The translations under genes were made by a program, and so were the position numbers. A stretch of 64,000 bases of DNA, from assembly GCF_025854375.1 (NCBI RefSeq), contig NZ_CP107575.1, positions 3,100,001 through 3,164,000 of the forward strand, written 5' to 3'. Below the pieces are notes generated by a model. It ran no database searches, was not told the origin of the DNA, and saw only the letters and a list, made by a program, of their open reading frames with translations. Positions 1-64,000 of the stretch are shown one piece after another (the first letter of the stretch is position 1; the number at the start of each line of letters is the position of its first letter). The stretch is from Glutamicibacter sp. JL.03c. GTDB taxonomy: Bacteria; Actinomycetota; Actinomycetes; Actinomycetales; Micrococcaceae.

Positions 1-705
1 TGCGGTGTGGTTGTACAGGGCATGGAAGCGGGCCATGTCCGCGGTGTCCCCCACCTCGATTTCCAGGGTGCTCTTCAGGGCCTTGCGGGTCTCGTTGCGG
101 GTAGTGGCCGAGTAGCTGGCCATCACCTGATCCACGTCCAGCTGGTTGCCTTCTTCATCCTGCAGGGCAACGCGGGCCACGTATTCCGGCTGGCCTGCGC
201 CGAAGTCCAGTCCGACGTCTTCCTTGGTGAAGCCCAGGTCCAGCAGGGCGTCGTTCAGCGCCAAGGCTTGCTCGGAGCTGCTCTTCAGGTCCAGGTCGGC
301 CAGCTGCGCGAAGCCTTCTTTGCCGAGGTTCTTGCGTACTGCCGACGCGGCCCAGGTGCGCACTTCGCGGCCCGGTCCCATTTTCAGCTGGAAGGCGCCA
401 CGGTTCTTGAGGTAGGCAGCCAGCGGGCGGATAACATTTTCTGCGGGGTGGGCCTGGAAATCGATGACCGGGCCGTCGGGGACGTAGGCCAGGGTCTTCT
501 TGATGACCGGGGCTGCGCGGTGCAGCACCAGCGCGGTGCCGACCAGCTCGTCCTGGTCGAAGAATCCGAGGGATTCGCCACGCCAGCCGCCCTTGACGCG
601 GGCCCATTCAGGACGCTGCAGGAAGCTGACGTCGCGGGCGGTTTCAAGAAAGGCTGAGTGTTCGGCGCTGGAAATCGGACGCACGTGCAGGTCGTTGTGG
701 CTCAC
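1..705 (-). CDS. FemAB/FemX-like peptidoglycan bridge aminoacyltransferase (partial)
   Basis: The gene reads leftwards from a GTG at 705 and runs off the window edge, so 235 residues of the N-terminal part are present and the C-terminus is missing. An AGGA about eight bases upstream supports the start. The protein opens MSHNDLHVRPISSAEHSAFL and continues with FLQRPEWARVKGGW, typical of the FemAB family and its GNAT-like fold. Members add amino acids from aminoacyl-tRNA to lipid II to build the interpeptide bridge, at the cytoplasmic face of the membrane. The exact amino acid transferred cannot be told from this half. It is divergent from the copper operon, with the copper operators lying between the two. 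Confidence 0.75.
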   Translation of the reverse strand, partial: MSHNDLHVRPISSAEHSAFLETARDVSFLQRPEWARVKGGWRGESLGFFDQDELVGTALVLHRAAPVIKKTLAYVPDGPVIDFQAHPAENVIRPLAAYLKNRGAFQLKMGPGREVRTWAASAVRKNLGKEGFAQLADLDLKSSSEQALALNDALLDLGFTKEDVGLDFGAGQPEYVARVALQDEEGNQLDVDQVMASYSATTRNETRKALKSTLEIEVGDTADMARFHALYNHTA

Positions 706-751
706 GTGTGAAATCCTATCGTGCTTCCCCTGCTTGTGCGGGGAGATAAGA

Positions 752-801
752 TACCCCCTGGGGGTACTTGACTTTATACCCCCTAGGGGTATTATCGAAG
801 T
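752..801 (+). promoter_or_regulatory. copper-responsive promoter with two CsoR-type operators
   Basis: Two G/C-tract pseudo-palindromes lie here: TACCCCCTGGGGGTA at 752-766 and TACCCCCTAGGGGTA at 777-791. They match the known CsoR operator style. The sequence also shows TTGACT at 768-773 and TATTAT at 790-795 with a 16-bp spacer, so the second operator fills the spacer of the promoter. The expected transcription start falls at about 801-802, on the csoR start codon. The first operator sits nearer the divergent FemAB gene and could also affect it. Confidence 0.75.
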
Positions 802-1131
802 ATGGATACCACCCAGAATCCGGATGCCCAGGCACAGCATCACGGTTATCACGCGGACAAGTCCGCACTGGAACGTCGCCTCAAGCGCATCGAGGGCCAG
901 GTGCGCGGCGTCGCCAAGATGGTCGACGAAGACAAATACTGCATCGACATCCTGACCCAGATTTCTGCCATCAACGCGGCATTGCACAAGGTCAGCGTGC
1001 AACTCATCGATGACCACATCGGCCATTGCGTTGTTGATGCCGCGAAGTCCTCCATCGAAACCGGAGACCCGAGCATCGTCCAGGACAAGATCGCCGAGGC
1101 CACAGCTGCGATCTCCCGACTGGTGCGCTGA
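802..1131 (+). CDS. csoR: CsoR-family copper-sensing transcriptional repressor
   Basis: This 109-residue all-helical DUF156 protein carries the Cu(I) ligand triad as C47, H72 and C76 (contexts DKYCIDI and DHIGHC). The RLKRIEGQVRGV segment is the family hallmark. Family members bind operator DNA as tetramers and release it on binding Cu(I). The operators directly upstream and the chaperone and ATPase genes directly downstream fit an autoregulated copper-efflux operon. There is no ribosome binding site, and the predicted transcription start coincides with the ATG, so the mRNA is probably leaderless. The C-H-C triad argues against the formaldehyde or nickel branches (FrmR, RcnR). Confidence 0.93.
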   Translation: MDTTQNPDAQAQHHGYHADKSALERRLKRIEGQVRGVAKMVDEDKYCIDILTQISAINAALHKVSVQLIDDHIGHCVVDAAKSSIETGDPSIVQDKIAEATAAISRLVR

Positions 1132-1188
1132 GAGCGCCCGGACCCCGAAGTCAGATTCACACAAAATTCATCGAAAGAGAGCAAGATC

Positions 1189-1509
1189 ATGAGCCACAAC
1201 TGCAACTGCGGATGCTCTTCCGAGAACAGCACCAGCGCTACCCGGGGATTGCAGATCACCACGCGTGATCAGGCCACCGCGCTCACCACCCAGACGGAGA
1301 TCAAGATCTCCGGCATGACCTGCGGCCACTGCGTCTCTTCGGTCACCGAAGAGCTCAAGGAATTGGCCGGCGTGCAGCACGTCGACGTCATCCTCGACGC
1401 CCAGGGCGTTTCCACCGCCACCGTCACCGCAACCGAGAAGCTCAGCGAATCGAGCATCCGCGAAGCCATCGACGAGGCCGGTTACACCGTCGAAGCCATC
1501 AACGCCTAG
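1189..1509 (+). CDS. copZ: CopZ-like copper chaperone (HMA domain) with Cys-rich N-terminus
   Basis: This 106-residue cytoplasmic protein has one heavy-metal-associated domain with the Cu(I)-binding motif GMTCGHC (C45 and C48). CopZ proteins carry Cu(I) to the P-type ATPase. It is longer than the usual 68-70 residues because of an N-terminal extension with C5, C7 and C9 (MSHNCNCGC), which may give a second metal site; that is inference. It lies 57 bp after csoR and 57 bp before the probable copA start, in the same direction, so the three genes are likely one transcript. Confidence 0.9.
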   Translation: MSHNCNCGCSSENSTSATRGLQITTRDQATALTTQTEIKISGMTCGHCVSSVTEELKELAGVQHVDVILDAQGVSTATVTATEKLSESSIREAIDEAGYTVEAINA

Positions 1510-1566
1510 CTCCACCAGCCAGGCGCCAAGCCACCAACCAGTGGCAGGAAAGTGCAAGGTAGAACA

Positions 1567-3810
1567 ATGTCTTCCCACGCGCCAGAACACGCGCTGCCCG
1601 AATCACGCACCGTCGACCTGGATATCCAGGGCATGACCTGCGCATCGTGCGTGAACCGGGTTGAACGCAAACTCGGCAAGCTGCCCGGGGTCACCGCCTC
1701 GGTCAACCTCCCCCTGGAGACCGCCAAGGTCCAGGTGCCGCGCGAGGTCAGCGACCAGACGCTGATCAGCACCGTAGAGGCCGCCGGCTACACCGCCACG
1801 CTGAAACAGCCCGCGGCCCATGGACACGAGGACCATGGCGAGCATGCCGGGCATGAGCATCTGGTCCCCAACCACCTGTTGCTGCGTCTGATCATTTCCG
1901 CGGCATTCAGCATCCCGCTGTTCGTGATCTCCATGATCCCGGCAGCCCAGTTCCCGCACTGGGGCTGGGTAGCCTTCGCGCTGGCGACGCCGGTAGTCTT
2001 CTACGGTGCCTGGCCGTTCCACAAGGCCGCGGCGATCAATGCCCGGCACCTCTCGTCCACCATGGACACCCTGGTCTCCCTGGGCGTGCTGGCCGCTTAC
2101 CTGTTCTCGGCCATCCAGCTGATCCTTGATCCGCAGATGACCGCACACACCGGCATGGCGATGAGCGAGCACGCGCTGTACTTCGAAACCGCCGGCGTCG
2201 TGGCCACCTTGCTGCTGCTCGGCCGTTATCTGGAGCATCGCGCCAAGTCTTCGGCCTCGGATGCGCTGAAGTCCCTGCTCAACCTGGGGGCCAAGGATGC
2301 GGTGGTGCTGCGTGATGGCCAAGAGGTCAAGATTCCGGCAGCCCAGCTGCAGGTCGGCGAACACTTCGTGGTGCGCCCGGGCGAGAAGATCGCCACCGAC
2401 GGCACCGTGGTTGAAGGTTCCAGCGCCGTGGATACCTCGCTGCTCACCGGCGAATCGGTGCCGCAGGAGGTCAAGGCCGGCTCCGAAGTCACCGGCGCCA
2501 CCTTGAATACCTCGGGGCGGCTGGTGGTCGAGGCCCAGCGCGTCGGCTCCGCAACGACCCTGGCGCAGATGGGCAAGCTGGTCTCCGAGGCGCAATCCGG
2601 CAAGGCTCCCATCGCCCGGCTGGCGGACCGGATTTCCGCTGTCTTCGTGCCAATTGTTCTGGCCATCGCGCTGCTCACCTTCGTGATCTGGTGGCTGGCG
2701 AGCTCGGATCCGTATCAGGCGTTCAGCGCCGCGGTCGCCGTGCTGGTCATCGCCTGCCCTTGCGCCTTGGGATTGGCGACTCCAATCGGCCTGCTGGTCG
2801 GCACCGGACGGGGCGCCCAGCTGGGCATCTTGATCCGCGGTCCGCAGGTCCTGGAGGACACCCGCAAGCTGGACACCATTGTCCTGGATAAGACCGGCAC
2901 CGTGACCACCGGCGTCATGGCCCACGTGGGGACCTTCCCGGCCGCTGGGGTTGATGCCGATGGAATTCTCGCATTGGCAGCTGCCGTCGAGCACCACTCG
3001 GAACACCCGATCGCCCAGGCCATTGCCCGGGCCGGCGCCCAGCGCGGCCCGCTGGCTGAGGCCACCGATTTCCGTTCGGAACCCGGCGGCGGCGTCATGG
3101 GTGCCGTTGATGGCAAGAAAGTCGTTGTCGGCCGGCCCAGCTGGCTGGAATCCTCGGGAACGGTACTGGATTCCGGGGCGCACGCGCTCTTGTCGGAGGC
3201 CGAGGCGGCCGGAGCCACGGCGATTCTGGTCTCCGTTGACCAGCAGTTCCAGGCCGTCATTTCGGTTGCGGACCAGATCAAGGACTCGTCCGCGGCGGCC
3301 ATTGCCCAGTTGCAGGAACGCGGCCTGCGGGTGGTCCTGCTGACCGGGGATAACCTGTCGGTGGCAACGAAGGTGGCGGCCAAGGTCGGCATCGATCCGC
3401 AGGATGTGTTCGCCGGGGTCTTCCCCGCAGATAAGGCCAAGGCCATTTCCTCCCTGCAGGATCAGGGCAAGGTGGTGGCCATGGTGGGCGATGGCGTCAA
3501 CGACGCTCCCGCCCTGGCCCAGGCCGATCTGGGCATCGCCATGGGGTCAGGCACCGACGTGGCGATCGAGGCCGCCGACATCACGTTGATGGGCAATGAC
3601 CTGCATCAGGTCAGCGCCGCCATTGATCTCTCGGCCAAGACCTTGGCCACGATCAAGATGAACCTCTTCTGGGCTTTCGCCTACAACACCGCCGGCATCC
3701 CGATCGCGGCCTTGGGTTTGCTCAATCCGATGATTGCTGGCGCCGCCATGGCGGCCAGCTCGGTCTTGGTCGTCGCCAATTCGCTGCGCCTTCGCAGCTT
3801 TGGCAGGTAG
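1567..3810 (+). CDS. copA: copper-exporting P1B-type ATPase CopA
   Basis: The protein of 747 residues has one N-terminal HMA domain (GMTCASC, C25 and C28), a His-rich linker near residues 84-100, and eight expected membrane helices. The membrane metal site is C397-P398-C399. The phosphorylated aspartate is D441 in DKTGT, the nucleotide-binding HP motif is in EHPIAQAIA, and GDGVND lies at 641-646. These are the Cu(I)-exporter features of the P1B-1 group. ATG 1567 is preferred over an in-frame GTG at 1552 because AAGG at 1556-1559 is spaced correctly for it. It exports Cu(I) from the cytoplasm, ATP-driven, receiving metal from the upstream chaperone. Confidence 0.94.
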   Translation: MSSHAPEHALPESRTVDLDIQGMTCASCVNRVERKLGKLPGVTASVNLPLETAKVQVPREVSDQTLISTVEAAGYTATLKQPAAHGHEDHGEHAGHEHLVPNHLLLRLIISAAFSIPLFVISMIPAAQFPHWGWVAFALATPVVFYGAWPFHKAAAINARHLSSTMDTLVSLGVLAAYLFSAIQLILDPQMTAHTGMAMSEHALYFETAGVVATLLLLGRYLEHRAKSSASDALKSLLNLGAKDAVVLRDGQEVKIPAAQLQVGEHFVVRPGEKIATDGTVVEGSSAVDTSLLTGESVPQEVKAGSEVTGATLNTSGRLVVEAQRVGSATTLAQMGKLVSEAQSGKAPIARLADRISAVFVPIVLAIALLTFVIWWLASSDPYQAFSAAVAVLVIACPCALGLATPIGLLVGTGRGAQLGILIRGPQVLEDTRKLDTIVLDKTGTVTTGVMAHVGTFPAAGVDADGILALAAAVEHHSEHPIAQAIARAGAQRGPLAEATDFRSEPGGGVMGAVDGKKVVVGRPSWLESSGTVLDSGAHALLSEAEAAGATAILVSVDQQFQAVISVADQIKDSSAAAIAQLQERGLRVVLLTGDNLSVATKVAAKVGIDPQDVFAGVFPADKAKAISSLQDQGKVVAMVGDGVNDAPALAQADLGIAMGSGTDVAIEAADITLMGNDLHQVSAAIDLSAKTLATIKMNLFWAFAYNTAGIPIAALGLLNPMIAGAAMAASSVLVVANSLRLRSFGR

Positions 3811-3836
3811 CTGCCAGCCCTCCCGGCGATGAACCA

Positions 3837-3892
3837 GCGCAGAAATGGCGTGGACACGAGAACCAGTTCTCGTGTCCACGCCATTTCTGCGC
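3837..3892. terminator. 26-bp perfect hairpin after copA
   Basis: Arms 3837-3862 and 3867-3892 are exact reverse complements with a four-base CCAG loop. The element starts 26 bases after the copA stop. There is no clear T tract on the + side, so it may act as a transcript-end stabiliser or as a terminator through stem strength alone. The length and perfection are well beyond the other hairpins in this window. Confidence 0.7.
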
Positions 3893-4318
3893 GTGCGATT
3901 TGCATCACATCGAACCTTCTGCGCATAATGTGATGGAGGTCACCATGAGTGCGCGAAGGGCGAGACCCGCCCTCGCCATGGACTGGCGACGCAGGAACAG
4001 GCTTGGCCCAGTAGTCGGGTTCAAGCAGCAGCTCTCTGGTCGCTTCGCAGATCACCAAGCTGCATGGGTGGCCATCGGTCCCAGCGCAACGAGCTGGCCT
4101 TGCCTTTCCGGGGCACGGCGGATCAGTCGCTCTTGGCAAAGTAAGTTGCCATGCGCCACGCCATCCTCCTGGAAGGCAGCCAGCTCGAGTGCCGCTGGGC
4201 CCAGATCAGCCTCCGCGTCCGGCACATCCGGCAGGCGTCTGCCGTTTGCCTGCTGATCTGTGTGACTCCCTCCTGCGCGCTGCCGCCTGGGTCGTGGAGT
4301 CAGCAGCCGGGCGTGGTT
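3893..4318. other. 425-bp stretch with no convincing gene; possible decayed ORF on the minus strand
   Basis: Nothing here passes as an intact gene. On the minus strand a frame ending in TGA near 4058 reads LGPAALELAAFQEDGVAHGN, and a second minus frame just beyond reads CEATRELLLEPDYWAKPVPA. Both look protein-like but lie in different frames, and neither has a convincing start and ribosome site. A frameshifted remnant of a small gene is possible. I could not assign a family. Confidence 0.25.
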
Positions 4319-5347
4319 TCAGCGCTCACACCGGCGTGAGGCCAGCGCCCCGATGAGGATGCTCTGCACCGCCCCCACCCCGGCGCCCAGCGCGGTCATG
4401 GCCACGCGGTCAACGAGCAGGCTGGCAACGGGTTCAGGACTGACCAGATGGACCATGGACAAGGCGGTGACGGTCACGAAAACCATCCCGAGGGCGTAAT
4501 TGCGCAAGATCACCAGCTCGATGCAGACCTGGCAGGCAATCGCCGCCACCAGGATGACCCAAATCGGCGGATCGAACACCAGCACGCTTGCGGCCAGCAG
4601 CACACCGACACACGTGCCGACGCTGCGCTGCAGTCCCCGGGCCACCCGGGCATAGGCATCGACTCCCGTTACGGCCGCTATTGCCCCGAGGCTGGCCCAG
4701 TACCAATGGCCGTCGCCGAGCAGTGCGGCGGCCATCCCGGCCAGCAGCACGCCCACTGCCATGTGCACCGAGGCGCTCACGGCCCGGGGCCCGGGCGCCC
4801 AGGTGAAGCCCGCGCGCAGCGTGTGGCCGAGATTGGCCCGGCGTAGCGAGAGCCCCAGCATGAACACCAGGCTGAAGAGCATCGTTCCGCCGCCCACGAG
4901 CAGCACCCCGAGGAAGGACGAGCTTGTGGCCGGGATGGTGATGCAGGCGCCCCCGGCGAAGACCGCAAAAGTCGGGCCAGGGGGCATCCAGCCGGCGGCC
5001 TGCGAAACGTAGTTCGCACCGAACCCAATCGCCCCGAGCACCAGCGCGCAGATGATGAAGGGCGCATGGATCATCGAGAAATAGGTTCCCAGCAGCATGG
5101 AGGCCACCTGCACCAGCCCTACCGAAAGCTGCTGCCAGAATCGTGGCGCGTAAGCAGAGTAGCGCCCGAAGACCGCACCGAAAGCTCCAAAGGCCGCATA
5201 CATCGCCCAGTCCAGGTGGCCGCCGACGGCGACCAGCACCAGCGGAACACCGAGGGCGATAGCGGACTTGGCGGCCGGAATCACCGAAGGCCGCGGCGGG
5301 GCCACCACCACGGCCCGGGTGAGCACCTCTTGGACATGCCGTTTCAT
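4319..5347 (-). CDS. FUSC-family integral membrane protein (aromatic-acid efflux type)
   Basis: This 342-residue protein is nearly all hydrophobic helices, in two blocks of about five to six, around a central loop near residues 165-185. That is the fusaric-acid-resistance (FUSC) layout, though shorter than the 650-700 residue AaeB-type proteins. Family members export aromatic acids or similar toxic compounds; the substrate here is unknown. Its ATG overlaps the stop of the upstream marR gene by four bases, so the two are translationally coupled and the regulator probably controls this transporter. Confidence 0.75.
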   Translation of the reverse strand: MKRHVQEVLTRAVVVAPPRPSVIPAAKSAIALGVPLVLVAVGGHLDWAMYAAFGAFGAVFGRYSAYAPRFWQQLSVGLVQVASMLLGTYFSMIHAPFIICALVLGAIGFGANYVSQAAGWMPPGPTFAVFAGGACITIPATSSSFLGVLLVGGGTMLFSLVFMLGLSLRRANLGHTLRAGFTWAPGPRAVSASVHMAVGVLLAGMAAALLGDGHWYWASLGAIAAVTGVDAYARVARGLQRSVGTCVGVLLAASVLVFDPPIWVILVAAIACQVCIELVILRNYALGMVFVTVTALSMVHLVSPEPVASLLVDRVAMTALGAGVGAVQSILIGALASRRCER

Positions 5348-5796
5348 GCGCCCGCCCGGCCTTCCTGGGTGGCGACCAGCTGGAGCAGCGAGCGCAGGGC
5401 CTGCTGCTGCTGGGCATCCAGCGCACCAAAGACCTCTGCCTCGCTGCGTTCGGCCGCGGCCGTGGCCCGGGCGGTGAATTCCTTGCCCGCCTCGGTCAGG
5501 CTGATGATCTTGCGGCGGCGATCCAGCCGGTCGACGCTGCGCTCGAGGATCTGCCGGTCGGCGAGCTCATCAAGGTAGGCCACGAGGTGGCCGCGGTTCA
5601 GCTGGGAGCGTTTGGCCAGTTCATGTTGCGCCATCGGCCCGAATTCGGCCAGTGCGCAGACAACCATGAAGTGGTTGCGGGTCAAGGACTCCGATTCCAT
5701 GAGTTCGGTCAGCTCCCGGGTGCCGATGCGTCCGGCACGGGATGTCAGATAGCTCAGGGAGTTCCATTGGAACTGCGGAATCAAGAAGTCGCTCAT
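5344..5796 (-). CDS. MarR-family transcriptional regulator
   Basis: This 150-residue winged-helix regulator has the recognition helix region QHELAKRSQLNRGHLVAYLD and the wing DRLDRRRKIISLTEAGKE, the two MarR hallmarks. MarR proteins act as dimeric repressors released by phenolic or other small ligands. It is co-transcribed with, and overlaps, the FUSC transporter gene, so it is likely the local repressor. The start is odd: GGAGG lies immediately before the ATG (one intervening base), too close for normal use, and no better in-frame start exists because a TGA lies four codons upstream. Confidence 0.85.
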   Translation of the reverse strand: MSDFLIPQFQWNSLSYLTSRAGRIGTRELTELMESESLTRNHFMVVCALAEFGPMAQHELAKRSQLNRGHLVAYLDELADRQILERSVDRLDRRRKIISLTEAGKEFTARATAAAERSEAEVFGALDAQQQQALRSLLQLVATQEGRAGA

Positions 5797-5856
5797 CCCT
5801 CCAAAATATCAATTCATGGGGAAACAATTTCCTACGGAGTCATTTTTTGGCGCAAC

Positions 5857-7407
5857 TCACACCGAAGTAGCGTTCAGGGTTTGCTCCAATTCGAGATCAT
5901 TGAGCATGAACCTGGCCCCTTGCTCACCGATCAAGATGGACGGCGCGTTGGTGTTGCCGGTAGTAATCTTCGGCATGATCGAGGCATCAATGACCCGCAG
6001 CCCACGAAGACCGCGCACCTTGAGCTCGGGATCCACCACGGCTTTCCCATCGATTCCCATGGCACAGGTACCGACCTGATGGTGGTAGGTCACCGCGTTA
6101 TTGCGAATGTACTCTTCCAGCTGCGCATCATCCTGGACTTCAGGCCCGGGATAGATTTCCTGCGCGCCCCAGGCTCCGGCAAGGGCATCCTGCTGGACCA
6201 TCTGGCGGCACTGCTTGATGGAGAAAAGGAACGCTTCCATGTCGCGCCGGTCGGCCAGGGCGTTCAAATCGATATTCACTGGATCATCCAGGCCCGGTCC
6301 GCTGAGCGTGAGTTCGCCTCGGCTATACGGGGTGACAATTCCCGAATGCAAGGTGAATGCGGTGCCATCAACCGGTTCCATGCCCGGCGAATACATTGGC
6401 ACGGCGAAGAAGATCGGCTGGGTATCAGGAATCTCGAGATCCTCCCGGGACTTCGCAAAGAGGTGCGACTGCGAAACCGAGACACCTTGGCGCGGGGCCG
6501 GGATATCCCGCGTGGTCGTTGTGGCGATCACCGGGGCCAAAAGGTGATCGTGCAGATTCTTGCCCACGCCCGGCAGATCATGAACGGCCTGCACTCCGGC
6601 TTCCTGCAGTTCGGCCGCCGGGCCGATACCCGAACGCAACAGGATCTGCGGGGAACCCAAGGCGCCTGCGCTGAGCACCACATGATCCGCGGTCAGCTGG
6701 TGCATCTGCCCATCTTGCCGGTAGTTGACCCCGGTGACCGCGCCGTCCTCGACTATCACCGAGTGCACTTCTGCCCCGGTAATAATGGTGGCTTGCCCGC
6801 GCACCGGCTTCAGGTACGCCTTCCAGGTATTGATCCGCTGCCCGTCAACGATATTGACCTGCTCCTTGGAGACGCCATCGAGCGTCCCGGAGTTGTAGTC
6901 GGGATTGAAGGGAACACCGGATTCTTCGGCCGCCTTGATAATCGAGGCGTGGATCTCATCGAGCTGGTAGTCATTGTCCACCGGGATGGGCCCGCCGGTA
7001 CCGTGGACAGCGCTGCCGCCTCCGGAGAAATCCTCGATGTCCCGGTAGACCGGCAAGACCTTGTCCCACGCCCACTCAGGACCGCAGTCCTGGGCCCAGC
7101 CATCGAAGTCCTGCTGCGCGCATCGAACCCAGATGGTCGCGTTCAAGGCATGGGAACCGCCCAGGACCTTGCCGCGCGGCAGGTGCACCTTCTTGCCAGC
7201 GGTGCCCTCCATGGGCGTGGTGTAGTAGTCCCAGTCGTCCGGGCTGTGCCACAATTCGCCCAGCCGGGACAGGTCGTGGATGGCGGGATTGGTGTCTTCT
7301 CCCCCGGCCTCGAACACGGTCACATCGGCGCCGGCATCGATCAACCGGCGGGCAACCACCGATCCTGCCGAACCAGCACCGACCACAATGACAGATACCT
7401 TGCCCAC
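5857..7407 (-). CDS. GMC-family FAD-dependent oxidoreductase (choline dehydrogenase-like)
   Basis: The 516-residue protein starts with a dinucleotide-binding fold (VIVVGAGSAGSVVARRL, residues 6-22). It carries the GMC signatures PRGKVLGGSHALN and GALGSPQILLRSGIGP, and ends with the catalytic pair H443 (YHHQVGTCAMG) and Asn 485/487 (GNTNAPS). GMC enzymes oxidise alcohols such as choline, glycols or sugars. Without a betaine-aldehyde dehydrogenase or choline transporter beside it, the substrate stays open. The GTG start at 7407 follows a GCAGG. It lies 60 bp upstream of marR on the same strand. Confidence 0.87.
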   Translation of the reverse strand: MGKVSVIVVGAGSAGSVVARRLIDAGADVTVFEAGGEDTNPAIHDLSRLGELWHSPDDWDYYTTPMEGTAGKKVHLPRGKVLGGSHALNATIWVRCAQQDFDGWAQDCGPEWAWDKVLPVYRDIEDFSGGGSAVHGTGGPIPVDNDYQLDEIHASIIKAAEESGVPFNPDYNSGTLDGVSKEQVNIVDGQRINTWKAYLKPVRGQATIITGAEVHSVIVEDGAVTGVNYRQDGQMHQLTADHVVLSAGALGSPQILLRSGIGPAAELQEAGVQAVHDLPGVGKNLHDHLLAPVIATTTTRDIPAPRQGVSVSQSHLFAKSREDLEIPDTQPIFFAVPMYSPGMEPVDGTAFTLHSGIVTPYSRGELTLSGPGLDDPVNIDLNALADRRDMEAFLFSIKQCRQMVQQDALAGAWGAQEIYPGPEVQDDAQLEEYIRNNAVTYHHQVGTCAMGIDGKAVVDPELKVRGLRGLRVIDASIMPKITTGNTNAPSILIGEQGARFMLNDLELEQTLNATSV

Positions 7408-7549
7408 GGCAAACCTGCTTCCCCTATTTCCGGCGGCCCGCCTCGGTGTGGACCGCGAATCCTAGGATTCAGTGTGCCGTGGATCACAGGAAGAATATTG
7501 CCATTGCGTGCAGCGTCATTGCCATCGAGCGCACAGGACGCCGCGGTGA

Positions 7550-8527
7550 TCACTGCCCTTTGCGCAAGGCCCGCAGTTCGTCAACACGCACCAGCACCAC
7601 GCCAGCGACAATCAGCAGGCCGCCAAAGAGCTGCACCAGTCCCGGCAATTCCGAGAGCAGCAACCACGCCCAGAGCACCGCGAACAATACCTCGGTCAGC
7701 GAGATGAAACTGGCCACCTTGGAGCCCAATGCCCGTGCCGCCATCACCCCGGTGGTGTAGGAGAACACCGTGGCGATCATGATCAGCCCGACCAGGGCAG
7801 CCCACCAAGGAGTCTGGAATCCGGCGAAGGATCCGCTGCCTGCGGCAAAGGTCATCGGGAGGATTCCCGAGGCGCCTACCAGCAGCATCGTGATGGCCCC
7901 TACGGCCATGCCGCCTGCGGAGAGCATGATCGGCGGCAGCGCCCCGTCGACCTTGGCGCTGATGAAGAAGTAGACGGTCAGCCCGACGGCCGCCCCGAGA
8001 CCCCAGAGGACTCCAATCGGATCAATTTTTGAAGTTCCGGTCAGATCCAGCACAGCGATCAAGCCCAGCAGGGACAACAGCGTCCCGGCTATGGTGGCTG
8101 CCGAGGGCCGCTTCTGATGCCGCACCCACAGCACCAGGACGATAAGCACCGGAGCCAGATACTCAAGCAACAGTGCCACACCCACATCCAGCCGCTGCAC
8201 GGCCAAGAAGTAGCACAACTGGCAGGCTCCCACGCCAAAGAGGCCAAAGAGCAGAATCGACAGCCAATTGGTGCGCACCAGCACCCATCGTCCACGCATC
8301 GCCAGAACAGCCGGGATGGCCAGCACTACTGCTGCCCCGGCCATGCGCGCGGCGACCGCTGCGGTCGGGCTCCAGCCTGCTTCGAACAGGCCCCTGGCAA
8401 AGGAACCGGAAATTCCAAAGGCCGCTGAGGAGGCCAAGGCAATCCAGATTCCCCTGGCTTGGCTGCCGCCGTGCGCTGGTAGTTCCCGGGCGCCTGCAGG
8501 CAACTGCGAGCCGGTGGTTTCGCTCAT
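7550..8527 (-). CDS. EamA/RhaT-family drug/metabolite transporter
   Basis: This 325-residue protein has ten predicted membrane helices formed by two EamA repeats, the first starting near residue 27 (IALASSAAFGISGSFARGLF) and the second near residue 175. DMT-superfamily members of this size usually export amino acids or other metabolites; the substrate cannot be read from sequence. It is divergent from the CGNR gene at 8649 with a 121-bp gap that must hold both promoters. Confidence 0.82.
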   Translation of the reverse strand: MSETTGSQLPAGARELPAHGGSQARGIWIALASSAAFGISGSFARGLFEAGWSPTAAVAARMAGAAVVLAIPAVLAMRGRWVLVRTNWLSILLFGLFGVGACQLCYFLAVQRLDVGVALLLEYLAPVLIVLVLWVRHQKRPSAATIAGTLLSLLGLIAVLDLTGTSKIDPIGVLWGLGAAVGLTVYFFISAKVDGALPPIMLSAGGMAVGAITMLLVGASGILPMTFAAGSGSFAGFQTPWWAALVGLIMIATVFSYTTGVMAARALGSKVASFISLTEVLFAVLWAWLLLSELPGLVQLFGGLLIVAGVVLVRVDELRALRKGQ

Positions 8528-8648
8528 GGGTGTGGATGTCTTTCACGAAGAATTCAAAGCCCCGCACAAGGGGCAACAATGCCTATGGGCATGACGATAC
8601 GGTTAGGCTTGAGAGGCAGTCAATCCACCCCTCGCCCAGGAACGAATT

Positions 8649-9200
8649 ATGACCTTTGCCCCCGATATCGTCGCTTCGCTGAAGAGCGTCGTGAACCTCT
8701 TGAATACCGAGGTGCAGATCGTCGACATGCTCTCCACCGTCGCTGATCTGGACGAATTCCTCGATGCCGAAAACTTCGAGGGGTCCCGCGCGCACAACCA
8801 GGCGGAGCTGCGTTCCATCCGCCAGCTGCGCTCCCAGCTCAAGGGCGTCTGGACCGGCAGCGAGGAAGAGGCCGTATTCAAGGTCAACCAAATCCTGCGC
8901 AACGCCAATGCCCAGCCGCAGCTGGTCAAGAGCGAAAAGCTCGGATATCACCTGCATGCGACCACCACCAGCACGCCGTTGTACGACCGCTTGGCGGTGG
9001 ATGCCGCCATGGCGCTGGCCGAAGTCATCCGCTCTGGCGGCATTGAGCGGCTGCGGATCTGCGCTTCTGCCGACTGCCGGAATGCCCTGCTGGATCTCTC
9101 GCGCAACCGCTCGAAACTCTATTGCGATATCGGCAACTGCGCCAACCGCGAGCACGTTCGCGCCTACCGAGCCCGCAAGGCCGGCAAGTCTTCCTGGTAG
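8649..9200 (+). CDS. CGNR zinc-finger (ABATE-type) putative transcriptional regulator
   Basis: The 183-residue protein has an N-terminal all-helical stress-domain region and a C-terminal zinc finger with C138, C143, C159 and C164 around SRNRSKLYCDIGNCANREHV. This is the CGNR family, common in actinobacteria and thought to be DNA-binding. The name-giving C-G-N-R is C-A-N-R here. RBS CCAGGAA precedes ATG 8649 at suitable distance. It is divergent from the EamA transporter and might regulate it; that is inference from position only. Confidence 0.8.
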   Translation: MTFAPDIVASLKSVVNLLNTEVQIVDMLSTVADLDEFLDAENFEGSRAHNQAELRSIRQLRSQLKGVWTGSEEEAVFKVNQILRNANAQPQLVKSEKLGYHLHATTTSTPLYDRLAVDAAMALAEVIRSGGIERLRICASADCRNALLDLSRNRSKLYCDIGNCANREHVRAYRARKAGKSSW

Positions 9201-9311
9201 AGCTCAACTGCTGGCGAACGCCACGGCGCGTTCTCGCATTAAACCCCATCAGCACCCTATGATGAACACACCACCGGCACATCGGTGGTGCAGCAGTTGA
9301 AAGGGCAGGTC

Positions 9312-9623
9312 ATGACTCAGGAAACACACGCTTCAGACGACTACGAGGCACGGCTGGAAGCTGCTCACAGCAACCCGCTGATGGCGGCCGGACGCTGGGT
9401 GGTCGCGCTGGCGTCGGCAACTTTGGGCGATGGCGAGTTCGAAGCCAATGAACCCCAGGTCGTGGTCCATTCCCGCGCTGATGATTCGGTGATGCTGCGC
9501 ATCACCACCTCCAGCTTGGAAGAGGCCGAACGCCTGATTGTGCAGATCCGCGAGGACCTCGAGAACCTGAGCACCGAGGAGTTCCGCGCCGAATGGGAAC
9601 CGGCAGCAGACCGGGAACGCTAA
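9312..9623 (+). CDS. small conserved-looking actinobacterial protein of unknown function
   Basis: A soluble, acidic protein of 103 residues. ATG 9312 is chosen over an in-frame GTG at 9285 because AAGGGCAGG lies just before it. I do not recognise a family. The middle part (DSVMLRITTSSLEEAERLIV) reads as strand-helix, and the C-terminus is a charged helix. It follows the CGNR gene by 111 bp on the same strand. Confidence 0.6.
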   Translation: MTQETHASDDYEARLEAAHSNPLMAAGRWVVALASATLGDGEFEANEPQVVVHSRADDSVMLRITTSSLEEAERLIVQIREDLENLSTEEFRAEWEPAADRER

Positions 9624-9636
9624 GAATCCGGCACGG

Positions 9637-10113
9637 TTAGTGTTCGACGAGGATTCCGTCGATATCCGCGTAGACCATGGCACCGGGGCGTACCTTTACG
9701 TCGCCGATGCTCAGCACTTCATCCACGGCGCCATGCGAGCGCTTGACGGTTTTGCGTGGATTGCTTCCCAAGGCCTTGATGCCCAGTTCCAGTTCCGCCA
9801 AGGCCGCGCGGTCGCGCACGGCACCGTAGATGATCACTCCGGCCCAGCCGTTGGCTTCTGCGCTGGCAGCAATCATGTCGCCCATCAACGCGTAGCGCAG
9901 CGACCCTCCGCCATCGACAACCAGGACCGCGCCGTTACCCGGGAAGCTCAGGATCTCCTTGATCAGCCCGTTGTCTTCATGGCACTTCACGGTGCGTGCC
10001 GGGCCGTGGAAAGATAGCCGTCCGCCGAAGTCCTGGAATTGCGCCGAGATGGATTGCAGGGCTTCACCGTGCTGGTCGTACAGGTCTGCGGTGCTGATCG
10101 GATCCTGCTGCAT
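9637..10113 (-). CDS. RraA-family protein (ribonuclease E inhibitor / HMG aldolase fold)
   Basis: This 158-residue protein has the RraA-fold core GDMIAASAEANGWAGVIIYG followed by AVRD, which holds the metal-site Arg-Asp pair of the aldolase branch. In actinobacteria most such proteins are 4-hydroxy-4-methyl-2-oxoglutarate aldolase-like or annotated as RraA regulators; the sequence alone does not decide between them. The start at 10113 is supported by AAAGGAG five bases upstream; an extended frame to 10218 is rejected. The length equals the family norm of about 160. Confidence 0.87.
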   Translation of the reverse strand: MQQDPISTADLYDQHGEALQSISAQFQDFGGRLSFHGPARTVKCHEDNGLIKEILSFPGNGAVLVVDGGGSLRYALMGDMIAASAEANGWAGVIIYGAVRDRAALAELELGIKALGSNPRKTVKRSHGAVDEVLSIGDVKVRPGAMVYADIDGILVEH

Positions 10114-10278
10114 GATGCTCCTTTGAATCTGCGATGGTCTTCCAGCACACAGCATATCCATGAGCGCCCGATCATGGGCGAACGATCCGTAATTTAGCCG
10201 ATCACAAGTACCTGTCACTCGCCAAAAAGAACAATACGCTCATTGATTCCCCGTGCTGCCAGGTCGATTTCACAAACT

Positions 10279-11754
10279 CTAGAGCTCCAGCTCCTTGTGG
10301 TAGGCCGCGGCGTCCAGGGAACCCAAGCGTGAGTGGCGGCGCCCATAGCCAAGGTAGATGCCGGCGCCGACGATCATCCACAGCCCGAAGACCACCCAGG
10401 TGATTCCGGCCAGGTTGAACATCAAGAACAGGCAGGCGGCAATGCCCAGGATCGGTGTCACCGGATACAGCGGCACGCGGAAGGTGCGGGGAGTATCCGG
10501 CTGGGTCCTGCGCAGATACATCACCGAAACGCCGACCAGCGCGAAGGCGAACAGTGTGCCGATGCTGGTGGCCTCGGCCAACTGGCCCAAGGGAATCAAC
10601 GATGCGGCAATGGCGACCAACAGGCCCGTGACGCAGGTGCCGATCACCGGGGTGTGCGTCTTGGGCGAGACCTTGGCGAAAAAGCGCGGAACCAGGCCAT
10701 CGCGCCCCATGGACAGCAAGATGCGCGTCTGTCCGTACAGGGTGGTGAGCACCACCGAGACGATGGCGATGACCGAAGCCAGCGCGAAGGCCAGCACCAG
10801 CCAGCGCTGCCCGGTGATCTCCGCGACGATCTGCACCAGGGCCGCCTCGGAATCGGCGAACCAGTCCCACTCGCGGGCGCCAATCGCGGCCACCGCCACC
10901 AGCACGTAGATCGCCGTGACCAGGAGCATCGCGATCATGATGGCGCGTGGCAGGTCCTTCTGCGGGTTCTTCGCTTCCTCCCCGGCCGTGGAGGCCGCAT
11001 CAAAACCGATGTAGGAGAAGAAGACCATCGAGGCGGCCCCGGTGACCCCGGCTGCGCCCATCGGCAGCAGCGGGGCGAAGTTCCCGGCGTCAAAGGCGGT
11101 GAAGGCAACGATCACGAAGAAGACCAGGATCGCGATCTTCACCAGCACCATGATGGTATTGGCCATCGCGGATTCCCGGGCGCCGCGCACCAGCAGCGCG
11201 GTGGCCAGCACCACCACGAGCAACGCCGGAAGATTGATCACCCCGCCATCGGCCGGCCCGCCGGCCAGGGACTCGGGCAGCGAGAGCCCGAAGATCTGCA
11301 GGGTCTGGTTGACGTAGGCCCCGGCGCCGACGGCCACCGCGGCGGCGGACACCGCGTATTCCAAGACCAGGCACCAGCCGCAGATCCAGGCCACCCCTTC
11401 GCCCAGGGTGGCGTAGGAATAGGAGTAGCTGGATCCGGAGACCGGCACCATGCCAGCCATTTCGGCGTAGGATACCGCGGAGAGCAGCGCAGTGATCCCG
11501 GCCAGCACGAAGGCAATCCAGATGGCAGGACCGGCGACCGGAACCGCTGAACCGAGGATGACCAGAATGCCGGTGCCCAGGGTGGCGCCCACCGAGATCA
11601 TCACCAGCTGCATCACGCCCAGCGAGCGCTTCAGCGACCCGAGCCCGGCGTTGCTGGCCGCGTCCTTGGCCATCGCGTTGATGGATTTGCGTCGGCGCAG
11701 CTGCTGGCCCAGCGGGGTGGAGCCTGGCGTCGGGGTGGTGCTGGTACTACTCAC
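10279..11754 (-). CDS. APC-superfamily amino-acid permease (cationic amino-acid transporter type)
   Basis: A 491-residue membrane protein with about twelve helices. Near residue 52 is VMISVGATLGTGILVILGSA, the unwound-helix-1 substrate site motif of APC transporters, and EEAKNPQKDLPRAI near residue 265 is the conserved loop of the CAT/YfnA group. It should import an amino acid with proton coupling. The GTG start at 11754 follows AAGGA by six bases. No catabolic genes sit beside it to name the substrate. Confidence 0.85.
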   Translation of the reverse strand: MSSTSTTPTPGSTPLGQQLRRRKSINAMAKDAASNAGLGSLKRSLGVMQLVMISVGATLGTGILVILGSAVPVAGPAIWIAFVLAGITALLSAVSYAEMAGMVPVSGSSYSYSYATLGEGVAWICGWCLVLEYAVSAAAVAVGAGAYVNQTLQIFGLSLPESLAGGPADGGVINLPALLVVVLATALLVRGARESAMANTIMVLVKIAILVFFVIVAFTAFDAGNFAPLLPMGAAGVTGAASMVFFSYIGFDAASTAGEEAKNPQKDLPRAIMIAMLLVTAIYVLVAVAAIGAREWDWFADSEAALVQIVAEITGQRWLVLAFALASVIAIVSVVLTTLYGQTRILLSMGRDGLVPRFFAKVSPKTHTPVIGTCVTGLLVAIAASLIPLGQLAEATSIGTLFAFALVGVSVMYLRRTQPDTPRTFRVPLYPVTPILGIAACLFLMFNLAGITWVVFGLWMIVGAGIYLGYGRRHSRLGSLDAAAYHKELEL

Positions 11755-11790
11755 GGGGAATCCTTGATGCGTGTTGTCGCCAACAAGAAC

Positions 11791-11825
11791 GCGCCAGGAC
11801 TATCGATAAGGGACAGTCCCGGCGC
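11791..11825 (-). terminator. hairpin terminator for the lactate/small membrane protein operon
   Basis: Arms 11791-11801 and 11815-11825 pair over 11 positions with one imperfect pair. It lies 26 bp beyond the stop of the small membrane protein gene at 11851 on the minus strand and upstream of the permease gene, so it separates the two units. Confidence 0.55.
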
Positions 11826-11850
11826 GCTATTGCGTGGTTATTCTTTATGC

Positions 11851-12144
11851 TCAGTCTTCAAACTTCTTGTCCGGATTGGCTGAGGACCGATTCACTCCGG
11901 TCCCCTTGCCCAGGTCTGGATCATTTTCCTTGCCTGCCATGGTCATCACCGAGATGATCAGCAGGCAGGCGATGAAGGTAATGCCGAAGCAGGCCAGTCC
12001 GATATCGAATCGGAGGGGATTCTGGGATCCGCCGGTGGAACTGATCAGGCCGACGACTCCTGCAATGATCGCCAAGATCAGCGAGAAACTCAGTGGGCCC
12101 TTGATCGACTGGCTCCACGGCTGCTTCTTCTTGTTGTTTCCCAC
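11851..12144 (-). CDS. small two-helix membrane protein of unknown function
   Basis: The GTG at 12144 is chosen because GGAGG stands five bases before it; longer in-frame starts have no ribosome site. The 98-residue product has a lysine-rich cytoplasmic start (MGNNKKKQPW), two hydrophobic segments (about residues 15-35 and 47-68) and a polar tail. I do not recognise a family. It is 38 bp after the 204-residue membrane protein gene and probably the last gene of the same transcript, before the hairpin at 11791. Confidence 0.65.
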   Translation of the reverse strand: MGNNKKKQPWSQSIKGPLSFSLILAIIAGVVGLISSTGGSQNPLRFDIGLACFGITFIACLLIISVMTMAGKENDPDLGKGTGVNRSSANPDKKFED

Positions 12145-12182
12145 CAGGACCTCCGTTTCTACTTTTCCTGCAGACTTCAAGA

Positions 12183-12797
12183 CTAGTTGTTTTCTTGCTC
12201 CGGCGTATCAGCCGCAGGCGCGGCTTCCGCCTTCATTTCGTGGCGATGGCCGAATCCGGCAATCAGCTCGAAGACCGCAAGGACAATGGTTCCGCCGCCA
12301 ATCAGCCCGAAGAGCGCGTGCGCGTCCATGCCGCCACTGAAGCACAGGGCAATGGCCAAGATCACGCCGACCGCACCGGTAATCAACTGGTTCCTGAACG
12401 GCGGGAAGGCTTCTCGCAGCTTGGCGAAAACATACAGCTCGGCAATGCCGCTCACCAGGAAAGCGAAGGCCGCGATGTACCCGATCCAGGCCACCGAGGT
12501 GACAAAGATGGTGGCGATGCCGGCCAGCAGCATCAACCCTGCCCCGGCCGCGTAGGCGCCACGGGACTTCTCCGGGGCACTGCCCACCGTCACGTATTGC
12601 CACATGAATACGCCGGTGACGACGAGGAAGCCGGCCGTCGAATAGGCCAGCGCCTTCTCGTCAGCTCCAATCCAGAAAATGGAGAGCAGCGCGTAGGCCA
12701 GGGCGGTCAGTCCACGCAGGAAGACCGGGCGGAAAACTTCTTGGGCTTGGGTGGGGGTGGTTTTTGGTGCAGGCACAATTTCTATTCTACCGTGCAT
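12183..12797 (-). CDS. six-helix membrane protein, HdeD/DUF308-like
   Basis: The 204-residue product shows six evenly spaced hydrophobic helices arranged as three hairpins from residue 30 on, resembling HdeD/DUF308 membrane proteins, whose role is not well known (acid stress in enterobacteria). The ribosome site before ATG 12797 is weak (GGCGG only), but no better start was seen. It lies 43 bp downstream of the 67-residue gene and upstream of the two-helix gene. Confidence 0.65.
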   Translation of the reverse strand: MHGRIEIVPAPKTTPTQAQEVFRPVFLRGLTALAYALLSIFWIGADEKALAYSTAGFLVVTGVFMWQYVTVGSAPEKSRGAYAAGAGLMLLAGIATIFVTSVAWIGYIAAFAFLVSGIAELYVFAKLREAFPPFRNQLITGAVGVILAIALCFSGGMDAHALFGLIGGGTIVLAVFELIAGFGHRHEMKAEAAPAADTPEQENN

Positions 12798-12840
12798 AGA
12801 ACTAACCGCCAGTTCAGCAAGCGCCCCATGCGTTCGGCGG

Positions 12841-13044
12841 CTACGGTCCCTGATGCTTCGTCGTCCGACCGGGCCGGGAATTCCTGCGGGCTCGTGATGC
12901 CGCGTAGAGCAGGTAAACCAGGGCCATGAGCAGGAAGGCCACACCTGCCAGCAGCTCGTGGGCCGCGAGATTCCACAGCCCGACCGCCGCCACAAGAACC
13001 GCCAGCGATATCAAGGTGGCCCGTGATGCCGAGGTCTTCCACAT
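12841..13044 (-). CDS. small two-helix membrane protein downstream of lldD
   Basis: A 67-residue product (MWKTSASRATLISLAVLVAA at the start) with two membrane helices, residues 9-30 and 33-51, and a very basic C-terminal tail. The ATG at 13044 lies four bases after the stop of the lactate dehydrogenase gene, which suggests translational coupling. No family recognised. A longer frame reaching into the dehydrogenase gene is not needed. Confidence 0.6.
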   Translation of the reverse strand: MWKTSASRATLISLAVLVAAVGLWNLAAHELLAGVAFLLMALVYLLYAASRARRNSRPGRTTKHQGP

Positions 13045-13048
13045 GCCG

Positions 13049-14317
13049 CTACGCTCCTGTCTGGGCGCTGGGGCGAACCCACGCCGTGTCCTGGCAAGCA
13101 TGCCGCCTGCGGATCGATGACTCACCGAGGTCCTTGATCGAGGCGGCGCCCATCAGCTGCATGGCCACTTCCACTTCCTTGGCCAGCAATTCGATCGCTC
13201 GGGTGACTCCCTCTTGCCCTCCGGCCATCAGCCCATAGAGGTAGGCCCGGCCAATCAGCACGAAGTCGGCCCCCGCGCAGAGCGAGGCGACGATGTCCGC
13301 CCCGGACATGATGCCCGAATCCAGGATGATCTCCAGTCCCTCGCCGACTTCGGCGCGCACCTCGGCCAGCGCCTCAAAGGCGACCGGGGCGCGGTCCAGC
13401 TGGCGGCCACCATGATTGGAGACCACCAGGCCGTCGGCGCCGGCGGCTGCGGCCTTGGCCGCATCCTCGGCGGTGAGCACGCCCTTGACGAAGAGCTTCC
13501 CCTTCCACAAGGCGCGGATCCATTTCAGGTCATCGAAGTCCAAGGAGGAGTCGAACATGGAATTGATGATGGTGGGCAAGTCCGCCGAGGAGTCGGACAG
13601 CGAGGCGAACTTCAGCGAATCGGTAGTCAGGAAGTTGAACCACCATTCCGGGCGATACGACGCGTCCACGAGGGTCTTCAGTGTCAGTTCCGGGGGAATC
13701 GTCATGCCATTGCGCGTATCACGGTGGCGCTGGCCGGCAACGGGGGTATCCACGGTGACCAGCAAGGTGTCGAAACCTGCCGCGGCGGCCCGCTGGAGAA
13801 GGGCCTTGGACTTCTCCCGGTCCTTCCACAGGTACAGCTGGAACCAGTTGCGGCCCTCGGGCGCGGCGGCCGCGACCTCTTCAATTGAGCGCGTGCCCAT
13901 GGTAGAGAGGCTGAAGGGGATCCCCGCCTGCTGTGCCGCCCGCGATCCTGCGATCTCGCCTTCGGACTGCATGAAGCGGGTGAAGCCCGTGGGGGCGATG
14001 CCAAAGGGGAGCCTGGACGGCGCCCCGGCAATGGTGGTGGCCATGTCCGACTGGGCCGTTCCATGCAGTATCCGCGGAATCAGCTCGACCGAGTCGAAGA
14101 CCTGGCGGGCCCGCCGGGCGGTGATCTCCCGGCCCGCGGCCCCGTCCACATAGTCGAAGGCCGCGGCGGGCGTGCGCCGCTTGGCGATGGCCCGCAGGTC
14201 CCAGATGTCAGCGGCGGCCTTCAGCCGGGCAGCACGGCGCTTGAACGTCGGGGCCCTGAATCTGATGAGGCTGGCCAGTTCGGCAGGGTTCGGCCTGCGG
14301 CGTTCCAGATGTCCCAT
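13049..14317 (-). CDS. lldD: FMN-dependent L-lactate dehydrogenase / alpha-hydroxy-acid oxidase
   Basis: This 422-residue enzyme belongs to the FMN-dependent alpha-hydroxy-acid dehydrogenase family. The catalytic base H302 and substrate-binding R305 are in SNHGGRQLD, and the FMN phosphate site is the DSGIMSGADI / GADFVLIGRAYLYGL region. The probable reaction is L-lactate to pyruvate with electrons to quinone or oxygen. It carries an N-terminal extension of about 35 residues compared with E. coli LldD. ATG 14317 follows GAAGGAG and GAGG. Other family members oxidise mandelate or glycolate, so the substrate is likely but not certain. Confidence 0.85.
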   Translation of the reverse strand: MGHLERRRPNPAELASLIRFRAPTFKRRAARLKAAADIWDLRAIAKRRTPAAAFDYVDGAAGREITARRARQVFDSVELIPRILHGTAQSDMATTIAGAPSRLPFGIAPTGFTRFMQSEGEIAGSRAAQQAGIPFSLSTMGTRSIEEVAAAAPEGRNWFQLYLWKDREKSKALLQRAAAAGFDTLLVTVDTPVAGQRHRDTRNGMTIPPELTLKTLVDASYRPEWWFNFLTTDSLKFASLSDSSADLPTIINSMFDSSLDFDDLKWIRALWKGKLFVKGVLTAEDAAKAAAAGADGLVVSNHGGRQLDRAPVAFEALAEVRAEVGEGLEIILDSGIMSGADIVASLCAGADFVLIGRAYLYGLMAGGQEGVTRAIELLAKEVEVAMQLMGAASIKDLGESSIRRRHACQDTAWVRPSAQTGA

Positions 14318-14493
14318 GGGCAACCTCGCTCCTTCGATGGGGCTCCGGGCATCGCGCACTGGGCCGGCCCGCAACGGTCAGTGCTTCCAGCCTAGTGGTT
14401 GGTGGCCTGTGTGCCGGGTTCCGGGTCCCAGATGACGTTCGGTGATTTTGCGGCTGCACGTGGCAAGCCACGGGCACTGCGCAAGCGCCCCGC

Positions 14494-14919
14494 TCAGGCC
14501 GGCGGCCACAGGCCGATGACCAGGGCCATGGCCAGGATGGTGAGCGCCTCATTGAGCAGGGTGTAGCCCGTCGCCGCGAACTTCCGCGGATCAAAGGCAT
14601 CATGCACCACAATGCGGGCCGCGGTGAGCCCGGCGAAGAGGATGATCGAACCGATCATGGCGTTGCCGAAGAACGATCCCCCATAGAACGAGAACGACAG
14701 CCAGGCCGCCCCGGCGAGCACCCACGCGGTCAGGAAGCTGCCGGCCAGCGGCACCGCGTAGATCCAGGGCGAGCCGCCCTCGACGGTGCGCTCATCATGC
14801 CCCACCGCGCGCATCCACGCGGTGCCCAACACCTTGGGGTGGTAGAAGACAAAGCCAACAATCATGCTCGCAACGGTGGCCGCGATAACGGCGAGGTAAT
14901 TGATCTCTGGGAGCTGCAT
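14494..14919 (-). CDS. DUF1761-family membrane protein
   Basis: A 141-residue protein with four helices. It begins INYLAVIAATVASMIVGFVF followed by the YHPKVLGTAWMRAV segment, which is characteristic of DUF1761. The function of the family is unknown. It is divergent from the double AraC regulator, with only 72 bp between the two starts. Confidence 0.78.
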   Translation of the reverse strand: MQLPEINYLAVIAATVASMIVGFVFYHPKVLGTAWMRAVGHDERTVEGGSPWIYAVPLAGSFLTAWVLAGAAWLSFSFYGGSFFGNAMIGSIILFAGLTAARIVVHDAFDPRKFAATGYTLLNEALTILAMALVIGLWPPA

Positions 14920-14991
14920 ACCGCAGAGTATAGCCCCGCATGCCGCCGATACACTATGGGTAGACCGCCCGCCGTCCCCAGGAGTCCTCCC

Positions 14992-16371
14992 ATGCAGCAC
15001 AGCCCGGTGGCCTATGCCTGGCCCACGTTGCCGGTGCAGGTCCCATGGAAGTGCAATCTGGATTATTCCATCGTGGTCTGGGTGCATCAGGGCACCGCGC
15101 AAGTCCATCTCGAGGATGAAGTGATCGAGTTGCAGCGGGGCCAAGCGCTGTGGATTCCGCGCCGCCGGGCGCACATGGTCGAACATGCTGCCGACAGCCT
15201 GGCGGTGGCCATCTTGATACCGGCCCGGCACACCCGGCGGGCCGGGGATGCGCTACGGCGAATCGAAGTCCCGCCCGGGCACACGGGGTGGATGTTCTAC
15301 TTCATGCTGCTCACCTTGTCCCCGCTGCATCGCGGGCAGGTGCCCATCGCTCGCATCGTGGATCATGTGGAGCATTTCCTGGTTGACCGGTTTCGTGTTC
15401 CGGCCACCCTCGCCCCTGCCGTCCAGCGCCCTGCCTTGGCCAGGGTCCAAACATTGCTGGGGCAGGACCCGACACGCACCCTCGACGAGCTGGCGGCACT
15501 TGTTGGCCTCTCGCCGCGCACACTGCGCCGCCACCTGAGCGCCGCATACGGCGTGGGCTACCGGGAGGTCCGTCGCCGGATCGCCGTGGGCAACCCGCCA
15601 GCTGGCGATGGAGGGCGCTGGCGTCCAGTCCCAGCGCTGTCCACCCGGTGGATGCGCTTTCCCCATCAGCGCTATGCGGTGTGGGCTTATCAGGGCCGGG
15701 GCACCATCAGCCTGGCCGAGCCTGGGGAGGCCGGGACTCGCGTCCATAGCCAGCGCATGGAGGCTGGCGAACTGCTGATCATCCCGGATGGGTTTTCTGT
15801 GCGACTGGCTATCGACTCCGGCGCACTGTTCTTCCCGTTGAGCATGCCGCTGTCGCCGGAGGATCACTGCACCACGTTGCGCCTGCCGCTGCGCGTGCCG
15901 GCACAGTACGAACCGCTGCTGCTGCGTGAAGCAATTGCACACATCACCGCCCTGCGTCCGCCCCACTTCGAGCGGCGCGCCGTCTTCCGATTGCTTGAAA
16001 CCCTGGGTGGCTTCCCCGGCTTGCGCTGGCCTGAACGCGACGATTTGAGCGCTATTGCGCAGCAGCTGACCCGCGACTTGGCAGCACGGGGGCAGCTGGC
16101 CGACCTGGCCGCCACGCACGGAATGAGCCTGCGCCAATTGCAACGCGCCTGGCGTGATGCCGCCGGCGATTCACCCGCCGGATGGTGGAGGGCCTATCGC
16201 CTGCAGCGTGCTGAGGGGATGCTGGCCGCCGGCCTCCCGCTGGCCTTTGTCGCCCGCTGCGTGGGCTATGAACATGTCTCGAACTTTTCCCGCGCCTTGC
16301 ACCGAGCCCGCGGACTGAGACCCGGTGCTGTACGTCCGCATCCGGATTCCGGACAGCGAAATATCATTTAA
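14992..16371 (+). CDS. double AraC-type regulator (two cupin + HTH units fused)
   Basis: The 459-residue protein contains two AraC-like units in tandem. Unit one has a cupin-like sensor (about 25-75) and a single HTH (about 163-190, TLDELAALVGLSPRTLRRHL). Unit two has a second cupin-like part starting near 218 and a complete two-HTH domain (about 355-445, ending VARCVGYEHVSNFSRALHRA). AGGAG seven bases before ATG 14992 sets the start. Standard AraC regulators are 250-300 residues. It sits 193 bp upstream of the siderophore uptake genes in the same direction and is a good candidate for their ligand-responsive regulator. Confidence 0.85.
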   Translation: MQHSPVAYAWPTLPVQVPWKCNLDYSIVVWVHQGTAQVHLEDEVIELQRGQALWIPRRRAHMVEHAADSLAVAILIPARHTRRAGDALRRIEVPPGHTGWMFYFMLLTLSPLHRGQVPIARIVDHVEHFLVDRFRVPATLAPAVQRPALARVQTLLGQDPTRTLDELAALVGLSPRTLRRHLSAAYGVGYREVRRRIAVGNPPAGDGGRWRPVPALSTRWMRFPHQRYAVWAYQGRGTISLAEPGEAGTRVHSQRMEAGELLIIPDGFSVRLAIDSGALFFPLSMPLSPEDHCTTLRLPLRVPAQYEPLLLREAIAHITALRPPHFERRAVFRLLETLGGFPGLRWPERDDLSAIAQQLTRDLAARGQLADLAATHGMSLRQLQRAWRDAAGDSPAGWWRAYRLQRAEGMLAAGLPLAFVARCVGYEHVSNFSRALHRARGLRPGAVRPHPDSGQRNII

Positions 16372-16460
16372 CGACAACTTTGCTGTGGGGGGCACCGCGG
16401 TTTCTGCGCGCCGGAAGCACGGAATTTGCCCGGCGAAGCCGCAATCCGGTGTATGGGGAA

Positions 16461-16477
16461 CCTAACTTGCTAACGAT
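16461..16477. promoter_or_regulatory. weak candidate iron box upstream of the siderophore operon
   Basis: CCTAACTTGCTAACG holds two CTAAC direct repeats, each resembling a half-site of the DtxR/IdeR operator. The palindrome is poor. It lies about 90-100 bp before the binding-protein gene, where an iron operator would be expected. Confidence 0.3.
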
Positions 16478-16564
16478 ATTGTTCTGTCTCGTTATTACTC
16501 GCCCCTTGCCCCGCGGAACCACTCAGGATCCACCACGGGCACGACGCCTAAGGAGAGCCTCCAG

Positions 16565-17581
16565 GTGCGTTTCAACCTTCGAACGATTGCTTCGAGCGCG
16601 GTAGCCGCGGCCCTGATGCTGGGCCTCGGGGCCTGCACCGCCAGCAGCTCCGCGACAACCGCCCCCAGCCAAACCCAGTCCCCGGCCGCTGCGCAGGGAC
16701 AATGGCCACGCACCATCACCGATGAAAAAGGTTCGGTGACCCTCGAGGAGCAGCCCCAGCGCATCGTGAACACCGCGATGTCCGCCACCGGTTCCCTGCT
16801 GGCCATCGATGCTCCGGTGGTGGCCACGACCATCACCACCCCAGGTCCCGAAGCCGATTCCCATGGCTTCTTCACCCAGTGGGGTGAAGCGGCCACCGCC
16901 GCCAACGTGCAGCCTCTGTACAAGATCGGCAACTTCGATCTGGAATCGATCATCGCCCAGGACCCGGACCTGATTGTGGTCTCGACATCCGGTGCCGACT
17001 CGGTGATGGACCACTACGACCAGCTCAAGGAGATCGCCCCCACCATCGTGGTGAACTACTCCAACAAGGACTGGCCAGAACTGACCCGCCAACTGGCTGA
17101 GGCCACCGGGCACGAGGCTGAAGCCGAGAAGATCATCTCTGAATTCGACGAACGCGCAGCACAGGTCAAGGAAAAGCTGGCAATTCCTGCTGGCACCACG
17201 GCCTCCATCGTGTCCTACAACAAGGGCTCAGCATCCCCGGTGGGCAAGACCACCGGTCCGCACTCCCGGCTGATCTCGGCCCTGGGATTTGACGTCGTCG
17301 AGCCCCCGGAAGAGTACAACACCAACCCGCAGAAGCGTGATGACTTCGTCTTCACCTCCTACGAGGGCCTGGCCAAGTCGGCCACCGGCGATGCGACCTT
17401 CCTGATTGCGGCCACCGAGGACACCGCCAAGAGCTTCCTTGCGGATCCCACCTTGGCCAACTTGCCTTCGGTCAAGAGCAAGAATGTCTTCCCGCTGGCC
17501 AACTCCTTCCGCCTGGACTACTACTCATCCAACCAGATCCTGGACTACTTCGAGAACGACTTCCCTTCCTTGGCAAAGTAA
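16565..17581 (+). CDS. ferric-siderophore ABC transporter substrate-binding lipoprotein (FepB/FecB type)
   Basis: The 338-residue product has a signal peptide ending in a lipobox with lipidated C24 (LGLGAC), so it is a membrane-anchored lipoprotein. The fold is the class III binding protein with the PQRIVNTAMSATGSLLAI and DLESIIAQDPDLIVV segments of the FepB/FecB group. It should capture a ferric siderophore outside the cell and deliver it to the two permeases directly downstream (six-base gap). The GTG start follows AGGAG. The Fes-like esterase further on points to catecholate esters as substrate. Confidence 0.9.
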   Translation: MRFNLRTIASSAVAAALMLGLGACTASSSATTAPSQTQSPAAAQGQWPRTITDEKGSVTLEEQPQRIVNTAMSATGSLLAIDAPVVATTITTPGPEADSHGFFTQWGEAATAANVQPLYKIGNFDLESIIAQDPDLIVVSTSGADSVMDHYDQLKEIAPTIVVNYSNKDWPELTRQLAEATGHEAEAEKIISEFDERAAQVKEKLAIPAGTTASIVSYNKGSASPVGKTTGPHSRLISALGFDVVEPPEEYNTNPQKRDDFVFTSYEGLAKSATGDATFLIAATEDTAKSFLADPTLANLPSVKSKNVFPLANSFRLDYYSSNQILDYFENDFPSLAK

Positions 17582-17587
17582 GGCCAC

Positions 17588-18610
17588 GTGTTCCAACCGC
17601 GCCCCACACCCGGACGCCGCGCACCACTGCTGTGGTGGGCGGCGGCCTTGGCCATGCTCTGCATCCTGATCGCCTGTTCCTTTGCTGTCGGCTCCGCGTC
17701 CATCGGGCTGCGCGAATCATTGCGTGCCATCACCGACTTCGACCCCTCCAATACCGAGCATCTGCTCGTGCATGAGCTGCGCATTCCCCGTACCTTCCTG
17801 GCCATGCTGGTCGGCGCGGGACTGGGGCTGTCCGGAGCGCTCATGCAATCGCTCACTCGCAATCCGTTGGCCGAGCCGGGGTTGCTCGGCGTCAATTCAG
17901 GAGCCGCCTTTGCGGTGGCCATCGCGATCACCCTCGGAGTGATCCAGCCGGCGGTGCTGATGCTCTTTGCCTTTATCGGCGCCGGTGCCAGCGCCATCGC
18001 CGTCTTTGTGCTCGGCCAGCGCAGCACCCGGGGAAATGACCTCTCCCGCATGGTCCTGGCCGGAGCCGGACTCTCGGTCATGCTCGCGGCGGCCACCACC
18101 ATCTTGATCATCGGCGGAACTTCGCAAAACCAAACCAAATACGCTTCCTGGGCCACCGGTTCACTGCAGGGACGCGGCTACGATGTCCTGCCGGCCACTC
18201 TGGTCGTGATCCTGATAGGTTCAGTGCTGGCCCTGGGCATGTCGCGCACCCTTGATGCACTGTCCTTGGGCGAGGATTCGGCCAAGGCCCTGGGCATCAG
18301 CACGCAGCGCGCCTGGGCTCTCGGGCTGCTGGGCATAGTCCTGCTCTCCGGAGCCGCCACCGCGGCGGCCGGACCCATCAGCTTTATCGGCCTGGCCGCC
18401 CCGCACGCCGCGCGCATGTTGGTAGGAGCCGGCCATCAACGACTGCTTCCCTTGTCCATGGCCCTGGGAGCACTCGCATTGCTCATTGCCGATATCCTCG
18501 GCCGAATACTCGTCAGGCCCGATGAAGTCGGTGCCGGGGCCATGAGTGCGCTGATCGGCGCACCACTGTTCATCCTCCTGGCCCGACGCATGCTCAAGGC
18601 AGGCAGCTAA
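17588..18610 (+). CDS. FecCD-family siderophore ABC permease, first subunit
   Basis: A 340-residue FecCD permease with about ten helices. Conserved elements are RIPRTFLAMLVGAGLGLSGA, QSLTRNPLAEPGLLGVNSGA and AAAGPISFIGLAAPHAARML. It pairs with the next gene to form the heterodimeric membrane channel for iron-siderophore import. It starts with GTG six bases after the binding-protein stop and its stop overlaps the next start by one base. Confidence 0.92.
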   Translation: MFQPRPTPGRRAPLLWWAAALAMLCILIACSFAVGSASIGLRESLRAITDFDPSNTEHLLVHELRIPRTFLAMLVGAGLGLSGALMQSLTRNPLAEPGLLGVNSGAAFAVAIAITLGVIQPAVLMLFAFIGAGASAIAVFVLGQRSTRGNDLSRMVLAGAGLSVMLAAATTILIIGGTSQNQTKYASWATGSLQGRGYDVLPATLVVILIGSVLALGMSRTLDALSLGEDSAKALGISTQRAWALGLLGIVLLSGAATAAAGPISFIGLAAPHAARMLVGAGHQRLLPLSMALGALALLIADILGRILVRPDEVGAGAMSALIGAPLFILLARRMLKAGS

Positions 18611-19614
18611 TGGCACGAAGCCGCTACACGAAAGCTCGCCAACATGCGGTAATGATCACCCTGGGGGTGCTCTTGTGCGTCTTGGCCATCGTGGCGCTGG
18701 GCACCGGAACCATCAGGCTCTCGCCTCCAGAGGTCCTGCACGCCCTGACCGGACGCGGCAGCCAACGGGATCTGCTGGTCATTGGCTCCATCCGCGCACC
18801 GCGCGTGCTGACCGCGATCGGCGTGGGCGCTGCCCTGGGCGCGGCCGGAGCGAGTTTCCAATCCATCGCCCGCAACCCGTTGGGCAGCCCCGATATCATC
18901 GGCTTCACCACCGGGGCCGCCACCGGCGCGGTGGCGCAGATCGTCGTGTTCAATGCCGGTGCCCTGGCCACGGCGGGTGCGGCGATGGCCTGCGGGCTGC
19001 TCACCGCGGGGCTGGTCTACTTGCTGTCCTACGCCGGAGCGCGTACCGGGGGCCAGCGCCTGGTCATCGTCGGCATCGGGGTCAGCGCCATGCTCTCGGC
19101 TGCCAATACGCTGCTCCTGGCCAAGGGAGACGCAGAGCTGGCGGCCCAGGCCAACCTCTGGCTCACCGGTTCACTGGGCGGACGCAGCTGGTCCGATGCG
19201 CTGCTGGTCCTGCTGGCCCTGGCTTTCCTCCTGCCGGTGCTGCTGTGGCATTCCACCGGGATGACCCTGCTGGAAATGGGCGACGACGCTGCGCGCGCCC
19301 TGGGCGTGGGGGCCGAAACCGTGCGCCGCGTAACCATCTTCACCGCGGTCTGCCTCAGTGCCGCGGCCACCGCGGCCGCCGGACCGGTAGCCTTCGTCGC
19401 CTTGGCTTCGGGAGCGATTATTCGCCAGTTGATCGGTTCGCGCAACGTACCCATTGTGCCCGCGGCGCTCACCGGCGCCGTCTTGCTGCTCGGCTGTGAC
19501 GTGGCGCTGCAGCAGCTGCCCATGCAGTGGCAAATGCCCATCGGCATGGCCACTGCACTCGGCGGCGGCCTCTACCTGCTCTTCCTGCTGACCCGGGCTC
19601 CTGCACGGCGCTAG
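18610..19614 (+). CDS. FecCD-family siderophore ABC permease, second subunit
   Basis: A 334-residue FecCD permease, homologous to its upstream partner. It has SIRAPRVLTAIGVGAALGAA, QSIARNPLGSPDIIGFTTGA and AAAGPVAFVALASGAIIRQL. The TAATG overlap with the preceding gene couples translation. A FecE/FepC-type ATPase would be expected next, but the following gene is a reductase, so the ATPase must be supplied from elsewhere. Confidence 0.92.
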   Translation: MARSRYTKARQHAVMITLGVLLCVLAIVALGTGTIRLSPPEVLHALTGRGSQRDLLVIGSIRAPRVLTAIGVGAALGAAGASFQSIARNPLGSPDIIGFTTGAATGAVAQIVVFNAGALATAGAAMACGLLTAGLVYLLSYAGARTGGQRLVIVGIGVSAMLSAANTLLLAKGDAELAAQANLWLTGSLGGRSWSDALLVLLALAFLLPVLLWHSTGMTLLEMGDDAARALGVGAETVRRVTIFTAVCLSAAATAAAGPVAFVALASGAIIRQLIGSRNVPIVPAALTGAVLLLGCDVALQQLPMQWQMPIGMATALGGGLYLLFLLTRAPARR

Positions 19615-19653
19615 CAATCCCCAATATTCATTACCCCGAGAGGAGTCTTCCCT

Positions 19654-20490
19654 GTGAGTGCCCATACCTTGATCGTCGAAGAAATTCTGGACTACACCCC
19701 GCGGATGCGCCGAGTCGTCTTCCACGGGAAGGGCGTACGCGACTATGCCGCCGACGGGCCAGCTGTCCCCAATATCAAGATCTACTTCCCCCGTCCCGGG
19801 CAAGAATTGGATTTCCCCCAGCGTGATGCCAGTACCGGCCGGTGGGCCTTTGCCGGAGACCAGCGCTCGCGGGTGAGGACCTACACGGTTCGCTGGCTTG
19901 ATGCCGAAACCTCGCGGATGGCCATCGACTTCGTCCGCCACGGCGACGAAGGACTGGCCAGCGCATGGGTGGAGAGGATCAGTGCGGGAAGCAGGCTCGG
20001 CGCTTTTGGCGGCGGCGGACGGGTGCTCAAGCCCGGGGGCACAGCTCTGATGTTCGGCGATGAAACTGCGCTGCCGGCGATCAGCGACACCCTTGAGCAG
20101 ATGCCAGAGAACCAGGAAGGCGAGGTGTTCATCGAGGTGGCCGACGCCCAGGAGATCCACGAGCTGCGCGCGCCGGCAGGAATGCGCATCACCTGGCTAT
20201 CGCGTGCCGGCGCCCCAGCGGGCAGTACCCATCACCTGATTAACGCCATGGAAAGCTATCAGGTAGCACATCCGCAGCAGATCCACCTGTGGGTGTCGGC
20301 CGAATCCGAGGTGGTCCGTTTTGCCCGCTCCTGGGCCGCACAGGCCGAAATACCCAAGGCGAACCGCCTGATTATCGGCTATTGGCATCGGACCCTCGAT
20401 GAGGTGTCCTATGCCCATGATTCGGACCATGACCGCGTCGCCGATGAGATGGCCTACGAACGCCCCGGCCATGAAGAACATGCGCACTAG
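19654..20490 (+). CDS. siderophore-interacting protein, FAD-dependent ferric-siderophore reductase
   Basis: This 278-residue cytoplasmic protein belongs to the SIP (ViuB-like) family. The FAD site RSRVRTYTVRWLD and IDFVRHGDEGLASAWVE lie in the first half. The NAD(P)H-binding half has GDETALPAISDTLEQM and ends with RTLDEVSYAHDSD. It reduces Fe(III) in imported siderophores to release Fe(II). GAGAGGAG eight bases before the GTG start is a strong ribosome site. It is the fourth gene of the uptake operon. Confidence 0.9.
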   Translation: MSAHTLIVEEILDYTPRMRRVVFHGKGVRDYAADGPAVPNIKIYFPRPGQELDFPQRDASTGRWAFAGDQRSRVRTYTVRWLDAETSRMAIDFVRHGDEGLASAWVERISAGSRLGAFGGGGRVLKPGGTALMFGDETALPAISDTLEQMPENQEGEVFIEVADAQEIHELRAPAGMRITWLSRAGAPAGSTHHLINAMESYQVAHPQQIHLWVSAESEVVRFARSWAAQAEIPKANRLIIGYWHRTLDEVSYAHDSDHDRVADEMAYERPGHEEHAH

Positions 20491-21772
20491 GCCCGGCACC
20501 GCACCGGGGTCCCTGCGCCATTATGGCTACCTGCGTGACACTCGGTCAGCAGGAGAACTAGGCGCATGGAAGCACGCGCTGCGCAACGGCGAGCTGCACA
20601 CCCCGGTCTTTGAAGCAACGGCAGATCCTGCCCTGGTGTATGCCCATTTCCTGTTGGCTGATGATGGGCAGCCTGCACCGCTGACCGCAGCAATCTTGTC
20701 CGCCAATGCGCTGGTGGATCACCGTGATCTCGACGCCAGCGAATTTGAGAAAATCGCGGAAGGCTTGTGGGCTGTGACCTTGCAGGTTCCCGCCGATTGG
20801 CGGGCTGGCTACCGCATCACCACGCACCGTGGCGCCGGTCTGCCTGCATGGCGCCTCGCGACCGAACGCCGGCCTATCCGGCTGGCCGCCGATGCCGGAG
20901 GAATTGATGAACTCAACCAGTTGGTGGGGGCAAGCATGAATGGCGCCCCGTTGTCCTTGGCCTATGCCCCTGCCAGCCGGATTCCGGGCTCGCTGGCGAC
21001 TGCGACGCCGGACTGGCACCGCCCTGGTCCTGCGGTCGGGGGCTGGGGAGAGCCGGGACAAGGACCTGGAATCAAGCACCCCCGGCTGCATCATCACGAA
21101 CTTTATGATGAAAATTGCCAGCGTCCCCGAGATCTGTGGATGTACGTGCCGACCCAGGCGGACGGGCCGACGCCACTGGCCATTGTGCACGACGGTGCCA
21201 CCTACGCCCGGTTCCTTGCGGCCGCTCAATCGCTGGATGCGGCCATTGCCTCCGGAGAGCTTGCCCCGCTGCATGTGCTGTTCATCGACAGCACCACCGT
21301 CCAGATCCGGGGCGAGGAACTCCCCGTGCTCGGGGGAACTACCAGGTCGATTGCGGAGCAGTTCCTGCCGTGGGCACGAAGCCGCTACCGGATCTCGCTA
21401 CGCCGCGACGACGTGCTAATTAATGGTGCTTCCTTTGGTGGTCTTGCGGCCCTGTTGATGCTCTGCCGCTACCCTGATCTGGTGGGTTGCGCGCTCGCCC
21501 AGTCTCCTTCCCTCTGGCATACCGACCTCACCGAGAGCATCACGGCGCTGCCGGAACACAGCACGGTGCTGATCCAGGCTGGCTGTTATGAAACGGATAT
21601 CCATGAAGGGTGTCTGCGCCTGATTGAACACCTCCGCGAATTTCCGCCGGCAGGCCAAGTGGACTTCGAGTCGCTGAGCGGCGGGCATGACTGGTCATGG
21701 TGGAATCCGGAGCTGCTCTACGGATTAGCCAGATTCTTCCCCGGACCGGCTCATACTGGCGGGTCGATGTAG
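20471..21772 (+). CDS. fes: Fes-like enterochelin/siderophore esterase
   Basis: The product has 433 residues. An N-terminal enterochelin-esterase domain precedes an esterase-D-like alpha/beta hydrolase. The nucleophile elbow is GASFGGLAALLML, the catalytic His lies in LSGGHDWSWWNPEL, and RDLWMYVPTQ marks the hydrolase start. Fes hydrolyses the trilactone backbone of ferric enterobactin-type siderophores in the cytoplasm. The gene overlaps the reductase gene by about 20 bp; ATG 20471 or 20480 are both possible. Its presence suggests that the operon handles catecholate triesters, own or foreign. Confidence 0.88.
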   Translation: MKNMRTRPGTAPGSLRHYGYLRDTRSAGELGAWKHALRNGELHTPVFEATADPALVYAHFLLADDGQPAPLTAAILSANALVDHRDLDASEFEKIAEGLWAVTLQVPADWRAGYRITTHRGAGLPAWRLATERRPIRLAADAGGIDELNQLVGASMNGAPLSLAYAPASRIPGSLATATPDWHRPGPAVGGWGEPGQGPGIKHPRLHHHELYDENCQRPRDLWMYVPTQADGPTPLAIVHDGATYARFLAAAQSLDAAIASGELAPLHVLFIDSTTVQIRGEELPVLGGTTRSIAEQFLPWARSRYRISLRRDDVLINGASFGGLAALLMLCRYPDLVGCALAQSPSLWHTDLTESITALPEHSTVLIQAGCYETDIHEGCLRLIEHLREFPPAGQVDFESLSGGHDWSWWNPELLYGLARFFPGPAHTGGSM

Positions 21773-21808
21773 CGGCAGTTGGCTGCGCTGCACTTGTTCG
21801 CCGCTCCC

Positions 21809-21830
21809 AGGGCGGCCGCAGCGCCGCCCT
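21809..21830. terminator. hairpin between convergent fes and MATE genes
   Basis: Arms 21809-21816 and 21823-21830 (AGGGCGGC with its complement) form an 8-bp GC-rich stem with a six-base loop in the 149-bp gap between two convergent genes. It could end both transcripts. Confidence 0.5.
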
Positions 21831-21921
21831 GCAGGGCGATCCGTTCATCAGCAGGGTGTGTGGCCCGATTCAGCTCATGCAATGCCGCCGTGATTGTGGC
21901 GAGGTGATGGCAGCCCCCTGG

Positions 21922-23262
21922 CTAGTGCCCTAGGCGCATCCACGCGGTGCCGCGCGCCCGCACCCACAAGGTGATGCCGCGGGAGGCCATGAATCCCAGC
22001 GCAAAGGCGACCCAGATCCACCAGATGGCCGAGCGCGGATCGCTGGTGAAGGCCAAGACCGCCCAGAGCATCGGGGCGTAGACGAGCAGGTTCACCACGC
22101 CGGCCAGGCCCAGGTAGCGGGCATCCCCGGCGCCGATCAGGACCCCATCGAGCACGAAGACCAGTCCGCACAGCGGCTGGGACAAGGCCAGCACCCACAG
22201 TCCCACCGTGGTCAGCTCGCGGATCTGCTCATCGGGGGTGAACATCATCGGGAAAACCCATGACGTGGCAAGCAGCAGCAGGCCGGTAGCCACCCCGAAC
22301 CAGATCCCCCAGCGGCTCATGACGCCGGTGAGCTTGCGGACCCGCACCGCATCCCCGCGCCCCAGCTCCTGGCCAATCATCGCCTGGGCCGCAATGGCCA
22401 GCGCATCCAGCGCAAAAGCCAGGAAGCTGAAGATGGTGAAGACCAGTTGGTGTGCTGCCAGGGTCTGGGTTCCGGAGCTGGTGGCGACGAAGACAGTCAA
22501 CAGCAAGGCCGCGCGCATGGTCAGGTTGCGCAGCATCAGCCAGGAGCCGACCTGCCCGGTGGAAATGAAACCGGCCCAGCTGGGCGCCAGCGGGATACCT
22601 TGCTGGCGAATCCGAGGCAAGAGCATCCACAGGTAGACCGCTGCCATGATCCACTGGGCGATGGATGTGCCCAGGGCGGCACCGGCCACGGACATGTTTG
22701 CCCCGTAGACCAGGGCGAAGTTCAGGACGATATTCAAGCCGAAACCGGCGGTGGCAACCACCAGCGGGGTCTTGGTATCCTGCATTCCGCGCAAGACGCC
22801 GGTGGCAGCCAATACCAGCAGCATCGCGGTCAGCCCCGGCAGCGAATAGTGGATGTAGTCCACCGCAAAATCCATGGCCGGCCCCACAGAACCCATGGCC
22901 TGCACCAGGGGCCTGGCGGTGAGGTATCCCAGCACTGAGAGCACCACGCCTAGGACCACCGCGAACCACATGCCATCGCGTCCGGCGGCCATCGCCTGCC
23001 CGGGACGCCCCGCACCGATCGCGCGCGCCACCGCAGGGGTGGTGGCATAGGCCAGGAAGATCATCAGCCCCACCGCGGTCTGCAGGACCGTGGTGCCCAG
23101 GGCAGCACCGGCCAATTCATCCACGCCAAGATGGCCGACGATGGCCGAATCAGCGAGCAGGAAGAGCGGCTCGGCGATCAGCGCGCCCAGGGCAGGAACT
23201 GCCAGGGCCAGGATCTGCCGGGAAATGTTCTTCGGGGAATCGGTGGGGGTTGAGGAACTCAC
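21922..23262 (-). CDS. MATE-family efflux transporter (DinF type)
   Basis: A membrane protein of about 446 residues with twelve helices in two MATE repeats. The first repeat shows EPLFLLADSAIVGHLGVDEL and the second AAHQLVFTIFSFLAFALDAL, the DinF-branch pattern. It exports cationic or other toxic compounds using a sodium or proton gradient. Several in-frame GTGs at 23271, 23268 and 23262 compete and no strong ribosome site decides; 23262 is a choice, not a certainty. It is transcribed towards fes. Confidence 0.87.
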   Translation of the reverse strand: MSSSTPTDSPKNISRQILALAVPALGALIAEPLFLLADSAIVGHLGVDELAGAALGTTVLQTAVGLMIFLAYATTPAVARAIGAGRPGQAMAAGRDGMWFAVVLGVVLSVLGYLTARPLVQAMGSVGPAMDFAVDYIHYSLPGLTAMLLVLAATGVLRGMQDTKTPLVVATAGFGLNIVLNFALVYGANMSVAGAALGTSIAQWIMAAVYLWMLLPRIRQQGIPLAPSWAGFISTGQVGSWLMLRNLTMRAALLLTVFVATSSGTQTLAAHQLVFTIFSFLAFALDALAIAAQAMIGQELGRGDAVRVRKLTGVMSRWGIWFGVATGLLLLATSWVFPMMFTPDEQIRELTTVGLWVLALSQPLCGLVFVLDGVLIGAGDARYLGLAGVVNLLVYAPMLWAVLAFTSDPRSAIWWIWVAFALGFMASRGITLWVRARGTAWMRLGH

Positions 23263-23419
23263 GCACACCACTCTACGAAGCGCCGCGCCCTTTCACCATT
23301 TAATATCGCTGGGCGAGATGCCTCAGGCAGATGCCGTCTACCGGATGGAGTGGAAACGCACTAGGTTGGAAGCAACCCAAGAGGCCGTGGGGACGCGGCC
23401 AGAAAGAGCAGCCGAGCCC

Positions 23420-24253
23420 ATGAGCCAAGAGCACCTCGATCAGTGGCAGTGCGCAGGATGCGCCGTGGAGTTCCCTCCGGGCCCGCAGCCTGAGGGGCTG
23501 TGCCCGATCTGCGCCGACGAGCGCCAATACCTTCCCGGAGGCACCCAACGCTGGATTCGGACCGGTGATCTGGTGGCGGGCGGCCACGAGCTGACCCTCA
23601 CGGAACTTGAACCCGGGCTGACGGCCATCGCGTCCCCGGAAATCGGCATCGGGCAAAGCGCCTTGCTGGTTCAGACCACCGGCGGCAATCTGCTCTTCGA
23701 TGTTCCGGGGCTGATCACCGAGCAGATCATCGCCTGGCTGCAGTCCTGTGGCGGGTTGGCCGGGATCGTTGCCAGCCATCCGCACATGTACGGGGTGCAG
23801 CAGCAGTACAGCCAGGCATTTGGCGGCGTCCCGATCTACGTGGCACAGGCGGATGCCCAGTGGGTCCAGTATTCATCTTCGGCGGTCAAGCTCTGGCAGG
23901 ATGCCTTTGAAGTCCTGCCCGGCATCACGCTGAAGCAATTGGGCGGGCACTTCCCGGGCAGCACCGTCGCCTGCTGGCAGGCCGGCGCCGATGGGCGTGG
24001 TGTGCTCTTGGCTGGAGATGCCGTCTTCCCGGTGGCTGATGGCAACGTGACTTTTCTGCGCAGCTACCCCAACCGGATTCCGCTTTCGGCGCCGGTGGTC
24101 CGCCGCATGGCCAAGAGCTTGGAAGAGCTCGAATTTGACCGCCTCTACAACAACTTCGCCAGTTGCGTCCGCTCGGATGCGCAGCGGATTGTCCAGTTTT
24201 CCGCGGATCGCTACGCCCGCTGGGTGTCGGGAGAATTCGATCATCTGACCTGA
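23420..24253 (+). CDS. metallo-beta-lactamase-fold protein with N-terminal zinc ribbon
   Basis: The 277-residue protein begins with a rubredoxin-like zinc ribbon (C11, C14, C28, C31: QCAGC and LCPICADE), followed by an MBL-fold domain. The usual H-x-H-x-D-H metal motif is only partly present as SHPHMYG, while later elements (GGHFPGSTVACW, LLAGDAVF) are kept, so the metal site is probably altered. The function is unknown; relatives are annotated as MBL-fold hydrolases. The start at ATG 23420 has only a weak ribosome site (AGAAAGAG). Confidence 0.75.
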   Translation: MSQEHLDQWQCAGCAVEFPPGPQPEGLCPICADERQYLPGGTQRWIRTGDLVAGGHELTLTELEPGLTAIASPEIGIGQSALLVQTTGGNLLFDVPGLITEQIIAWLQSCGGLAGIVASHPHMYGVQQQYSQAFGGVPIYVAQADAQWVQYSSSAVKLWQDAFEVLPGITLKQLGGHFPGSTVACWQAGADGRGVLLAGDAVFPVADGNVTFLRSYPNRIPLSAPVVRRMAKSLEELEFDRLYNNFASCVRSDAQRIVQFSADRYARWVSGEFDHLT

Positions 24254-24290
24254 TCTGACGGGGAACTTGGATATTCCCCTTGAGGAATAT

Positions 24291-25493
24291 CTAGTCTTTG
24301 CCTAATGACGGATCGCGCTTGGAAAGGAACGAGGCCAAGACCATCGCCACCGCCTGCAGCGCGACCACCGAGAGCACGACGCTGCCCCACCCGTAGTGCA
24401 TGAATGGGATGCCGATGAGCCAGCCCAGCACCGAGGATCCGACGTAGTACAACAGGTTGTAGAGGCTCGAGGCCTGCGCTCGCGCGCCTGAGGCGAGCAC
24501 CGGAACCCAGCCGCTGGCCACCGCATGGGCCGCGAAGAAGCCCGCGGTGAAGACCAGCAGCCCGGCAACAATGACGATGAGATGGCCCGCAAGGGTCAAG
24601 GCCAGCCCCGCGGCGCTGCACACGATGCTCAGGCGCAGCGTATTGCGGCGCCCAATTCTGGCCACCACCTTCCCGCTGGCCACCGAGGTGTAGGTTCCCG
24701 ACAGATACGCCAAGAACACCAGGGCCGCAAGGGATGATGGGATGAGATAGGGAGGCGCTTCCAGCCGGAACGCCAGATAGTTGTAGACCGCGACGAAACC
24801 GCCCATGAGCAAGAAGCCCTGGGCATAGACCAGGATCATCTTCCCGCGCAGCGCTTGGCCGAACTTCGCGGCGATCGCCTTGAGGTTCTGGTCCCGAATG
24901 GGCGCGAAGCCTTGGGCCGCGGGAGCTTTGAACAAGAAGAACAGCGTGGCCAGTCCGGCCATGATGCTCACCGCGGCGATCCCCCACCGCCACCCCGCGG
25001 GCTCTCCGACGAAACTGGCCACCAGACGTCCAGCCAGCCCGCCCAAGGTGGTTCCCGAGATGTAGGTGCCGCTGGCTACGGCCACGGCCCTGGGGCTGAC
25101 CTCATCCACGAGGAATGCCAGGGCAGATCCGGGCACCCCGGCCAGGGCAATGCCTTCAAAGAACCGGATGACGACGAGCGACTCGAATGTCGGCGACTGG
25201 GTGCTGAGCAGTCCCAGCAGTACCGAGGCGACCAGCGCCGCACAAATGACCCTGCGCCGGCCAATCCGATCCGAGATAATGGCCCATGGCGTCACCGCAA
25301 GGGCCAGCCCCAAGGTCGCCGAAGAGACCGCCAGCGCGGCTTGGGACGAAGTGATCTGGAAGTAGCTGGAGATCACTGGCAGCAACCCCTGCACGGCATA
25401 GAGCTGCGAGAAGGTGGCTACGCCGCTGGCGAAGAGCGCCAGCAGCATGCCCCTATAGGCAGGGGTGCGTGGTTCATGTCCTGCGAACGGCAC
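24291..25493 (-). CDS. MFS transporter, YnfM-like
   Basis: A 400-residue twelve-helix MFS protein. Helices 2-3 are joined by the motif-A loop SDRIGRRRVICAAL, and SQLYAVQGLLPVISSYFQIT in helix 1 matches the YnfM/arabinose-exporter branch. It is probably a drug or metabolite exporter with unknown substrate. The GTG start at 25493 lies four bases after the stop of the CPBP protease gene, so the two are likely co-transcribed. Confidence 0.83.
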   Translation of the reverse strand: MPFAGHEPRTPAYRGMLLALFASGVATFSQLYAVQGLLPVISSYFQITSSQAALAVSSATLGLALAVTPWAIISDRIGRRRVICAALVASVLLGLLSTQSPTFESLVVIRFFEGIALAGVPGSALAFLVDEVSPRAVAVASGTYISGTTLGGLAGRLVASFVGEPAGWRWGIAAVSIMAGLATLFFLFKAPAAQGFAPIRDQNLKAIAAKFGQALRGKMILVYAQGFLLMGGFVAVYNYLAFRLEAPPYLIPSSLAALVFLAYLSGTYTSVASGKVVARIGRRNTLRLSIVCSAAGLALTLAGHLIVIVAGLLVFTAGFFAAHAVASGWVPVLASGARAQASSLYNLLYYVGSSVLGWLIGIPFMHYGWGSVVLSVVALQAVAMVLASFLSKRDPSLGKD

Positions 25494-25497
25494 CGGT

Positions 25498-26268
25498 TTA
25501 GACTCCTGCAGGAAGTAGCGGATAGAGCAGGTAGACCACTAGGAGCGCGACGGTATTATTCAGCACGTGCAGCAGGTAGGAGTAGGCCATCGACTTGCCG
25601 CTGAGAATGTAGGCCAGGCCCATGGAGATGCCGAGCATGAAATAGGGCACCACTTCAAGCCATGAGCCCACGCCGGCCCCGACGAAGTGAATGCCAGCGA
25701 ACAGGACGGTGGAAATCAGCAGGCAGAGCCAGACATTGAGTTTGCGTGAAAGCTTGCCGATGAGCAGGTGGCGGAAGAAGTATTCTTCGACAAACGGGCC
25801 GAAGAGCGCGGTCACCACCAGCATGACCGGCAGTGGCACCGAGGTGGCCATGTCCTCCAGGGCCGCCTGGTTCTCGCTGGTGACCACCTGCCCGGTCAAA
25901 CCCGCGATCACTGCATTGGCCATGATGGTCAGCAGCCACCCACCGGGCAGCATCAGCCATTTGGCCCACGGGTGGTAGCGCATGGTCTTGAAGGATTCGA
26001 AGAACTGCGCTCCGCACTGGATCATCGCCAGGATGAAAAAGCTGACGTACAAGATGAGGTTGATGCCGAACAGCGCCTGGTCCTGGGTGGGGAAGGCTGA
26101 CATGTAACCCGGGATCAACGCAATCAGGCCAGCGGCGCCCCCGATGAAGAAGATGACGTAGGCAATGGCGGTGAACACGTCGCCTTTGCTGAACTTTCCG
26201 GCATTGAATACCCGCTGCCGAGGCCTTACCGCCATGTACTGAACTGGGTGCTCTGGCCATTGTTGCAT
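25498..26268 (-). CDS. CPBP-family intramembrane metalloprotease (CAAX protease-like)
   Basis: A 256-residue polytopic protein with all three CPBP motifs: E161-E162-xxx-R166 (EEYFFRH), F190-xxx-H194 (FAGIH) and H234-xxx-N238 (HVLNN). These make the glutamate/histidine active site in the membrane. Bacterial members cleave prenylated-like or other membrane substrates, or serve in bacteriocin immunity; which applies here is unknown. It is the first gene of a two-gene unit with the MFS transporter. Confidence 0.85.
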   Translation of the reverse strand: MQQWPEHPVQYMAVRPRQRVFNAGKFSKGDVFTAIAYVIFFIGGAAGLIALIPGYMSAFPTQDQALFGINLILYVSFFILAMIQCGAQFFESFKTMRYHPWAKWLMLPGGWLLTIMANAVIAGLTGQVVTSENQAALEDMATSVPLPVMLVVTALFGPFVEEYFFRHLLIGKLSRKLNVWLCLLISTVLFAGIHFVGAGVGSWLEVVPYFMLGISMGLAYILSGKSMAYSYLLHVLNNTVALLVVYLLYPLLPAGV

Positions 26269-26360
26269 GGTACAAGCCTAATGGCCTGAGCTGTGGAAAT
26301 CCCTCAACAGTGAGCGAGCAGACGTAGATCACCGTCGCGGCAGGGAGCATGCACGGCAAA

Positions 26361-26391
26361 GCCCGGATGCCATCAGTGATGCCATCCGGGC
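26361..26391 (-). terminator. hairpin terminator after aqpZ
   Basis: GCCCGGATG at 26361-26369 pairs with 26383-26391, then a C/C mismatch and a second 4-bp stem (26371-26374 with 26378-26381) around a 3-base loop. It lies 37 bp beyond the aquaporin stop on the minus strand. Confidence 0.65.
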
Positions 26392-26427
26392 CCGGAAACT
26401 GCCTGGGTGCAACGGGAAATTCGGAGC

Positions 26428-27192
26428 CTAGTTGCGGTCGAAACCTTCCCGCGCCTTGTCGGCAAAGGCCGGGAAGAGCAACTTGTAGGTGAGTCCGGCA
26501 ATGGCCGCGCCGATGACCGGAGCGAGGATGAATAGCCATACCTGACCCAAGGCTTCGGCACCGGCGAACCAGGCGACACCCAGCGAACGAGCCGGGTTCA
26601 CCGACGTATTGGTGATCGGGATCGAGACCAGGTGGATCAGGGTCAGCGACAGGCCGATGGCAATCGGCGCAAAACCCTTGGGCGCACGTTCATCGGTGGA
26701 TCCCAGGATCACGTAGAGGAAGATCGCCGTGAGGACGATTTCGGCAACCAGTGCGGCGGCGAGCGAATAGCCATCCGGGGAGCGGTCGCCATAGCCGTTG
26801 GAGGCGAATCCCGATTCAACGGCATTGAAGCCTTCCTTGCCCGAGGCAATCCACAGCAGCACAGCACCAGCGGCGGAGGCGGCCACCACCTGGGTGACGA
26901 TGTATGGCCCGACGTCCTTCCAGGGGGTGCGTCCGGCAAATGCGGTCCCCAAGGTCACCGCCGGGTTGAAGTGCCCACCGGAAATATGGCCAACGGCGAA
27001 GGCCATGACCAGAACGGTCAAGCCGAAGGCCAGGGATACACCGACAAATCCGATGCCCATGTTGATGGTGTGATCCGCGATGACTTTTGCCGCGAAGATG
27101 GCCGAACCACAGCCACCGAAGACCAGCACGAAAGTGCCCAAGAATTCTGCCGAAAGTTTTGCGCCCGCAGTAGGCACGGATGTATCTGACAT
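26428..27192 (-). CDS. aqpZ: aquaporin Z-type water channel
   Basis: A 254-residue MIP-family channel with both NPA boxes (N76-P77-A78 in [11 protein letters not shown] and N199-P200-A201 in [11 protein letters not shown]). H187 and R202 occupy positions of the water-selective filter, which favours aquaporin over glycerol facilitator. It has six helices, and a longer loop C (about 115-142) than E. coli AqpZ. AAGGGAAG precedes the ATG. It is monocistronic, with a terminator at 26361. Confidence 0.92.
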
Positions 27193-27461
27193 GCTTCCCT
27201 TTTCCTTTCCTCGATGAAAAATGCGAGTTCACGGCCAGCTTATGTTGGCTGAAGGGAAAAAGAATAGGGATTTAATCATTTATTTACTTTCTGGCGAGCA
27301 CCATTTTCTGGCTAAGTAATCCCGTTTCATCTTTCGTGGGATTCCCCAGCAAGGCTTTCTTGGTTGCAGGCTGGCGCTGCGAAGCCCCGCTTGGATGACC
27401 GGAACCGCGCACCCTCCGGTGGACACCGTGGTCTCCCGGGGTGCCGGCACAGGGTGAAAAT

Positions 27462-28535
27462 TCACCCCACGTCTCCGCTGGAATACTGCAAGCGAGGCGT
27501 TCGCTCGATGGCGCCGGCAATGAGGATCCCGACCAGCACGCCCAGCAGGTTGCCCATGGCGCAGTCCCACACCATTTGGGCCCCGATGCGCGGATTGGCC
27601 AATTGAAGCATGAGCAGGATCAGCGGCGTGAAGAAGCTCAGCGCCAGACCGTAGTTGCGCACCATATAGGCCTCGGTGGGGAAGATCAGCCCGATGATGC
27701 AGCAGCCGATGAAGAATTCGCTGGGTTCCATCAGCTGCAGGGCGAGCAGCACGCCGATGCCGGCCAGGGTCCCCATGATGCGATGGGTGCCGCGCTTGAT
27801 CATTCCCCGGGCATTGCCAGCAGCCAAGGGCACAGCGGCGCCGGCCATGGTCCACTGCAGGTGTTCCACCTGCAACCCGATGCCAATGCTTCCGGCCGCG
27901 GCGATGACGACCAGATAGGTGCCGGCTCTGCGCAGGATATTCGGCCACGGCAAGGCCTGTGTTTGGATTCCGTGTTCGGCAGCGGGTCCAAAGCGTGCCA
28001 TTTGCCCGAGCAGGATGCTGAAGAGAGCGGTGGCGACGAAGGCGATCAGTCCGTCGAGGGCCAGGGTTTCGCCGACCGGCAGCGTGCCCAGTGCCCCGAA
28101 GGCGAAAAGTGGAAAGAACGCGCCACCGGGTTTCAGGCCGTGGCGGTCGGCAACCATCGAGCTGAGCACCGCGCAAAGAATGCCACCGGCCAGCAGGGAC
28201 CACCCGCGCAATCCGACCGGCGCGAGCGCAATTCCGCAGATTCCCGCGCAGAGCATCAACCCCGCTCCGAGCAGCTGGTTCTTGAACCGTTGCCACCGGT
28301 GCGGGTCGCGACCGTACATCCCGACGACAGAACCAAAGACGGCATAGGCCAGCAAGTCGATGCGGTCGGTGAGCAGCAGTGCCGTACCCGGTATGCCCAG
28401 ACCGATGCCCACGCGCAGGGCCGGACGGATTTCCGGGCTATGGGCCACCACCAGCAGCCGCCAGGAGACCAGCGAGTCCACCCTCGACCTGAGTCGTGGC
28501 ACAAGGCCCTGAGCCGTTGGGGGCGTTGTGTGCAT
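27462..28535 (-). CDS. second FUSC-family membrane protein
   Basis: A 357-residue protein with two blocks of about five helices, and the FUSC-type region AVFGSVVGMYGRDPHRWQRF in the first block. It is only distantly similar to the FUSC protein at 4319. Substrate unknown; an efflux role for an aromatic or organic acid is the family expectation. The gene follows lysR (28710) on the same strand after a 174-bp AT-rich gap that probably carries its own promoter. Confidence 0.72.
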   Translation of the reverse strand: MHTTPPTAQGLVPRLRSRVDSLVSWRLLVVAHSPEIRPALRVGIGLGIPGTALLLTDRIDLLAYAVFGSVVGMYGRDPHRWQRFKNQLLGAGLMLCAGICGIALAPVGLRGWSLLAGGILCAVLSSMVADRHGLKPGGAFFPLFAFGALGTLPVGETLALDGLIAFVATALFSILLGQMARFGPAAEHGIQTQALPWPNILRRAGTYLVVIAAAGSIGIGLQVEHLQWTMAGAAVPLAAGNARGMIKRGTHRIMGTLAGIGVLLALQLMEPSEFFIGCCIIGLIFPTEAYMVRNYGLALSFFTPLILLMLQLANPRIGAQMVWDCAMGNLLGVLVGILIAGAIERTPRLQYSSGDVG

Positions 28536-28709
28536 TACACGGATTCCTCAACGGCATTGACGTTCTTTGCACCCATTGGAAACTCCTCGCACGTGTGGAC
28601 ATGTCCGGGCTTCCTGCTGGCCAAGACTGCTACCAGCTTCCAGCGTCAGGGTTGATCAATTCAAAGAATCGCACCATATCGGTTCATAAATAATAATTAT
28701 CATCCCAAC

Positions 28710-29609
28710 TCAGAGGATTTTAGACTGAGGGAATTTTTCCAAAATTAGCTCGCTTAACGCTACTGACATCAAACTTAACGGACTGACATCTTCCATCACC
28801 AACGAAATCTGCGAGGTCACTTCCGGGTTATCCAGGCGGGTTATTTCCAGCCCGGGAAGAGCGCCAATGGGCGGCAGCCATTGGCGTGGAACGATGCTGG
28901 CCCAATGCCCCGTGGAGACATGGGCCAGGAGCGTAACAACGGAGTCGCATTCGATTCTCGGGGTGACCTTCAAGCCATGTTCGGCCAGCGCATGATCCAG
29001 AACCTGGCGCCCACGCAGCGACGAGTCCAGCAAGCACAATGGCAAGTCCACCGCAGAGGCCCACGACCTGCTGGTCCTGCGCCCCAGCATCCCCGGCGCG
29101 GTGATCAGCACATGCTCTTCGACATACAGCCGATGAATGCGCAGCCCTGCAACGTCATCGGGCTCGGTGTAGATCAGCCCGGCATCCAACTCGTAGTTCC
29201 TGATCTGCCGGATGATCTCCGAGGAGTGCAGGCTGCCCTTGATCTTGATGCTCACCTCGGGGTGTTCCCGGGCAAAGGCATCGGTCAGGGTCACCACCGT
29301 CGAGGACGCTGCCGGCACGGTACCCACACGCAGGGTGCCGTTCAGCCCATCGCGATGGAAAAGGACCTCCTGCTTCAGCGATTCGTGGTCCTTGAGGAGC
29401 TTTCGCGCCCATCGGAGCACGGTGTCGCCCTCGACGGTCAACCCCTGGAACGCATGGCCGCGACGGACCAGCGGCACGCCCAGCTCCCGCTCCAACTTCC
29501 GGATCCCCTCGGATAATGCCGGTTGCGAGACGGCGCACAGCTCGGCGGCGCGCGCGAAGTGCTGCTCCCCGGCCAGCGCCACAAGATATTCCAACTGCCT
29601 AAGCATCAT
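28710..29609 (-). CDS. LysR-family transcriptional regulator
   Basis: A 299-residue LTTR with the N-terminal winged HTH LRQLEYLVALAGEQHFARAA followed by ELCAVSQPALSEGIRKLERE, and a type-2 periplasmic-binding effector domain from about residue 90 (GTLRVGTVPAASSTVVTLTD). It activates or represses a target in response to a small molecule. The downstream FUSC gene is the natural candidate target. ATG 29609 is followed by a second in-frame ATG at 29606, and either may be used. Confidence 0.88.
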   Translation of the reverse strand: MMLRQLEYLVALAGEQHFARAAELCAVSQPALSEGIRKLERELGVPLVRRGHAFQGLTVEGDTVLRWARKLLKDHESLKQEVLFHRDGLNGTLRVGTVPAASSTVVTLTDAFAREHPEVSIKIKGSLHSSEIIRQIRNYELDAGLIYTEPDDVAGLRIHRLYVEEHVLITAPGMLGRRTSRSWASAVDLPLCLLDSSLRGRQVLDHALAEHGLKVTPRIECDSVVTLLAHVSTGHWASIVPRQWLPPIGALPGLEITRLDNPEVTSQISLVMEDVSPLSLMSVALSELILEKFPQSKIL

Positions 29610-29637
29610 GATCCTATTGCACCACTATCGCTGCCGG

Positions 29638-29659
29638 CGGCGGTCATCGATGACCGCCG
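29638..29659. repeat. 22-bp perfect palindrome upstream of lysR
   Basis: CGGCGGTCATCGATGACCGC plus CG reads the same on both strands, centred on ATCGAT. It lies 28 bp upstream of the lysR start. It may be a regulator-binding site or a second part of the transcription end of the ABC exporter operon. Confidence 0.45.
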
Positions 29660-29700
29660 GCCCTAGTACGGGCCTCTCCGGCGGGCCTTGCCGGGCAAGG

Positions 29701-29755
29701 CCGAAGGCCCCGGCGCCGGGACCCAGTTCAGGTCTGCCGGCGCCGGGGCCTTCGG
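29701..29755 (-). terminator. strong hairpin terminator of the ABC exporter operon
   Basis: Arms 29701-29719 and 29737-29755 are perfect 19-base complements (left arm CCGAAGGCCCCGGCGCCGG) with a 17-base loop. It begins 12 bp after the stop of the exporter gene at 29767 on the minus strand. Confidence 0.75.
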
Positions 29756-29766
29756 TGGGCCAACGC

Positions 29767-31851
29767 CTATTCAGTGTCCTCCTGCGCGTTCGGAGCCAGG
29801 TCAGCGACGATCGGCACGCCGGCCGTCACTGAGGCCACGGCTGCGGTGTCCGGATTCGCATCGACGTCCTCGGCCGGCCCGGCAAATTGCGACTGGTACA
29901 AGCGGTAGTACGCGCCCTGGGTCTTCAGCAGATGCTCATGGTTGCCCTGCTCTACGATCTTGCCCGCTTCCATCACCAGAATGGTGTCGGCATCGCGGAT
30001 CGTGGAGAGCCGGTGGGCAATCACGAAGCTCGTGCGATCGCTGCGCAGGGCAGCCATTGCCTGCTGCACCAGCAATTCGGTGCGGGTGCCCACCGAGCTG
30101 GTGGCCTCATCGAGGATCAGCAGCGAGGGGTTGGCCACGAATGCGCGGGCGATCGTGATCAGCTGCTTCTCGCCGGCCGACACGTTGGTGCCTTCCTCAT
30201 CGATGATCGTGTCATAGCCATCGGGCAAAGCACGCACGAAGCGGTCCACGAAGGTCGCCTTGGCGGCCTGGATGACTTCCTCATCGGTCGCATCCAGCCG
30301 TCCGTAGCGGATGTTCTCCATGATGGTGCCGCCAAAGAGCCACGCATCCTGGAGCACCATGCCCACCTTGGACCGCAGATCAGCACGCGAGAGCTGGGTT
30401 ATGTCATGGTTGTCCACCATGATCTTCCCGGAGTTCAGCTCGTAGAAGCGCATCACCAAATTCACCAGGGTGGTCTTGCCGGCCCCGGTCGGTCCGACAA
30501 TGGCGACGGTATGGCCCGGATCCGCGTCAAAGGACAGGTCCTCGATCAGCGGCTTCTCCGCGGTGTAGGAGAAGGAGACATTCTGGAAGGAGACATGCCC
30601 ATCCGTGCGCTCGGGCAAGGTGGCCTGGGCATCCTCAGGGTCCTGCTCCTCGGCGTCCAGCAGCTCGAAGGTCCGCTCGGCCGAGGCCACACCGGACTGC
30701 AGCATATTCGCCACGCCGGCGATCTGGCCCAGCGGCTGGGTGAACTCGCGCGAGTACTGGATGAAAGCGGTGGCATCGCCAAGGCTCATCGCGCCCGAAG
30801 CCACGCGCAGGCCGCCCACCACGGCGATGCCGACGTAGGAGAGGTAGGAAACGAAGTTCATCACCGGCATGATCATGCCCGAAACGAACTGCGCACCGAA
30901 GCTGGCCTTGTACAGCTCTTCGTTGCGGGAGGTGAAGCGATCCACCATGTCTTCTTCGCGGCCGAAGACCTTCATCAACTCGTGGCCAGAGAAGGACTCC
31001 TCGATCTGCCCGTTGAGGGCACCGGTGTTCTTCCACTGCGCGGTGAATAGCTTCTGCGCCTTGGAACCGATCACCCCGGCGGCAACGCCGGACAGCGGCA
31101 GCGCCACCAATGCGATCAGCGCCATCTGCCAGGAGACGACGAACATCATGATGACGATGCCGATGACCGTCATGATGGACTGCACCAGCTGGCTCAGTGC
31201 CTGCTGCAGGGCATTCTGGATATTGTCCACGTCATTGGTCACACGGGAGAGCACATCCCCACGCTGGCGGGTATCGAAATAATTCAACGGCAGGCGGTTG
31301 AGCTTGTCCTCGACATCCTTGCGCAGGTTGTAGACCACGCGCATGACCAGCCTATTGAGCAGCCATCCGGAGGCCCAGGAGAAGAGCGAGGCCACGAAAT
31401 ACATCGAGAGCACAATCAGGATGAACTGCGAGAGCTGGGTGAAGTCGATCCCCTGCCCGGGGACAAAATTCACCTTGGAGAGCATGTCCGCCTGGGTGCC
31501 CTGGCCAGAATCCCGCAGCTGCTGGATGACAACATCGGCCGGCGTGCCAGCAGGAATGTTCTTGCCGATCAGGCCGGCGAAGATCACGTCCATGGCCTTG
31601 CCCAGAACCCGGGGAGCAACCACCGATAGCACTACGTACACGGTGATCAGCGCGAAGACCAGAACCATGCCCCACTTGTAGGGCGACATCAGGCCAACGA
31701 GGCGTTTGGCCGATGGCCAGAAGTGCTCAGCCTTGCGCGCTGGAGCACCACCGCTCCAGTCATCGGCACCAGCGGCTACTTCAAATTCATCAATGGCAGC
31801 CAGCTCGCTATCAAGCTGCTCCGGCTGCGCATTTTTCTGTTTCTTCGCCAC
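29767..31851 (-). CDS. heterodimeric ABC exporter subunit with canonical catalytic site (TM288-like)
   Basis: The 694-residue half-transporter has an acidic N-terminal tail, six helices (about 60-350), then an NBD with Walker A GPTGAGKTT, Walker B LLILDEATSS with catalytic Glu, and the H-loop IAHRLST. The signature motif is altered to SAGEK (NVSAGEKQL) and the D-loop reads SSVGTRTE instead of SALD. With its partner upstream it forms a type IV exporter for drugs or lipids. The GTG start directly abuts the partner's stop. The extra extracellular loop near 95-145 and a long disordered C-terminal tail are unusual. Confidence 0.88.
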   Translation of the reverse strand: MAKKQKNAQPEQLDSELAAIDEFEVAAGADDWSGGAPARKAEHFWPSAKRLVGLMSPYKWGMVLVFALITVYVVLSVVAPRVLGKAMDVIFAGLIGKNIPAGTPADVVIQQLRDSGQGTQADMLSKVNFVPGQGIDFTQLSQFILIVLSMYFVASLFSWASGWLLNRLVMRVVYNLRKDVEDKLNRLPLNYFDTRQRGDVLSRVTNDVDNIQNALQQALSQLVQSIMTVIGIVIMMFVVSWQMALIALVALPLSGVAAGVIGSKAQKLFTAQWKNTGALNGQIEESFSGHELMKVFGREEDMVDRFTSRNEELYKASFGAQFVSGMIMPVMNFVSYLSYVGIAVVGGLRVASGAMSLGDATAFIQYSREFTQPLGQIAGVANMLQSGVASAERTFELLDAEEQDPEDAQATLPERTDGHVSFQNVSFSYTAEKPLIEDLSFDADPGHTVAIVGPTGAGKTTLVNLVMRFYELNSGKIMVDNHDITQLSRADLRSKVGMVLQDAWLFGGTIMENIRYGRLDATDEEVIQAAKATFVDRFVRALPDGYDTIIDEEGTNVSAGEKQLITIARAFVANPSLLILDEATSSVGTRTELLVQQAMAALRSDRTSFVIAHRLSTIRDADTILVMEAGKIVEQGNHEHLLKTQGAYYRLYQSQFAGPAEDVDANPDTAAVASVTAGVPIVADLAPNAQEDTE

Positions 31852-33585
31852 TTAGGCCACCTCCTCCACGCTCAGCTGGGACGTCACGATTTCCTGGTAG
31901 GTTTCCGAGGATTCCAGCAGTTCTTCGTGGGTACCCCGGGCCACGATTTCCCCATGGTCCAAGACCAGGATCTGGTCGGCCTCGGTGATGGTCGAGACGC
32001 GCTGGGCCACGATGATCACGGCGGCGTCCTTGGTCGGTTCGGCCAGGGCCGCCCGCAATTTCGCATCGGTGCTCACGTCGAGCGCCGAGAACGAGTCATC
32101 GAAGAGATAGGTCTTGGGCTTGGCGGCCAAGGCCCGTGCGATGCACAGGCGCTGGCGCTGGCCACCCGACACATTGGTGCCGCCCTGGGAGATCTTCGAT
32201 GCCAGCTGCCCTTCGCGCTCGGCGACAAAGCCATCGGCTTGCGCGATCCGCAGGGCCTGCCACAGCTCCTCGTCCTCGGCGTCCTGGGCGCCAAAGCGCA
32301 AGTTGGACTCGATGGTTCCGGAGAACAGGTACGGGCGCTGGGGAACGGCGGAGATGTTCTTCGAGATCGCCTCGCGCCCCAGTTCCTTCAGCGGCACACC
32401 GCCAATGAGAATTTCGCCTTCCGTAGCGTCGTAGAGCCGTGGAATGAGATTCAGCAAGGTGGTCTTGCCCGCACCGGTGGAACCGATAATGGCGGTGGTC
32501 TGCCCCGGCTTGGCGGTGAAGGAAATGCCGGAGAGCACCGGGGCCTCGGCGCCCGGGTATCCGAACGTCACATTCTTGAATTCCACGGTGCCCGGTTCTG
32601 GAAGCAGGACCTCGCGGTCTGCGGCATCCTGCATGGACGGCTCGCTGTCCAGGACCTCGCAGATGCGGTCGGCCGACACCATCGCGCGGGGAATCATCAT
32701 GGCCATGAAGGTGCCCATCATGACGGCCATCAGGATCTGCAGCAGGTACTGCAAGAAGGCGGTAAGCGCGCCTACTTCCACCTGGCCGTTATCCACACGG
32801 TGGCCGCCGAACCAGAGCACCGCGGCGGTGGACAGGTGCAGGATCATGGTGATGGCGGGGAACATCAAGACAAACAGGTTGCCGACCTTGACACCGAGGT
32901 CGGTCAGTTTCTGGTTGGCCTCGTCGTAGCGCTGGGTTTCGTGTTCTTCGCGGACGAAGGCACGCACCACGCGGATACCGGTGATCTGCTCGCGCAGCAC
33001 CCCGTTGATTCCGTCAATGCGCACCTGCATGTCACGGAATAGCGGCATGAGCTTGATGACCAGCAGGCCGACAACGATCAGTACCAGCGGGACCGAAACC
33101 CAGACCAGCCAGGACAATCCCGGGTCTTCGCGGATGGCCATCACCACGCCGCCGATGGACATGATGGGGGCATTGATCATGAAGTTCAGGGCCATCAAGG
33201 TCAGCATCTGGATCTGCTGCACGTCATTGGTGCCGCGGGTGATCAGGGTGGCGGCACCGAACTTGTTGACATCTTGGGCCGAGAAGGTGGAGACCTTCTC
33301 GAAGACGGACTGGCGGATGTCCCGGCCCACGCTCATCGCGGTCTTGGCCCCGAAGTACACGGCGGCCACGGCGGTGGCCACCTGGATGAGGGCCACGATG
33401 AGCATCAGGCCGCCGGTGCGCCAGATGTAGTCGACATCGGCAGTCACGACGCCCACGTCGATGATTTTCGCGTTCAGGCTGGGAAGGTAGAGCGTGGCCA
33501 TGGTGGTGGCCAACTGCAAGATGACTACGGCAATGATCCAGCCCGTGTAGGGCCTGGAATGTTTCAAGATGAGCTTGAGAAGCAT
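31852..33585 (-). CDS. heterodimeric ABC exporter subunit with degenerate catalytic site (TM287-like)
   Basis: The 578-residue half-transporter has six helices and an NBD with Walker A GSTGAGKTT and a canonical signature NVSGGQRQR. Its Walker B is YLFDDSFSALD (Asp in place of the catalytic Glu) and the H-loop has Gln (IVAQRVST). These substitutions mark the non-hydrolysing partner of heterodimeric exporters. GAGGA before ATG 33585 fixes the start, dismissing a frame that begins at 33621. The downstream gene supplies the catalytic half. Confidence 0.88.
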   Translation of the reverse strand: MLLKLILKHSRPYTGWIIAVVILQLATTMATLYLPSLNAKIIDVGVVTADVDYIWRTGGLMLIVALIQVATAVAAVYFGAKTAMSVGRDIRQSVFEKVSTFSAQDVNKFGAATLITRGTNDVQQIQMLTLMALNFMINAPIMSIGGVVMAIREDPGLSWLVWVSVPLVLIVVGLLVIKLMPLFRDMQVRIDGINGVLREQITGIRVVRAFVREEHETQRYDEANQKLTDLGVKVGNLFVLMFPAITMILHLSTAAVLWFGGHRVDNGQVEVGALTAFLQYLLQILMAVMMGTFMAMMIPRAMVSADRICEVLDSEPSMQDAADREVLLPEPGTVEFKNVTFGYPGAEAPVLSGISFTAKPGQTTAIIGSTGAGKTTLLNLIPRLYDATEGEILIGGVPLKELGREAISKNISAVPQRPYLFSGTIESNLRFGAQDAEDEELWQALRIAQADGFVAEREGQLASKISQGGTNVSGGQRQRLCIARALAAKPKTYLFDDSFSALDVSTDAKLRAALAEPTKDAAVIIVAQRVSTITEADQILVLDHGEIVARGTHEELLESSETYQEIVTSQLSVEEVA

Positions 33586-33749
33586 GTGGTTAATCCTCGC
33601 TGGCATCAGGCCCTCCGGCACCGCGCCGCTTCGGATTAAGGGCGCGCTGATTGAAGGACGATTGCCAGTCTAGTGTCCACCACCGACAAGTAGAATCATC
33701 CTCGCGATTGATTTGCGCCAACCCTGAACTCACCTGCTGGGAGGCCGGC

Positions 33750-34400
33750 TCACCGATCCTGTTCGGTGCAGACGCAGAACCGGTTGCCCTGGCTGTCCGT
33801 GGCCACGGTGAAGCTCGGGGCGGATTCCCCATCCAGTTCCGCCCCAGCGCCCTTCAGGGCGTCGAGCACCGTGCCGCTGGCCGAATGCGGAACCCAGATA
33901 TCCATGTGCAGCCGATTCGGGTTCGGCGTGGAGGTTTCCTGGAACCAGATGGACGGCAGGCGATGGTTGGGGTCCACCAGGCTGCCGTCACTGGCCTCCT
34001 TGTACCCCAGGCCCGCGGCCCACTGGGCACCGATGGCTTTCCGGTCCGCGGTGTCGATGGCGATTTCAACGACCCCGATGAGCTCCGGCTGCGCACTGAT
34101 GCCCAGCGCCTCGGCCCGCTCGGAGATCTTTGCGGCCAAGGCAATATCCCGGGTGGTGACCCTGCCACCGGCATCATGGGAAGTGGTGGTGACAAAGATC
34201 TTGTTATACCGCCAGTCCACGTCGGGGTGGTGCTGATCCAGCTCGGCGGCCCCGGCGATCTCGCTCAAGAGCTCGATGGATTGCGCTGCCGTGGTGGATT
34301 GGTAGACCGCCGCGATGGCTCCGGGCACTTCGCGCCAGTGCGGAAGGTCCTTCAGATACTCGCTGATTTGCTGCTTGTCGAGAACGTCCTGGGTACTCAT
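33750..34400 (-). CDS. pterin-4a-carbinolamine dehydratase fused to a VOC (glyoxalase-like) domain
   Basis: Residues 1-98 match pterin-4a-carbinolamine dehydratase, with the active-site motif QHHPDVDWRYNKIFV (H57, H58, P59) and H75. Residues 105-216 form a vicinal-oxygen-chelate-like domain (VVEIAIDTADRKAIGAQWAA, ending GNRFCVCTEQDR). The first domain would dehydrate 4a-hydroxytetrahydrobiopterin, recycling a pterin cofactor; the role of the second is unknown. No pterin-dependent hydroxylase gene is next to it. The protein is cytoplasmic and the gene looks monocistronic. Confidence 0.82.
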   Translation of the reverse strand: MSTQDVLDKQQISEYLKDLPHWREVPGAIAAVYQSTTAAQSIELLSEIAGAAELDQHHPDVDWRYNKIFVTTTSHDAGGRVTTRDIALAAKISERAEALGISAQPELIGVVEIAIDTADRKAIGAQWAAGLGYKEASDGSLVDPNHRLPSIWFQETSTPNPNRLHMDIWVPHSASGTVLDALKGAGAELDGESAPSFTVATDSQGNRFCVCTEQDR

Positions 34401-34584
34401 GTTCTATCCCTCCTTCATCCACACTGGCACTGTGCGCCAGCAAGCTCAAGCATCTGGCCCAAACGCACAGGATGGCCCGCTACGCGCCATCGCCAACTTG
34501 CTGGCACTACTGGCTTTCCGCTGCGCTCGCGCTGAACTACGCGAAGCCGACGCAGGTCCCTGGGCCCGGGGCGGCCCGTTGCCC

Positions 34585-34824
34585 TCAGGGCTGTTCCGGG
34601 TCGATGCCCTGCGCTGGTTCAGCGGCCGTCGCCTCATCCGTAGCCAGCACCGCGGTGTCGTTCTCCTCGATGATCTGCTCCACCCCGTGCAGCGGATCCT
34701 CGGCGTCCAGTGCCGAGGGTTCATCCGAGGAGCCCTCGACCGGCTGCCCATCGCGCCCATCGAGCGGCTCATCGACGTCCAGATCCTGGCGTACCTGATC
34801 GAATTCCGAATTATTCAAGGTCAT
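34585..34824 (-). CDS. small acidic hydrophilic protein, unknown
   Basis: A 79-residue protein beginning MTLNNSEFDQVRQDLDVDEP, with about a quarter Asp/Glu and no hydrophobic core, so it is probably disordered. ATG 34824 follows GGGGA at good distance; an ATG four codons earlier would cover that ribosome site and is rejected. It lies in a row of five tiny genes all on the minus strand. Confidence 0.55.
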   Translation of the reverse strand: MTLNNSEFDQVRQDLDVDEPLDGRDGQPVEGSSDEPSALDAEDPLHGVEQIIEENDTAVLATDEATAAEPAQGIDPEQP

Positions 34825-34898
34825 GCGGTTCCCCATTTCGTTGGCATGGCGTGCTGATGCGGTGGTCGCCGGGACGGGGAGTCCGCCCCGGCGCCCGG

Positions 34899-35177
34899 CT
34901 ACAGGTGCTCGTCGTCCAAGCCCGGATCGTATTGGTCCTCAATCGAATCATCCAGCTCGGGATCGGCACCGTTCACCGGTTGCGTGGGCTGCGGCGGCTG
35001 GACAGGCTGCCCGTCGCCGTTATCGACGTCCGTGCCCGAGTCGGCCTCGCCACCGGGCAGATGCTCGTCATCGGGCTGGCCCGCCGGCCAGGTCTTCTCC
35101 ACTACGTCCTTGTCCGGGTCCTTGATCCGGTCGGTGGCGTGGGAGATGAGGTCTTTGGCTTTGTCCAGGATTCCCAT
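34899..35177 (-). CDS. small acidic protein with MT0933-type N-terminus
   Basis: A 92-residue protein. The start MGILDKAKDLISHATDRIKD resembles the short amphipathic helix of MT0933-like (Rv0909) 'antitoxin' proteins. The rest is Pro/Asp/Gln-rich and probably disordered. GGAAGAAG stands before the ATG. No toxin gene is adjacent, so the antitoxin label is not supported by context. Confidence 0.55.
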   Translation of the reverse strand: MGILDKAKDLISHATDRIKDPDKDVVEKTWPAGQPDDEHLPGGEADSGTDVDNGDGQPVQPPQPTQPVNGADPELDDSIEDQYDPGLDDEHL

Positions 35178-35234
35178 GATCTTCTTCCTTTCCGTGGTGA
35201 GGCTACGGCAACAACCCGCTATCGGCTGGCCGCG

Positions 35235-35480
35235 CTACATTCCGTTCGCGTCCGTGCCTCCGGCACGGTGATCGATGCTGCTCCGGCCGCGGATCATCCG
35301 ATACAGGCCATAGAGGAACACCAGTGCGCCCCAGCCCACCACGATCCACAGCGGACCGGAAGTGCTGTCCGGTGCTGCCAGCACCGCGTAAATAGCGAAT
35401 CCCACTGCCAGGAGCCCGCCGACGACCATGAGCCATAGTCCCGGACGGTGGCTGCTCTTCCCTGCCTGGTTTTCCTGCAT
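35235..35480 (-). CDS. small two-helix membrane protein
   Basis: An 81-residue protein with membrane helices near residues 16-36 and 46-64 (LWLMVVGGLLAVGFAIYAVL and WIVVGWGALVFLYGLYRMI). AAAGGAA six bases before ATG 35480 sets the start. Family not recognised. Part of the row of tiny minus-strand genes. Confidence 0.6.
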   Translation of the reverse strand: MQENQAGKSSHRPGLWLMVVGGLLAVGFAIYAVLAAPDSTSGPLWIVVGWGALVFLYGLYRMIRGRSSIDHRAGGTDANGM

Positions 35481-35507
35481 GCCAGTTCCTTTCACGCGTT
35501 CTTCGGC

Positions 35508-35639
35508 TTATCCCGCATCAAAGCGGTCCTCATCTTCATCTGCTGGTTGCTCCGCGGCGTCGTTGATCTTTTTGCCGCGGACTACTTGCTCTTGGCGCTG
35601 TTCACGATCCTCAGGCTCAGCGTCGTCTCGTTCGGCCAT
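35508..35639 (-). CDS. 43-residue highly charged protein
   Basis: An open frame from ATG 35639 to TAA encodes 43 residues starting MAERDDAEPEDREQRQEQVV, almost all charged or Gln. AGGGA precedes the start. The size, spacing (27 bp from the next gene) and composition match its neighbours, which supports it as a real small gene. Confidence 0.5.
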   Translation of the reverse strand: MAERDDAEPEDREQRQEQVVRGKKINDAAEQPADEDEDRFDAG

Positions 35640-35666
35640 GTCCCTGCCTTTCGACCGGTGGGTGGT

Positions 35667-35933
35667 TCAGGAGTTGCGCAACGCGTCGATCAGTTCTGAC
35701 TTCCGCATTTTCGATCGTCCTTCGATGCCAACCTCCTTGGCTCGTTTCTGAAGCTCCTGCACGGTCCAGTCTTCGTAATCACCGGATTTCCCGCCCCGCT
35801 TTCCGACGGCCGAACGCCCATCGCGGGCCGCGGCATTGGCGATGCGTGCGGACTTCTGCTTGGAGTTGCCTTCTTCGCGCAGTTCCTCATACAGTTCCTC
35901 GTCCTTGATGCTGCTCTGCGAATTGCTGGCCAT
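35667..35933 (-). CDS. Rho-N/SAP-like domain small protein (DUF7218-like)
   Basis: An 88-residue basic protein. The C-terminal half WTVQELQKRAKEVGIEGRSK followed by MRKSELIDALRNS is a Rho-N/SAP-type helix-extended-loop-helix motif that binds nucleic acid. The N-terminal half (EELYEELREEGNSKQKSARI) resembles plasmid-stabilisation-like or stress-associated small proteins. GGAGGAG six bases before the ATG is a very strong ribosome site. It is the first gene of the row of five and is divergent from the SDR gene. Confidence 0.7.
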   Translation of the reverse strand: MASNSQSSIKDEELYEELREEGNSKQKSARIANAAARDGRSAVGKRGGKSGDYEDWTVQELQKRAKEVGIEGRSKMRKSELIDALRNS

Positions 35934-36212
35934 GCTTCTCCTCCTCGCCCTGGGTTGGATCTCCACCGTAGGCAATATGCCGCCCGGTTGATAGCAGACC
36001 CCCAAGTCTTTGCGCCAAATCCCAGACTCGGTCCCTAGCACGATTCCCGGAACCCGGCAGGAAGCTGAATTAACGCCGGATGCAAGCTGGCCATTCACGC
36101 TAAAACCCCGGTTGCGTGTTCAGTTGCTATCCGGGCGGCGGAACACTGGGCAACGACGGACGCCATCAGCCCAGGCACCCGGGCGTCCCATCGCCAGTTC
36201 AGGAGGAAGCAC

Positions 36213-37106
36213 ATGTCCGAGCACCGATCGCAGGATACGCAGCGCGCCGGCAAGGAACGCATCAGCCCGCCGGAACAACGCCAGCCCGAACCCGGGCTGG
36301 ATCAGCACCTTGAACCGGGCGCCGATCACGGCGAGCGCAGCTACCGCGGCCGGGGACGGCTGACCGGGAAGCGGGCCTTGATCACCGGTGGCGATTCGGG
36401 CATTGGGGCGGCGGTGGCCATCGCCTTCGCCCGCGAAGGGGCCGACGTGGCCTTGGCCTACCTGCCCGCGGAGAAACCCGACGCCACCCGGATTGCGTCG
36501 ATCCTGGACGAGGCCGGGGTCCAGGTGCAGCATCTGCCCGGAGACCTGCGGGAGCGCTCCTACCGCGACTCCCTGGTGGACGAGGCGGCGAAGGCCCTGG
36601 GCGGGCTGGACATCCTGGTGAACAATGCCGGGAAGCAGGTCAGCGTCCCGTCGCTGGAGCAGCTGCGCGACGAGCAGATCGAGGCGACCTTCGACGTGAA
36701 CATCTTCGCCATGTTCGCGCTGAGCCGGGCGGCCCTGAAGGTGCTGCCCGAGGGCGGATCGATTATCAACACCACCTCCATCCAGGCCTTTGATCCCTCG
36801 GATCACCTGATGGATTATGCGGCCACCAAGGGCGCGATCAGCAACTTCACCAAGTCGTTGGCTTCCCAGGCGGCGAAGAAGGGCATCAGGGTCAATGCCG
36901 TGGCGCCCGGCCCCATCTGGACTCCGCTGCAGCCCTCGGATGGCCAGCCGATCGAGGCACTGCCGGAGTTCGGCCACGATACCTGGCTGGGCCGTGCCGG
37001 GCAGCCGGTGGAGGTCTCCCCCGCCTATGTGTTCCTGGCCAGTGACGAGGCGTCCTACATTCTCGGATCCACGGTGCACGTGAACGGGGGCAAGAACCAG
37101 CCCTAG
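36213..37106 (+). CDS. SDR oxidoreductase of the general-stress YhdF/YdaD type
   Basis: The 297-residue enzyme has an N-terminal extension of about 48 polar residues, then a Rossmann fold with TGGDSGIG (58-65), NNAG (137-140) and the catalytic S189, Y202 and K206. The extension and the TGGDSGIG motif place it with Bacillus general-stress SDRs, which are glucose- or aldehyde-reductase-like with unknown natural substrate. AGGAGGAA before the ATG predicts strong translation. It converges on the gene at 37116 with a nine-base gap. Confidence 0.87.
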   Translation: MSEHRSQDTQRAGKERISPPEQRQPEPGLDQHLEPGADHGERSYRGRGRLTGKRALITGGDSGIGAAVAIAFAREGADVALAYLPAEKPDATRIASILDEAGVQVQHLPGDLRERSYRDSLVDEAAKALGGLDILVNNAGKQVSVPSLEQLRDEQIEATFDVNIFAMFALSRAALKVLPEGGSIINTTSIQAFDPSDHLMDYAATKGAISNFTKSLASQAAKKGIRVNAVAPGPIWTPLQPSDGQPIEALPEFGHDTWLGRAGQPVEVSPAYVFLASDEASYILGSTVHVNGGKNQP

Positions 37107-37115
37107 TACCTGGGC

Positions 37116-38216
37116 TCAGTCCGATTCGTCCTCGCCGGTGGTGATGTTCAAGTCCATGTTGCGTCGCTCGTACTCGCGCTGGCTGAAGGTGGCCCGCTGG
37201 ACTTCTGCGACATCGTCGAAACTGGAACCGATGGCGCCTCCCATGGTGCCCAGCGAGGAGGCCAGCCAGGCCAGGTTCACGTAGTCCGAGAAATTGACCT
37301 CGTGGCGCAGCTGGTAGGCCAGGTACTGCTGGTCGATCACGATCAGCGAGGCGCCCAGCAGGGCCAGGAACATCAGCAGGTACATCGCGGCGGCGGCGTA
37401 GCCCACGGTCAAGACGGTGGCGGCGTTGTAGACGAGCAGGCGTTCGCGCCGCCGCCCGCCCTTGGGGCTTTCCCACAGGCGGTTATGCAGCAGCAGCCAG
37501 AGCGTGAGGATGGTGATGCTGGCGAGGGTGATCAGCGACAGCCGGTGCACGGACAGGTAGTCGGCCATGGACCAGATGCTGGTGTAGAACACGCCGAAGG
37601 CGCCGGTGGCCACGGCGCCGGCCATCGCCGAGGTGAGCCGCGGGACCAGCTTCCACGGCCGATTGCTGCGCACCATCCCGGCGATGAGCAGCAGCCGGCC
37701 GCGCAGCCCGGTGATGCTCGAGATCCGGCCCTTCCCGCTTTCGTCGTAGAGTCCGCTGTGGTGCACGCTCAGGGCCCGCCCCCACGGCGTGAGCGGGCCG
37801 GCAGGCTGGCGGCCGGTCGCTAGTTCGCCAATCACCTCGACCAGGGCTATGGCCACCGCGCGGGTCCGGGCCAGGCCCAGGCTGGGCAGGGACAGCACGG
37901 CCGACGCGGTGTCGGCGGCGATCACCGAACGCACCGGCTGCTGCCGGACATAGTGCGGGGCATCGGTGAGGTAGATGATGTAGTCCCAGCCGTGCTTTTC
38001 GCGTAATTGCGGCACCTTGTCCCGCAGATCCACGGTGCCCGAGTCGCCCAGCGGCAACGAGAACGGCGCGACGCGCACATCCCAGGCGCCGGCGCCCGGA
38101 TGCGCCGTGCCCAGGGCCCGTTCAACCCGCGGGGCCACCCGTTGCGCGATGGCATCGGCGGTGCCGGGGTCGGCTATCAGTCCGACCACACTGGCCGGGG
38201 ATTCTGGCAGGTTCAT
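37116..38216 (-). CDS. membrane protein with soluble N-terminal domain, unknown
   Basis: The 366-residue protein begins with a soluble alpha/beta domain of about 190 residues (SVVGLIADPGTADAIAQRVA and KHGWDYIIYLTDAPHYVR). Four hydrophobic helices follow between about 195 and 310, and a polar tail ends with ERRNMDLNITTGEDESD. I do not recognise the family. CAGGGG before ATG 38216 gives the start. The N-terminal part looks like a nucleotide- or phosphate-binding fold, but no motif is decisive. Confidence 0.6.
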   Translation of the reverse strand: MNLPESPASVVGLIADPGTADAIAQRVAPRVERALGTAHPGAGAWDVRVAPFSLPLGDSGTVDLRDKVPQLREKHGWDYIIYLTDAPHYVRQQPVRSVIAADTASAVLSLPSLGLARTRAVAIALVEVIGELATGRQPAGPLTPWGRALSVHHSGLYDESGKGRISSITGLRGRLLLIAGMVRSNRPWKLVPRLTSAMAGAVATGAFGVFYTSIWSMADYLSVHRLSLITLASITILTLWLLLHNRLWESPKGGRRRERLLVYNAATVLTVGYAAAAMYLLMFLALLGASLIVIDQQYLAYQLRHEVNFSDYVNLAWLASSLGTMGGAIGSSFDDVAEVQRATFSQREYERRNMDLNITTGEDESD

Positions 38217-38394
38217 CGGCACCCCTGATCGTCGCTGTATTCCTGGAATGGTTCCTTCTCCCACCCTAGGAAGTGGTCCGGGCCGCCGCAGGCCGCTCCA
38301 GCAACCTTGCAGGAAAGTTCGCGTGGAACCTAGCGGACCCATCACCCCGGGCTTAGAATGAAAATAAAATCCCGCAATACGAAAGTTGGAGATC

Positions 38395-38871
38395 ATGTCC
38401 GAGTCCACCCCCGCCCTCGCGCCCGGCGATGCCGCACCAGCCTTCAGCCTCGACGACGCCCACGGCAAGACCGTCTCGCTGGCTGACTATGCAGGGCAGA
38501 GCGTCATCGTCTACTTCTACCCCAAGGCCGCCACCCCCGGCTGCACCACGGAGGCCTGCGACTTCCGCGACAACTTGGGCTCGCTGCAGGCGGCCGGCTA
38601 CGCGGTACTGGGCATCTCCCCCGATGCCCCCGACGCGCTGGCCAGCTTCGCCGACGATGAATCCCTGAACTTCCCGCTGCTCTCGGACCCGGACAATGCC
38701 GTGGCCAAGGCCTACGGTTCCTTCGGCGAAAAGACGGTCGGCGAGAAGACCTTTGCCGGCACCCTGCGCTCCACCGCGGTGATCGATCCGCATGGAAAGA
38801 TTTCCCAGATTGAATACGGGGTGGATGCCACGGGCCACGTTACGCGCCTGCGGCAGTCGCTCGGCCTCTAG
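38395..38871 (+). CDS. bcp: thioredoxin-dependent peroxiredoxin of the BCP/PrxQ type
   Basis: A 158-residue thioredoxin-fold peroxidase with peroxidatic C50 and resolving C55 in TPGCTTEACDFRD, the spacing of atypical two-cysteine BCP enzymes. It reduces hydrogen peroxide and organic hydroperoxides with electrons from thioredoxin, in the cytoplasm. GGAG before ATG 38395 is preferred over an in-frame TTG nine bases earlier. A hairpin follows at 38896. Confidence 0.92.
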   Translation: MSESTPALAPGDAAPAFSLDDAHGKTVSLADYAGQSVIVYFYPKAATPGCTTEACDFRDNLGSLQAAGYAVLGISPDAPDALASFADDESLNFPLLSDPDNAVAKAYGSFGEKTVGEKTFAGTLRSTAVIDPHGKISQIEYGVDATGHVTRLRQSLGL

Positions 38872-38895
38872 GACGAAGAACCGATGTCCACGTGG

Positions 38896-38942
38896 CGGCG
38901 CTCCGGTGAAGCAGGGGTATCCTGCACTTCACCGGAGCGCCG
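38896..38942. terminator. bidirectional hairpin between bcp and the aldehyde dehydrogenase gene
   Basis: Arms 38896-38911 and 38927-38942 are 16-base perfect complements (CGGCGCTCCGGTGAAG on the left), with a short inner stem. It lies between two convergent stop codons, 25 bp from one and 17 bp from the other, and can end both transcripts. Confidence 0.75.
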
Positions 38943-38958
38943 CGGCGCATCGCCCGAT

Positions 38959-40335
38959 CTAGCGTCCGGCGATTTTGACCAGCTTGCGATTGATGAATTC
39001 ATCCATGCCGTACTTGCCCAGCTCACGGCCGATGCCAGAACGCTTCACCCCGCCAAAAGGCAGCTCGGGCGAGGAGGCGGAGGGCTCGTTGATCGACACC
39101 ATGCCGCTGCTCAACTGGCCGGCAATGCGCTCAGCCCGCGCCAGATCCTGGGTGTGGATGGAGGCGCCCAGCCCGTAATCGGTGTTGTTGGCCAGTGCCA
39201 CGGCTTCATCTTCGCCGTCCACCTTGTACAAGACCGCCACCGGGCCGAAGAGCTCCTCGGAGAAGGCACGCATCTGCTCGGTGACCCCGGCCAGGATGGT
39301 CGGCTCATAGAAGGCGCCGGGCCCATCGACCGGCTTGCCGCCGGCCAGCACCGTCGCCCCCTTGTCGATGGCATCCTGGACCTGGGCTGCCAGGCCATCG
39401 CGCGCCGCGGCCGAAGACAACGGGCCGAGGAAGTTCTCCCCCTGGGTCGGATCCCCGAGTTTGATGCCGGCCACCTGGTCCACCAGCGCCGCAGAGAAGT
39501 CCTCGTAGACCGAGGAGTCGATGATGAAGCGCTTGGCCGCATTGCAGGCCTGGCCGGTGTTCCCGAAGCGAGCGCGCATCCCCAGCTTGGCGGTGCGGGC
39601 GATGTCGGCGTCCGCGAACACCAGGAACGGGTCAGAACCGCCCAGCTCCAGCACGACCTTCTTCAGATGGCGCCCGGCAATTTCCGCCACCGCCGAACCG
39701 GCTCGCTCCGAACCGGTCAGCGAAACCCCCTGCACCCGGCGGTCGGCAATGATGTCGGCCACCTGGTCATTGGTGGCTAAGATATTCACGTACGCACCCT
39801 GCGGGGCGCCGGCGTCCTGGAAGATCTGCTCCATGGCCAGCGCCGATTCCGGGCACTGCGGGGCATGCTTGAGCAGGATGGTGTTGCCGTTCATCAGGTT
39901 GGGAGCGGCGAACCGGGCCACCTGGTAGTACGGGAAGTTCCACGGCATGATCCCCAGCAACACGCCCACGGATTCCTTGCGCACTAGCGCGCGGCCGCCG
40001 GAAGCGATCTCCAGCTCTTCGTCCTCCAGGAATTTCGGGCCATTCTTCGCGTAGTAGCGGTAGATGGCCACCACGATGCTGATTTCTCCCAGCGACTGCT
40101 TGATCGGCTTGCCCATTTCCCGGGTGATGATCGCGGCAAGTTCTTCTGCGCGGGCCTCGTAGATGTCCGCCACGCGGTTGAGCAAGGCCACCCGGTCATC
40201 CAGCGCGGACACCGACCATGCCTGATAGGCCTGATCCGTGCTCGATAGGGCCTGCTGGATTTGCTCGTCGCTGGCTGTGGCAAATTCTGCTTCGACTTCA
40301 CCGGTGGCTGGATTGGTCACTGCGTACATGCTCAT
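38959..40335 (-). CDS. NAD(P)-dependent succinate-semialdehyde/aldehyde dehydrogenase
   Basis: The 458-residue ALDH has catalytic C264 (NTGQACNAAKRF), general base E230 (VVLELGGSDPF) and N133 (MPWNFPYYQ). The short length and start MSMYAVTNPATGEVEAEF place it with the GabD/Sad-type succinate-semialdehyde dehydrogenases, which feed 4-aminobutyrate carbon to succinate. No GABA transaminase gene is nearby, so the substrate is tentative. AAGGAG four bases before ATG 40335 is clear. Confidence 0.87.
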   Translation of the reverse strand: MSMYAVTNPATGEVEAEFATASDEQIQQALSSTDQAYQAWSVSALDDRVALLNRVADIYEARAEELAAIITREMGKPIKQSLGEISIVVAIYRYYAKNGPKFLEDEELEIASGGRALVRKESVGVLLGIMPWNFPYYQVARFAAPNLMNGNTILLKHAPQCPESALAMEQIFQDAGAPQGAYVNILATNDQVADIIADRRVQGVSLTGSERAGSAVAEIAGRHLKKVVLELGGSDPFLVFADADIARTAKLGMRARFGNTGQACNAAKRFIIDSSVYEDFSAALVDQVAGIKLGDPTQGENFLGPLSSAAARDGLAAQVQDAIDKGATVLAGGKPVDGPGAFYEPTILAGVTEQMRAFSEELFGPVAVLYKVDGEDEAVALANNTDYGLGASIHTQDLARAERIAGQLSSGMVSINEPSASSPELPFGGVKRSGIGRELGKYGMDEFINRKLVKIAGR

Positions 40336-40643
40336 GCTGCTCCTTCTGATCAAAGTTGTTGTGCCTGCCTCCAACACTGTCACTTCGCAGGGGCGCACCA
40401 TAGCCTTTTTCCCAAATAGCGGGCCATGTTCGTAGCTGGCGAACGGCCACGCCCTCCAGACTGAGCCCGGCGTCCGAAGCCCACTGTGCCCGTTGGCCGT
40501 GCAGGCGAGCAATAAAGGCAAATAATTCCAACCACGGCCAATCCGCCCTCGCTCCTTCTCCGAAGTACTCCCACAGGGTTCCCTCCGGACCCTGCACAAC
40601 CCGACACGGAATCCACTCCGTGTCCAAGGAAGGACTGATTGCA
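40336..40643. other. 308-bp divergent intergenic region
   Basis: It separates the aldehyde dehydrogenase gene (leftwards) from the DUF4383 gene (rightwards). An 8-bp hairpin (GACACGGA at 40603-40610 with 40617-40624) lies directly before the AAGGAAGG ribosome site of the DUF4383 gene. A minus-strand open frame of about 117 codons crosses the region and the ALDH start, but it has no support as a gene. Confidence 0.4.
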
Positions 40644-41054
40644 ATGCGCACATCACCTAACCGCTTGCTCGCAACGATTTTCGGAGCTGTCTATCTCCTC
40701 GTCGGCTTGCTCGGGTTCCTTGTCACCGCCGGCGTGGATTTCTTCGCCACAGAGGGTGGCAAGTTGATCATATTCGAGGTCAACCCACTGCATAACGTCA
40801 TCCACCTGGCCATTGGCGCAGTACTGCTCATCGCCGGACTCGGATCCGTGAGTGCCGCCAAGCTCGCCAACACGACCGTGGGCGCCGTCTACCTTCTTGT
40901 GGGCATCTTGGGGCTCTTCCTGGCATCGACATCCTTGAATATCATTGCCTTGAACGGTGCCGATAACGTCCTGCACCTGGCCAGCGCGATTGTCCTGCTG
41001 TCGGTAGGCCTGTCCCAGGACAAGGCGCCCGCAGCCCGTACCGCACGGTCATGA
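40644..41054 (+). CDS. DUF4383 four-helix membrane protein
   Basis: The 136-residue protein has four helices with the internal repeat FGAVYLLVGLLGFLV / VGAVYLLVGILGLFL and the conserved HNVIHLAIGAVLL / DNVLHLASAIVLL. This doubled pattern defines DUF4383, an actinobacterial membrane family of unknown role. AAGGAAGG ten bases before ATG 40644 is used. Its stop overlaps the next start by four bases. Confidence 0.85.
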   Translation: MRTSPNRLLATIFGAVYLLVGLLGFLVTAGVDFFATEGGKLIIFEVNPLHNVIHLAIGAVLLIAGLGSVSAAKLANTTVGAVYLLVGILGLFLASTSLNIIALNGADNVLHLASAIVLLSVGLSQDKAPAARTARS

Positions 41055-41725
41055 ATTCCCGGATCGCCGGGGAGCCTGCCATCGAACCCACCACCCAAGG
41101 GCAAGATGCGGTGGCAGGCTCCGGTGCCGTCGACGGCATCTACGCGGGCATCGCCGGGTTGGGCATCGCGGCGCTGGCCGCGGCGTCCTCCTCCAGCTTG
41201 GCATCAGGGCTATCGTTCGGAGCCTCCGCGGCTCCCTGGTGGGTGTGGCTCGGCGCCATAGCGTCCGCCGCCTGGGCGTTGCTAGCACTGGTCTATGCGG
41301 TGGCCAGCCTGCGCAAGGGCACGGCTCCAGCCACGAAGCTCGCGGTTCGCTGCCTGGCGGTAGTCTCGATAGCGCATCTGGCCAGCATCGCCCTGGGCCT
41401 CGCAGGGATCCCGGGAAGAGAGCAATTCCTGGATCTCACCGTTGGTTCACTGCTACTGCTGGAGCTATCTGTGCTGGCAGCCATCATGTGGCAGCGAAAG
41501 CGGCAACTCAAATCGACGCGCGGACCCGCTCGATCCAGCAGTCTTGCAGTCGTGGGGAGCATATTTGCCGCATCAGTGGTGGTGTCCGCGATCGCCAGTA
41601 CGGGTTTGGCCGCCTCCTCCGCGGGGCATCTGGCGGTACCGCATTCCGAGCATGGAGCCCACCATACGCAAGACATTGACCCAGGCATCATCGACAAGAT
41701 GAAGCAGGAAGAACACCACCACTAG
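41051..41725 (+). CDS. membrane protein with His-rich C-terminus, unknown
   Basis: The 224-residue protein has five to six hydrophobic helices and a cytoplasmic loop near residues 150-165 (WQRKRQLKSTRGPARSS). The tail reads HSEHGAHHTQDIDPG and ends HHH, suggestive of metal binding, possibly extracytoplasmic. I do not recognise the family. The ATGA overlap with the DUF4383 gene shows translational coupling, so the two proteins may act together. Confidence 0.65.
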   Translation: MNSRIAGEPAIEPTTQGQDAVAGSGAVDGIYAGIAGLGIAALAAASSSSLASGLSFGASAAPWWVWLGAIASAAWALLALVYAVASLRKGTAPATKLAVRCLAVVSIAHLASIALGLAGIPGREQFLDLTVGSLLLLELSVLAAIMWQRKRQLKSTRGPARSSSLAVVGSIFAASVVVSAIASTGLAASSAGHLAVPHSEHGAHHTQDIDPGIIDKMKQEEHHH

Positions 41726-42254
41726 CCACGACGCTAGTGCCCATGTTCCTGCGTTCCCGACGCGTGGCGAACAGCTGGGACCTGCAACTTCTGGAATCGG
41801 GACTGCCTTGGGGGCAGTCCCGATGATTCCGCAACCGGCCCGCCGGCCGCTTCTATGCTGCCGGGCGGCGCTGGTGCTGATGCCACAGCCGGTGCGGCCT
41901 ATTCCCCTTGAGGGTATCGATGCGGTTATTGGAGGCATCCGCCTGGGCATCGCGGCACTCGTCCCGGGCATCACCACCCAGGGCGGCACGTAGCGGCCAA
42001 CCCTGCTTTCCGCCACGGAGCCGGCGAGCGCTACCGCGATGCTGCAGATGCCCCCTGCTCGCGTTCGGAGCTCGCGGACATCACCGGCGGTGCCGGCATG
42101 CTGGTTTCCTGACCGGAAATCGACGCCGTACCTACGTGCAACTGGCCACCTGCCCATTAAGCGGATCCGCCGCGCAGAACCACTAGTATCAGCATCAGGA
42201 TTCATTCCGCGCTGGCCGCTGCCCCAGCGTTGCTCGATACGGAAAGTGGACATC
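41726..42254. other. 529-bp stretch without a recognised gene
   Basis: After the terminator at 41796 the region is GC-rich with no convincing gene. A + frame near 41900-41990 reads EGIDAVIGGIRLGIAALVPG, and another frame near 42020-42110 reads RYRDAADAPCSRSELADITG. Both are protein-like but in different frames and interrupted, so this could be a degraded gene. The last 20 bp hold the GGAAAGTGGA ribosome site of ltrA. Confidence 0.3.
41796..41824. terminator. hairpin terminator after the His-rich membrane protein gene
   Basis: ATCGGGACTGCC at 41796-41807 and its complement at 41813-41824 form a 12-bp perfect stem with a five-base loop, 70 bp after the stop of the His-rich membrane protein gene. 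Confidence 0.7.
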
Positions 42255-43439
42255 GTGAATTCAACATCTCCTCGGCTCCTGCGCCCCATGCTGCCCCGTG
42301 ACCCGAAAGAACCCCATCGCGTGGCCAGCCCGCTGGAACTGTTCTTCGATCTGGTCTTCGTGGTTGCCGTGTCCTTCGCCTCGGTGCAGTTGCATCACAT
42401 GGCCGTGGAGGATCATCTGGGTGCCGGGGTCATCGGCTACCTCATGGTGTTCTTCTCCATTTGGTGGTCCTGGATGAACTTCAGCTGGCTGGCAACGTCC
42501 TTCGACACCGACGATTGGCTCTATCGGCTGCTCACCTTCCTCCAGATGGCCGGAGTCCTGGTCCTTGCCTCGGGCGCGGCCCAGGCTGTTGCAGAGCACG
42601 ATTTCCTGGTGATCACCCTCGGCTATGCGATCATGCGCCTGGCCCTGGTGGCACAGTGGATCAGGGTGGCGATGGGCGCCGCAGAGCTGCGCACCACCGC
42701 CATCCGCTATGCCGTAGGGATCACCGTGGTGCAGGCCGCCTGGCTAGCCCGCCTGATGCTGCCCGAAGAAGCTGGCTTCATCGTCTTTTTCGTTCTGGTG
42801 ATCGCGGAACTCTGCGTACCGGCCTGGGCCGAATCCCATCGCCACACCCCATGGCATCCGCACCACATCACCGAGCGCTACGGGCTGTTCACCCTCATCC
42901 TGCTCGGCGAATCGATCCTGGCCTCGGCCAATGCCGTAGTGGAAAGCCTGCATACCATCGAGCACCTCGGGTTGCTGATGGTCATCGCTGTCTGCGGGTT
43001 GATCACAGCCGCCGGCATGTGGTGGATCTATTTCTCCCGCGACCACCATCATCTGATCCATTCGCTGCGTTCCTCCTTGACCTACGGGTACTTCCACTAC
43101 TTCATCTTCGCCGCGGCCGGCGCCTTCTCCGCCGGCGTTGAGGTAGCTATCGACGTGGCCGGAGGGGCATCAGAACTTTCCGGCATCGCCGCGGCATCCA
43201 CCCTGAATATCCCAGTGGCTCTCTTTGCCATGGGCCTCTGGCTGCTGGTCCTGCGCCGGCAGCTCTCCCCGGGGCGGAATGCCACATTCCTCACCGCGGT
43301 GGCCCTGATCACTGCTGGTTTGTTCCTCCCCTCAGTGCTGCCGGTGGTGGCCGCGGCGGCCGGCATGACCCTGTGCGTGATCGCCGTCGAGCGGCCCGCG
43401 CCCCATCTCCCGGGCCGGCCGTTCGCCCCCGGCACCTAG
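42255..43439 (+). CDS. ltrA: low-temperature-requirement protein A (LtrA) family membrane protein
   Basis: The 394-residue protein has ten to twelve helices and the family start VASPLELFFDLVFVVAVSFA. Other LtrA elements are HHITERYGLFTLILLGESIL and STLNIPVALFAMGLW. LtrA was named for growth of Listeria at low temperature; the biochemical role is not known. A GTG start at 42255 with GGAAAGTGGA upstream is preferred; the next in-frame Met is 12 codons in. The following Vsr-like gene starts 62 bp on. Confidence 0.87.
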   Translation: MNSTSPRLLRPMLPRDPKEPHRVASPLELFFDLVFVVAVSFASVQLHHMAVEDHLGAGVIGYLMVFFSIWWSWMNFSWLATSFDTDDWLYRLLTFLQMAGVLVLASGAAQAVAEHDFLVITLGYAIMRLALVAQWIRVAMGAAELRTTAIRYAVGITVVQAAWLARLMLPEEAGFIVFFVLVIAELCVPAWAESHRHTPWHPHHITERYGLFTLILLGESILASANAVVESLHTIEHLGLLMVIAVCGLITAAGMWWIYFSRDHHHLIHSLRSSLTYGYFHYFIFAAAGAFSAGVEVAIDVAGGASELSGIAAASTLNIPVALFAMGLWLLVLRRQLSPGRNATFLTAVALITAGLFLPSVLPVVAAAAGMTLCVIAVERPAPHLPGRPFAPGT

Positions 43440-43501
43440 CAGCCGGCCGGGGCTTCCGGCAACTGCTTGTCTCCCGGGCCACACCAGCGGCACCATGGAG
43501 C

Positions 43502-43993
43502 ATGGACATCATGTCGGCGCAACAGCGCTCGCGGCTCATGTCGCGGATCCGGGGCAAGAACACCGGCCCCGAGCTGTTCCTGCGCCGATTGCTGCACGCC
43601 GCTGGCTACAGGTATCGACTGCATGGCGCACTGCCCTCCGGTATCAGCCAGTCCTTGCGCCAGGAGCATCCGCAGATCCGCCTTCGCGGCGGCAAGCTGC
43701 CCGGCTCCCCGGATCTGGTCTTCACAGCCAAGCGCAAGGCCGTTTTTGTGGACGGCTGCTTCTGGCACGGGCACGATTGCCCCACCGGACGCCACCGCCC
43801 CTCGTCCAACACCGAGTACTGGAATCCGAAGCTGGACGGGAACCAAGCCAGGGACCAGCGCAATCGCAACGACTTGCTGGCACTGGGCTGGCAGTCCTTG
43901 ACCGTCTGGGAGTGCGAGCTGGACTCGGCGGAGCAGGTCCTCGGCACGGTCACCGAATTCCTCGGACCACCCAACAGCACCACGAATAGCTGA
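43502..43993 (+). CDS. vsr: very-short-patch repair (Vsr)-type mismatch endonuclease
   Basis: The 163-residue nuclease has the Vsr pattern MSAQQRSRLMSRIRGKNTGP, GSPDLVFTAKRKAVFVDGCF then WHGHDC, and the closing TVWECEL. D71 in SPDLVF is the predicted catalytic residue, and the WHGHDC histidines and cysteine are predicted metal and structural ligands. Vsr nicks T:G mismatches arising from 5-methylcytosine deamination. Between RYRLHG and LPGSPD it carries about 20 extra residues compared with E. coli Vsr. No cytosine methyltransferase is in the window. Starts at 43502 or 43511 are both possible. Confidence 0.85.
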   Translation: MDIMSAQQRSRLMSRIRGKNTGPELFLRRLLHAAGYRYRLHGALPSGISQSLRQEHPQIRLRGGKLPGSPDLVFTAKRKAVFVDGCFWHGHDCPTGRHRPSSNTEYWNPKLDGNQARDQRNRNDLLALGWQSLTVWECELDSAEQVLGTVTEFLGPPNSTTNS

Positions 43994-44120
43994 CATCTGG
44001 CGCCGGCGGACAGGGCACCGGGAAAATCGCCCCGGCATTGGATAAAATTGCAGTCTTACCTCTTCCTGCCCGGCAGGAATCGCCCAGAGGCTCCCCTCGA
44101 CAGATCGCCCGCCACAGTTC

Positions 44121-45410
44121 ATGAGTTCTCAACACCCTGCGCGCCTCACGCCGGCGCCATCTAATATCCCGGTCTTGCTGGGAACCCAGACGCTGTTCAA
44201 TATCGGCTTCTACGCGGTGGTGCCCTTCCTCGCGGTGGTGCTGACCAATGATTTCCTTGTGGCTTCCACGGCCGTCGGACTGATCCTGGGCATCCGCACC
44301 TTTGCCCAGCAAGGATTGTTCCTTGCCGGCGGCACCCTGGCCGACCGTTTTGGCGCTCGGACCATGATCCTGATCGGATGCGCCGTGCGGGCTGCGGGAT
44401 TCCTCACCTTGGCGGCCTCCTTGTGGGCCAGCATCCCGGTGTTGTGGCTATTCATCCTGGGCACCTTGCTCACCGGATTTGGCGGGGCACTATTTTCCCC
44501 GGGCTTGAACATCTTGGTGGCCGCGGCACAGTCCGCGCGGGACCAGGGCGAGCACCACCAGGTGCGCCGGGCAACGCTCTTCGCCTGGCTGAGCATCACC
44601 GGGGAAATCGGGGCGGTCACCGGCCCCTTGGTCGGCTCGGCCCTGTGGGGCTGGGGCTTTTCCACAGTGGCTGGATTCGGTGCGATCTTCTTCGTAGCCA
44701 TTGGCATCTTCTTGGCTCTGACTTTGCGCAGGGCCGAGCCGGTGAGCACTCACCTGGCCGGCACCGTCTCGGATGCCAAGGCCGTCAAACCGCGCGGCAG
44801 CTTCCGCCAGTCCCTGTTGGACCGCCAGTTCGTCAGCTTCTGCGCATTGCATGCCTCGGATCTGCTGGCCTACAACCAGCTGTATTTGGCGATCCCCTTG
44901 GAGCTCGAACGCCACGAGATGCCTACCGAATGGCTGGGGCTGATCTTTGCCTGGATCTCCATCATGACCCTGGGCTTGCAGCTGCCTCTTGCGTGGGTGG
45001 CGGCCAGGATTGGCCCGGCCACCACACTGCGCAGCGGCTATGTCTTGAGTGCTCTTGGCTTCAGCGTGCTGGCCTTCGTTCCGTCCTCGCTCTTTGGAGA
45101 TGAGAGCGGCCTGGTGAGGATCCTCTGCGCGGTCACCTTGATGACCTTGGGCCATATGAGCGTGCACCCCACCGCGTTGAGCTTGGTTTCGAAGTTCGCC
45201 GGCAAACATCCCACCGGCGCCTATTTCGGTTTGCTCTCCACCTGCGGCGGGGTGGCGGTGCTTCTTGGCAACATGCTTTTCGGCTGGCTGCTCTCGCAGA
45301 GCGCGCTGGACTTCGCACCGTGGCTGGTGCTGATCATTCCCCTGCTGCTGGCGTCCTGGCAGGGCTCGCGCGTTGTTGCGCTGCGATTGCGACCGCATCA
45401 TGACGTATGA
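44121..45410 (+). CDS. MFS multidrug/siderophore-type exporter
   Basis: The 429-residue protein has twelve helices. Helix 1 is VLLGTQTLFNIGFYAVVPFL, the helix 2-3 loop is GGTLADRFGARTMILIGCAV, and helix 5 has ITGEIGAVTGPLVGSAL with a motif-C-like glycine pattern that is typical of exporters. The substrate is unknown. It sits directly upstream, in the same direction, of an iron-box-controlled ABC importer, which raises the chance that it exports the chelator which the importer brings back. Confidence 0.82.
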   Translation: MSSQHPARLTPAPSNIPVLLGTQTLFNIGFYAVVPFLAVVLTNDFLVASTAVGLILGIRTFAQQGLFLAGGTLADRFGARTMILIGCAVRAAGFLTLAASLWASIPVLWLFILGTLLTGFGGALFSPGLNILVAAAQSARDQGEHHQVRRATLFAWLSITGEIGAVTGPLVGSALWGWGFSTVAGFGAIFFVAIGIFLALTLRRAEPVSTHLAGTVSDAKAVKPRGSFRQSLLDRQFVSFCALHASDLLAYNQLYLAIPLELERHEMPTEWLGLIFAWISIMTLGLQLPLAWVAARIGPATTLRSGYVLSALGFSVLAFVPSSLFGDESGLVRILCAVTLMTLGHMSVHPTALSLVSKFAGKHPTGAYFGLLSTCGGVAVLLGNMLFGWLLSQSALDFAPWLVLIIPLLLASWQGSRVVALRLRPHHDV

Positions 45411-45559
45411 GCTAGCGCACATCTCCGGCGGATTGCACGAGATCTTCCACTTCCCCCACCAACTTCCCGCTACTCAGCACTGGTTGCAGCGCGGGACGGA
45501 TTCCTAGTGCGCCGAGCACGGTGATGCCGGGCTTTTCCCCCGGCCGGACTACAACTGAA

Positions 45560-45578
45560 TTAGGGTAAGCTTACCTAG
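45560..45578 (+). promoter_or_regulatory. DtxR/IdeR-type iron box
   Basis: TTAGGGTAAGCTTACCTAG is a 19-bp near-perfect palindrome that closely matches the DtxR/IdeR consensus TTAGGTTAGGCTAACCTAA. It lies 50 bp before the start of the ABC binding-protein gene, where bound Fe-DtxR would block transcription. Confidence 0.85.
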
Positions 45579-45627
45579 GCTCTCATCCATAAGATGCCAA
45601 TTCATCACGTATTGCCGAAGGACTTCC

Positions 45628-47169
45628 ATGAAACTTGGACGATTGAGCGTCGCCGCGGGCCTTGCCGCCACGGCCCTGGCACTGACCTCGTGCAGCTCCA
45701 CCGCCACCACCGCCCCACAGGCCGCCGCGGACTCCGAGGCACGAGTAGTCGTCGCCAACTTCCGCGCCCCGGTCTCCAACTGGGCCCTGGAAAGCGATGA
45801 CGCCTACGTGCTCTCCATCGCCGGTTGCCTGGAAACCCTGACCAAGTACGACCAGGGCACCAAGCAGATCGAGCCGATGCTCGCCACCTCGTGGAAGCAG
45901 ACCTCGGATACCGTCTGGGAATTCGAATTGCGCAAGAACGTCACCTTCCAGGACGGCACCGCCTTTGACGCCAAGGCCGTGGCCGCGTCGCTGAATCACG
46001 TGCTGGAGGCCACCGCGCCGGCCCGCGCTGTGAACCCGAAGACCATCAAGCAGGTTGACGCAGTGGATGCCGACACCGTGCGGGTGACCACCCCGGCCGC
46101 CGACCCGCTGCTGCCCTACCGCATGGCCAGCGTGAATGCCGGCGTGCTCTCCCCCGCCGCATACACCAAGACGGGCATCGACCCGATGAATCACTGCACC
46201 GGTCCCTTTGCCCCGGTCTCCGAAAAGGCAGGCCAGTCCCTGACCCTGGACCGCAACGAAAACTACTGGGACGGAGAGGTGAAACTGGCCGGCGGCGAAA
46301 TCCGCTACATCACCGAGGGCGCCACCCGGGCCACCCAGGTGCAGACCGGGGAAGCCGACATCTCGATGTCCATCCCGGCCACCAGCCTGGCCACCCTGGA
46401 AGCCGATGACCAGGTCAGCGTGCTCAAGGCCGATTCGCCACGCACCTCGACGCTGTACCTGAACAACTCCCGCGCTCCCTTCGACAACGTGGATCTGCGC
46501 AAGGCCGCCACCATGGCCCTGGATCTGCCGGCGATGGCCGCCAGCGTCTACGAGGGCGCCGCCCAGCCGGCTACCGGTCCGTTCGCCCCGAGCGAGCCCT
46601 GGGCCAACCCGGATCTGGCCGTGCCCCAGGTGAACATCGAGGAAGCCAAGAAGCTGGTCGAGGCTTCGGGGTACCAGCAGGACAAGCCGCTGGAGATCAT
46701 CGCCATCACCGAACGCGCCGAATTCGCCGGAGTGGCCGCCATCATCCAGGAGCAGTTCAAGCAGATTGGCCTGCAGGCCAACGTGGTCACCAAGTCCTAC
46801 GGCGCGGTGGAGCCGGATGTGCTGGCCGGCAAGTACGACATGATCCTTAGCCAGCGCAACCGCATGATCGACATTGCCGACCCCATCGGGTTCCTGCAGG
46901 CGGACTACACCTGCCAGGGTGGCTACAACCTGAGCCACTACTGCAACAAGGACTACGACAAGCTGATCGACCAGGCACTGGCCGAAAAGGATCAGACCAA
47001 GCGCCACGATCTCTACCGCCAGGCCGGCGACATCCTCGCCGAGGATGCCGCGAACGTGTGGCTGGTCAATGAGCAGGCCATCGACGGCGTCGGCTCCAAG
47101 GTCCAGGGCTATGTCCAGGATCCGCTGACCCGCTATGTGATGACCAAGGACCTGGCGAAAACCAAGTAA
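45628..47169 (+). CDS. dipeptide/nickel-type ABC substrate-binding lipoprotein (SBP_bac_5)
   Basis: The 513-residue product is a lipoprotein with lipidated C22 (LTSC). It is a cluster-C binding protein with the typical IEPMLATSWKQTSDTVWEFE and LRKNVTFQDGTAFDAKAV blocks. Family members bind peptides, nickel or metallophores. The iron box directly upstream argues against plain peptide uptake and for a metal chelate or haem-like substrate; this is inference. GAAGGAC five bases before the ATG is a good ribosome site. It starts a four-gene import operon. Confidence 0.9.
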   Translation: MKLGRLSVAAGLAATALALTSCSSTATTAPQAAADSEARVVVANFRAPVSNWALESDDAYVLSIAGCLETLTKYDQGTKQIEPMLATSWKQTSDTVWEFELRKNVTFQDGTAFDAKAVAASLNHVLEATAPARAVNPKTIKQVDAVDADTVRVTTPAADPLLPYRMASVNAGVLSPAAYTKTGIDPMNHCTGPFAPVSEKAGQSLTLDRNENYWDGEVKLAGGEIRYITEGATRATQVQTGEADISMSIPATSLATLEADDQVSVLKADSPRTSTLYLNNSRAPFDNVDLRKAATMALDLPAMAASVYEGAAQPATGPFAPSEPWANPDLAVPQVNIEEAKKLVEASGYQQDKPLEIIAITERAEFAGVAAIIQEQFKQIGLQANVVTKSYGAVEPDVLAGKYDMILSQRNRMIDIADPIGFLQADYTCQGGYNLSHYCNKDYDKLIDQALAEKDQTKRHDLYRQAGDILAEDAANVWLVNEQAIDGVGSKVQGYVQDPLTRYVMTKDLAKTK

Positions 47170-47170
47170 C

Positions 47171-48124
47171 GTGTCGCCCCTTGCCACCGTGCTGCGCCGA
47201 GTCATTGGACTCGGCGCAGCCGTTCTGCTTTCCTCCTTCGCGGTGTTCCTCGTGCCGTTTGTCTCCCCCGGGGACCCGGTCCGCAATTTGCTGCGCGCCC
47301 GGATGGACTTCGGGGAAGCCGATGAGGCCACGGTGCAGGCCTACGCCGAGCAATTCGGCTTGCACGATCCCATGCTGGTGCAGTTCGGCCGGTGGCTGGG
47401 ACGCTTCGCCACCGGGGACATGGGCCTGTCGCACATCTCCGGGACCCCGGTCGCCGACCAGGTGGTGCCCGCCATCGGTGTCACCCTCTCGCTGGCCGGC
47501 AGCGCCCTGCTGCTGGCGATCATTGTGGCCGTAGTTCTCGGCGTGGTCTCTGCCACGCGCGCCGGACGCTGGCCCGATAGGCTGATCACCTCGGCCACCC
47601 ATGCGCTCATCGCCATCCCCGAGTACGCGTTGGCGCCGCTGCTGGTGCTGCTGTTCGCGGTCCGCTGGTCGTTGCTGCCTTCCGCCGGCTACGATTCCCC
47701 GGCCTCGCTGGTGCTGCCGGTACTGATCCTGGCCTTGCGCCCCATCAGCTTTTTCACCGTGGCGGTGCGCTCGGGCGTGCTCCAGGCCCTGGGCTCCGAG
47801 CATGTGCTGGCGGCTCGCGCCCGCGGCTTGAGCCGCACCCAGGCGCTCACGCGGCACGTGGTCCCGCACGGCTTGCTTCCCCTGTGGACCATGGTGGGGG
47901 TCTGGTTCGCCGGCCTCTTGGGCGGCTCGGTCATTGTCGAGGTCATCTTCGCCATTCCCGGCATGGGACGGCTGATCTTCGATGCCATCACCGATGCCGA
48001 CATCCCCGTGGCCCAGGGCGGCGTGGTGGTCGTGGTGACCTGCGCCGTGCTGGTCACCGGGATCATTGACCTGGTCCACAAGCTCAGCGACCCCACCGTG
48101 CGGATTGGAGTTCGACATGGCTAA
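47171..48124 (+). CDS. DppB/NikB-type ABC permease
   Basis: A 317-residue permease with six helices. It has PFVSPGDPVRNLL in the first extracytoplasmic loop and the EAA-loop region AARARGLSRTQALTRHVVPH that contacts the ATPase. It forms the channel with the next gene product. The GTG start is one base after the preceding stop, and its end overlaps the next gene by eight bases. Confidence 0.9.
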   Translation: MSPLATVLRRVIGLGAAVLLSSFAVFLVPFVSPGDPVRNLLRARMDFGEADEATVQAYAEQFGLHDPMLVQFGRWLGRFATGDMGLSHISGTPVADQVVPAIGVTLSLAGSALLLAIIVAVVLGVVSATRAGRWPDRLITSATHALIAIPEYALAPLLVLLFAVRWSLLPSAGYDSPASLVLPVLILALRPISFFTVAVRSGVLQALGSEHVLAARARGLSRTQALTRHVVPHGLLPLWTMVGVWFAGLLGGSVIVEVIFAIPGMGRLIFDAITDADIPVAQGGVVVVVTCAVLVTGIIDLVHKLSDPTVRIGVRHG

Positions 48125-48968
48125 GCGCACAGCATCAAGAATCCTCTGCTCCGCCCCGGCCTTCATCTTGCTGCTGGTCGTGGTCCTGACCATCGCGGCC
48201 CCATGGATTGCGCCCTATGATCCAGACGCGCAGGTCCTGGCTGACCGGCTGCAGGGCCCCAGCCCGGCGCATCTGCTGGGTACCGACGCGCTGGGCCGCG
48301 ACACCCTGAGCCGGGTGCTTCATGGTGGCCAATTCTCCCTGTCCGTCGCGCTGATCACCACCCTGTTCTCCCTGCTTGTGGGCACGGTGCTGGGGCTGCT
48401 CAGTGCGTTGCGTGGTGGCTGGGTGGATGAAATCTTCCTGCGCATCAACGACTTGCTGCTGGCCCTGCCCGAAATCGTCATTGCCCTGTTGATCATCGCG
48501 GTGATGGGTCCCGGGTTCTTCACCATGGTGCTCTCGGTGGGAGTCGTGGCGTGGACACCCACCGCGCGGCTGGTGCGCTCGATGGCTGCCCAGGCGCTCT
48601 CCACGCACCATGTCGAAGCCTCACGGCATGTGGGCGCATCGCGCTGGTTCATCCTGCGCCACCACGTCCTGCCGTTTGTGGCCGGCCCGGTACTGGCCCA
48701 GGCCGCATTGCGCTTCGGCTTGCTGCTGGTCCTGCTCGGCTCGCTGTCCTACCTCGGCATCGGGGTCCAGCCGCCGCAGTCGGATTGGGGCTCCATGCTC
48801 GCCGAGGCGCAACCGCATGCCATCCGCTCACCGTGGGGCCTGATTGCACCCGGAGCAGCGATTTTCCTGGTCAGCTTCAGCGTGACACTGCTGGGCAACC
48901 GCATCACCCACGTCCTGGGCGGAGACGACATCCTGGATAGTGAACCGAAGGTGGATACCCGTGGCTAA
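48117..48968 (+). CDS. DppC/NikC-type ABC permease
   Basis: A 283-residue permease with an N-terminal helix, then the family mark HLLGTDALGRDTLSRVLHGG and the EAA loop VEASRHVGASRWFILRHHVL. It pairs with the upstream permease. TTGGAG six bases before ATG 48117 fixes the start over an earlier in-frame codon at 48066. Its end overlaps the start of the ATPase gene by eight bases. Confidence 0.9.
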   Translation: MAKRTASRILCSAPAFILLLVVVLTIAAPWIAPYDPDAQVLADRLQGPSPAHLLGTDALGRDTLSRVLHGGQFSLSVALITTLFSLLVGTVLGLLSALRGGWVDEIFLRINDLLLALPEIVIALLIIAVMGPGFFTMVLSVGVVAWTPTARLVRSMAAQALSTHHVEASRHVGASRWFILRHHVLPFVAGPVLAQAALRFGLLLVLLGSLSYLGIGVQPPQSDWGSMLAEAQPHAIRSPWGLIAPGAAIFLVSFSVTLLGNRITHVLGGDDILDSEPKVDTRG

Positions 48969-50499
48969 GGAACTGGAATTCACCAACCTGTCGGTCAGCT
49001 CGGGGCAGCAACTGCTGCTCTCCAAGGCACGCGGCGCGCTGCGCTCAGGCGAACTGGTGGCGGTGGTGGGACGCTCTGGGTCGGGCAAGACCCTGTTGAC
49101 CAAAGCGATTATGGGATTGCTTCCCGAGCAGTTGCGAGCCGAGGGGCAGATCCTGCTTGACGGTCAGCGCCTTGACCAGCTTGGCGATAAGGCCATGGAC
49201 GCGGTGCGCGGGCAGCGCATCAGCATGCTCTTCCAGCAGCCCAAGCGCGTCATGAATCCGCGGATGACCATCCGCGCCCACCTGCTCGAGGCCATGGGCG
49301 CCCATGGCTGGGGCAAGGCACGAGCGCATGAAGACCGGGTGATCGCCCTGCTTGACGAGGTGGGACTGGCGCCGGCGGCGCAGATCGCCAGCCAGCGGCC
49401 GGACCAGCTCTCCGGCGGCATGGCCCAGCGTGCCATGCTGGCCATCGCCCTGGCAGCTGACCCCGAATTCATTCTGGCCGATGAGCCCACCTCCTCCCTG
49501 GATTCAATTCTCAAGGCGGAAGTCCTGCAGCTGTTGCGCCGCAAGCAGCAAGAGCGCGGCGTGGGCGTCCTGTTCATCACCCATGACATCGCCAGCATCC
49601 AGCACATCGCGGACCGCGTGGTGGTAGTCAGCGACGGGAAGATCGTAGACCAGTGCCCCACCGCCCAGATTTTCTCCAAGGACCGGCATGCCAAGACGCG
49701 CGAGCTGGTTGAAGCAACGCTTCCGGCGGCGCGCGCTCCACGCACCGAGAACTCCCGATGCCTGCTCGCGGCCGTGGATGCCAGCAAGAATTACACGCGC
49801 CGCGGCAAGGGACCTGCCGCCTTGGAACCCACCAGCCTGCGCCTCCACGGCGGGCAGGTGCTTGGTGTTGTGGGCCGTTCCGGCTCCGGCAAGAGCACCA
49901 TTGCGCGGCTGCTGGCTGGATTGGAACAGCCAACCACCGGGCGCATCATCACCGAGCACAACGATGACGTGGCCACCCGCGTGCAGATCATCGCCCAGGA
50001 ACCCTATTCGTCCTTCGACCCCCGCCTGGATATCCGCACCAGCATGGGCGCCGCAGTCCAGCAAATGGCCCCAGCCCAGGCGAGCAAGCGCATGGCACAA
50101 GCCATGGCCCAAGTCGGTTTGCCAGAAGAACTGCTTCAGCGCCGTCCGGGCCAGTGTTCCGGCGGGCAGCTGCAACGCTTGGCCATCGCCCGAGCGCTGC
50201 TGACCGAACCCCAGGTGCTGATTTGCGATGAATCCACCTCGGCCTTGGACTCGGTGGCCCAGCGCCACATTCTTGATCTGCTGCTTGAGCTGCGCGACAC
50301 CATGGGGCTGAGCCTGGTCGTGATCTCCCACGACATGGACGTGATTCGCTATGTCAGCGATGATGTCGCAGTCTTCTATGAAGGCAGGCTCGTAGAGCAC
50401 CGTCCGCTGGGCGAATTCTTGACCGCTGCGGAGCACCAGCACAGCAAGGACCTCGTCGCCGCACTGGATGCCACGGCTGCCTCCGCTGCCTCCCGGTGA
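48961..50499 (+). CDS. fused two-domain ABC ATPase (DppD-DppF type)
   Basis: The 512-residue protein has two complete NBDs. NBD1 has GRSGSGKT, LSGGMAQR and FILADEPTSS; NBD2 has GRSGSGKS, CSGGQLQR and VLICDESTSALD; both keep the H-loop (ITHD, ISHD). It powers the import system encoded by the three preceding genes. GTG 48961 follows GAAGGTGG; a longer frame from 48940 is possible but has no ribosome site. One fused gene replaces the usual two separate ATPase genes. Confidence 0.9.
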   Translation: MAKELEFTNLSVSSGQQLLLSKARGALRSGELVAVVGRSGSGKTLLTKAIMGLLPEQLRAEGQILLDGQRLDQLGDKAMDAVRGQRISMLFQQPKRVMNPRMTIRAHLLEAMGAHGWGKARAHEDRVIALLDEVGLAPAAQIASQRPDQLSGGMAQRAMLAIALAADPEFILADEPTSSLDSILKAEVLQLLRRKQQERGVGVLFITHDIASIQHIADRVVVVSDGKIVDQCPTAQIFSKDRHAKTRELVEATLPAARAPRTENSRCLLAAVDASKNYTRRGKGPAALEPTSLRLHGGQVLGVVGRSGSGKSTIARLLAGLEQPTTGRIITEHNDDVATRVQIIAQEPYSSFDPRLDIRTSMGAAVQQMAPAQASKRMAQAMAQVGLPEELLQRRPGQCSGGQLQRLAIARALLTEPQVLICDESTSALDSVAQRHILDLLLELRDTMGLSLVVISHDMDVIRYVSDDVAVFYEGRLVEHRPLGEFLTAAEHQHSKDLVAALDATAASAASR

Positions 50500-50565
50500 C
50501 CATCGGCGCGTAAGCTCAGCGCCATGTTCTTGTGTGGCCGGGATGGAACTAATAGGTTCTAGGCT

Positions 50566-51408
50566 ATGACTGAGCGTTCAAAGAAGATCTCGTCCTTTAT
50601 CCGCCATGCATCCTTGCTTGCGTTGGGTGCCGTCCTATTGGTCTCGGGGTGTTCTGCGCCGTCGCAGGAGGCCGACAGCGGCGAGCAGCCCCATCAAGAG
50701 GCAGCATCCCGGCTGACGAGTGTCAGCGAGGCAGGGAAGCTCAAGGTCTGCACCACCGGTGATTACCGCCCGTTCACCTATCTTGACCCGCAGTCTGGCC
50801 AGTGGTCCGGCATCGATATCGACATGGCCAAGAATCTGGCGCAATCACTGAACGTGGAACCCGAGTTCATCCAGACCACGTGGAAAGATCTCATGCCCGA
50901 CTTCACCTCCAAGTGCGATATCGCCGTGGGCGGGGTGTCGATTTCCCTTGAACGTTCCCAGCAGGCTTACTACAGCGAAGCGACGCTGGATGAGGGCAAG
51001 ACACCCATTACCCTGTGTGAAAACGTGGACAAGTACGACACCATCAAGGAAATCAATCAGCCCGGGGTCCGCTCCATCACTCCCATTGGGGGCACCAACG
51101 AGAAGTTTGCCGACGCGAACTACCCCGACGGCGAGATCATTCGCTTTGACGACAACAACAAGATCTTCGACGAAATCATCGCCGGACGCGCCGATGTCAT
51201 GACCACCGATGCTTCGGAAACCCGCTGGGTGGCCCACGAGCATCCAGAACTTTGTGCGGTTCACCCGGACAAGCCGTTCAATTTCTCGCAAAAGGCCTAC
51301 CTCCTGCCTCTGGGCGATGATGAATTCCAGGAGTACGTCAATCAGTGGCTGAACATGGCCAAGCATGATGGAACGCTGGAAGCCGCAGAAAAGCCTTGGT
51401 TCGGGTAA
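50566..51408 (+). CDS. pheC: cyclohexadienyl (prephenate/arogenate) dehydratase, PheC-like, as lipoprotein
   Basis: The 280-residue product carries a signal peptide and lipobox (LLVSGC, C29), then a type-2 binding-protein fold. It has the PheC blocks LKVCTTGDYRPFTYLD, GVSISLERSQQAYYS, GKTPITLC, PIGGTNEKFADANYPD and HPELCAVHPDKPF followed by KAYLLP. These resemble the Pseudomonas periplasmic PheC enzyme more than an amino-acid binding protein. The probable reaction is prephenate or arogenate to phenylpyruvate or phenylalanine, outside the membrane. An amino-acid ABC binding protein is the alternative, but no partner permease is adjacent. Confidence 0.78.
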   Translation: MTERSKKISSFIRHASLLALGAVLLVSGCSAPSQEADSGEQPHQEAASRLTSVSEAGKLKVCTTGDYRPFTYLDPQSGQWSGIDIDMAKNLAQSLNVEPEFIQTTWKDLMPDFTSKCDIAVGGVSISLERSQQAYYSEATLDEGKTPITLCENVDKYDTIKEINQPGVRSITPIGGTNEKFADANYPDGEIIRFDDNNKIFDEIIAGRADVMTTDASETRWVAHEHPELCAVHPDKPFNFSQKAYLLPLGDDEFQEYVNQWLNMAKHDGTLEAAEKPWFG

Positions 51409-51424
51409 GTTCGAAAATCGGATG

Positions 51425-51469
51425 AAGCCGCCGTTTTCTGCTCGCAAGATGGGCGGAAAACCGCGGCTT
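51425..51469 (+). terminator. hairpin terminator after pheC
   Basis: AAGCCG at 51425-51430 pairs with 51464-51469, and the inner segments 51431-51441 and 51453-51463 pair with one mismatch and one G-T pair. A T-rich stretch (TTTGTTTGC) follows. It begins 16 bp after the pheC stop. Confidence 0.75.
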
Positions 51470-51610
51470 TGTTTGCTTAGGTTCTGAGGATTTATCAGCG
51501 GCTGAATCAGGTCTTGTGCTCGATCTGGGCCGAGGTCATGCAATCTCGCCAATGAAGAGTTCGGCTTCCATCGCTCGGTCGATAGCGTCTGGTCCACAAT
51601 GCAGCAAACG

Positions 51611-51665
51611 GAAAGTGATAGCAAGACGGATCCTTACTATCACTTTCTTAGAAAGTGATAGTAAG
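51611..51665 (+). repeat. three copies of a 15-bp operator-like element before the Fic gene
   Basis: GAAAGTGATAGCAAG at 51611-51625 and GAAAGTGATAGTAAG at 51651-51665 are direct copies differing at one base. The exact complement CTTACTATCACTTTC lies at 51633-51647, giving a perfect inverted repeat (15-bp arms, 3-base loop TTA) with the third copy. A TATTAT (51674-51679) and GGAGG follow. The layout suits a repressor binding as two dimers. Confidence 0.8.
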
Positions 51666-51695
51666 ATAATCCTTATTATAACTTCGGAGGCACCC

Positions 51696-52943
51696 ATGGT
51701 TGATTCTAATAACGCCCATCCGGCGATCAGTTTCCCGTCTCTGGAGTATCAGGAACACTTCTGGAAGCCAACGAATCCGCACATCTTCTCCAACGCTGAA
51801 GTTCGGCGGCAAACCGGTCCCTACTTGTCTGCGTTGCCCGCCCGCATTGCCGACTGGTCGCCTCAACCACAAGCGTTGAAGATCCCAGGCCTAGAAGAAG
51901 CGCTGCATTCGCTCCAGGATTTCGACGTCTACTCGCTTCTGAAACTTGGCAACGACAACCCTGAACTCGGCCCAATGTCCAGCGTCCTTCTCCGAACAGA
52001 AAGCTCTTCAAGCAGCCAGATTGAACAGTTGACTACAACAGCACGTCAACTCGCGCTAGCGGAAATCGATGAAGGCGATAAAGCCAATGCCCGCACAGTT
52101 GTTGGCAACGTCCACGCGATGGAATCCGCGCTTGAACTTGCCTCAGAGATCAACCTCAACAGCATCCTCACCATGCATCAAAGCTTGATGAAGCAACAAG
52201 TTGGCATGGAAGACGAAGCCGGAAAACTCCGTAGTGAACTTGTCTGGATCCGTGGTTCGGACACCGCCGGACCTCGCGGATCCATCTACGTAGCACCGCA
52301 CCACGGTCTGGTTCAGGACGCGTTGGAAGACCTCACTGAATTCATTGCTCGCACCGATCTGCCGGCCATAATCCAAGCGGCAATTGCCCATGCGCAATTT
52401 GAAACCATCCATCCATTTGTGGACGGCAATGGGCGAACTGGCCGAGCCCTAGTTCACAGCGTGCTTCGCAACCGACGTATAACCCAGTACACCACTGCAC
52501 CAATTTCCGCTGGATTATTGCGAGACACTACTGCCTACTTTGATGCGCTAAAAGCCTTCCGTGAAGGAAACGCGGCACCAATCATCCACGTCTTCATTAA
52601 CGCCTCAATTTTTGCAGCAAACACCGGCAAGGACTTAATTGATTCGCTTGCCGCGCAGCTAGCTGATTCGGCCACAAAGTTGGCCGGATTGCGTTCAAGC
52701 TCCGCCGCGTGGAGAATCCTTCCTCGACTGATTTCTCAACCTGTCGTGAACGCCCGCTACCTGAAAAGCCAGCTTTCCTTGGGCGACGCCGCAATCCAGC
52801 GTGCTCTCGGTCAACTGGCCGAACGGGGCGTGCTAGTTGAAAAATCTGGACGAAGTAGGAACCGGATCTGGCAACATGATGGGGTTCTGAAAGTGCTAGA
52901 CGAATATTCAAAGTCTCTTCACCGTGTGGCAGGAACCGCATAG
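51696..52943 (+). CDS. Fic-domain protein (putative AMP-transferase) with C-terminal winged HTH
   Basis: The 415-residue protein has the complete Fic motif HPFVDGNGRTGR (H239-R250). Ahead of it is an N-terminal inhibitory helix of the S-x-x-x-E type (SSSQIEQ, E110) that would block ATP binding. A C-terminal winged-HTH region follows (LKSQLSLGDAAIQRALGQLA then ERGVLVEKSGRSRNRIW). Fic proteins attach AMP or similar groups to target proteins. The HTH together with the triple element upstream suggests autoregulation. GGAGG before ATG 51696 is clear. Base composition is more AT-rich than upstream genes. Confidence 0.9.
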   Translation: MVDSNNAHPAISFPSLEYQEHFWKPTNPHIFSNAEVRRQTGPYLSALPARIADWSPQPQALKIPGLEEALHSLQDFDVYSLLKLGNDNPELGPMSSVLLRTESSSSSQIEQLTTTARQLALAEIDEGDKANARTVVGNVHAMESALELASEINLNSILTMHQSLMKQQVGMEDEAGKLRSELVWIRGSDTAGPRGSIYVAPHHGLVQDALEDLTEFIARTDLPAIIQAAIAHAQFETIHPFVDGNGRTGRALVHSVLRNRRITQYTTAPISAGLLRDTTAYFDALKAFREGNAAPIIHVFINASIFAANTGKDLIDSLAAQLADSATKLAGLRSSSAAWRILPRLISQPVVNARYLKSQLSLGDAAIQRALGQLAERGVLVEKSGRSRNRIWQHDGVLKVLDEYSKSLHRVAGTA

Positions 52944-53084
52944 GTCACCGGGCGATTCAGATATTAAGCCCTGTTCTCATCAAAATCTCGTACAATTACT
53001 TAGCCGGAGCGAAAACAGGCCAAAATCATTCCGAGTTTCACAGTCCAATTTCTGGGGAGGAAGTCTGATTATTCCACCGGGCAC

Positions 53085-53113
53085 TTGATTTCACAGCAAC
53101 CTTTTAATACTGT
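53085..53113 (+). promoter_or_regulatory. predicted sigma-70-type promoter
   Basis: TTGATT at 53085-53090 and TACTGT at 53108-53113 are separated by 17 bp in an AT-rich 229-bp gap. It would drive the unknown 378-residue gene with a leader of about 50 bases, independent of the Fic gene. Confidence 0.4.
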
Positions 53114-53172
53114 TTGATGAAAATCCTGGTCCAATATTTCCAAGACAATAGTTTAAACCAATGGGTAGGTGA

Positions 53173-54309
53173 ATGCATATAGAATCGCGTGGCATGGAGT
53201 CACACCAACAACTTTCATTGGCGATAGCCACCAGCGACCTCCGCTACGTGTGTGGCCAATTGATGAATTCAAAAAGCCATCCTCGAACCTGGCCATTCTC
53301 GCAATGGGGTGCAATGATCGCATTCGAAACCCAGAAGAATCTGCATGACGTACACGACACTCGACTAGACCTTGACTGGGAAGACGAAATCGCAGCTGCC
53401 GCCCGTCATGGCGGAAAATACTTTGATGGTCGCGAAACGCAAATCGATAGTGTAATCAGCGATTTTCGCGTTCTTGCCGCAGCCACAACGCTAGCGTACT
53501 ACCCTGAAGATCGACGTGGTCCAGAGTTCGATTTCCTTCGTGATGACCTGTCTGTAGTAACGGATGGATCCGAAGTGTTGTTAACAAACGTTACCGGACA
53601 CTTTATGGTAGGCCTTCCGCCAAATCGTGCCGCCGACCTGACCAAGATTGGACCTCATGTTCGCAAGCTCGCAATGGGAATAGGGCAGATGGCGAGCGCC
53701 CTAACAAGCATGAACGTTGAAGAGCTCATGAAACATGGAAAACAACCCGAGCCAACAGTGACATGGTGGGACGGCGATATTGCAGACTTAGTTCGTTCTA
53801 CTTTCGGTGGCGAACTAAGAACCGAAATTGCTTTGGCCCTCGTCAGTATTCACTCCACAATACAGTCCGCTCTACGATGGGCGTGGGCCGATTGTTGCCA
53901 ACCATGTAGGGTGGCCTCACTGAAACACCGTTTTATTGTCCTTCACCATGCCGTTCGTTCCTTGCAACAGCTCGGCAACCGACTTGAAAGACTTGGTCCA
54001 ATCGCTAAAGCCTACATTCAGGACCTTTCCAATTCTGCTGACTTGCAGTTGGTGATTTCTGAGCGTTACCGAAAGCTTAGAAATGGCTGGCTGCATCTCG
54101 GATTAGGAGACATAGCGTCAATTCTTCCGAAGACTCCAAATATCCTATCTCCCGTATTCGCATACACTCAGATGGAGATCGGCGCATTCTCGGAACTCGT
54201 GGATCGCGGACTCAACGAAGTCTCGGTGGGCATCGGCGCTTGGCTTGCGGAACCCGGATTAGACGGCAAGTCAGTATTCGAGCACCTACATCTTCCGCCT
54301 GAGGAATGA
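53173..54309 (+). CDS. unrecognised 378-residue protein with an R-x4-H (HEPN-like) motif
   Basis: No family was recognised. The protein is soluble and mostly helical in its second half. Residues 303-308 read R-N-G-W-L-H inside SERYRKLRNGWLHLGLGDIA, an R-x4-H arrangement with a polar residue after R, as in HEPN ribonuclease domains. The preceding helices (about 225-300, LRTEIALALVSIHSTIQSAL onward) could supply the rest of a HEPN bundle. Two cysteines sit together in CCQPC (about 243-247). The gene is clearly more AT-rich than the chromosome average here and sits beside the Fic gene, suggesting acquisition. Start 53173 has AGGTG nearby; 53194 is an alternative. Confidence 0.6.
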   Translation: MHIESRGMESHQQLSLAIATSDLRYVCGQLMNSKSHPRTWPFSQWGAMIAFETQKNLHDVHDTRLDLDWEDEIAAAARHGGKYFDGRETQIDSVISDFRVLAAATTLAYYPEDRRGPEFDFLRDDLSVVTDGSEVLLTNVTGHFMVGLPPNRAADLTKIGPHVRKLAMGIGQMASALTSMNVEELMKHGKQPEPTVTWWDGDIADLVRSTFGGELRTEIALALVSIHSTIQSALRWAWADCCQPCRVASLKHRFIVLHHAVRSLQQLGNRLERLGPIAKAYIQDLSNSADLQLVISERYRKLRNGWLHLGLGDIASILPKTPNILSPVFAYTQMEIGAFSELVDRGLNEVSVGIGAWLAEPGLDGKSVFEHLHLPPEE

Positions 54310-54448
54310 CATCATCAGTGACTGGGGGATCCCTCCAGAAATGCAAACCTCAGCATGTCCGAGGAAACCCAGATAAAAGCCACCGTCTTCAGGTCACTTC
54401 ACGAGCGGGAGACGGCAGCCTTTGAATCACAGGACCGACATCCGGAGA

Positions 54449-55522
54449 CTAGTTCTCCCAGAATGGGTAATCGATGTATCCCTTTGGGCCTTCGGTGTAG
54501 AAGGTGGCGAAGTCTGGTTCATTCAGCGGCAGCTCTTCCTTCCAACGGCGCACCAGGTCCGGGTTGGCGATCGCGGGGCGGCCAACAACTACGGCGTCGC
54601 CCCAGCCTTCGGCGGCCACGCGCGCGGCTTCTTCATAAGTGGTGATTTCTGCGAAGCCAGTGTTGAGCAGCACCGGTCCGCCGAAGGTCTTGCGCAGCGA
54701 CTGAACCAGCTCACCGGAAGGTTCATGGTGCAGGATGCTCAAGTTGGCCAGACCAAGTGGGGCGATGCCTTCCAGCAGCGCGGTGTAGGTAGCCAATACA
54801 TCCGCGCGATCGTTTTCCACAGCGCCCTGGACATTGTGCTCTGGCGAAATGCGCAGTGCGGTCTTGCCGGCACCGATAGCGTGGGCCACCGCGGTAGCTA
54901 CCTCGATGACAAAGCGTGCGCGGTTTTCAGGGGAACCACCATAATTGTCGGTGCGGGTGTTAGCCGATGGTGCCAAGAATTCATGCAGCAGGTAGCCATT
55001 GGCGCCGTGCAATTCCACGCCGTCAAAGCCTGCGGCAATGGCGTTGCGCGAAGCAGCCACGAACTCTTCGATGATCCTTGGAAGTTCTTCGGTGCCCAGT
55101 GCGTGGGGAACCGGATAAGCATGCTTGCCGGTGTAGGTGCGGGACTCGCCCTCAACGGCGATGGCGCTTGGCGCCTCCACGTGCTCGGCTCCGGTGGTGT
55201 CCGGGTGGGTGACGCGTCCTGCGTGCATGACCTGGGCGACAATGAGTCCGCCTTCGGCGTGCACTGCGTCGGTGACTTTCTTCCACCCGGCAACCTGTTC
55301 TTCGGTAACCAGGCCTGGCTGGCGGACGAAGCCCTGGCCGGCAAAGCTCGGGTAGGTTCCTTCGCTGACAATCAGGCCGAGGGAAGCGCGCTGGCGGTAG
55401 TACTCGACGACGTCAGCATTGGGAACGCCGTCCTTGCCGGAGCGGGAACGGGTCAGCGGCGCCATGACCAGGCGGTTGGACAGCTTGAGGTCGCCGAGGG
55501 CTACTGGGGAAAACAGATCCAT
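54449..55522 (-). CDS. nemA: Old Yellow Enzyme-type alkene/N-ethylmaleimide reductase
   Basis: The 357-residue FMN enzyme has the OYE marks NRLVMAPLTRSR (T24), active-site H172, N175 and Y177 in VELHGANGYLLHEF, and the closing TRTDNYGGSPENRARF. It reduces activated C=C bonds of enals, maleimides or nitro compounds with NAD(P)H. AGGAG precedes the ATG. A palindrome-like site at 55548 lies 26 bp upstream of the start codon and suggests control by an electrophile-sensing repressor encoded elsewhere. Confidence 0.92.
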   Translation of the reverse strand: MDLFSPVALGDLKLSNRLVMAPLTRSRSGKDGVPNADVVEYYRQRASLGLIVSEGTYPSFAGQGFVRQPGLVTEEQVAGWKKVTDAVHAEGGLIVAQVMHAGRVTHPDTTGAEHVEAPSAIAVEGESRTYTGKHAYPVPHALGTEELPRIIEEFVAASRNAIAAGFDGVELHGANGYLLHEFLAPSANTRTDNYGGSPENRARFVIEVATAVAHAIGAGKTALRISPEHNVQGAVENDRADVLATYTALLEGIAPLGLANLSILHHEPSGELVQSLRKTFGGPVLLNTGFAEITTYEEAARVAAEGWGDAVVVGRPAIANPDLVRRWKEELPLNEPDFATFYTEGPKGYIDYPFWEN

Positions 55523-55547
55523 GGGTTGGACTCCTGACGTGGAAATT

Positions 55548-55568
55548 GTAGTTGCATTGCGTAACTAC
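55548..55568. promoter_or_regulatory. operator-like inverted repeat upstream of nemA
   Basis: GTAGTTGCATTGCGTAACTA plus C is a 21-bp imperfect palindrome with outer arms GTAGTT/AACTAC perfect. It lies between the nemA start (55522) and the SDR gene. Electrophile-responsive OYE genes are commonly controlled from such sites by TetR- or HxlR-type repressors. Confidence 0.5.
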
Positions 55569-55683
55569 CGTCGCAAACAACTTATTCCACCACAGCAGAG
55601 AATATGAGCTGGCTAACGGCACCCAACGCCCGACGCCGAGGATGCGGAGCTAGCATGCACCGCATTCACGACAGGCGGTTGCG

Positions 55684-56436
55684 CTAGATTGCGGTGTAGC
55701 CGCCGTCAACCAGGTGGTAGCTGCCGGTGATGAAGGATGCAGCGTCACTGGCCAGGAAGGCTACGAGCGCAGCGACTTCCTCTGGCTGGCCCAAGCGGGC
55801 AATGGGGTGCTTGGAGACCAGGGCATCATAGGCGTCTTTTGGCATCTGCTTCAGCAGCGGGGTCTCGATGAATCCGGGAGCCACGCTGTTCACGCGCACG
55901 CCGTCGGTGGCGTATTCGACTGCGGCGGTCTTGCTCAGGCCCACCACGGCGTGCTTGGTGGACACGTAGGCGGAGCTGCCGGCGAACCCCACGGAGCCGA
56001 GGATGGAGGCCATGTTCACGATGGAACCGCCGCCGTTCTGGCTCATGGCGTTGGCCTGGGCACGGGTTCCGCGGAAGACTGCATTCAAGTTGATCGAGAT
56101 GACCTTGTCCCAGTCCTCATCGGTGAGCTCGCCCACCTTGGCAGCGCGGCCGCCGATGCCTGCGTTGTTGACTCCGATCTTCAGCGGGGCCATGGCGTTG
56201 GCTGCCTTGATGGTTTCGTCAATGACCTCGGAGGAGCTTGCGTCTCCCGCGACAGCTACGGCTTCTCCGCCGGCGGCCTTGATGGTGTCCACGGTACCCT
56301 GGGCGGCGTCAGCGTTCAGATCCTGGACGACCACCTTGGTTCCGTTGGCGGCCAGGAGAATTGCAATTGCTTCTCCGATACCTGATCCGGCGCCGGTAAC
56401 TACTGCCGAACGATCTGCCACATCATACTGAGCCAT
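55684..56436 (-). CDS. SDR-family NAD(P)-dependent dehydrogenase (3-oxoacyl-ACP reductase-like)
   Basis: A 250-residue classical SDR with VVTGAGSGIGEAIAI (13-27), NNAGIGG (90-96), and catalytic S144, Y157 and K161 (YVSTKHAVVG). D39 at the end of the second strand favours NAD over NADP. Such enzymes oxidise or reduce secondary alcohols, for example acetoin or butanediol-type substrates. It lies 161 bp upstream of nemA on the same strand; the two may be regulated together. Confidence 0.87.
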   Translation of the reverse strand: MAQYDVADRSAVVTGAGSGIGEAIAILLAANGTKVVVQDLNADAAQGTVDTIKAAGGEAVAVAGDASSSEVIDETIKAANAMAPLKIGVNNAGIGGRAAKVGELTDEDWDKVISINLNAVFRGTRAQANAMSQNGGGSIVNMASILGSVGFAGSSAYVSTKHAVVGLSKTAAVEYATDGVRVNSVAPGFIETPLLKQMPKDAYDALVSKHPIARLGQPEEVAALVAFLASDAASFITGSYHLVDGGYTAI

Positions 56437-56561
56437 AGTGCACTCACTTTCTGTTTTTCGATGGTCACGGGATCTCCGTCGGCCTCATGTTTTCGACGCT
56501 ACTCCGATCCATCCCAAAAGTCGATGACGTGTCAATCAAACCTTTGTCTGTTAGATCACGT

Positions 56562-57941
56562 TCACTGCATATGGTGCACTCGGTGGCTTGCTCGGCGCAT
56601 GAATTGCTCGTCATGGGTGGAAAGAACCACCGCTCCCCCGCGATCCAGCACCGAAGCGATGACTTCCTGAAGTGACGCTTCTCCGGCTTCATCCAAGGAT
56701 TCTGTTGGCTCGTCAAGCAGCAAGATCTGTGGCTCATGGATCAGAACGGTGGCCAGAGCCACCAGCCTGCGCGCAGAGGCAGGCAACTCATAGGGATGGG
56801 TTTGCGCATGGGATTCGAGGCCGAGCCGCGAAAGCAGTTCAGGAACCCGCTGCCGCAGTGCACTCTTCTTGGGAATTCCAAATGCCACTTCCCGCAGGAC
56901 CGTCCGTTCAAAGAGCTGATCAGAGGAATTCTGCAGCAACAAGCCGGACTCTCCGGACAGCGTCAATGTTCCGGATTCTGGCTTCAGCAATCCGGCAATG
57001 GCCTTGAGGACCGTCGTCTTGCCGGAGCCGTTTGCCCCGGCCAGGCCCAGACATTCCCCCGCGCTGAGGCGAAGGTTCAGATTGTTCACCGCGGGCGCTG
57101 CGGAACCAGGATAGGCGAGCTGTACAGAGTCCATGGTCAGCAAGACTGGTGCATTGGCAGCCATCTGCCGTCCACCTGTTGGCAGGCTAATGCACGTAAG
57201 CGGTTCTTCGACCGGATTACGGTGCAACGTCCCCTGGTTCAGGCGCCACAGCTCATCGGCCTCGCGGGCCCAGCTTCCTGGCGAATCCGCAAGCACCACG
57301 AGTGCCGTCCCGCGGGCACGGAGCAGCTCGATCATCTCGGAAACGACGACGGTGGCATGCTTGTCTAGCCCGGCCAGCGGTTCATCCAGGACCAGGACAT
57401 CAGGCTCACTCATGGCCAGGGCACCCAAAGCCACGAGTCGTTCTTGGCCCCCGGATAGCTGTTGCGGGTGGCGCTCTAATAAGTGTTCAAGATGAAGATT
57501 CTGCGCAAGGTCGGAGACTCGCTGCTGCATCTGCTCCCTTGGGACACCGGCGTTTTCCAAGGAGAAGGCCAGCTCTTCAGCGACTGTCCCCCGGATACCC
57601 GATAGATAGTGTCCTGCATCCTGCGGCAAGAGGCCTACATGCTTGGCCCACTGGGCGACATCGACGCGTGGGGCCGACGACGCAGAGAATTCGATCCTCG
57701 TGTGGCCAACTTCGATGGATCCGGCTAGTTCGTCCATGCCATGGCGCGGAAGCAGGCCGGCAAGGATTGCGCCGAGCGTTGATTTTCCTGAGCCCGAATC
57801 GCCAGAAATGACGGTCAGGGTTCCAGGGCGCACATCCAACTGGATGTTGTGCAGGACAGCATCCTGGGTATCCGCGTACGTGTAGCGTCCCAAGTTCAAG
57901 CCAAGCACCGAGGTGGACAGGTGGGAGAGTTTTCGCTCCAT
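56562..57941 (-). CDS. ECF transporter fused two-domain ATPase with one degenerate site
   Basis: The 459-residue protein has two NBDs. NBD1 has Walker A GDSGSGKS (47-54), signature LSGGQ (162-166) and LVLDEPLAGLD, but its H-loop reads VVLADSP without His. NBD2 has GANGSGKT (302-309), LLLDEPTESLD and a proper H-loop (STHDEQF), but its signature is LPASAR (386-391). Together these give one intact and one degenerate ATP site. It powers the ECF module encoded just upstream. ATG 57941 lies two bases after the EcfT stop, and a longer frame is rejected. Confidence 0.88.
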   Translation of the reverse strand: MERKLSHLSTSVLGLNLGRYTYADTQDAVLHNIQLDVRPGTLTVISGDSGSGKSTLGAILAGLLPRHGMDELAGSIEVGHTRIEFSASSAPRVDVAQWAKHVGLLPQDAGHYLSGIRGTVAEELAFSLENAGVPREQMQQRVSDLAQNLHLEHLLERHPQQLSGGQERLVALGALAMSEPDVLVLDEPLAGLDKHATVVVSEMIELLRARGTALVVLADSPGSWAREADELWRLNQGTLHRNPVEEPLTCISLPTGGRQMAANAPVLLTMDSVQLAYPGSAAPAVNNLNLRLSAGECLGLAGANGSGKTTVLKAIAGLLKPESGTLTLSGESGLLLQNSSDQLFERTVLREVAFGIPKKSALRQRVPELLSRLGLESHAQTHPYELPASARRLVALATVLIHEPQILLLDEPTESLDEAGEASLQEVIASVLDRGGAVVLSTHDEQFMRRASHRVHHMQ

Positions 57942-57943
57942 GG

Positions 57944-58702
57944 CTATTGGCCCCCAATGCGTGCGAGCACCAAGATCAGCATCGGACCTAGCACGGCGCA
58001 CACCGTGGCCGTCCAGCGGATGCCACGCTGTGCTGATGAATCAGGCACGGTTCGCAAACGAGTCCGAGCGCTGGTGGCTGGGAATCCGCGTGCAGACAGG
58101 TGAACCGCGCGGTCTTGGGCATCCTGCATGGATGCCAGCACCAGTGGAACCGCGCGTAATCGCACGCGTTGGAACCAGCCGGCGATGCCCTTCCCTGCTG
58201 CCACTTTGCGCAGAGTCTGGGCTTCACCGATCTGGCGTTGCTTCTCGGCCATTTGCGGCAGCAAGAACAACGTTGCAGCCAAGAGGTATCCCAATTGCGG
58301 CGGAACTGGCGAGAGATCAATGGCTGCTACCAACTGATGCCTGTCGATGAGCAACCCGCAGAGCAGACCGACCACGACAAGAACTGCCGTCCTCAGGCCC
58401 AGCGACAACGCCACTTCCAGGCCATGAACGGTCACGCGCAGCGGGCCCCACTGCGCGATGGCAGGTGACTGATCGCGGGAGACCAGCCCATGAATCAACA
58501 GCAAGGAAAGGAATGTTGGCAGGAGCATGGCACCGCTGAGAACTGCCAACTTTTTCAGGTGCCCCGCCCATCCCGCGATGAGCAGGCACAGTGCCATGAC
58601 AGCGCAGCTCAACCACCACAGGCTGGCAGCAGTCGTCATGGTGATAACTGCTACCGCGATAGCCAGAATGGTGAATGGGTGAAGTTTGATGGTGCGGGGC
58701 AT
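57944..58702 (-). CDS. ecfT: ECF transporter T component (EcfT)
   Basis: A 252-residue membrane protein of the CbiQ/EcfT family. It has five to six helices and the coupling-helix motif QDAQDRAVHLSARGFPA, whose Ala-Arg-Gly contacts the ATPase. It links the substrate-binding S component to the ATP-hydrolysing subunits. ATG 58702 lies ten bases after the S-component stop, so the genes are co-transcribed. Confidence 0.9.
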   Translation of the reverse strand: MPRTIKLHPFTILAIAVAVITMTTAASLWWLSCAVMALCLLIAGWAGHLKKLAVLSGAMLLPTFLSLLLIHGLVSRDQSPAIAQWGPLRVTVHGLEVALSLGLRTAVLVVVGLLCGLLIDRHQLVAAIDLSPVPPQLGYLLAATLFLLPQMAEKQRQIGEAQTLRKVAAGKGIAGWFQRVRLRAVPLVLASMQDAQDRAVHLSARGFPATSARTRLRTVPDSSAQRGIRWTATVCAVLGPMLILVLARIGGQ

Positions 58703-58712
58703 GGGTTGTCGC

Positions 58713-59519
58713 TTACTTGCCGACGCGCTTTCCCAAGACGTTGTAGCGGCGGACAAAGGCGAAGCTGCCGCTCAAGCGCTTTGGCAGCGCGTAGACCAGA
58801 AGGGCTGCGACCAGGAAAACCACTGCCTTATCCCCGGGATCCGAAATCAATGCCTGCTTGGTGACAGCAGAGAGCAGCGAGTCGCCCATGGAGCTAAAGG
58901 CGGCCACCAAGGCGCCGGTGCCCACACCCGACGTGCCACCGTAAACGAAAGTCGCGACCGGCGAGGAAACCACGCCAACCAGAACGCCGGCAACTAGACC
59001 GGCAACTGGTGCCAAGTAGATCCGGCGCAGTGCACCGAATCGTGCAGCGGTTCCAGCCAGGAAACCGACAAGTGCAGCGCCGGCGGCGAACGGCAGAACG
59101 GTAGGCGCGAACAACGACCACACCAGGGTGCTCAATACACCGGTGGCGGCGCCGGCTCGACGGCCAGCGAGGAAGCCCACGATGACCGTACCGATGGAGT
59201 CGATGTACAGAGGAATCATCACCGAGCCGACAAACTGGCCGAGGATGATATTCAGGACCAGAGCCACCGGAATCAGGGTCAACGTGGAGACCGGAAGATC
59301 AGGCAACACGGCCAACAGCAGAAGAACTGCGGCTACAAGGTAAGCAGCAAAGGTGCCCAGAGCAACGCCCTGTCCCAGACCCTCAACAATTCCCATGGGC
59401 TGAGTTGTAATCAAGGTGATGTAGGTGGCCACGAGGATGACAGTTCCAGCGATAGCCATGAGGCGGCGGCGAAGTGTTTGCGACGAAGTTTCGTCGGGCA
59501 ACAGAAGATTAGATGACAT
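58713..59519 (-). CDS. ECF transporter S component, substrate probably nucleoside- or base-related
   Basis: A 268-residue membrane protein with eight to nine hydrophobic segments, short polar loops and an S-component pattern (LTLIPVALVLNIILGQFVGS and DSIGTVIVGFLAGRRAGAAT). It binds the vitamin or metabolite for the ECF complex. The nucleoside hydrolase gene 119 bp upstream in the same direction suggests a nucleoside, nucleobase or ribose-derived substrate; that is inference from context. It is longer than many S components (about 190 residues). Confidence 0.8.
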   Translation of the reverse strand: MSSNLLLPDETSSQTLRRRLMAIAGTVILVATYITLITTQPMGIVEGLGQGVALGTFAAYLVAAVLLLLAVLPDLPVSTLTLIPVALVLNIILGQFVGSVMIPLYIDSIGTVIVGFLAGRRAGAATGVLSTLVWSLFAPTVLPFAAGAALVGFLAGTAARFGALRRIYLAPVAGLVAGVLVGVVSSPVATFVYGGTSGVGTGALVAAFSSMGDSLLSAVTKQALISDPGDKAVVFLVAALLVYALPKRLSGSFAFVRRYNVLGKRVGK

Positions 59520-59638
59520 GATGAGGCAGTCCTGAGGTACGAGTATGACTGCGCACCAAAGTTCAGGCTGGCGCGCGCGAGCTGCGGGTCTATGTCACCT
59601 CGACCCGGTAGACGATTCTAGCTCACTCGTCTTGGCGA

Positions 59639-60697
59639 CTATGAATCCTTGTCTAGTTTTCGAGCCAGCGCACCGAGGCGTTGAACCAGTTCTTCAAAGC
59701 CTGCTTCTGGATCGTTTTGGGAGACCACATGGGCATTTGCTGGTTTGCCCCAGAGTCCCCTGAAATCTGCCACGGTGGTTCCAAACAGTAATTGTGATTC
59801 TGTCTCGACATCGATAGTGGCGGGACGGGTTTCATATTCCAGGGTTCCCGCTGCTACGCCGGCCGCGAAGTAGTCGTGGACGTGAGCAATGTAGCCCTGG
59901 TCGTAGTGCCGGTGGAATTCAAAGTAGAACCGCAAGGCATCAGAAAGGTAGCGTACCAGTGGGTTGGACGCTTTGCTGAGTGTGCCTTCGGGGTCACTGG
60001 CTAGAACCAATTCTGGTTCTTCGCATCCTGATTGTTCAGCCAGTTCCGTCAGGAACTCTGGCTGCATTTCAAAACGTTCGGTGGTGTCCAGAGAGCACAC
60101 GATTGGCAGCTTCTCGGATTCGAGGCCCTGTTCAGCCGCTGCGGTGTAGGCGGCAAAGACTTCCTTGGCAGCATGCGGGTCTACATGGGTGTTCCACTCG
60201 GCTGTTGGAGTGGTGTTGCCTTGGTGGTAGAAGGCGCCACCCATGATGACGACTTTGCGGAGCAACCACGGCAGCTTCGGTTCGCGACGCAGCGCCAGCG
60301 CGAAGTTGGTTAGTGGCGCAGTCAAAAGAACTGTAAGCTCACCGGGGTTGGCGCGGGCTGCTTCGATCCAATAGTCAACGGCGTCATCGCTTGCCGAAGG
60401 GCCTGAGCCTGGATCGGGAAGCGTCGCGTAGCCTACCCCCTGAGGACCATGGGTCTCTGGGGTTGTCACGAGTGGGATCTCAATTGGTTCACGGGCGCCA
60501 ATTAGAACCGGGATTTTTGGCTTTCCACAGAGCTTGAGCAGTGCTCGATTATTAGCCTCGACTTGCTCGAGATCAACGTTGCCTGGGGTGCTCGTGACGG
60601 CCTCGAACTGCACGTGACCGAGCGAGCACAGATACGCCAAGGCCAAGGCATCGTCGATGCCGGTGTCACAATCGATGAGCAAGCGTGTCATAGACAC
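59639..60697 (-). CDS. inosine-uridine-type nucleoside hydrolase
   Basis: The 352-residue enzyme has the calcium-binding aspartate cluster D9-C-D11-xxx-D15-D16 (LIDCDTGIDDALAL) near the N-terminus and VVIMGGAFYHQGNTTP in the middle, the nucleoside hydrolase signatures. It splits N-ribosyl nucleosides into base and ribose. GTG 60697 is favoured since GGAG lies five bases upstream; ATG 60691 is the alternative. It heads the operon with the ECF transporter genes and probably works on what that transporter imports. Confidence 0.88.
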   Translation of the reverse strand: MSMTRLLIDCDTGIDDALALAYLCSLGHVQFEAVTSTPGNVDLEQVEANNRALLKLCGKPKIPVLIGAREPIEIPLVTTPETHGPQGVGYATLPDPGSGPSASDDAVDYWIEAARANPGELTVLLTAPLTNFALALRREPKLPWLLRKVVIMGGAFYHQGNTTPTAEWNTHVDPHAAKEVFAAYTAAAEQGLESEKLPIVCSLDTTERFEMQPEFLTELAEQSGCEEPELVLASDPEGTLSKASNPLVRYLSDALRFYFEFHRHYDQGYIAHVHDYFAAGVAAGTLEYETRPATIDVETESQLLFGTTVADFRGLWGKPANAHVVSQNDPEAGFEELVQRLGALARKLDKDS

Positions 60698-60798
60698 ATT
60701 TGCTCCAGACGGACTTTTATCGCCTACCAGAGCCACTCATTCCTCTACTTTCGTCGAATGATCAAGCTAAATACACACCGATGCAGCCTTGCTCGCGG

Positions 60799-63786
60799 CT
60801 AGGTAAGGTCACTATTCGGGCTTAGATAGTCATACAGCGCACTGTCGATGGCCTCTTCAAAATGCAGGTCCATCGTAACTACATCCAGCGGCACGTTGTC
60901 CTTGTCAGGCATTCGCGTCTGTTCTGCGTTTCGTGAGTCCGCTTGGCCTAGATAAAAGAACTCGGTTCCTTCAGCGTCGTCTTTTTTCACAAACACATGA
61001 AGGTCAACCTCATTATTGACTATGCGTCGAACTTCATCGCTGCGCAAGGTACGACGTGACCTCGTGAACCACCGCAGATGAGACGGGTCCACAAGTTCGT
61101 CTTGGTACGCCGTGCTGGCCGAGACATCATCGGATTTATGGAGCGTCACGAAGATCGGGCAGGTCCTTGAATCCATATCGACTTTGTAACCGTATAAGGT
61201 AGACGTCCATTTTCGTGGAACCCCCAGTAGCCGCGTGACCTCTTTACGAGAATACTGTCCGCCAACGAGGAATGGGCGCCCTCCGGCATATCGGTCATCG
61301 ACCAAAGCCATACCCGTTTGGATAATATCGTCGACTTCATCGGTGAAAGAACCGTGTGTACGGTATGCGTGAATGAAGCCCCGATCAGCAGAAATTGTCT
61401 CGTTCGAAATGGTGGCTAACTGAATTCCATACCGTGTTTGGTCGACTTGCGCGTGATTAGCGAGATTGAGAGTTTCCACCACACTGAGCATTTGACGTTT
61501 AGTGGGCTCCTCCCCATGCTCCCGCAGTGCCGATTCAAACTCAAGCAACGTAATTGACTCTCGAGAAAGCAACTCTCGAACCAGGACAAACTCGTGGATT
61601 CGTTTGGACGTCAGCACTTCATGCGATAGCAAAGACAGTGCGCGCAGCTCATCCCTGCTTAGATCGTGATCAATCCTGAGCAGACTTTTCACGAGCGTCG
61701 GATAGTTCTCCTTCTTTGTAGCAAGGAGAACAGGGTCGACCGATTCAAAACGATAGAAGTCAAAGAGCCGAGGCGCTTGCCCAACGCGGTTCTGCATTGC
61801 CTGCATTGAACCCCGAAGCTTCTGGATACTGTCCAAAGGGGTAGTGCGAATAGATTCAAGGACTCGTTGCTGAGCAATCTTATCGAAGCGAATGCTCGAC
61901 AGTCCGGCCATGACACCGGCTTGCTCCGTGGCGATCAGCTTTTCCTTAAGCGATTCCTTGTTTAGAGACTCGTCGCCAAACAACGCAATGGGAATCATGT
62001 AGTTGTTCGCGTAATTGGCAATGAAATCAATGACTACCAGGTAGTCCTTCTTCGGTGCTTTGCGAAGCCCTCGGCCTAGTTGCTGAACAAAGACAATCGC
62101 CGACTGCGTTTGTCTTAGCATCACAACTTGATTCACAGTCGGGATGTCCACACCTTCATTGAAGATGTCCACTGTCAAGATGTAGTCGAGTTCGCCAGCT
62201 TCTAGCTGAGCGACGATTCGTTCACGTCGTTCAACCGAGTCCTCGCCGCTAAGGCTCACCGTCCGCAGAGGCTTTCCGCGTAACTGTTGCTGATTCAAAG
62301 CAGCAGACAGTGCGTTCGCTTCATCCTTGCGAGAGCAGAAGATCAGGCCCTTGGGCGAAACGCCGGCTTGCCCGTATTTCGTCAACGCATCGACTACGTG
62401 GTGCACACGATCCGGTGTCACCAGGCGCGAGAGATCCGCGGAGCTATCGCGAATCGATTCATCGTCAAGGGTCACGTCCGCAATCCCGTAATAGTGGAAC
62501 GGGCTGAGCATGTTCTCTTCCAAAGCATGATTCAGCCGGATTTCGTATGGAACGTTGTAGTCGAAGAACTCGAATACGTTGAATCCGTCGCTTCGTTCCG
62601 GAGTAGCCGTTAGTCCGAGCAAAAACGACGGTTGCAGGTGCGACAGGACTTTTTTGTAGGTCGGCGAACCAACTCGATGGGCTTCATCGACAATAACGTA
62701 GTCAAAGGCGTCGGGTTCTATCGACTGCAACACCAAATCTAGCGACAGAGTCTGAACCGTCGCGAAAACATACTTTCGGTCGCTCTGCTTGGAGGCTCCT
62801 GCCAGCTTGCCGAACTGTTCTGGATCTCCGCCAATAACACGGCGGTATTCCTTGATCGTCTTATCCAGGATCTGTTCGCGATGAACAACAAACAAGAATC
62901 GCTCTGGGTGGGCAGCTCGCACCTCAAGCGCCGACAGTATTGTTTTGCCTGTGCCGGTTGCCGAAATGACAATGGCCTTGGATTCACCGCTGAGGCGCAC
63001 CTTCTCCAATGCCTTGAGGGCTTCAGACTGCATTTGGTTGGGCAGAATCGGCATGAGATGATCAGCCCAATTGGTGTAGCCGCCTAAGCCGATGGATTCG
63101 GAAAGCTCTGCGGCGACTTCATCGATGAGCTGCTCATCTGCTTGCTCAAGTTTCTTGGCAGCCTCGATCCTCTTGCGCGGCGGTGGAGGCGTGTACTGCG
63201 CCGAATAGAGATCAATCCATTCCTGACTCAGGGATTGAGACTCCGTGAGTTGGTTTCCAGCAAGGTCTGCCAGCTGTCCGGCCAAGTCGCTGTCGTTCGC
63301 CGCGGTTACCTTCAGATTCCACTCATGGTTTTTGACAATAGCGTTGCCGGTAAGGTTTGAACTTCCGATCATAGCTGTGACCACGTCAGTCGACTTAAAA
63401 ATATAACCCTTGGGGTGGAAAGCATCAGCGCTATGAATTCGCACGTCAATGCCAAGGTTTCCCAGGTTCAGCAACTCGCTGAAGGCAGACGGCGAGTTGA
63501 ACCCCAGGTAATCCGAGGTGATGATAGTGCCGCGACCAGAGAACTCCAGAAGTTCCTGCTTGAGCATTGCGATTGCATTAGGTGTCACGAAAGCTACGGA
63601 GAAAATGAATTCATCGCATCGCGCCAGTTCCTCACGCAGGATACGTAGAACCGTATTGCCGTCCGCGTTAAGGACTACACGTGGATGATGGTGGCGACGA
63701 GACTGTTTCTTACTGTCCAAAAAACCATAGGTGACATCGCCGGAAAGCCCACCGGTAAATGAGATATCAGGGCTAGACGACGTCAT
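60799..63786 (-). CDS. PLD-nuclease/SF2 helicase fusion with DUF3427-like C-terminus
   Basis: The 995-residue protein starts with a phospholipase-D-like nuclease domain (H124, K126 in FHPKGYIF; IGSSNLTGNA). A superfamily-2 helicase follows with Walker A ATGTGKT (276-282), DEAH (367-370) and the arginine-finger motif QQLGRGLRKAPKKDYLVVID. The last 400 residues match the DUF3427 type. Such proteins are found in defence islands and are proposed to cut and unwind foreign DNA. Its ATG overlaps the stop of the NUDIX gene by three bases. Base composition is more AT-rich than the metabolic genes of the window. Confidence 0.88.
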   Translation of the reverse strand: MTSSSPDISFTGGLSGDVTYGFLDSKKQSRRHHHPRVVLNADGNTVLRILREELARCDEFIFSVAFVTPNAIAMLKQELLEFSGRGTIITSDYLGFNSPSAFSELLNLGNLGIDVRIHSADAFHPKGYIFKSTDVVTAMIGSSNLTGNAIVKNHEWNLKVTAANDSDLAGQLADLAGNQLTESQSLSQEWIDLYSAQYTPPPPRKRIEAAKKLEQADEQLIDEVAAELSESIGLGGYTNWADHLMPILPNQMQSEALKALEKVRLSGESKAIVISATGTGKTILSALEVRAAHPERFLFVVHREQILDKTIKEYRRVIGGDPEQFGKLAGASKQSDRKYVFATVQTLSLDLVLQSIEPDAFDYVIVDEAHRVGSPTYKKVLSHLQPSFLLGLTATPERSDGFNVFEFFDYNVPYEIRLNHALEENMLSPFHYYGIADVTLDDESIRDSSADLSRLVTPDRVHHVVDALTKYGQAGVSPKGLIFCSRKDEANALSAALNQQQLRGKPLRTVSLSGEDSVERRERIVAQLEAGELDYILTVDIFNEGVDIPTVNQVVMLRQTQSAIVFVQQLGRGLRKAPKKDYLVVIDFIANYANNYMIPIALFGDESLNKESLKEKLIATEQAGVMAGLSSIRFDKIAQQRVLESIRTTPLDSIQKLRGSMQAMQNRVGQAPRLFDFYRFESVDPVLLATKKENYPTLVKSLLRIDHDLSRDELRALSLLSHEVLTSKRIHEFVLVRELLSRESITLLEFESALREHGEEPTKRQMLSVVETLNLANHAQVDQTRYGIQLATISNETISADRGFIHAYRTHGSFTDEVDDIIQTGMALVDDRYAGGRPFLVGGQYSRKEVTRLLGVPRKWTSTLYGYKVDMDSRTCPIFVTLHKSDDVSASTAYQDELVDPSHLRWFTRSRRTLRSDEVRRIVNNEVDLHVFVKKDDAEGTEFFYLGQADSRNAEQTRMPDKDNVPLDVVTMDLHFEEAIDSALYDYLSPNSDLT

Positions 63787-64000
63787 GCTGCCATAATGAG
63801 TTCAACAGCGGGGATATCGGCAGGAGCCCATTCCAAGGTGTCCAGTTCGCCGCGCTTTAGCCACTTTGTAGCTTCGTGCTCCGTCAGCTGCGGCTCCCCC
63901 TCAACTAATTCGCAATAAAAGGTCGTCAGAGTCACGATCCCAAAATCATATTCATGAGTCGTGCTAGTAACTTCTTCGGCCACCGTAATGGTGCAGAGTA
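63783..64000 (-). CDS. NUDIX hydrolase, MutT-like (C-terminal part)
   Basis: The C-terminal 72 residues lie in the window; the start and the Nudix box lie beyond its right edge. The visible part (THEYDFGIVTLTTFYCELVE, TEHEATKWLKRGELDTLEWA, PADIPAVELIMAA) matches the end of (deoxy)nucleoside triphosphate pyrophosphohydrolases of the MutT/CTP type. These hydrolyse damaged or excess nucleotides. Its stop overlaps the start of the PLD-helicase gene, so the two are translated together. Confidence 0.8.
   Translation of the reverse strand, partial: LCTITVAEEVTSTTHEYDFGIVTLTTFYCELVEGEPQLTEHEATKWLKRGELDTLEWAPADIPAVELIMAA

Follow-up and report, generated by a model that had tools for sequence, protein, structure and literature searches.

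We analysed a window of 64,000 nucleotides from Glutamicibacter sp. JL.03c, whose genome is a single contig of 3,586,856 bases. A Fic gene and a gene for a protein of 378 residues lie in the same direction, 229 bp apart, between a solute-binding-protein gene and nemA (Table 1). Both open reading frames agree exactly in their coordinates with the preliminary description of the locus, from which the name nemA was taken; its orthologues were matched across the genus. The low GC content reported for the two genes was also found. It is 0.538 in Fic, 0.510 in the 378-aa gene and 0.419 in the gap, against 0.571 and 0.621 in the flanking genes, and 1.2-kb windows over about 1-50000 have a mean of 0.639 (sd 0.023, minimum 0.585). 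Two signals that had been proposed for the locus were not recovered by our scans. No terminator was flagged near 51425, where a longer-loop inverted repeat can be seen by eye, and no promoter-like site was found in the gap, which had been thought to hold a separate promoter.

Table 1. Features of the locus and cargo found at the same place in related genomes.
Feature	Position	Strand	Description
Fic, 415 aa	51696..52943	+	FIC motif HPFVDGNGRTGR 239-250; candidate inhibitory helix S106-E110; putative C-terminal winged HTH
378-aa orphan	53173..54309	+	RNxxxH motif (R303, N304, H308); predicted HEPN-type; alternative start 53194
Fic operator array, putative	51613..51684	.	four alternating AAGTGATAGTAAG half-sites: 51613 >, 51633 <, 51653 >, 51672 <
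Cargo hotspot	51409..54448	.	between solute-binding-protein gene 50566-51408 (+) and nemA 54449-55522 (-)
Hotspot cargo, window			Fic and 378-aa gene
Hotspot cargo, G181			Fic and HTH/HipA pair (PF07804 3.4e-48; the only HTH/HipA pair checked by HMM)
Hotspot cargo, G075 and G191			HTH/HipA pair, by like translations; ~5 kb more in G191
Hotspot cargo, G210	L081 1404-2967		divergent KwaA/KwaB, Kiwa-like (KwaA 5.3e-14, KwaB 1.8e-10)
Hotspot cargo, G112			282-aa protein, no Pfam match

The ATG of Fic at 51696 is preceded by GGAGG; thus, the longer open reading frame that opens at 51516 is probably a mechanical extension. Pfam matched the protein to Fic (1.9e-17) and Fic_N (1.3e-6). The preliminary description had called it an HTH-Fic protein; the Fic part was confirmed, and the C-terminal HTH gave a weak Pfam match (0.045) under the cut-off. 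In class II Fic proteins, the complete FIC motif is HPFx[DE]GNGRxxR, and the N-terminal inhibitory helix has the motif [S/T]xxxE[G/N]. The complete class II motif is present in the window Fic, and the candidate inhibitory motif is S106-SQI-E110, followed by Q111 where the motif has G or N.

Sequence comparison placed the protein close to SoFic: the PADLOC SoFic model matched it with 3.5e-68, and its best solved relative by sequence is PDB 7cb8 (3.1e-52). Like the class II protein Sofic (PDB 3EQX, 3ZCN, 7cb8; PMC12249575), it combines a candidate N-terminal inhibitory-helix region, a full FIC motif and a C-terminal domain in one protein. However, it differs from SoFic in three respects. It scores 67.2 bits with the NCBIfam SoFic equivalog NF046030, below the curated cut-off of 550 bits; its inhibitory motif ends in E-Q; and no conserved AS1-like gene accompanies it. 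The only small forward-strand ORF of 40-149 codons starting within 52880-53149 encodes 54 aa from a GTG at 52924. It was rejected as an AS1-like antitoxin, since it lies beyond the conserved Fic region: the stretch shared with the relatives in G181 and G220 stops near 52920.

The window Fic, a SoFic-like protein of class II type, is predicted to AMPylate host targets and would so act as a growth-arrest toxin. Wild-type E. coli Sofic has been reported to be toxic, and the toxicity requires its C-terminal domain (PMC12249575). The same structure paper calls the regulation of Sofic elusive; DNA binding by the C-terminal domain was not found described there, and the term HTH is absent from its main text. 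The source genome holds a second Fic match (G000:C1:3095001-3095981, 35% identity), which ends about 4 kb before the window start.

The putative operator array stands just upstream of Fic. Its half-sites are spaced by 19-20 bp, have 1, 0, 0 and 2 mismatches to the 13-mer AAGTGATAGTAAG, and include a core palindrome at 51633-51665. We searched the 3.59-Mb genome for this 13-mer with at most 1 mismatch and obtained 4 matches, 3 of them in the array, while the reversed-pattern control gave 0 matches genome-wide. The window has a single copy of the central palindrome, against 0 expected. All 6 genus loci examined, the window's among them, have four alternating half-sites (at most 3 mismatches, 19-21 bp apart). 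These were taken from 7 genus loci with at least 58% identity (L008-L014), L011 of G230 being omitted for its internal TGA.

We extended the comparison to 30 fetched Fic relatives. An inverted repeat was found within 75 bases 5' of the start in 20 of them, matched by at most 2 of 200 dinucleotide shuffles; for 19 of these 20, none of the 200 shuffles reached the repeat, and the remaining 10 relatives have no such repeat. Start codons were picked by script, which gave L011 a wrong start and so counted it as negative, and in L028 the automatic match is a GC stem located away from the operator. The repeat varies by group of Fic relatives (TTACCAACACTT, CATACTTACAGTT, CATACCAATG and others). Because the half-site sequence differs between groups, the upstream regions of L008-L037 indicate that operator and C-terminal domain may coevolve.

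The FIC-HTH protein CccR is described as a repressor of its own promoter that acts by way of an inverted repeat (PMC9755527). The window Fic resembles CccR in having a FIC domain with a C-terminal DNA-binding domain, putative in our case, and an inverted repeat at its own promoter. The array at 51613-51684, which corresponds to this feature of self-repressing FIC-HTH proteins, is essentially unique to its place in the genome. However, the CccR footprint consists of two 10-bp repeats 26 bp apart, whereas the window array has four alternating half-sites about 20 bp apart, and CccR is a secreted effector (PMC9755527). When a 12-mer of the half-site was sought 5' of the 378-aa gene with at most 2 mismatches, none was found. 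Since the array precedes Fic and no half-site precedes its neighbour, Fic is probably self-repressed, and the 378-aa gene is probably outside its control. The C-terminal domain would bind the four half-sites and so repress the Fic gene. Shared regulation of the two genes was rejected, because the half-site before the 378-aa gene and a promoter-like site in the gap are both missing. The array also suggests that self-repression may be widespread among class II Fic proteins, which would bear on how toxic Sofic stays quiet.

Searches of Pfam, NCBIfam and PADLOC with the 378-aa protein gave no match at E values up to 1. Scans of its family gave similar results: the best Pfam value for 5 members was 0.14, in one member, 8 members gave 0 matches in PADLOC, and family profiles compared with PDB sequences gave 0 matches in one run and a best value of 0.16 in another. 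The best PHROGs match had E 0.072, a phage search returned one chance-level match (E 0.8), and 0 loci were found in viral contigs, or in genome contigs with the single protein as query.

We aligned 8 intact full-length sequences, namely the window protein, 4 close and 3 distant relatives (18-20% identity); the starts of two distant relatives were chosen inside longer ORFs. The alignment has 19 invariant residues, including R303, N304 and H308. A HEPN motif had been proposed at 303-308, where the sequence is RNGWLH. R303 and H308 proved to be invariant in 8 of 8 sequences, not variable, and among the five R-x4-6-H pairs of the protein no other pair is invariant. The R, N and H are also kept in two disrupted copies (L038 and L042); a third (L043) has S in place of the R, and the fragment in L044 does not cover the motif. 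According to a review of HEPN proteins, the R-x4-6-H motif mostly has N, D or H after the R, and many families have an Ex3[KR] element (PMC3710099). N304, invariant in 8 of 8 sequences, agrees with the polar residue after R, and no Ex3[KR] element was seen among the invariant residues of the alignment.

Structure prediction modelled the C-terminal half of the protein as helical; the pLDDT of the N-terminal 200 residues was 28-42 in every block of ten. Fold comparison of the model gave weak matches that include HepT chains, one of them di-AMPylated (7ae6), and none was above background. The R-x4-H motif with N after R and the helical C-terminal half are likenesses to the HEPN RNases (HepT, RloC/PrrC, Abi; PMC3710099), as is the defence context of two distant relatives. 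Unlike the catalogued HEPN families, the protein has no detectable sequence relation in the libraries searched, and it differs from HEPN RNases in its long N-terminal part with no fold assigned and in having no conserved partner gene. The invariant R303, N304 and H308, the helical C-terminal half and the defence context make an uncatalogued HEPN-type protein plausible. The HEPN signature R303-N304-x3-H308 would then most likely belong to a metal-independent RNase with an anti-phage role.

It might be explained otherwise that the protein is a helical accessory protein without a HEPN fold, in which RNxxxH is structural, for example a helix cap. No family or fold match rises above background, an invariant R-H pair with this kind of spacing appeared in 529 of 20000 shuffles of the column order, and the other invariant residues D22, E52, R78, K82, K251 and R253 could form a different active site. 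However, the invariant N after R, as in the HEPN review (PMC3710099), the helical C-terminal half and the defence context of 2 of 3 distant relatives speak for HEPN type, and we regard the structural explanation as somewhat unlikely.

The 378-aa gene is rare. It was found in 5 of 395 genomes of the family and 1 of 18 of the genus, own included in both. Plasmids added 1 record and GTDB contigs 7 loci, four of which were already in the family-wide set. The 8 close homologue loci belong to Arthrobacter sp. VKM Ac-2550, AK04, H16F315 and CAU 1506, Paenarthrobacter sp. PH39-S1 and OM7 (plasmid), Okibacterium fritillariae, and Curtobacterium sp. MCBA15_008. A profile search across the order found the gene in 1 of 396 genomes, the source genome itself, in a sample without the hosts from the family-wide search. 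Across the class, 3 of 384 genomes were positive, own included, giving two further genomes; when the family of these two was then searched, 6 of 229 genomes matched, and in three of the six the match spanned most of the query. The genomes with distant relatives are large (7.8-11.5 Mb). The gene would be a single-gene unit in Micrococcales, in a rare family that the libraries do not catalogue.

Four of the 8 close loci are disrupted, by two in-frame stops (L038), one stop (L042), a frame break (L043), or reduction to a fragment with two TGA (L044). This result, together with the single occurrence in the genus, could mean that the gene is decaying, or is selfish cargo of a transient kind, and now serves no function in the source strain. 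However, the window copy has an uninterrupted reading frame of 378 codons and agrees with the other 7 intact sequences at 19 columns, and such a loss of function is unlikely.

The Paenarthrobacter plasmid locus (L007) and the chromosomal locus of Arthrobacter H16F315 (L040) share 1172 bp at 89% identity (7930-9101). The shared stretch covers the gene (7992-9098 in L007) together with some 60 bases of upstream sequence, and the flanks show no relation to each other, bar one 50-base match elsewhere. From this comparison, the gene can move alone, without Fic, between plasmid and chromosome. In the same plasmid locus, 9314-11103 holds a DUF6932 gene (1.1e-18) with a nucleotidyltransferase-like motif seen by eye, directly followed by a 385-aa gene. 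The DUF6932 gene starts 215 bases 3' of the 378-aa homologue on the same strand and is one fact against a purely solitary 378-aa unit. Because it almost abuts or even overlaps the gene that follows, it may belong with that one. No copy was found in the other 10 relative loci or in 43001-64000 of the window. A nucleotidyltransferase was therefore rejected as partner of the 378-aa gene, since it is near in this locus only and almost touches the next gene there. Beside the disrupted Okibacterium homologue, an ORF at L038 6528-7193 has another RNxxxH-like stretch (FRNQVAH), seen by eye.

Fic proteins are adenylyltransferases unrelated to the MNT type. The preliminary description had suggested that Fic controls the 378-aa protein, that is, that it AMPylates and silences an adjacent HEPN toxin as MntA does HepT. 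The two genes are adjacent, on the same strand and both AT-rich, and HepT/MntA is an established case of a HEPN toxin being adenylylated (PMC7641770). The 378-aa protein resembles HepT in its HEPN-type motif, and HepT chains, including the di-AMPylated 7ae6, are among its weak fold matches. However, the pairing is not conserved. Co-occurrence had been set beforehand as the test of a pair, and Fic was absent from the fetched flanks at 8 of 8 close and 3 of 3 distant loci. No Fic was detected near the close loci by tblastn (best E 1.5) or by a FIC-motif scan over 12 records, with flanks of about 8 kb except in L044, which had 4.6 kb on one side, and in four duplicate records, which had 1.5 kb. 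The distant loci, one of them 4.5 kb long, gave a best E of 0.15 and no motif. Conversely, the 378-aa gene is absent from the closest Fic relatives, in G181 (83%), G220 (76%) and G230 (81%, with an internal TGA). Fic as a partner at the genome level was also rejected: it was found in 4 of 9 hosts or records of the 378-aa gene, own included, which is not above the background of 176 of 390 family genomes with Fic query matches.

Unlike HepT/MntA, no MNT-type gene was seen beside the 378-aa gene in the window. A crude scan for a nucleotidyltransferase-like motif found none in 50000-56000, a scan that also missed the cyclase in L098. Fic/Doc-like genes are listed near the HEPN systems PrrC and RloC (PMC3710099); proximity of HEPN and Fic genes is therefore not novel in itself. 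In the HEPN, Fic, AMPylation and toxin literature, as far as we consulted it, no Fic-HEPN control pair was found described, which does not prove its absence in print. With Fic missing from the fetched flanks of the 8 close and 3 distant relatives, the 378-aa partner missing from the three closest Fic relatives, no operator common to both genes, and a 378-aa gene that has moved between plasmid and chromosome without Fic, silencing of the 378-aa protein by Fic is highly improbable.

We investigated the same interval across the genus. Orthologues of the solute-binding-protein gene and nemA are adjacent in 11 of 18 genomes. The interval between them is empty in 5 of the 11 (G254, G230, G246, G169 and G095), with 92-102 bases between the matched coding parts, and occupied in 6 by different cargo (Table 1). 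In G220, Fic adjoins nemA, and the solute-binding gene was not found there. Defence and toxin-antitoxin cargo has collected in the interval 51409-54448, a small hotspot of the chromosome, and has turned over there. G075 (L084 594-808) and G191 (L085 5871-6085) retain remnants of the Fic operator and of the start of the gene, about 74% identical to 51594-51808. In G210 (L081 644-696), a decayed operator is represented by three operator-like stretches at 20-base intervals (3, 1 and 3 mismatches). Because these relics stand beside other cargo, Fic looks like the older resident of the hotspot, and the second cargo (HipA-like, Kiwa-like or the 378-aa gene) seems to differ by strain. That Fic and the second cargo change independently is a strong argument for their independence.

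Thus, the locus is fairly probably made up of two functionally separate hotspot genes, both with a probable role against phages: a self-repressed SoFic-like Fic toxin and a mostly solitary 378-aa orphan, probably of HEPN type. These two single-gene models, which can be tested, replace a two-gene toxin model that is attractive but lacks support.

The three distant relatives of the 378-aa protein were examined for their gene context. In L098, the relative is preceded by two genes that match HEPN weakly (HEPN_RiboL-PSP 4e-4 and 2.5e-4, below cut-off), and a CBASS-type cyclase follows it on the other strand (PADLOC 5.5e-108; Pfam SMODS 1.2e-8). Profile-profile comparison of the 378-aa family with these HEPN-type neighbours gave no match. 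In L099, a NACHT protein (6e-10) on the relative's strand ends about 135 bases before it, and a DUF3644/HEC-08-type gene (6.4e-21) lies 3' of it, with a GmrSD_N gene and a helicase of SNF2/PLD type in the vicinity. L100 is a 4.5-kb contig and is uninformative for context. The two informative loci, 2 of the 3 distant relatives, link the family to defence by association. Pfam, NCBIfam and PADLOC do not detect the family, yet two of its distant relatives lie among defence genes, which makes it a candidate in the search for new defence systems. The 378-aa protein might even found a new family of HEPN RNases, acting as a self-contained single-gene phage defence in Micrococcales, while its relatives in large actinobacterial genomes would be effectors coupled to a NACHT sensor or to a CBASS neighbourhood; we consider this wider proposal tentative and rather unlikely.

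As a separate observation, the NACHT gene, the 378-aa relative and the DUF3644-type gene in L099 (6224-12939) are consecutive on one strand and could be a three-gene defence operon.
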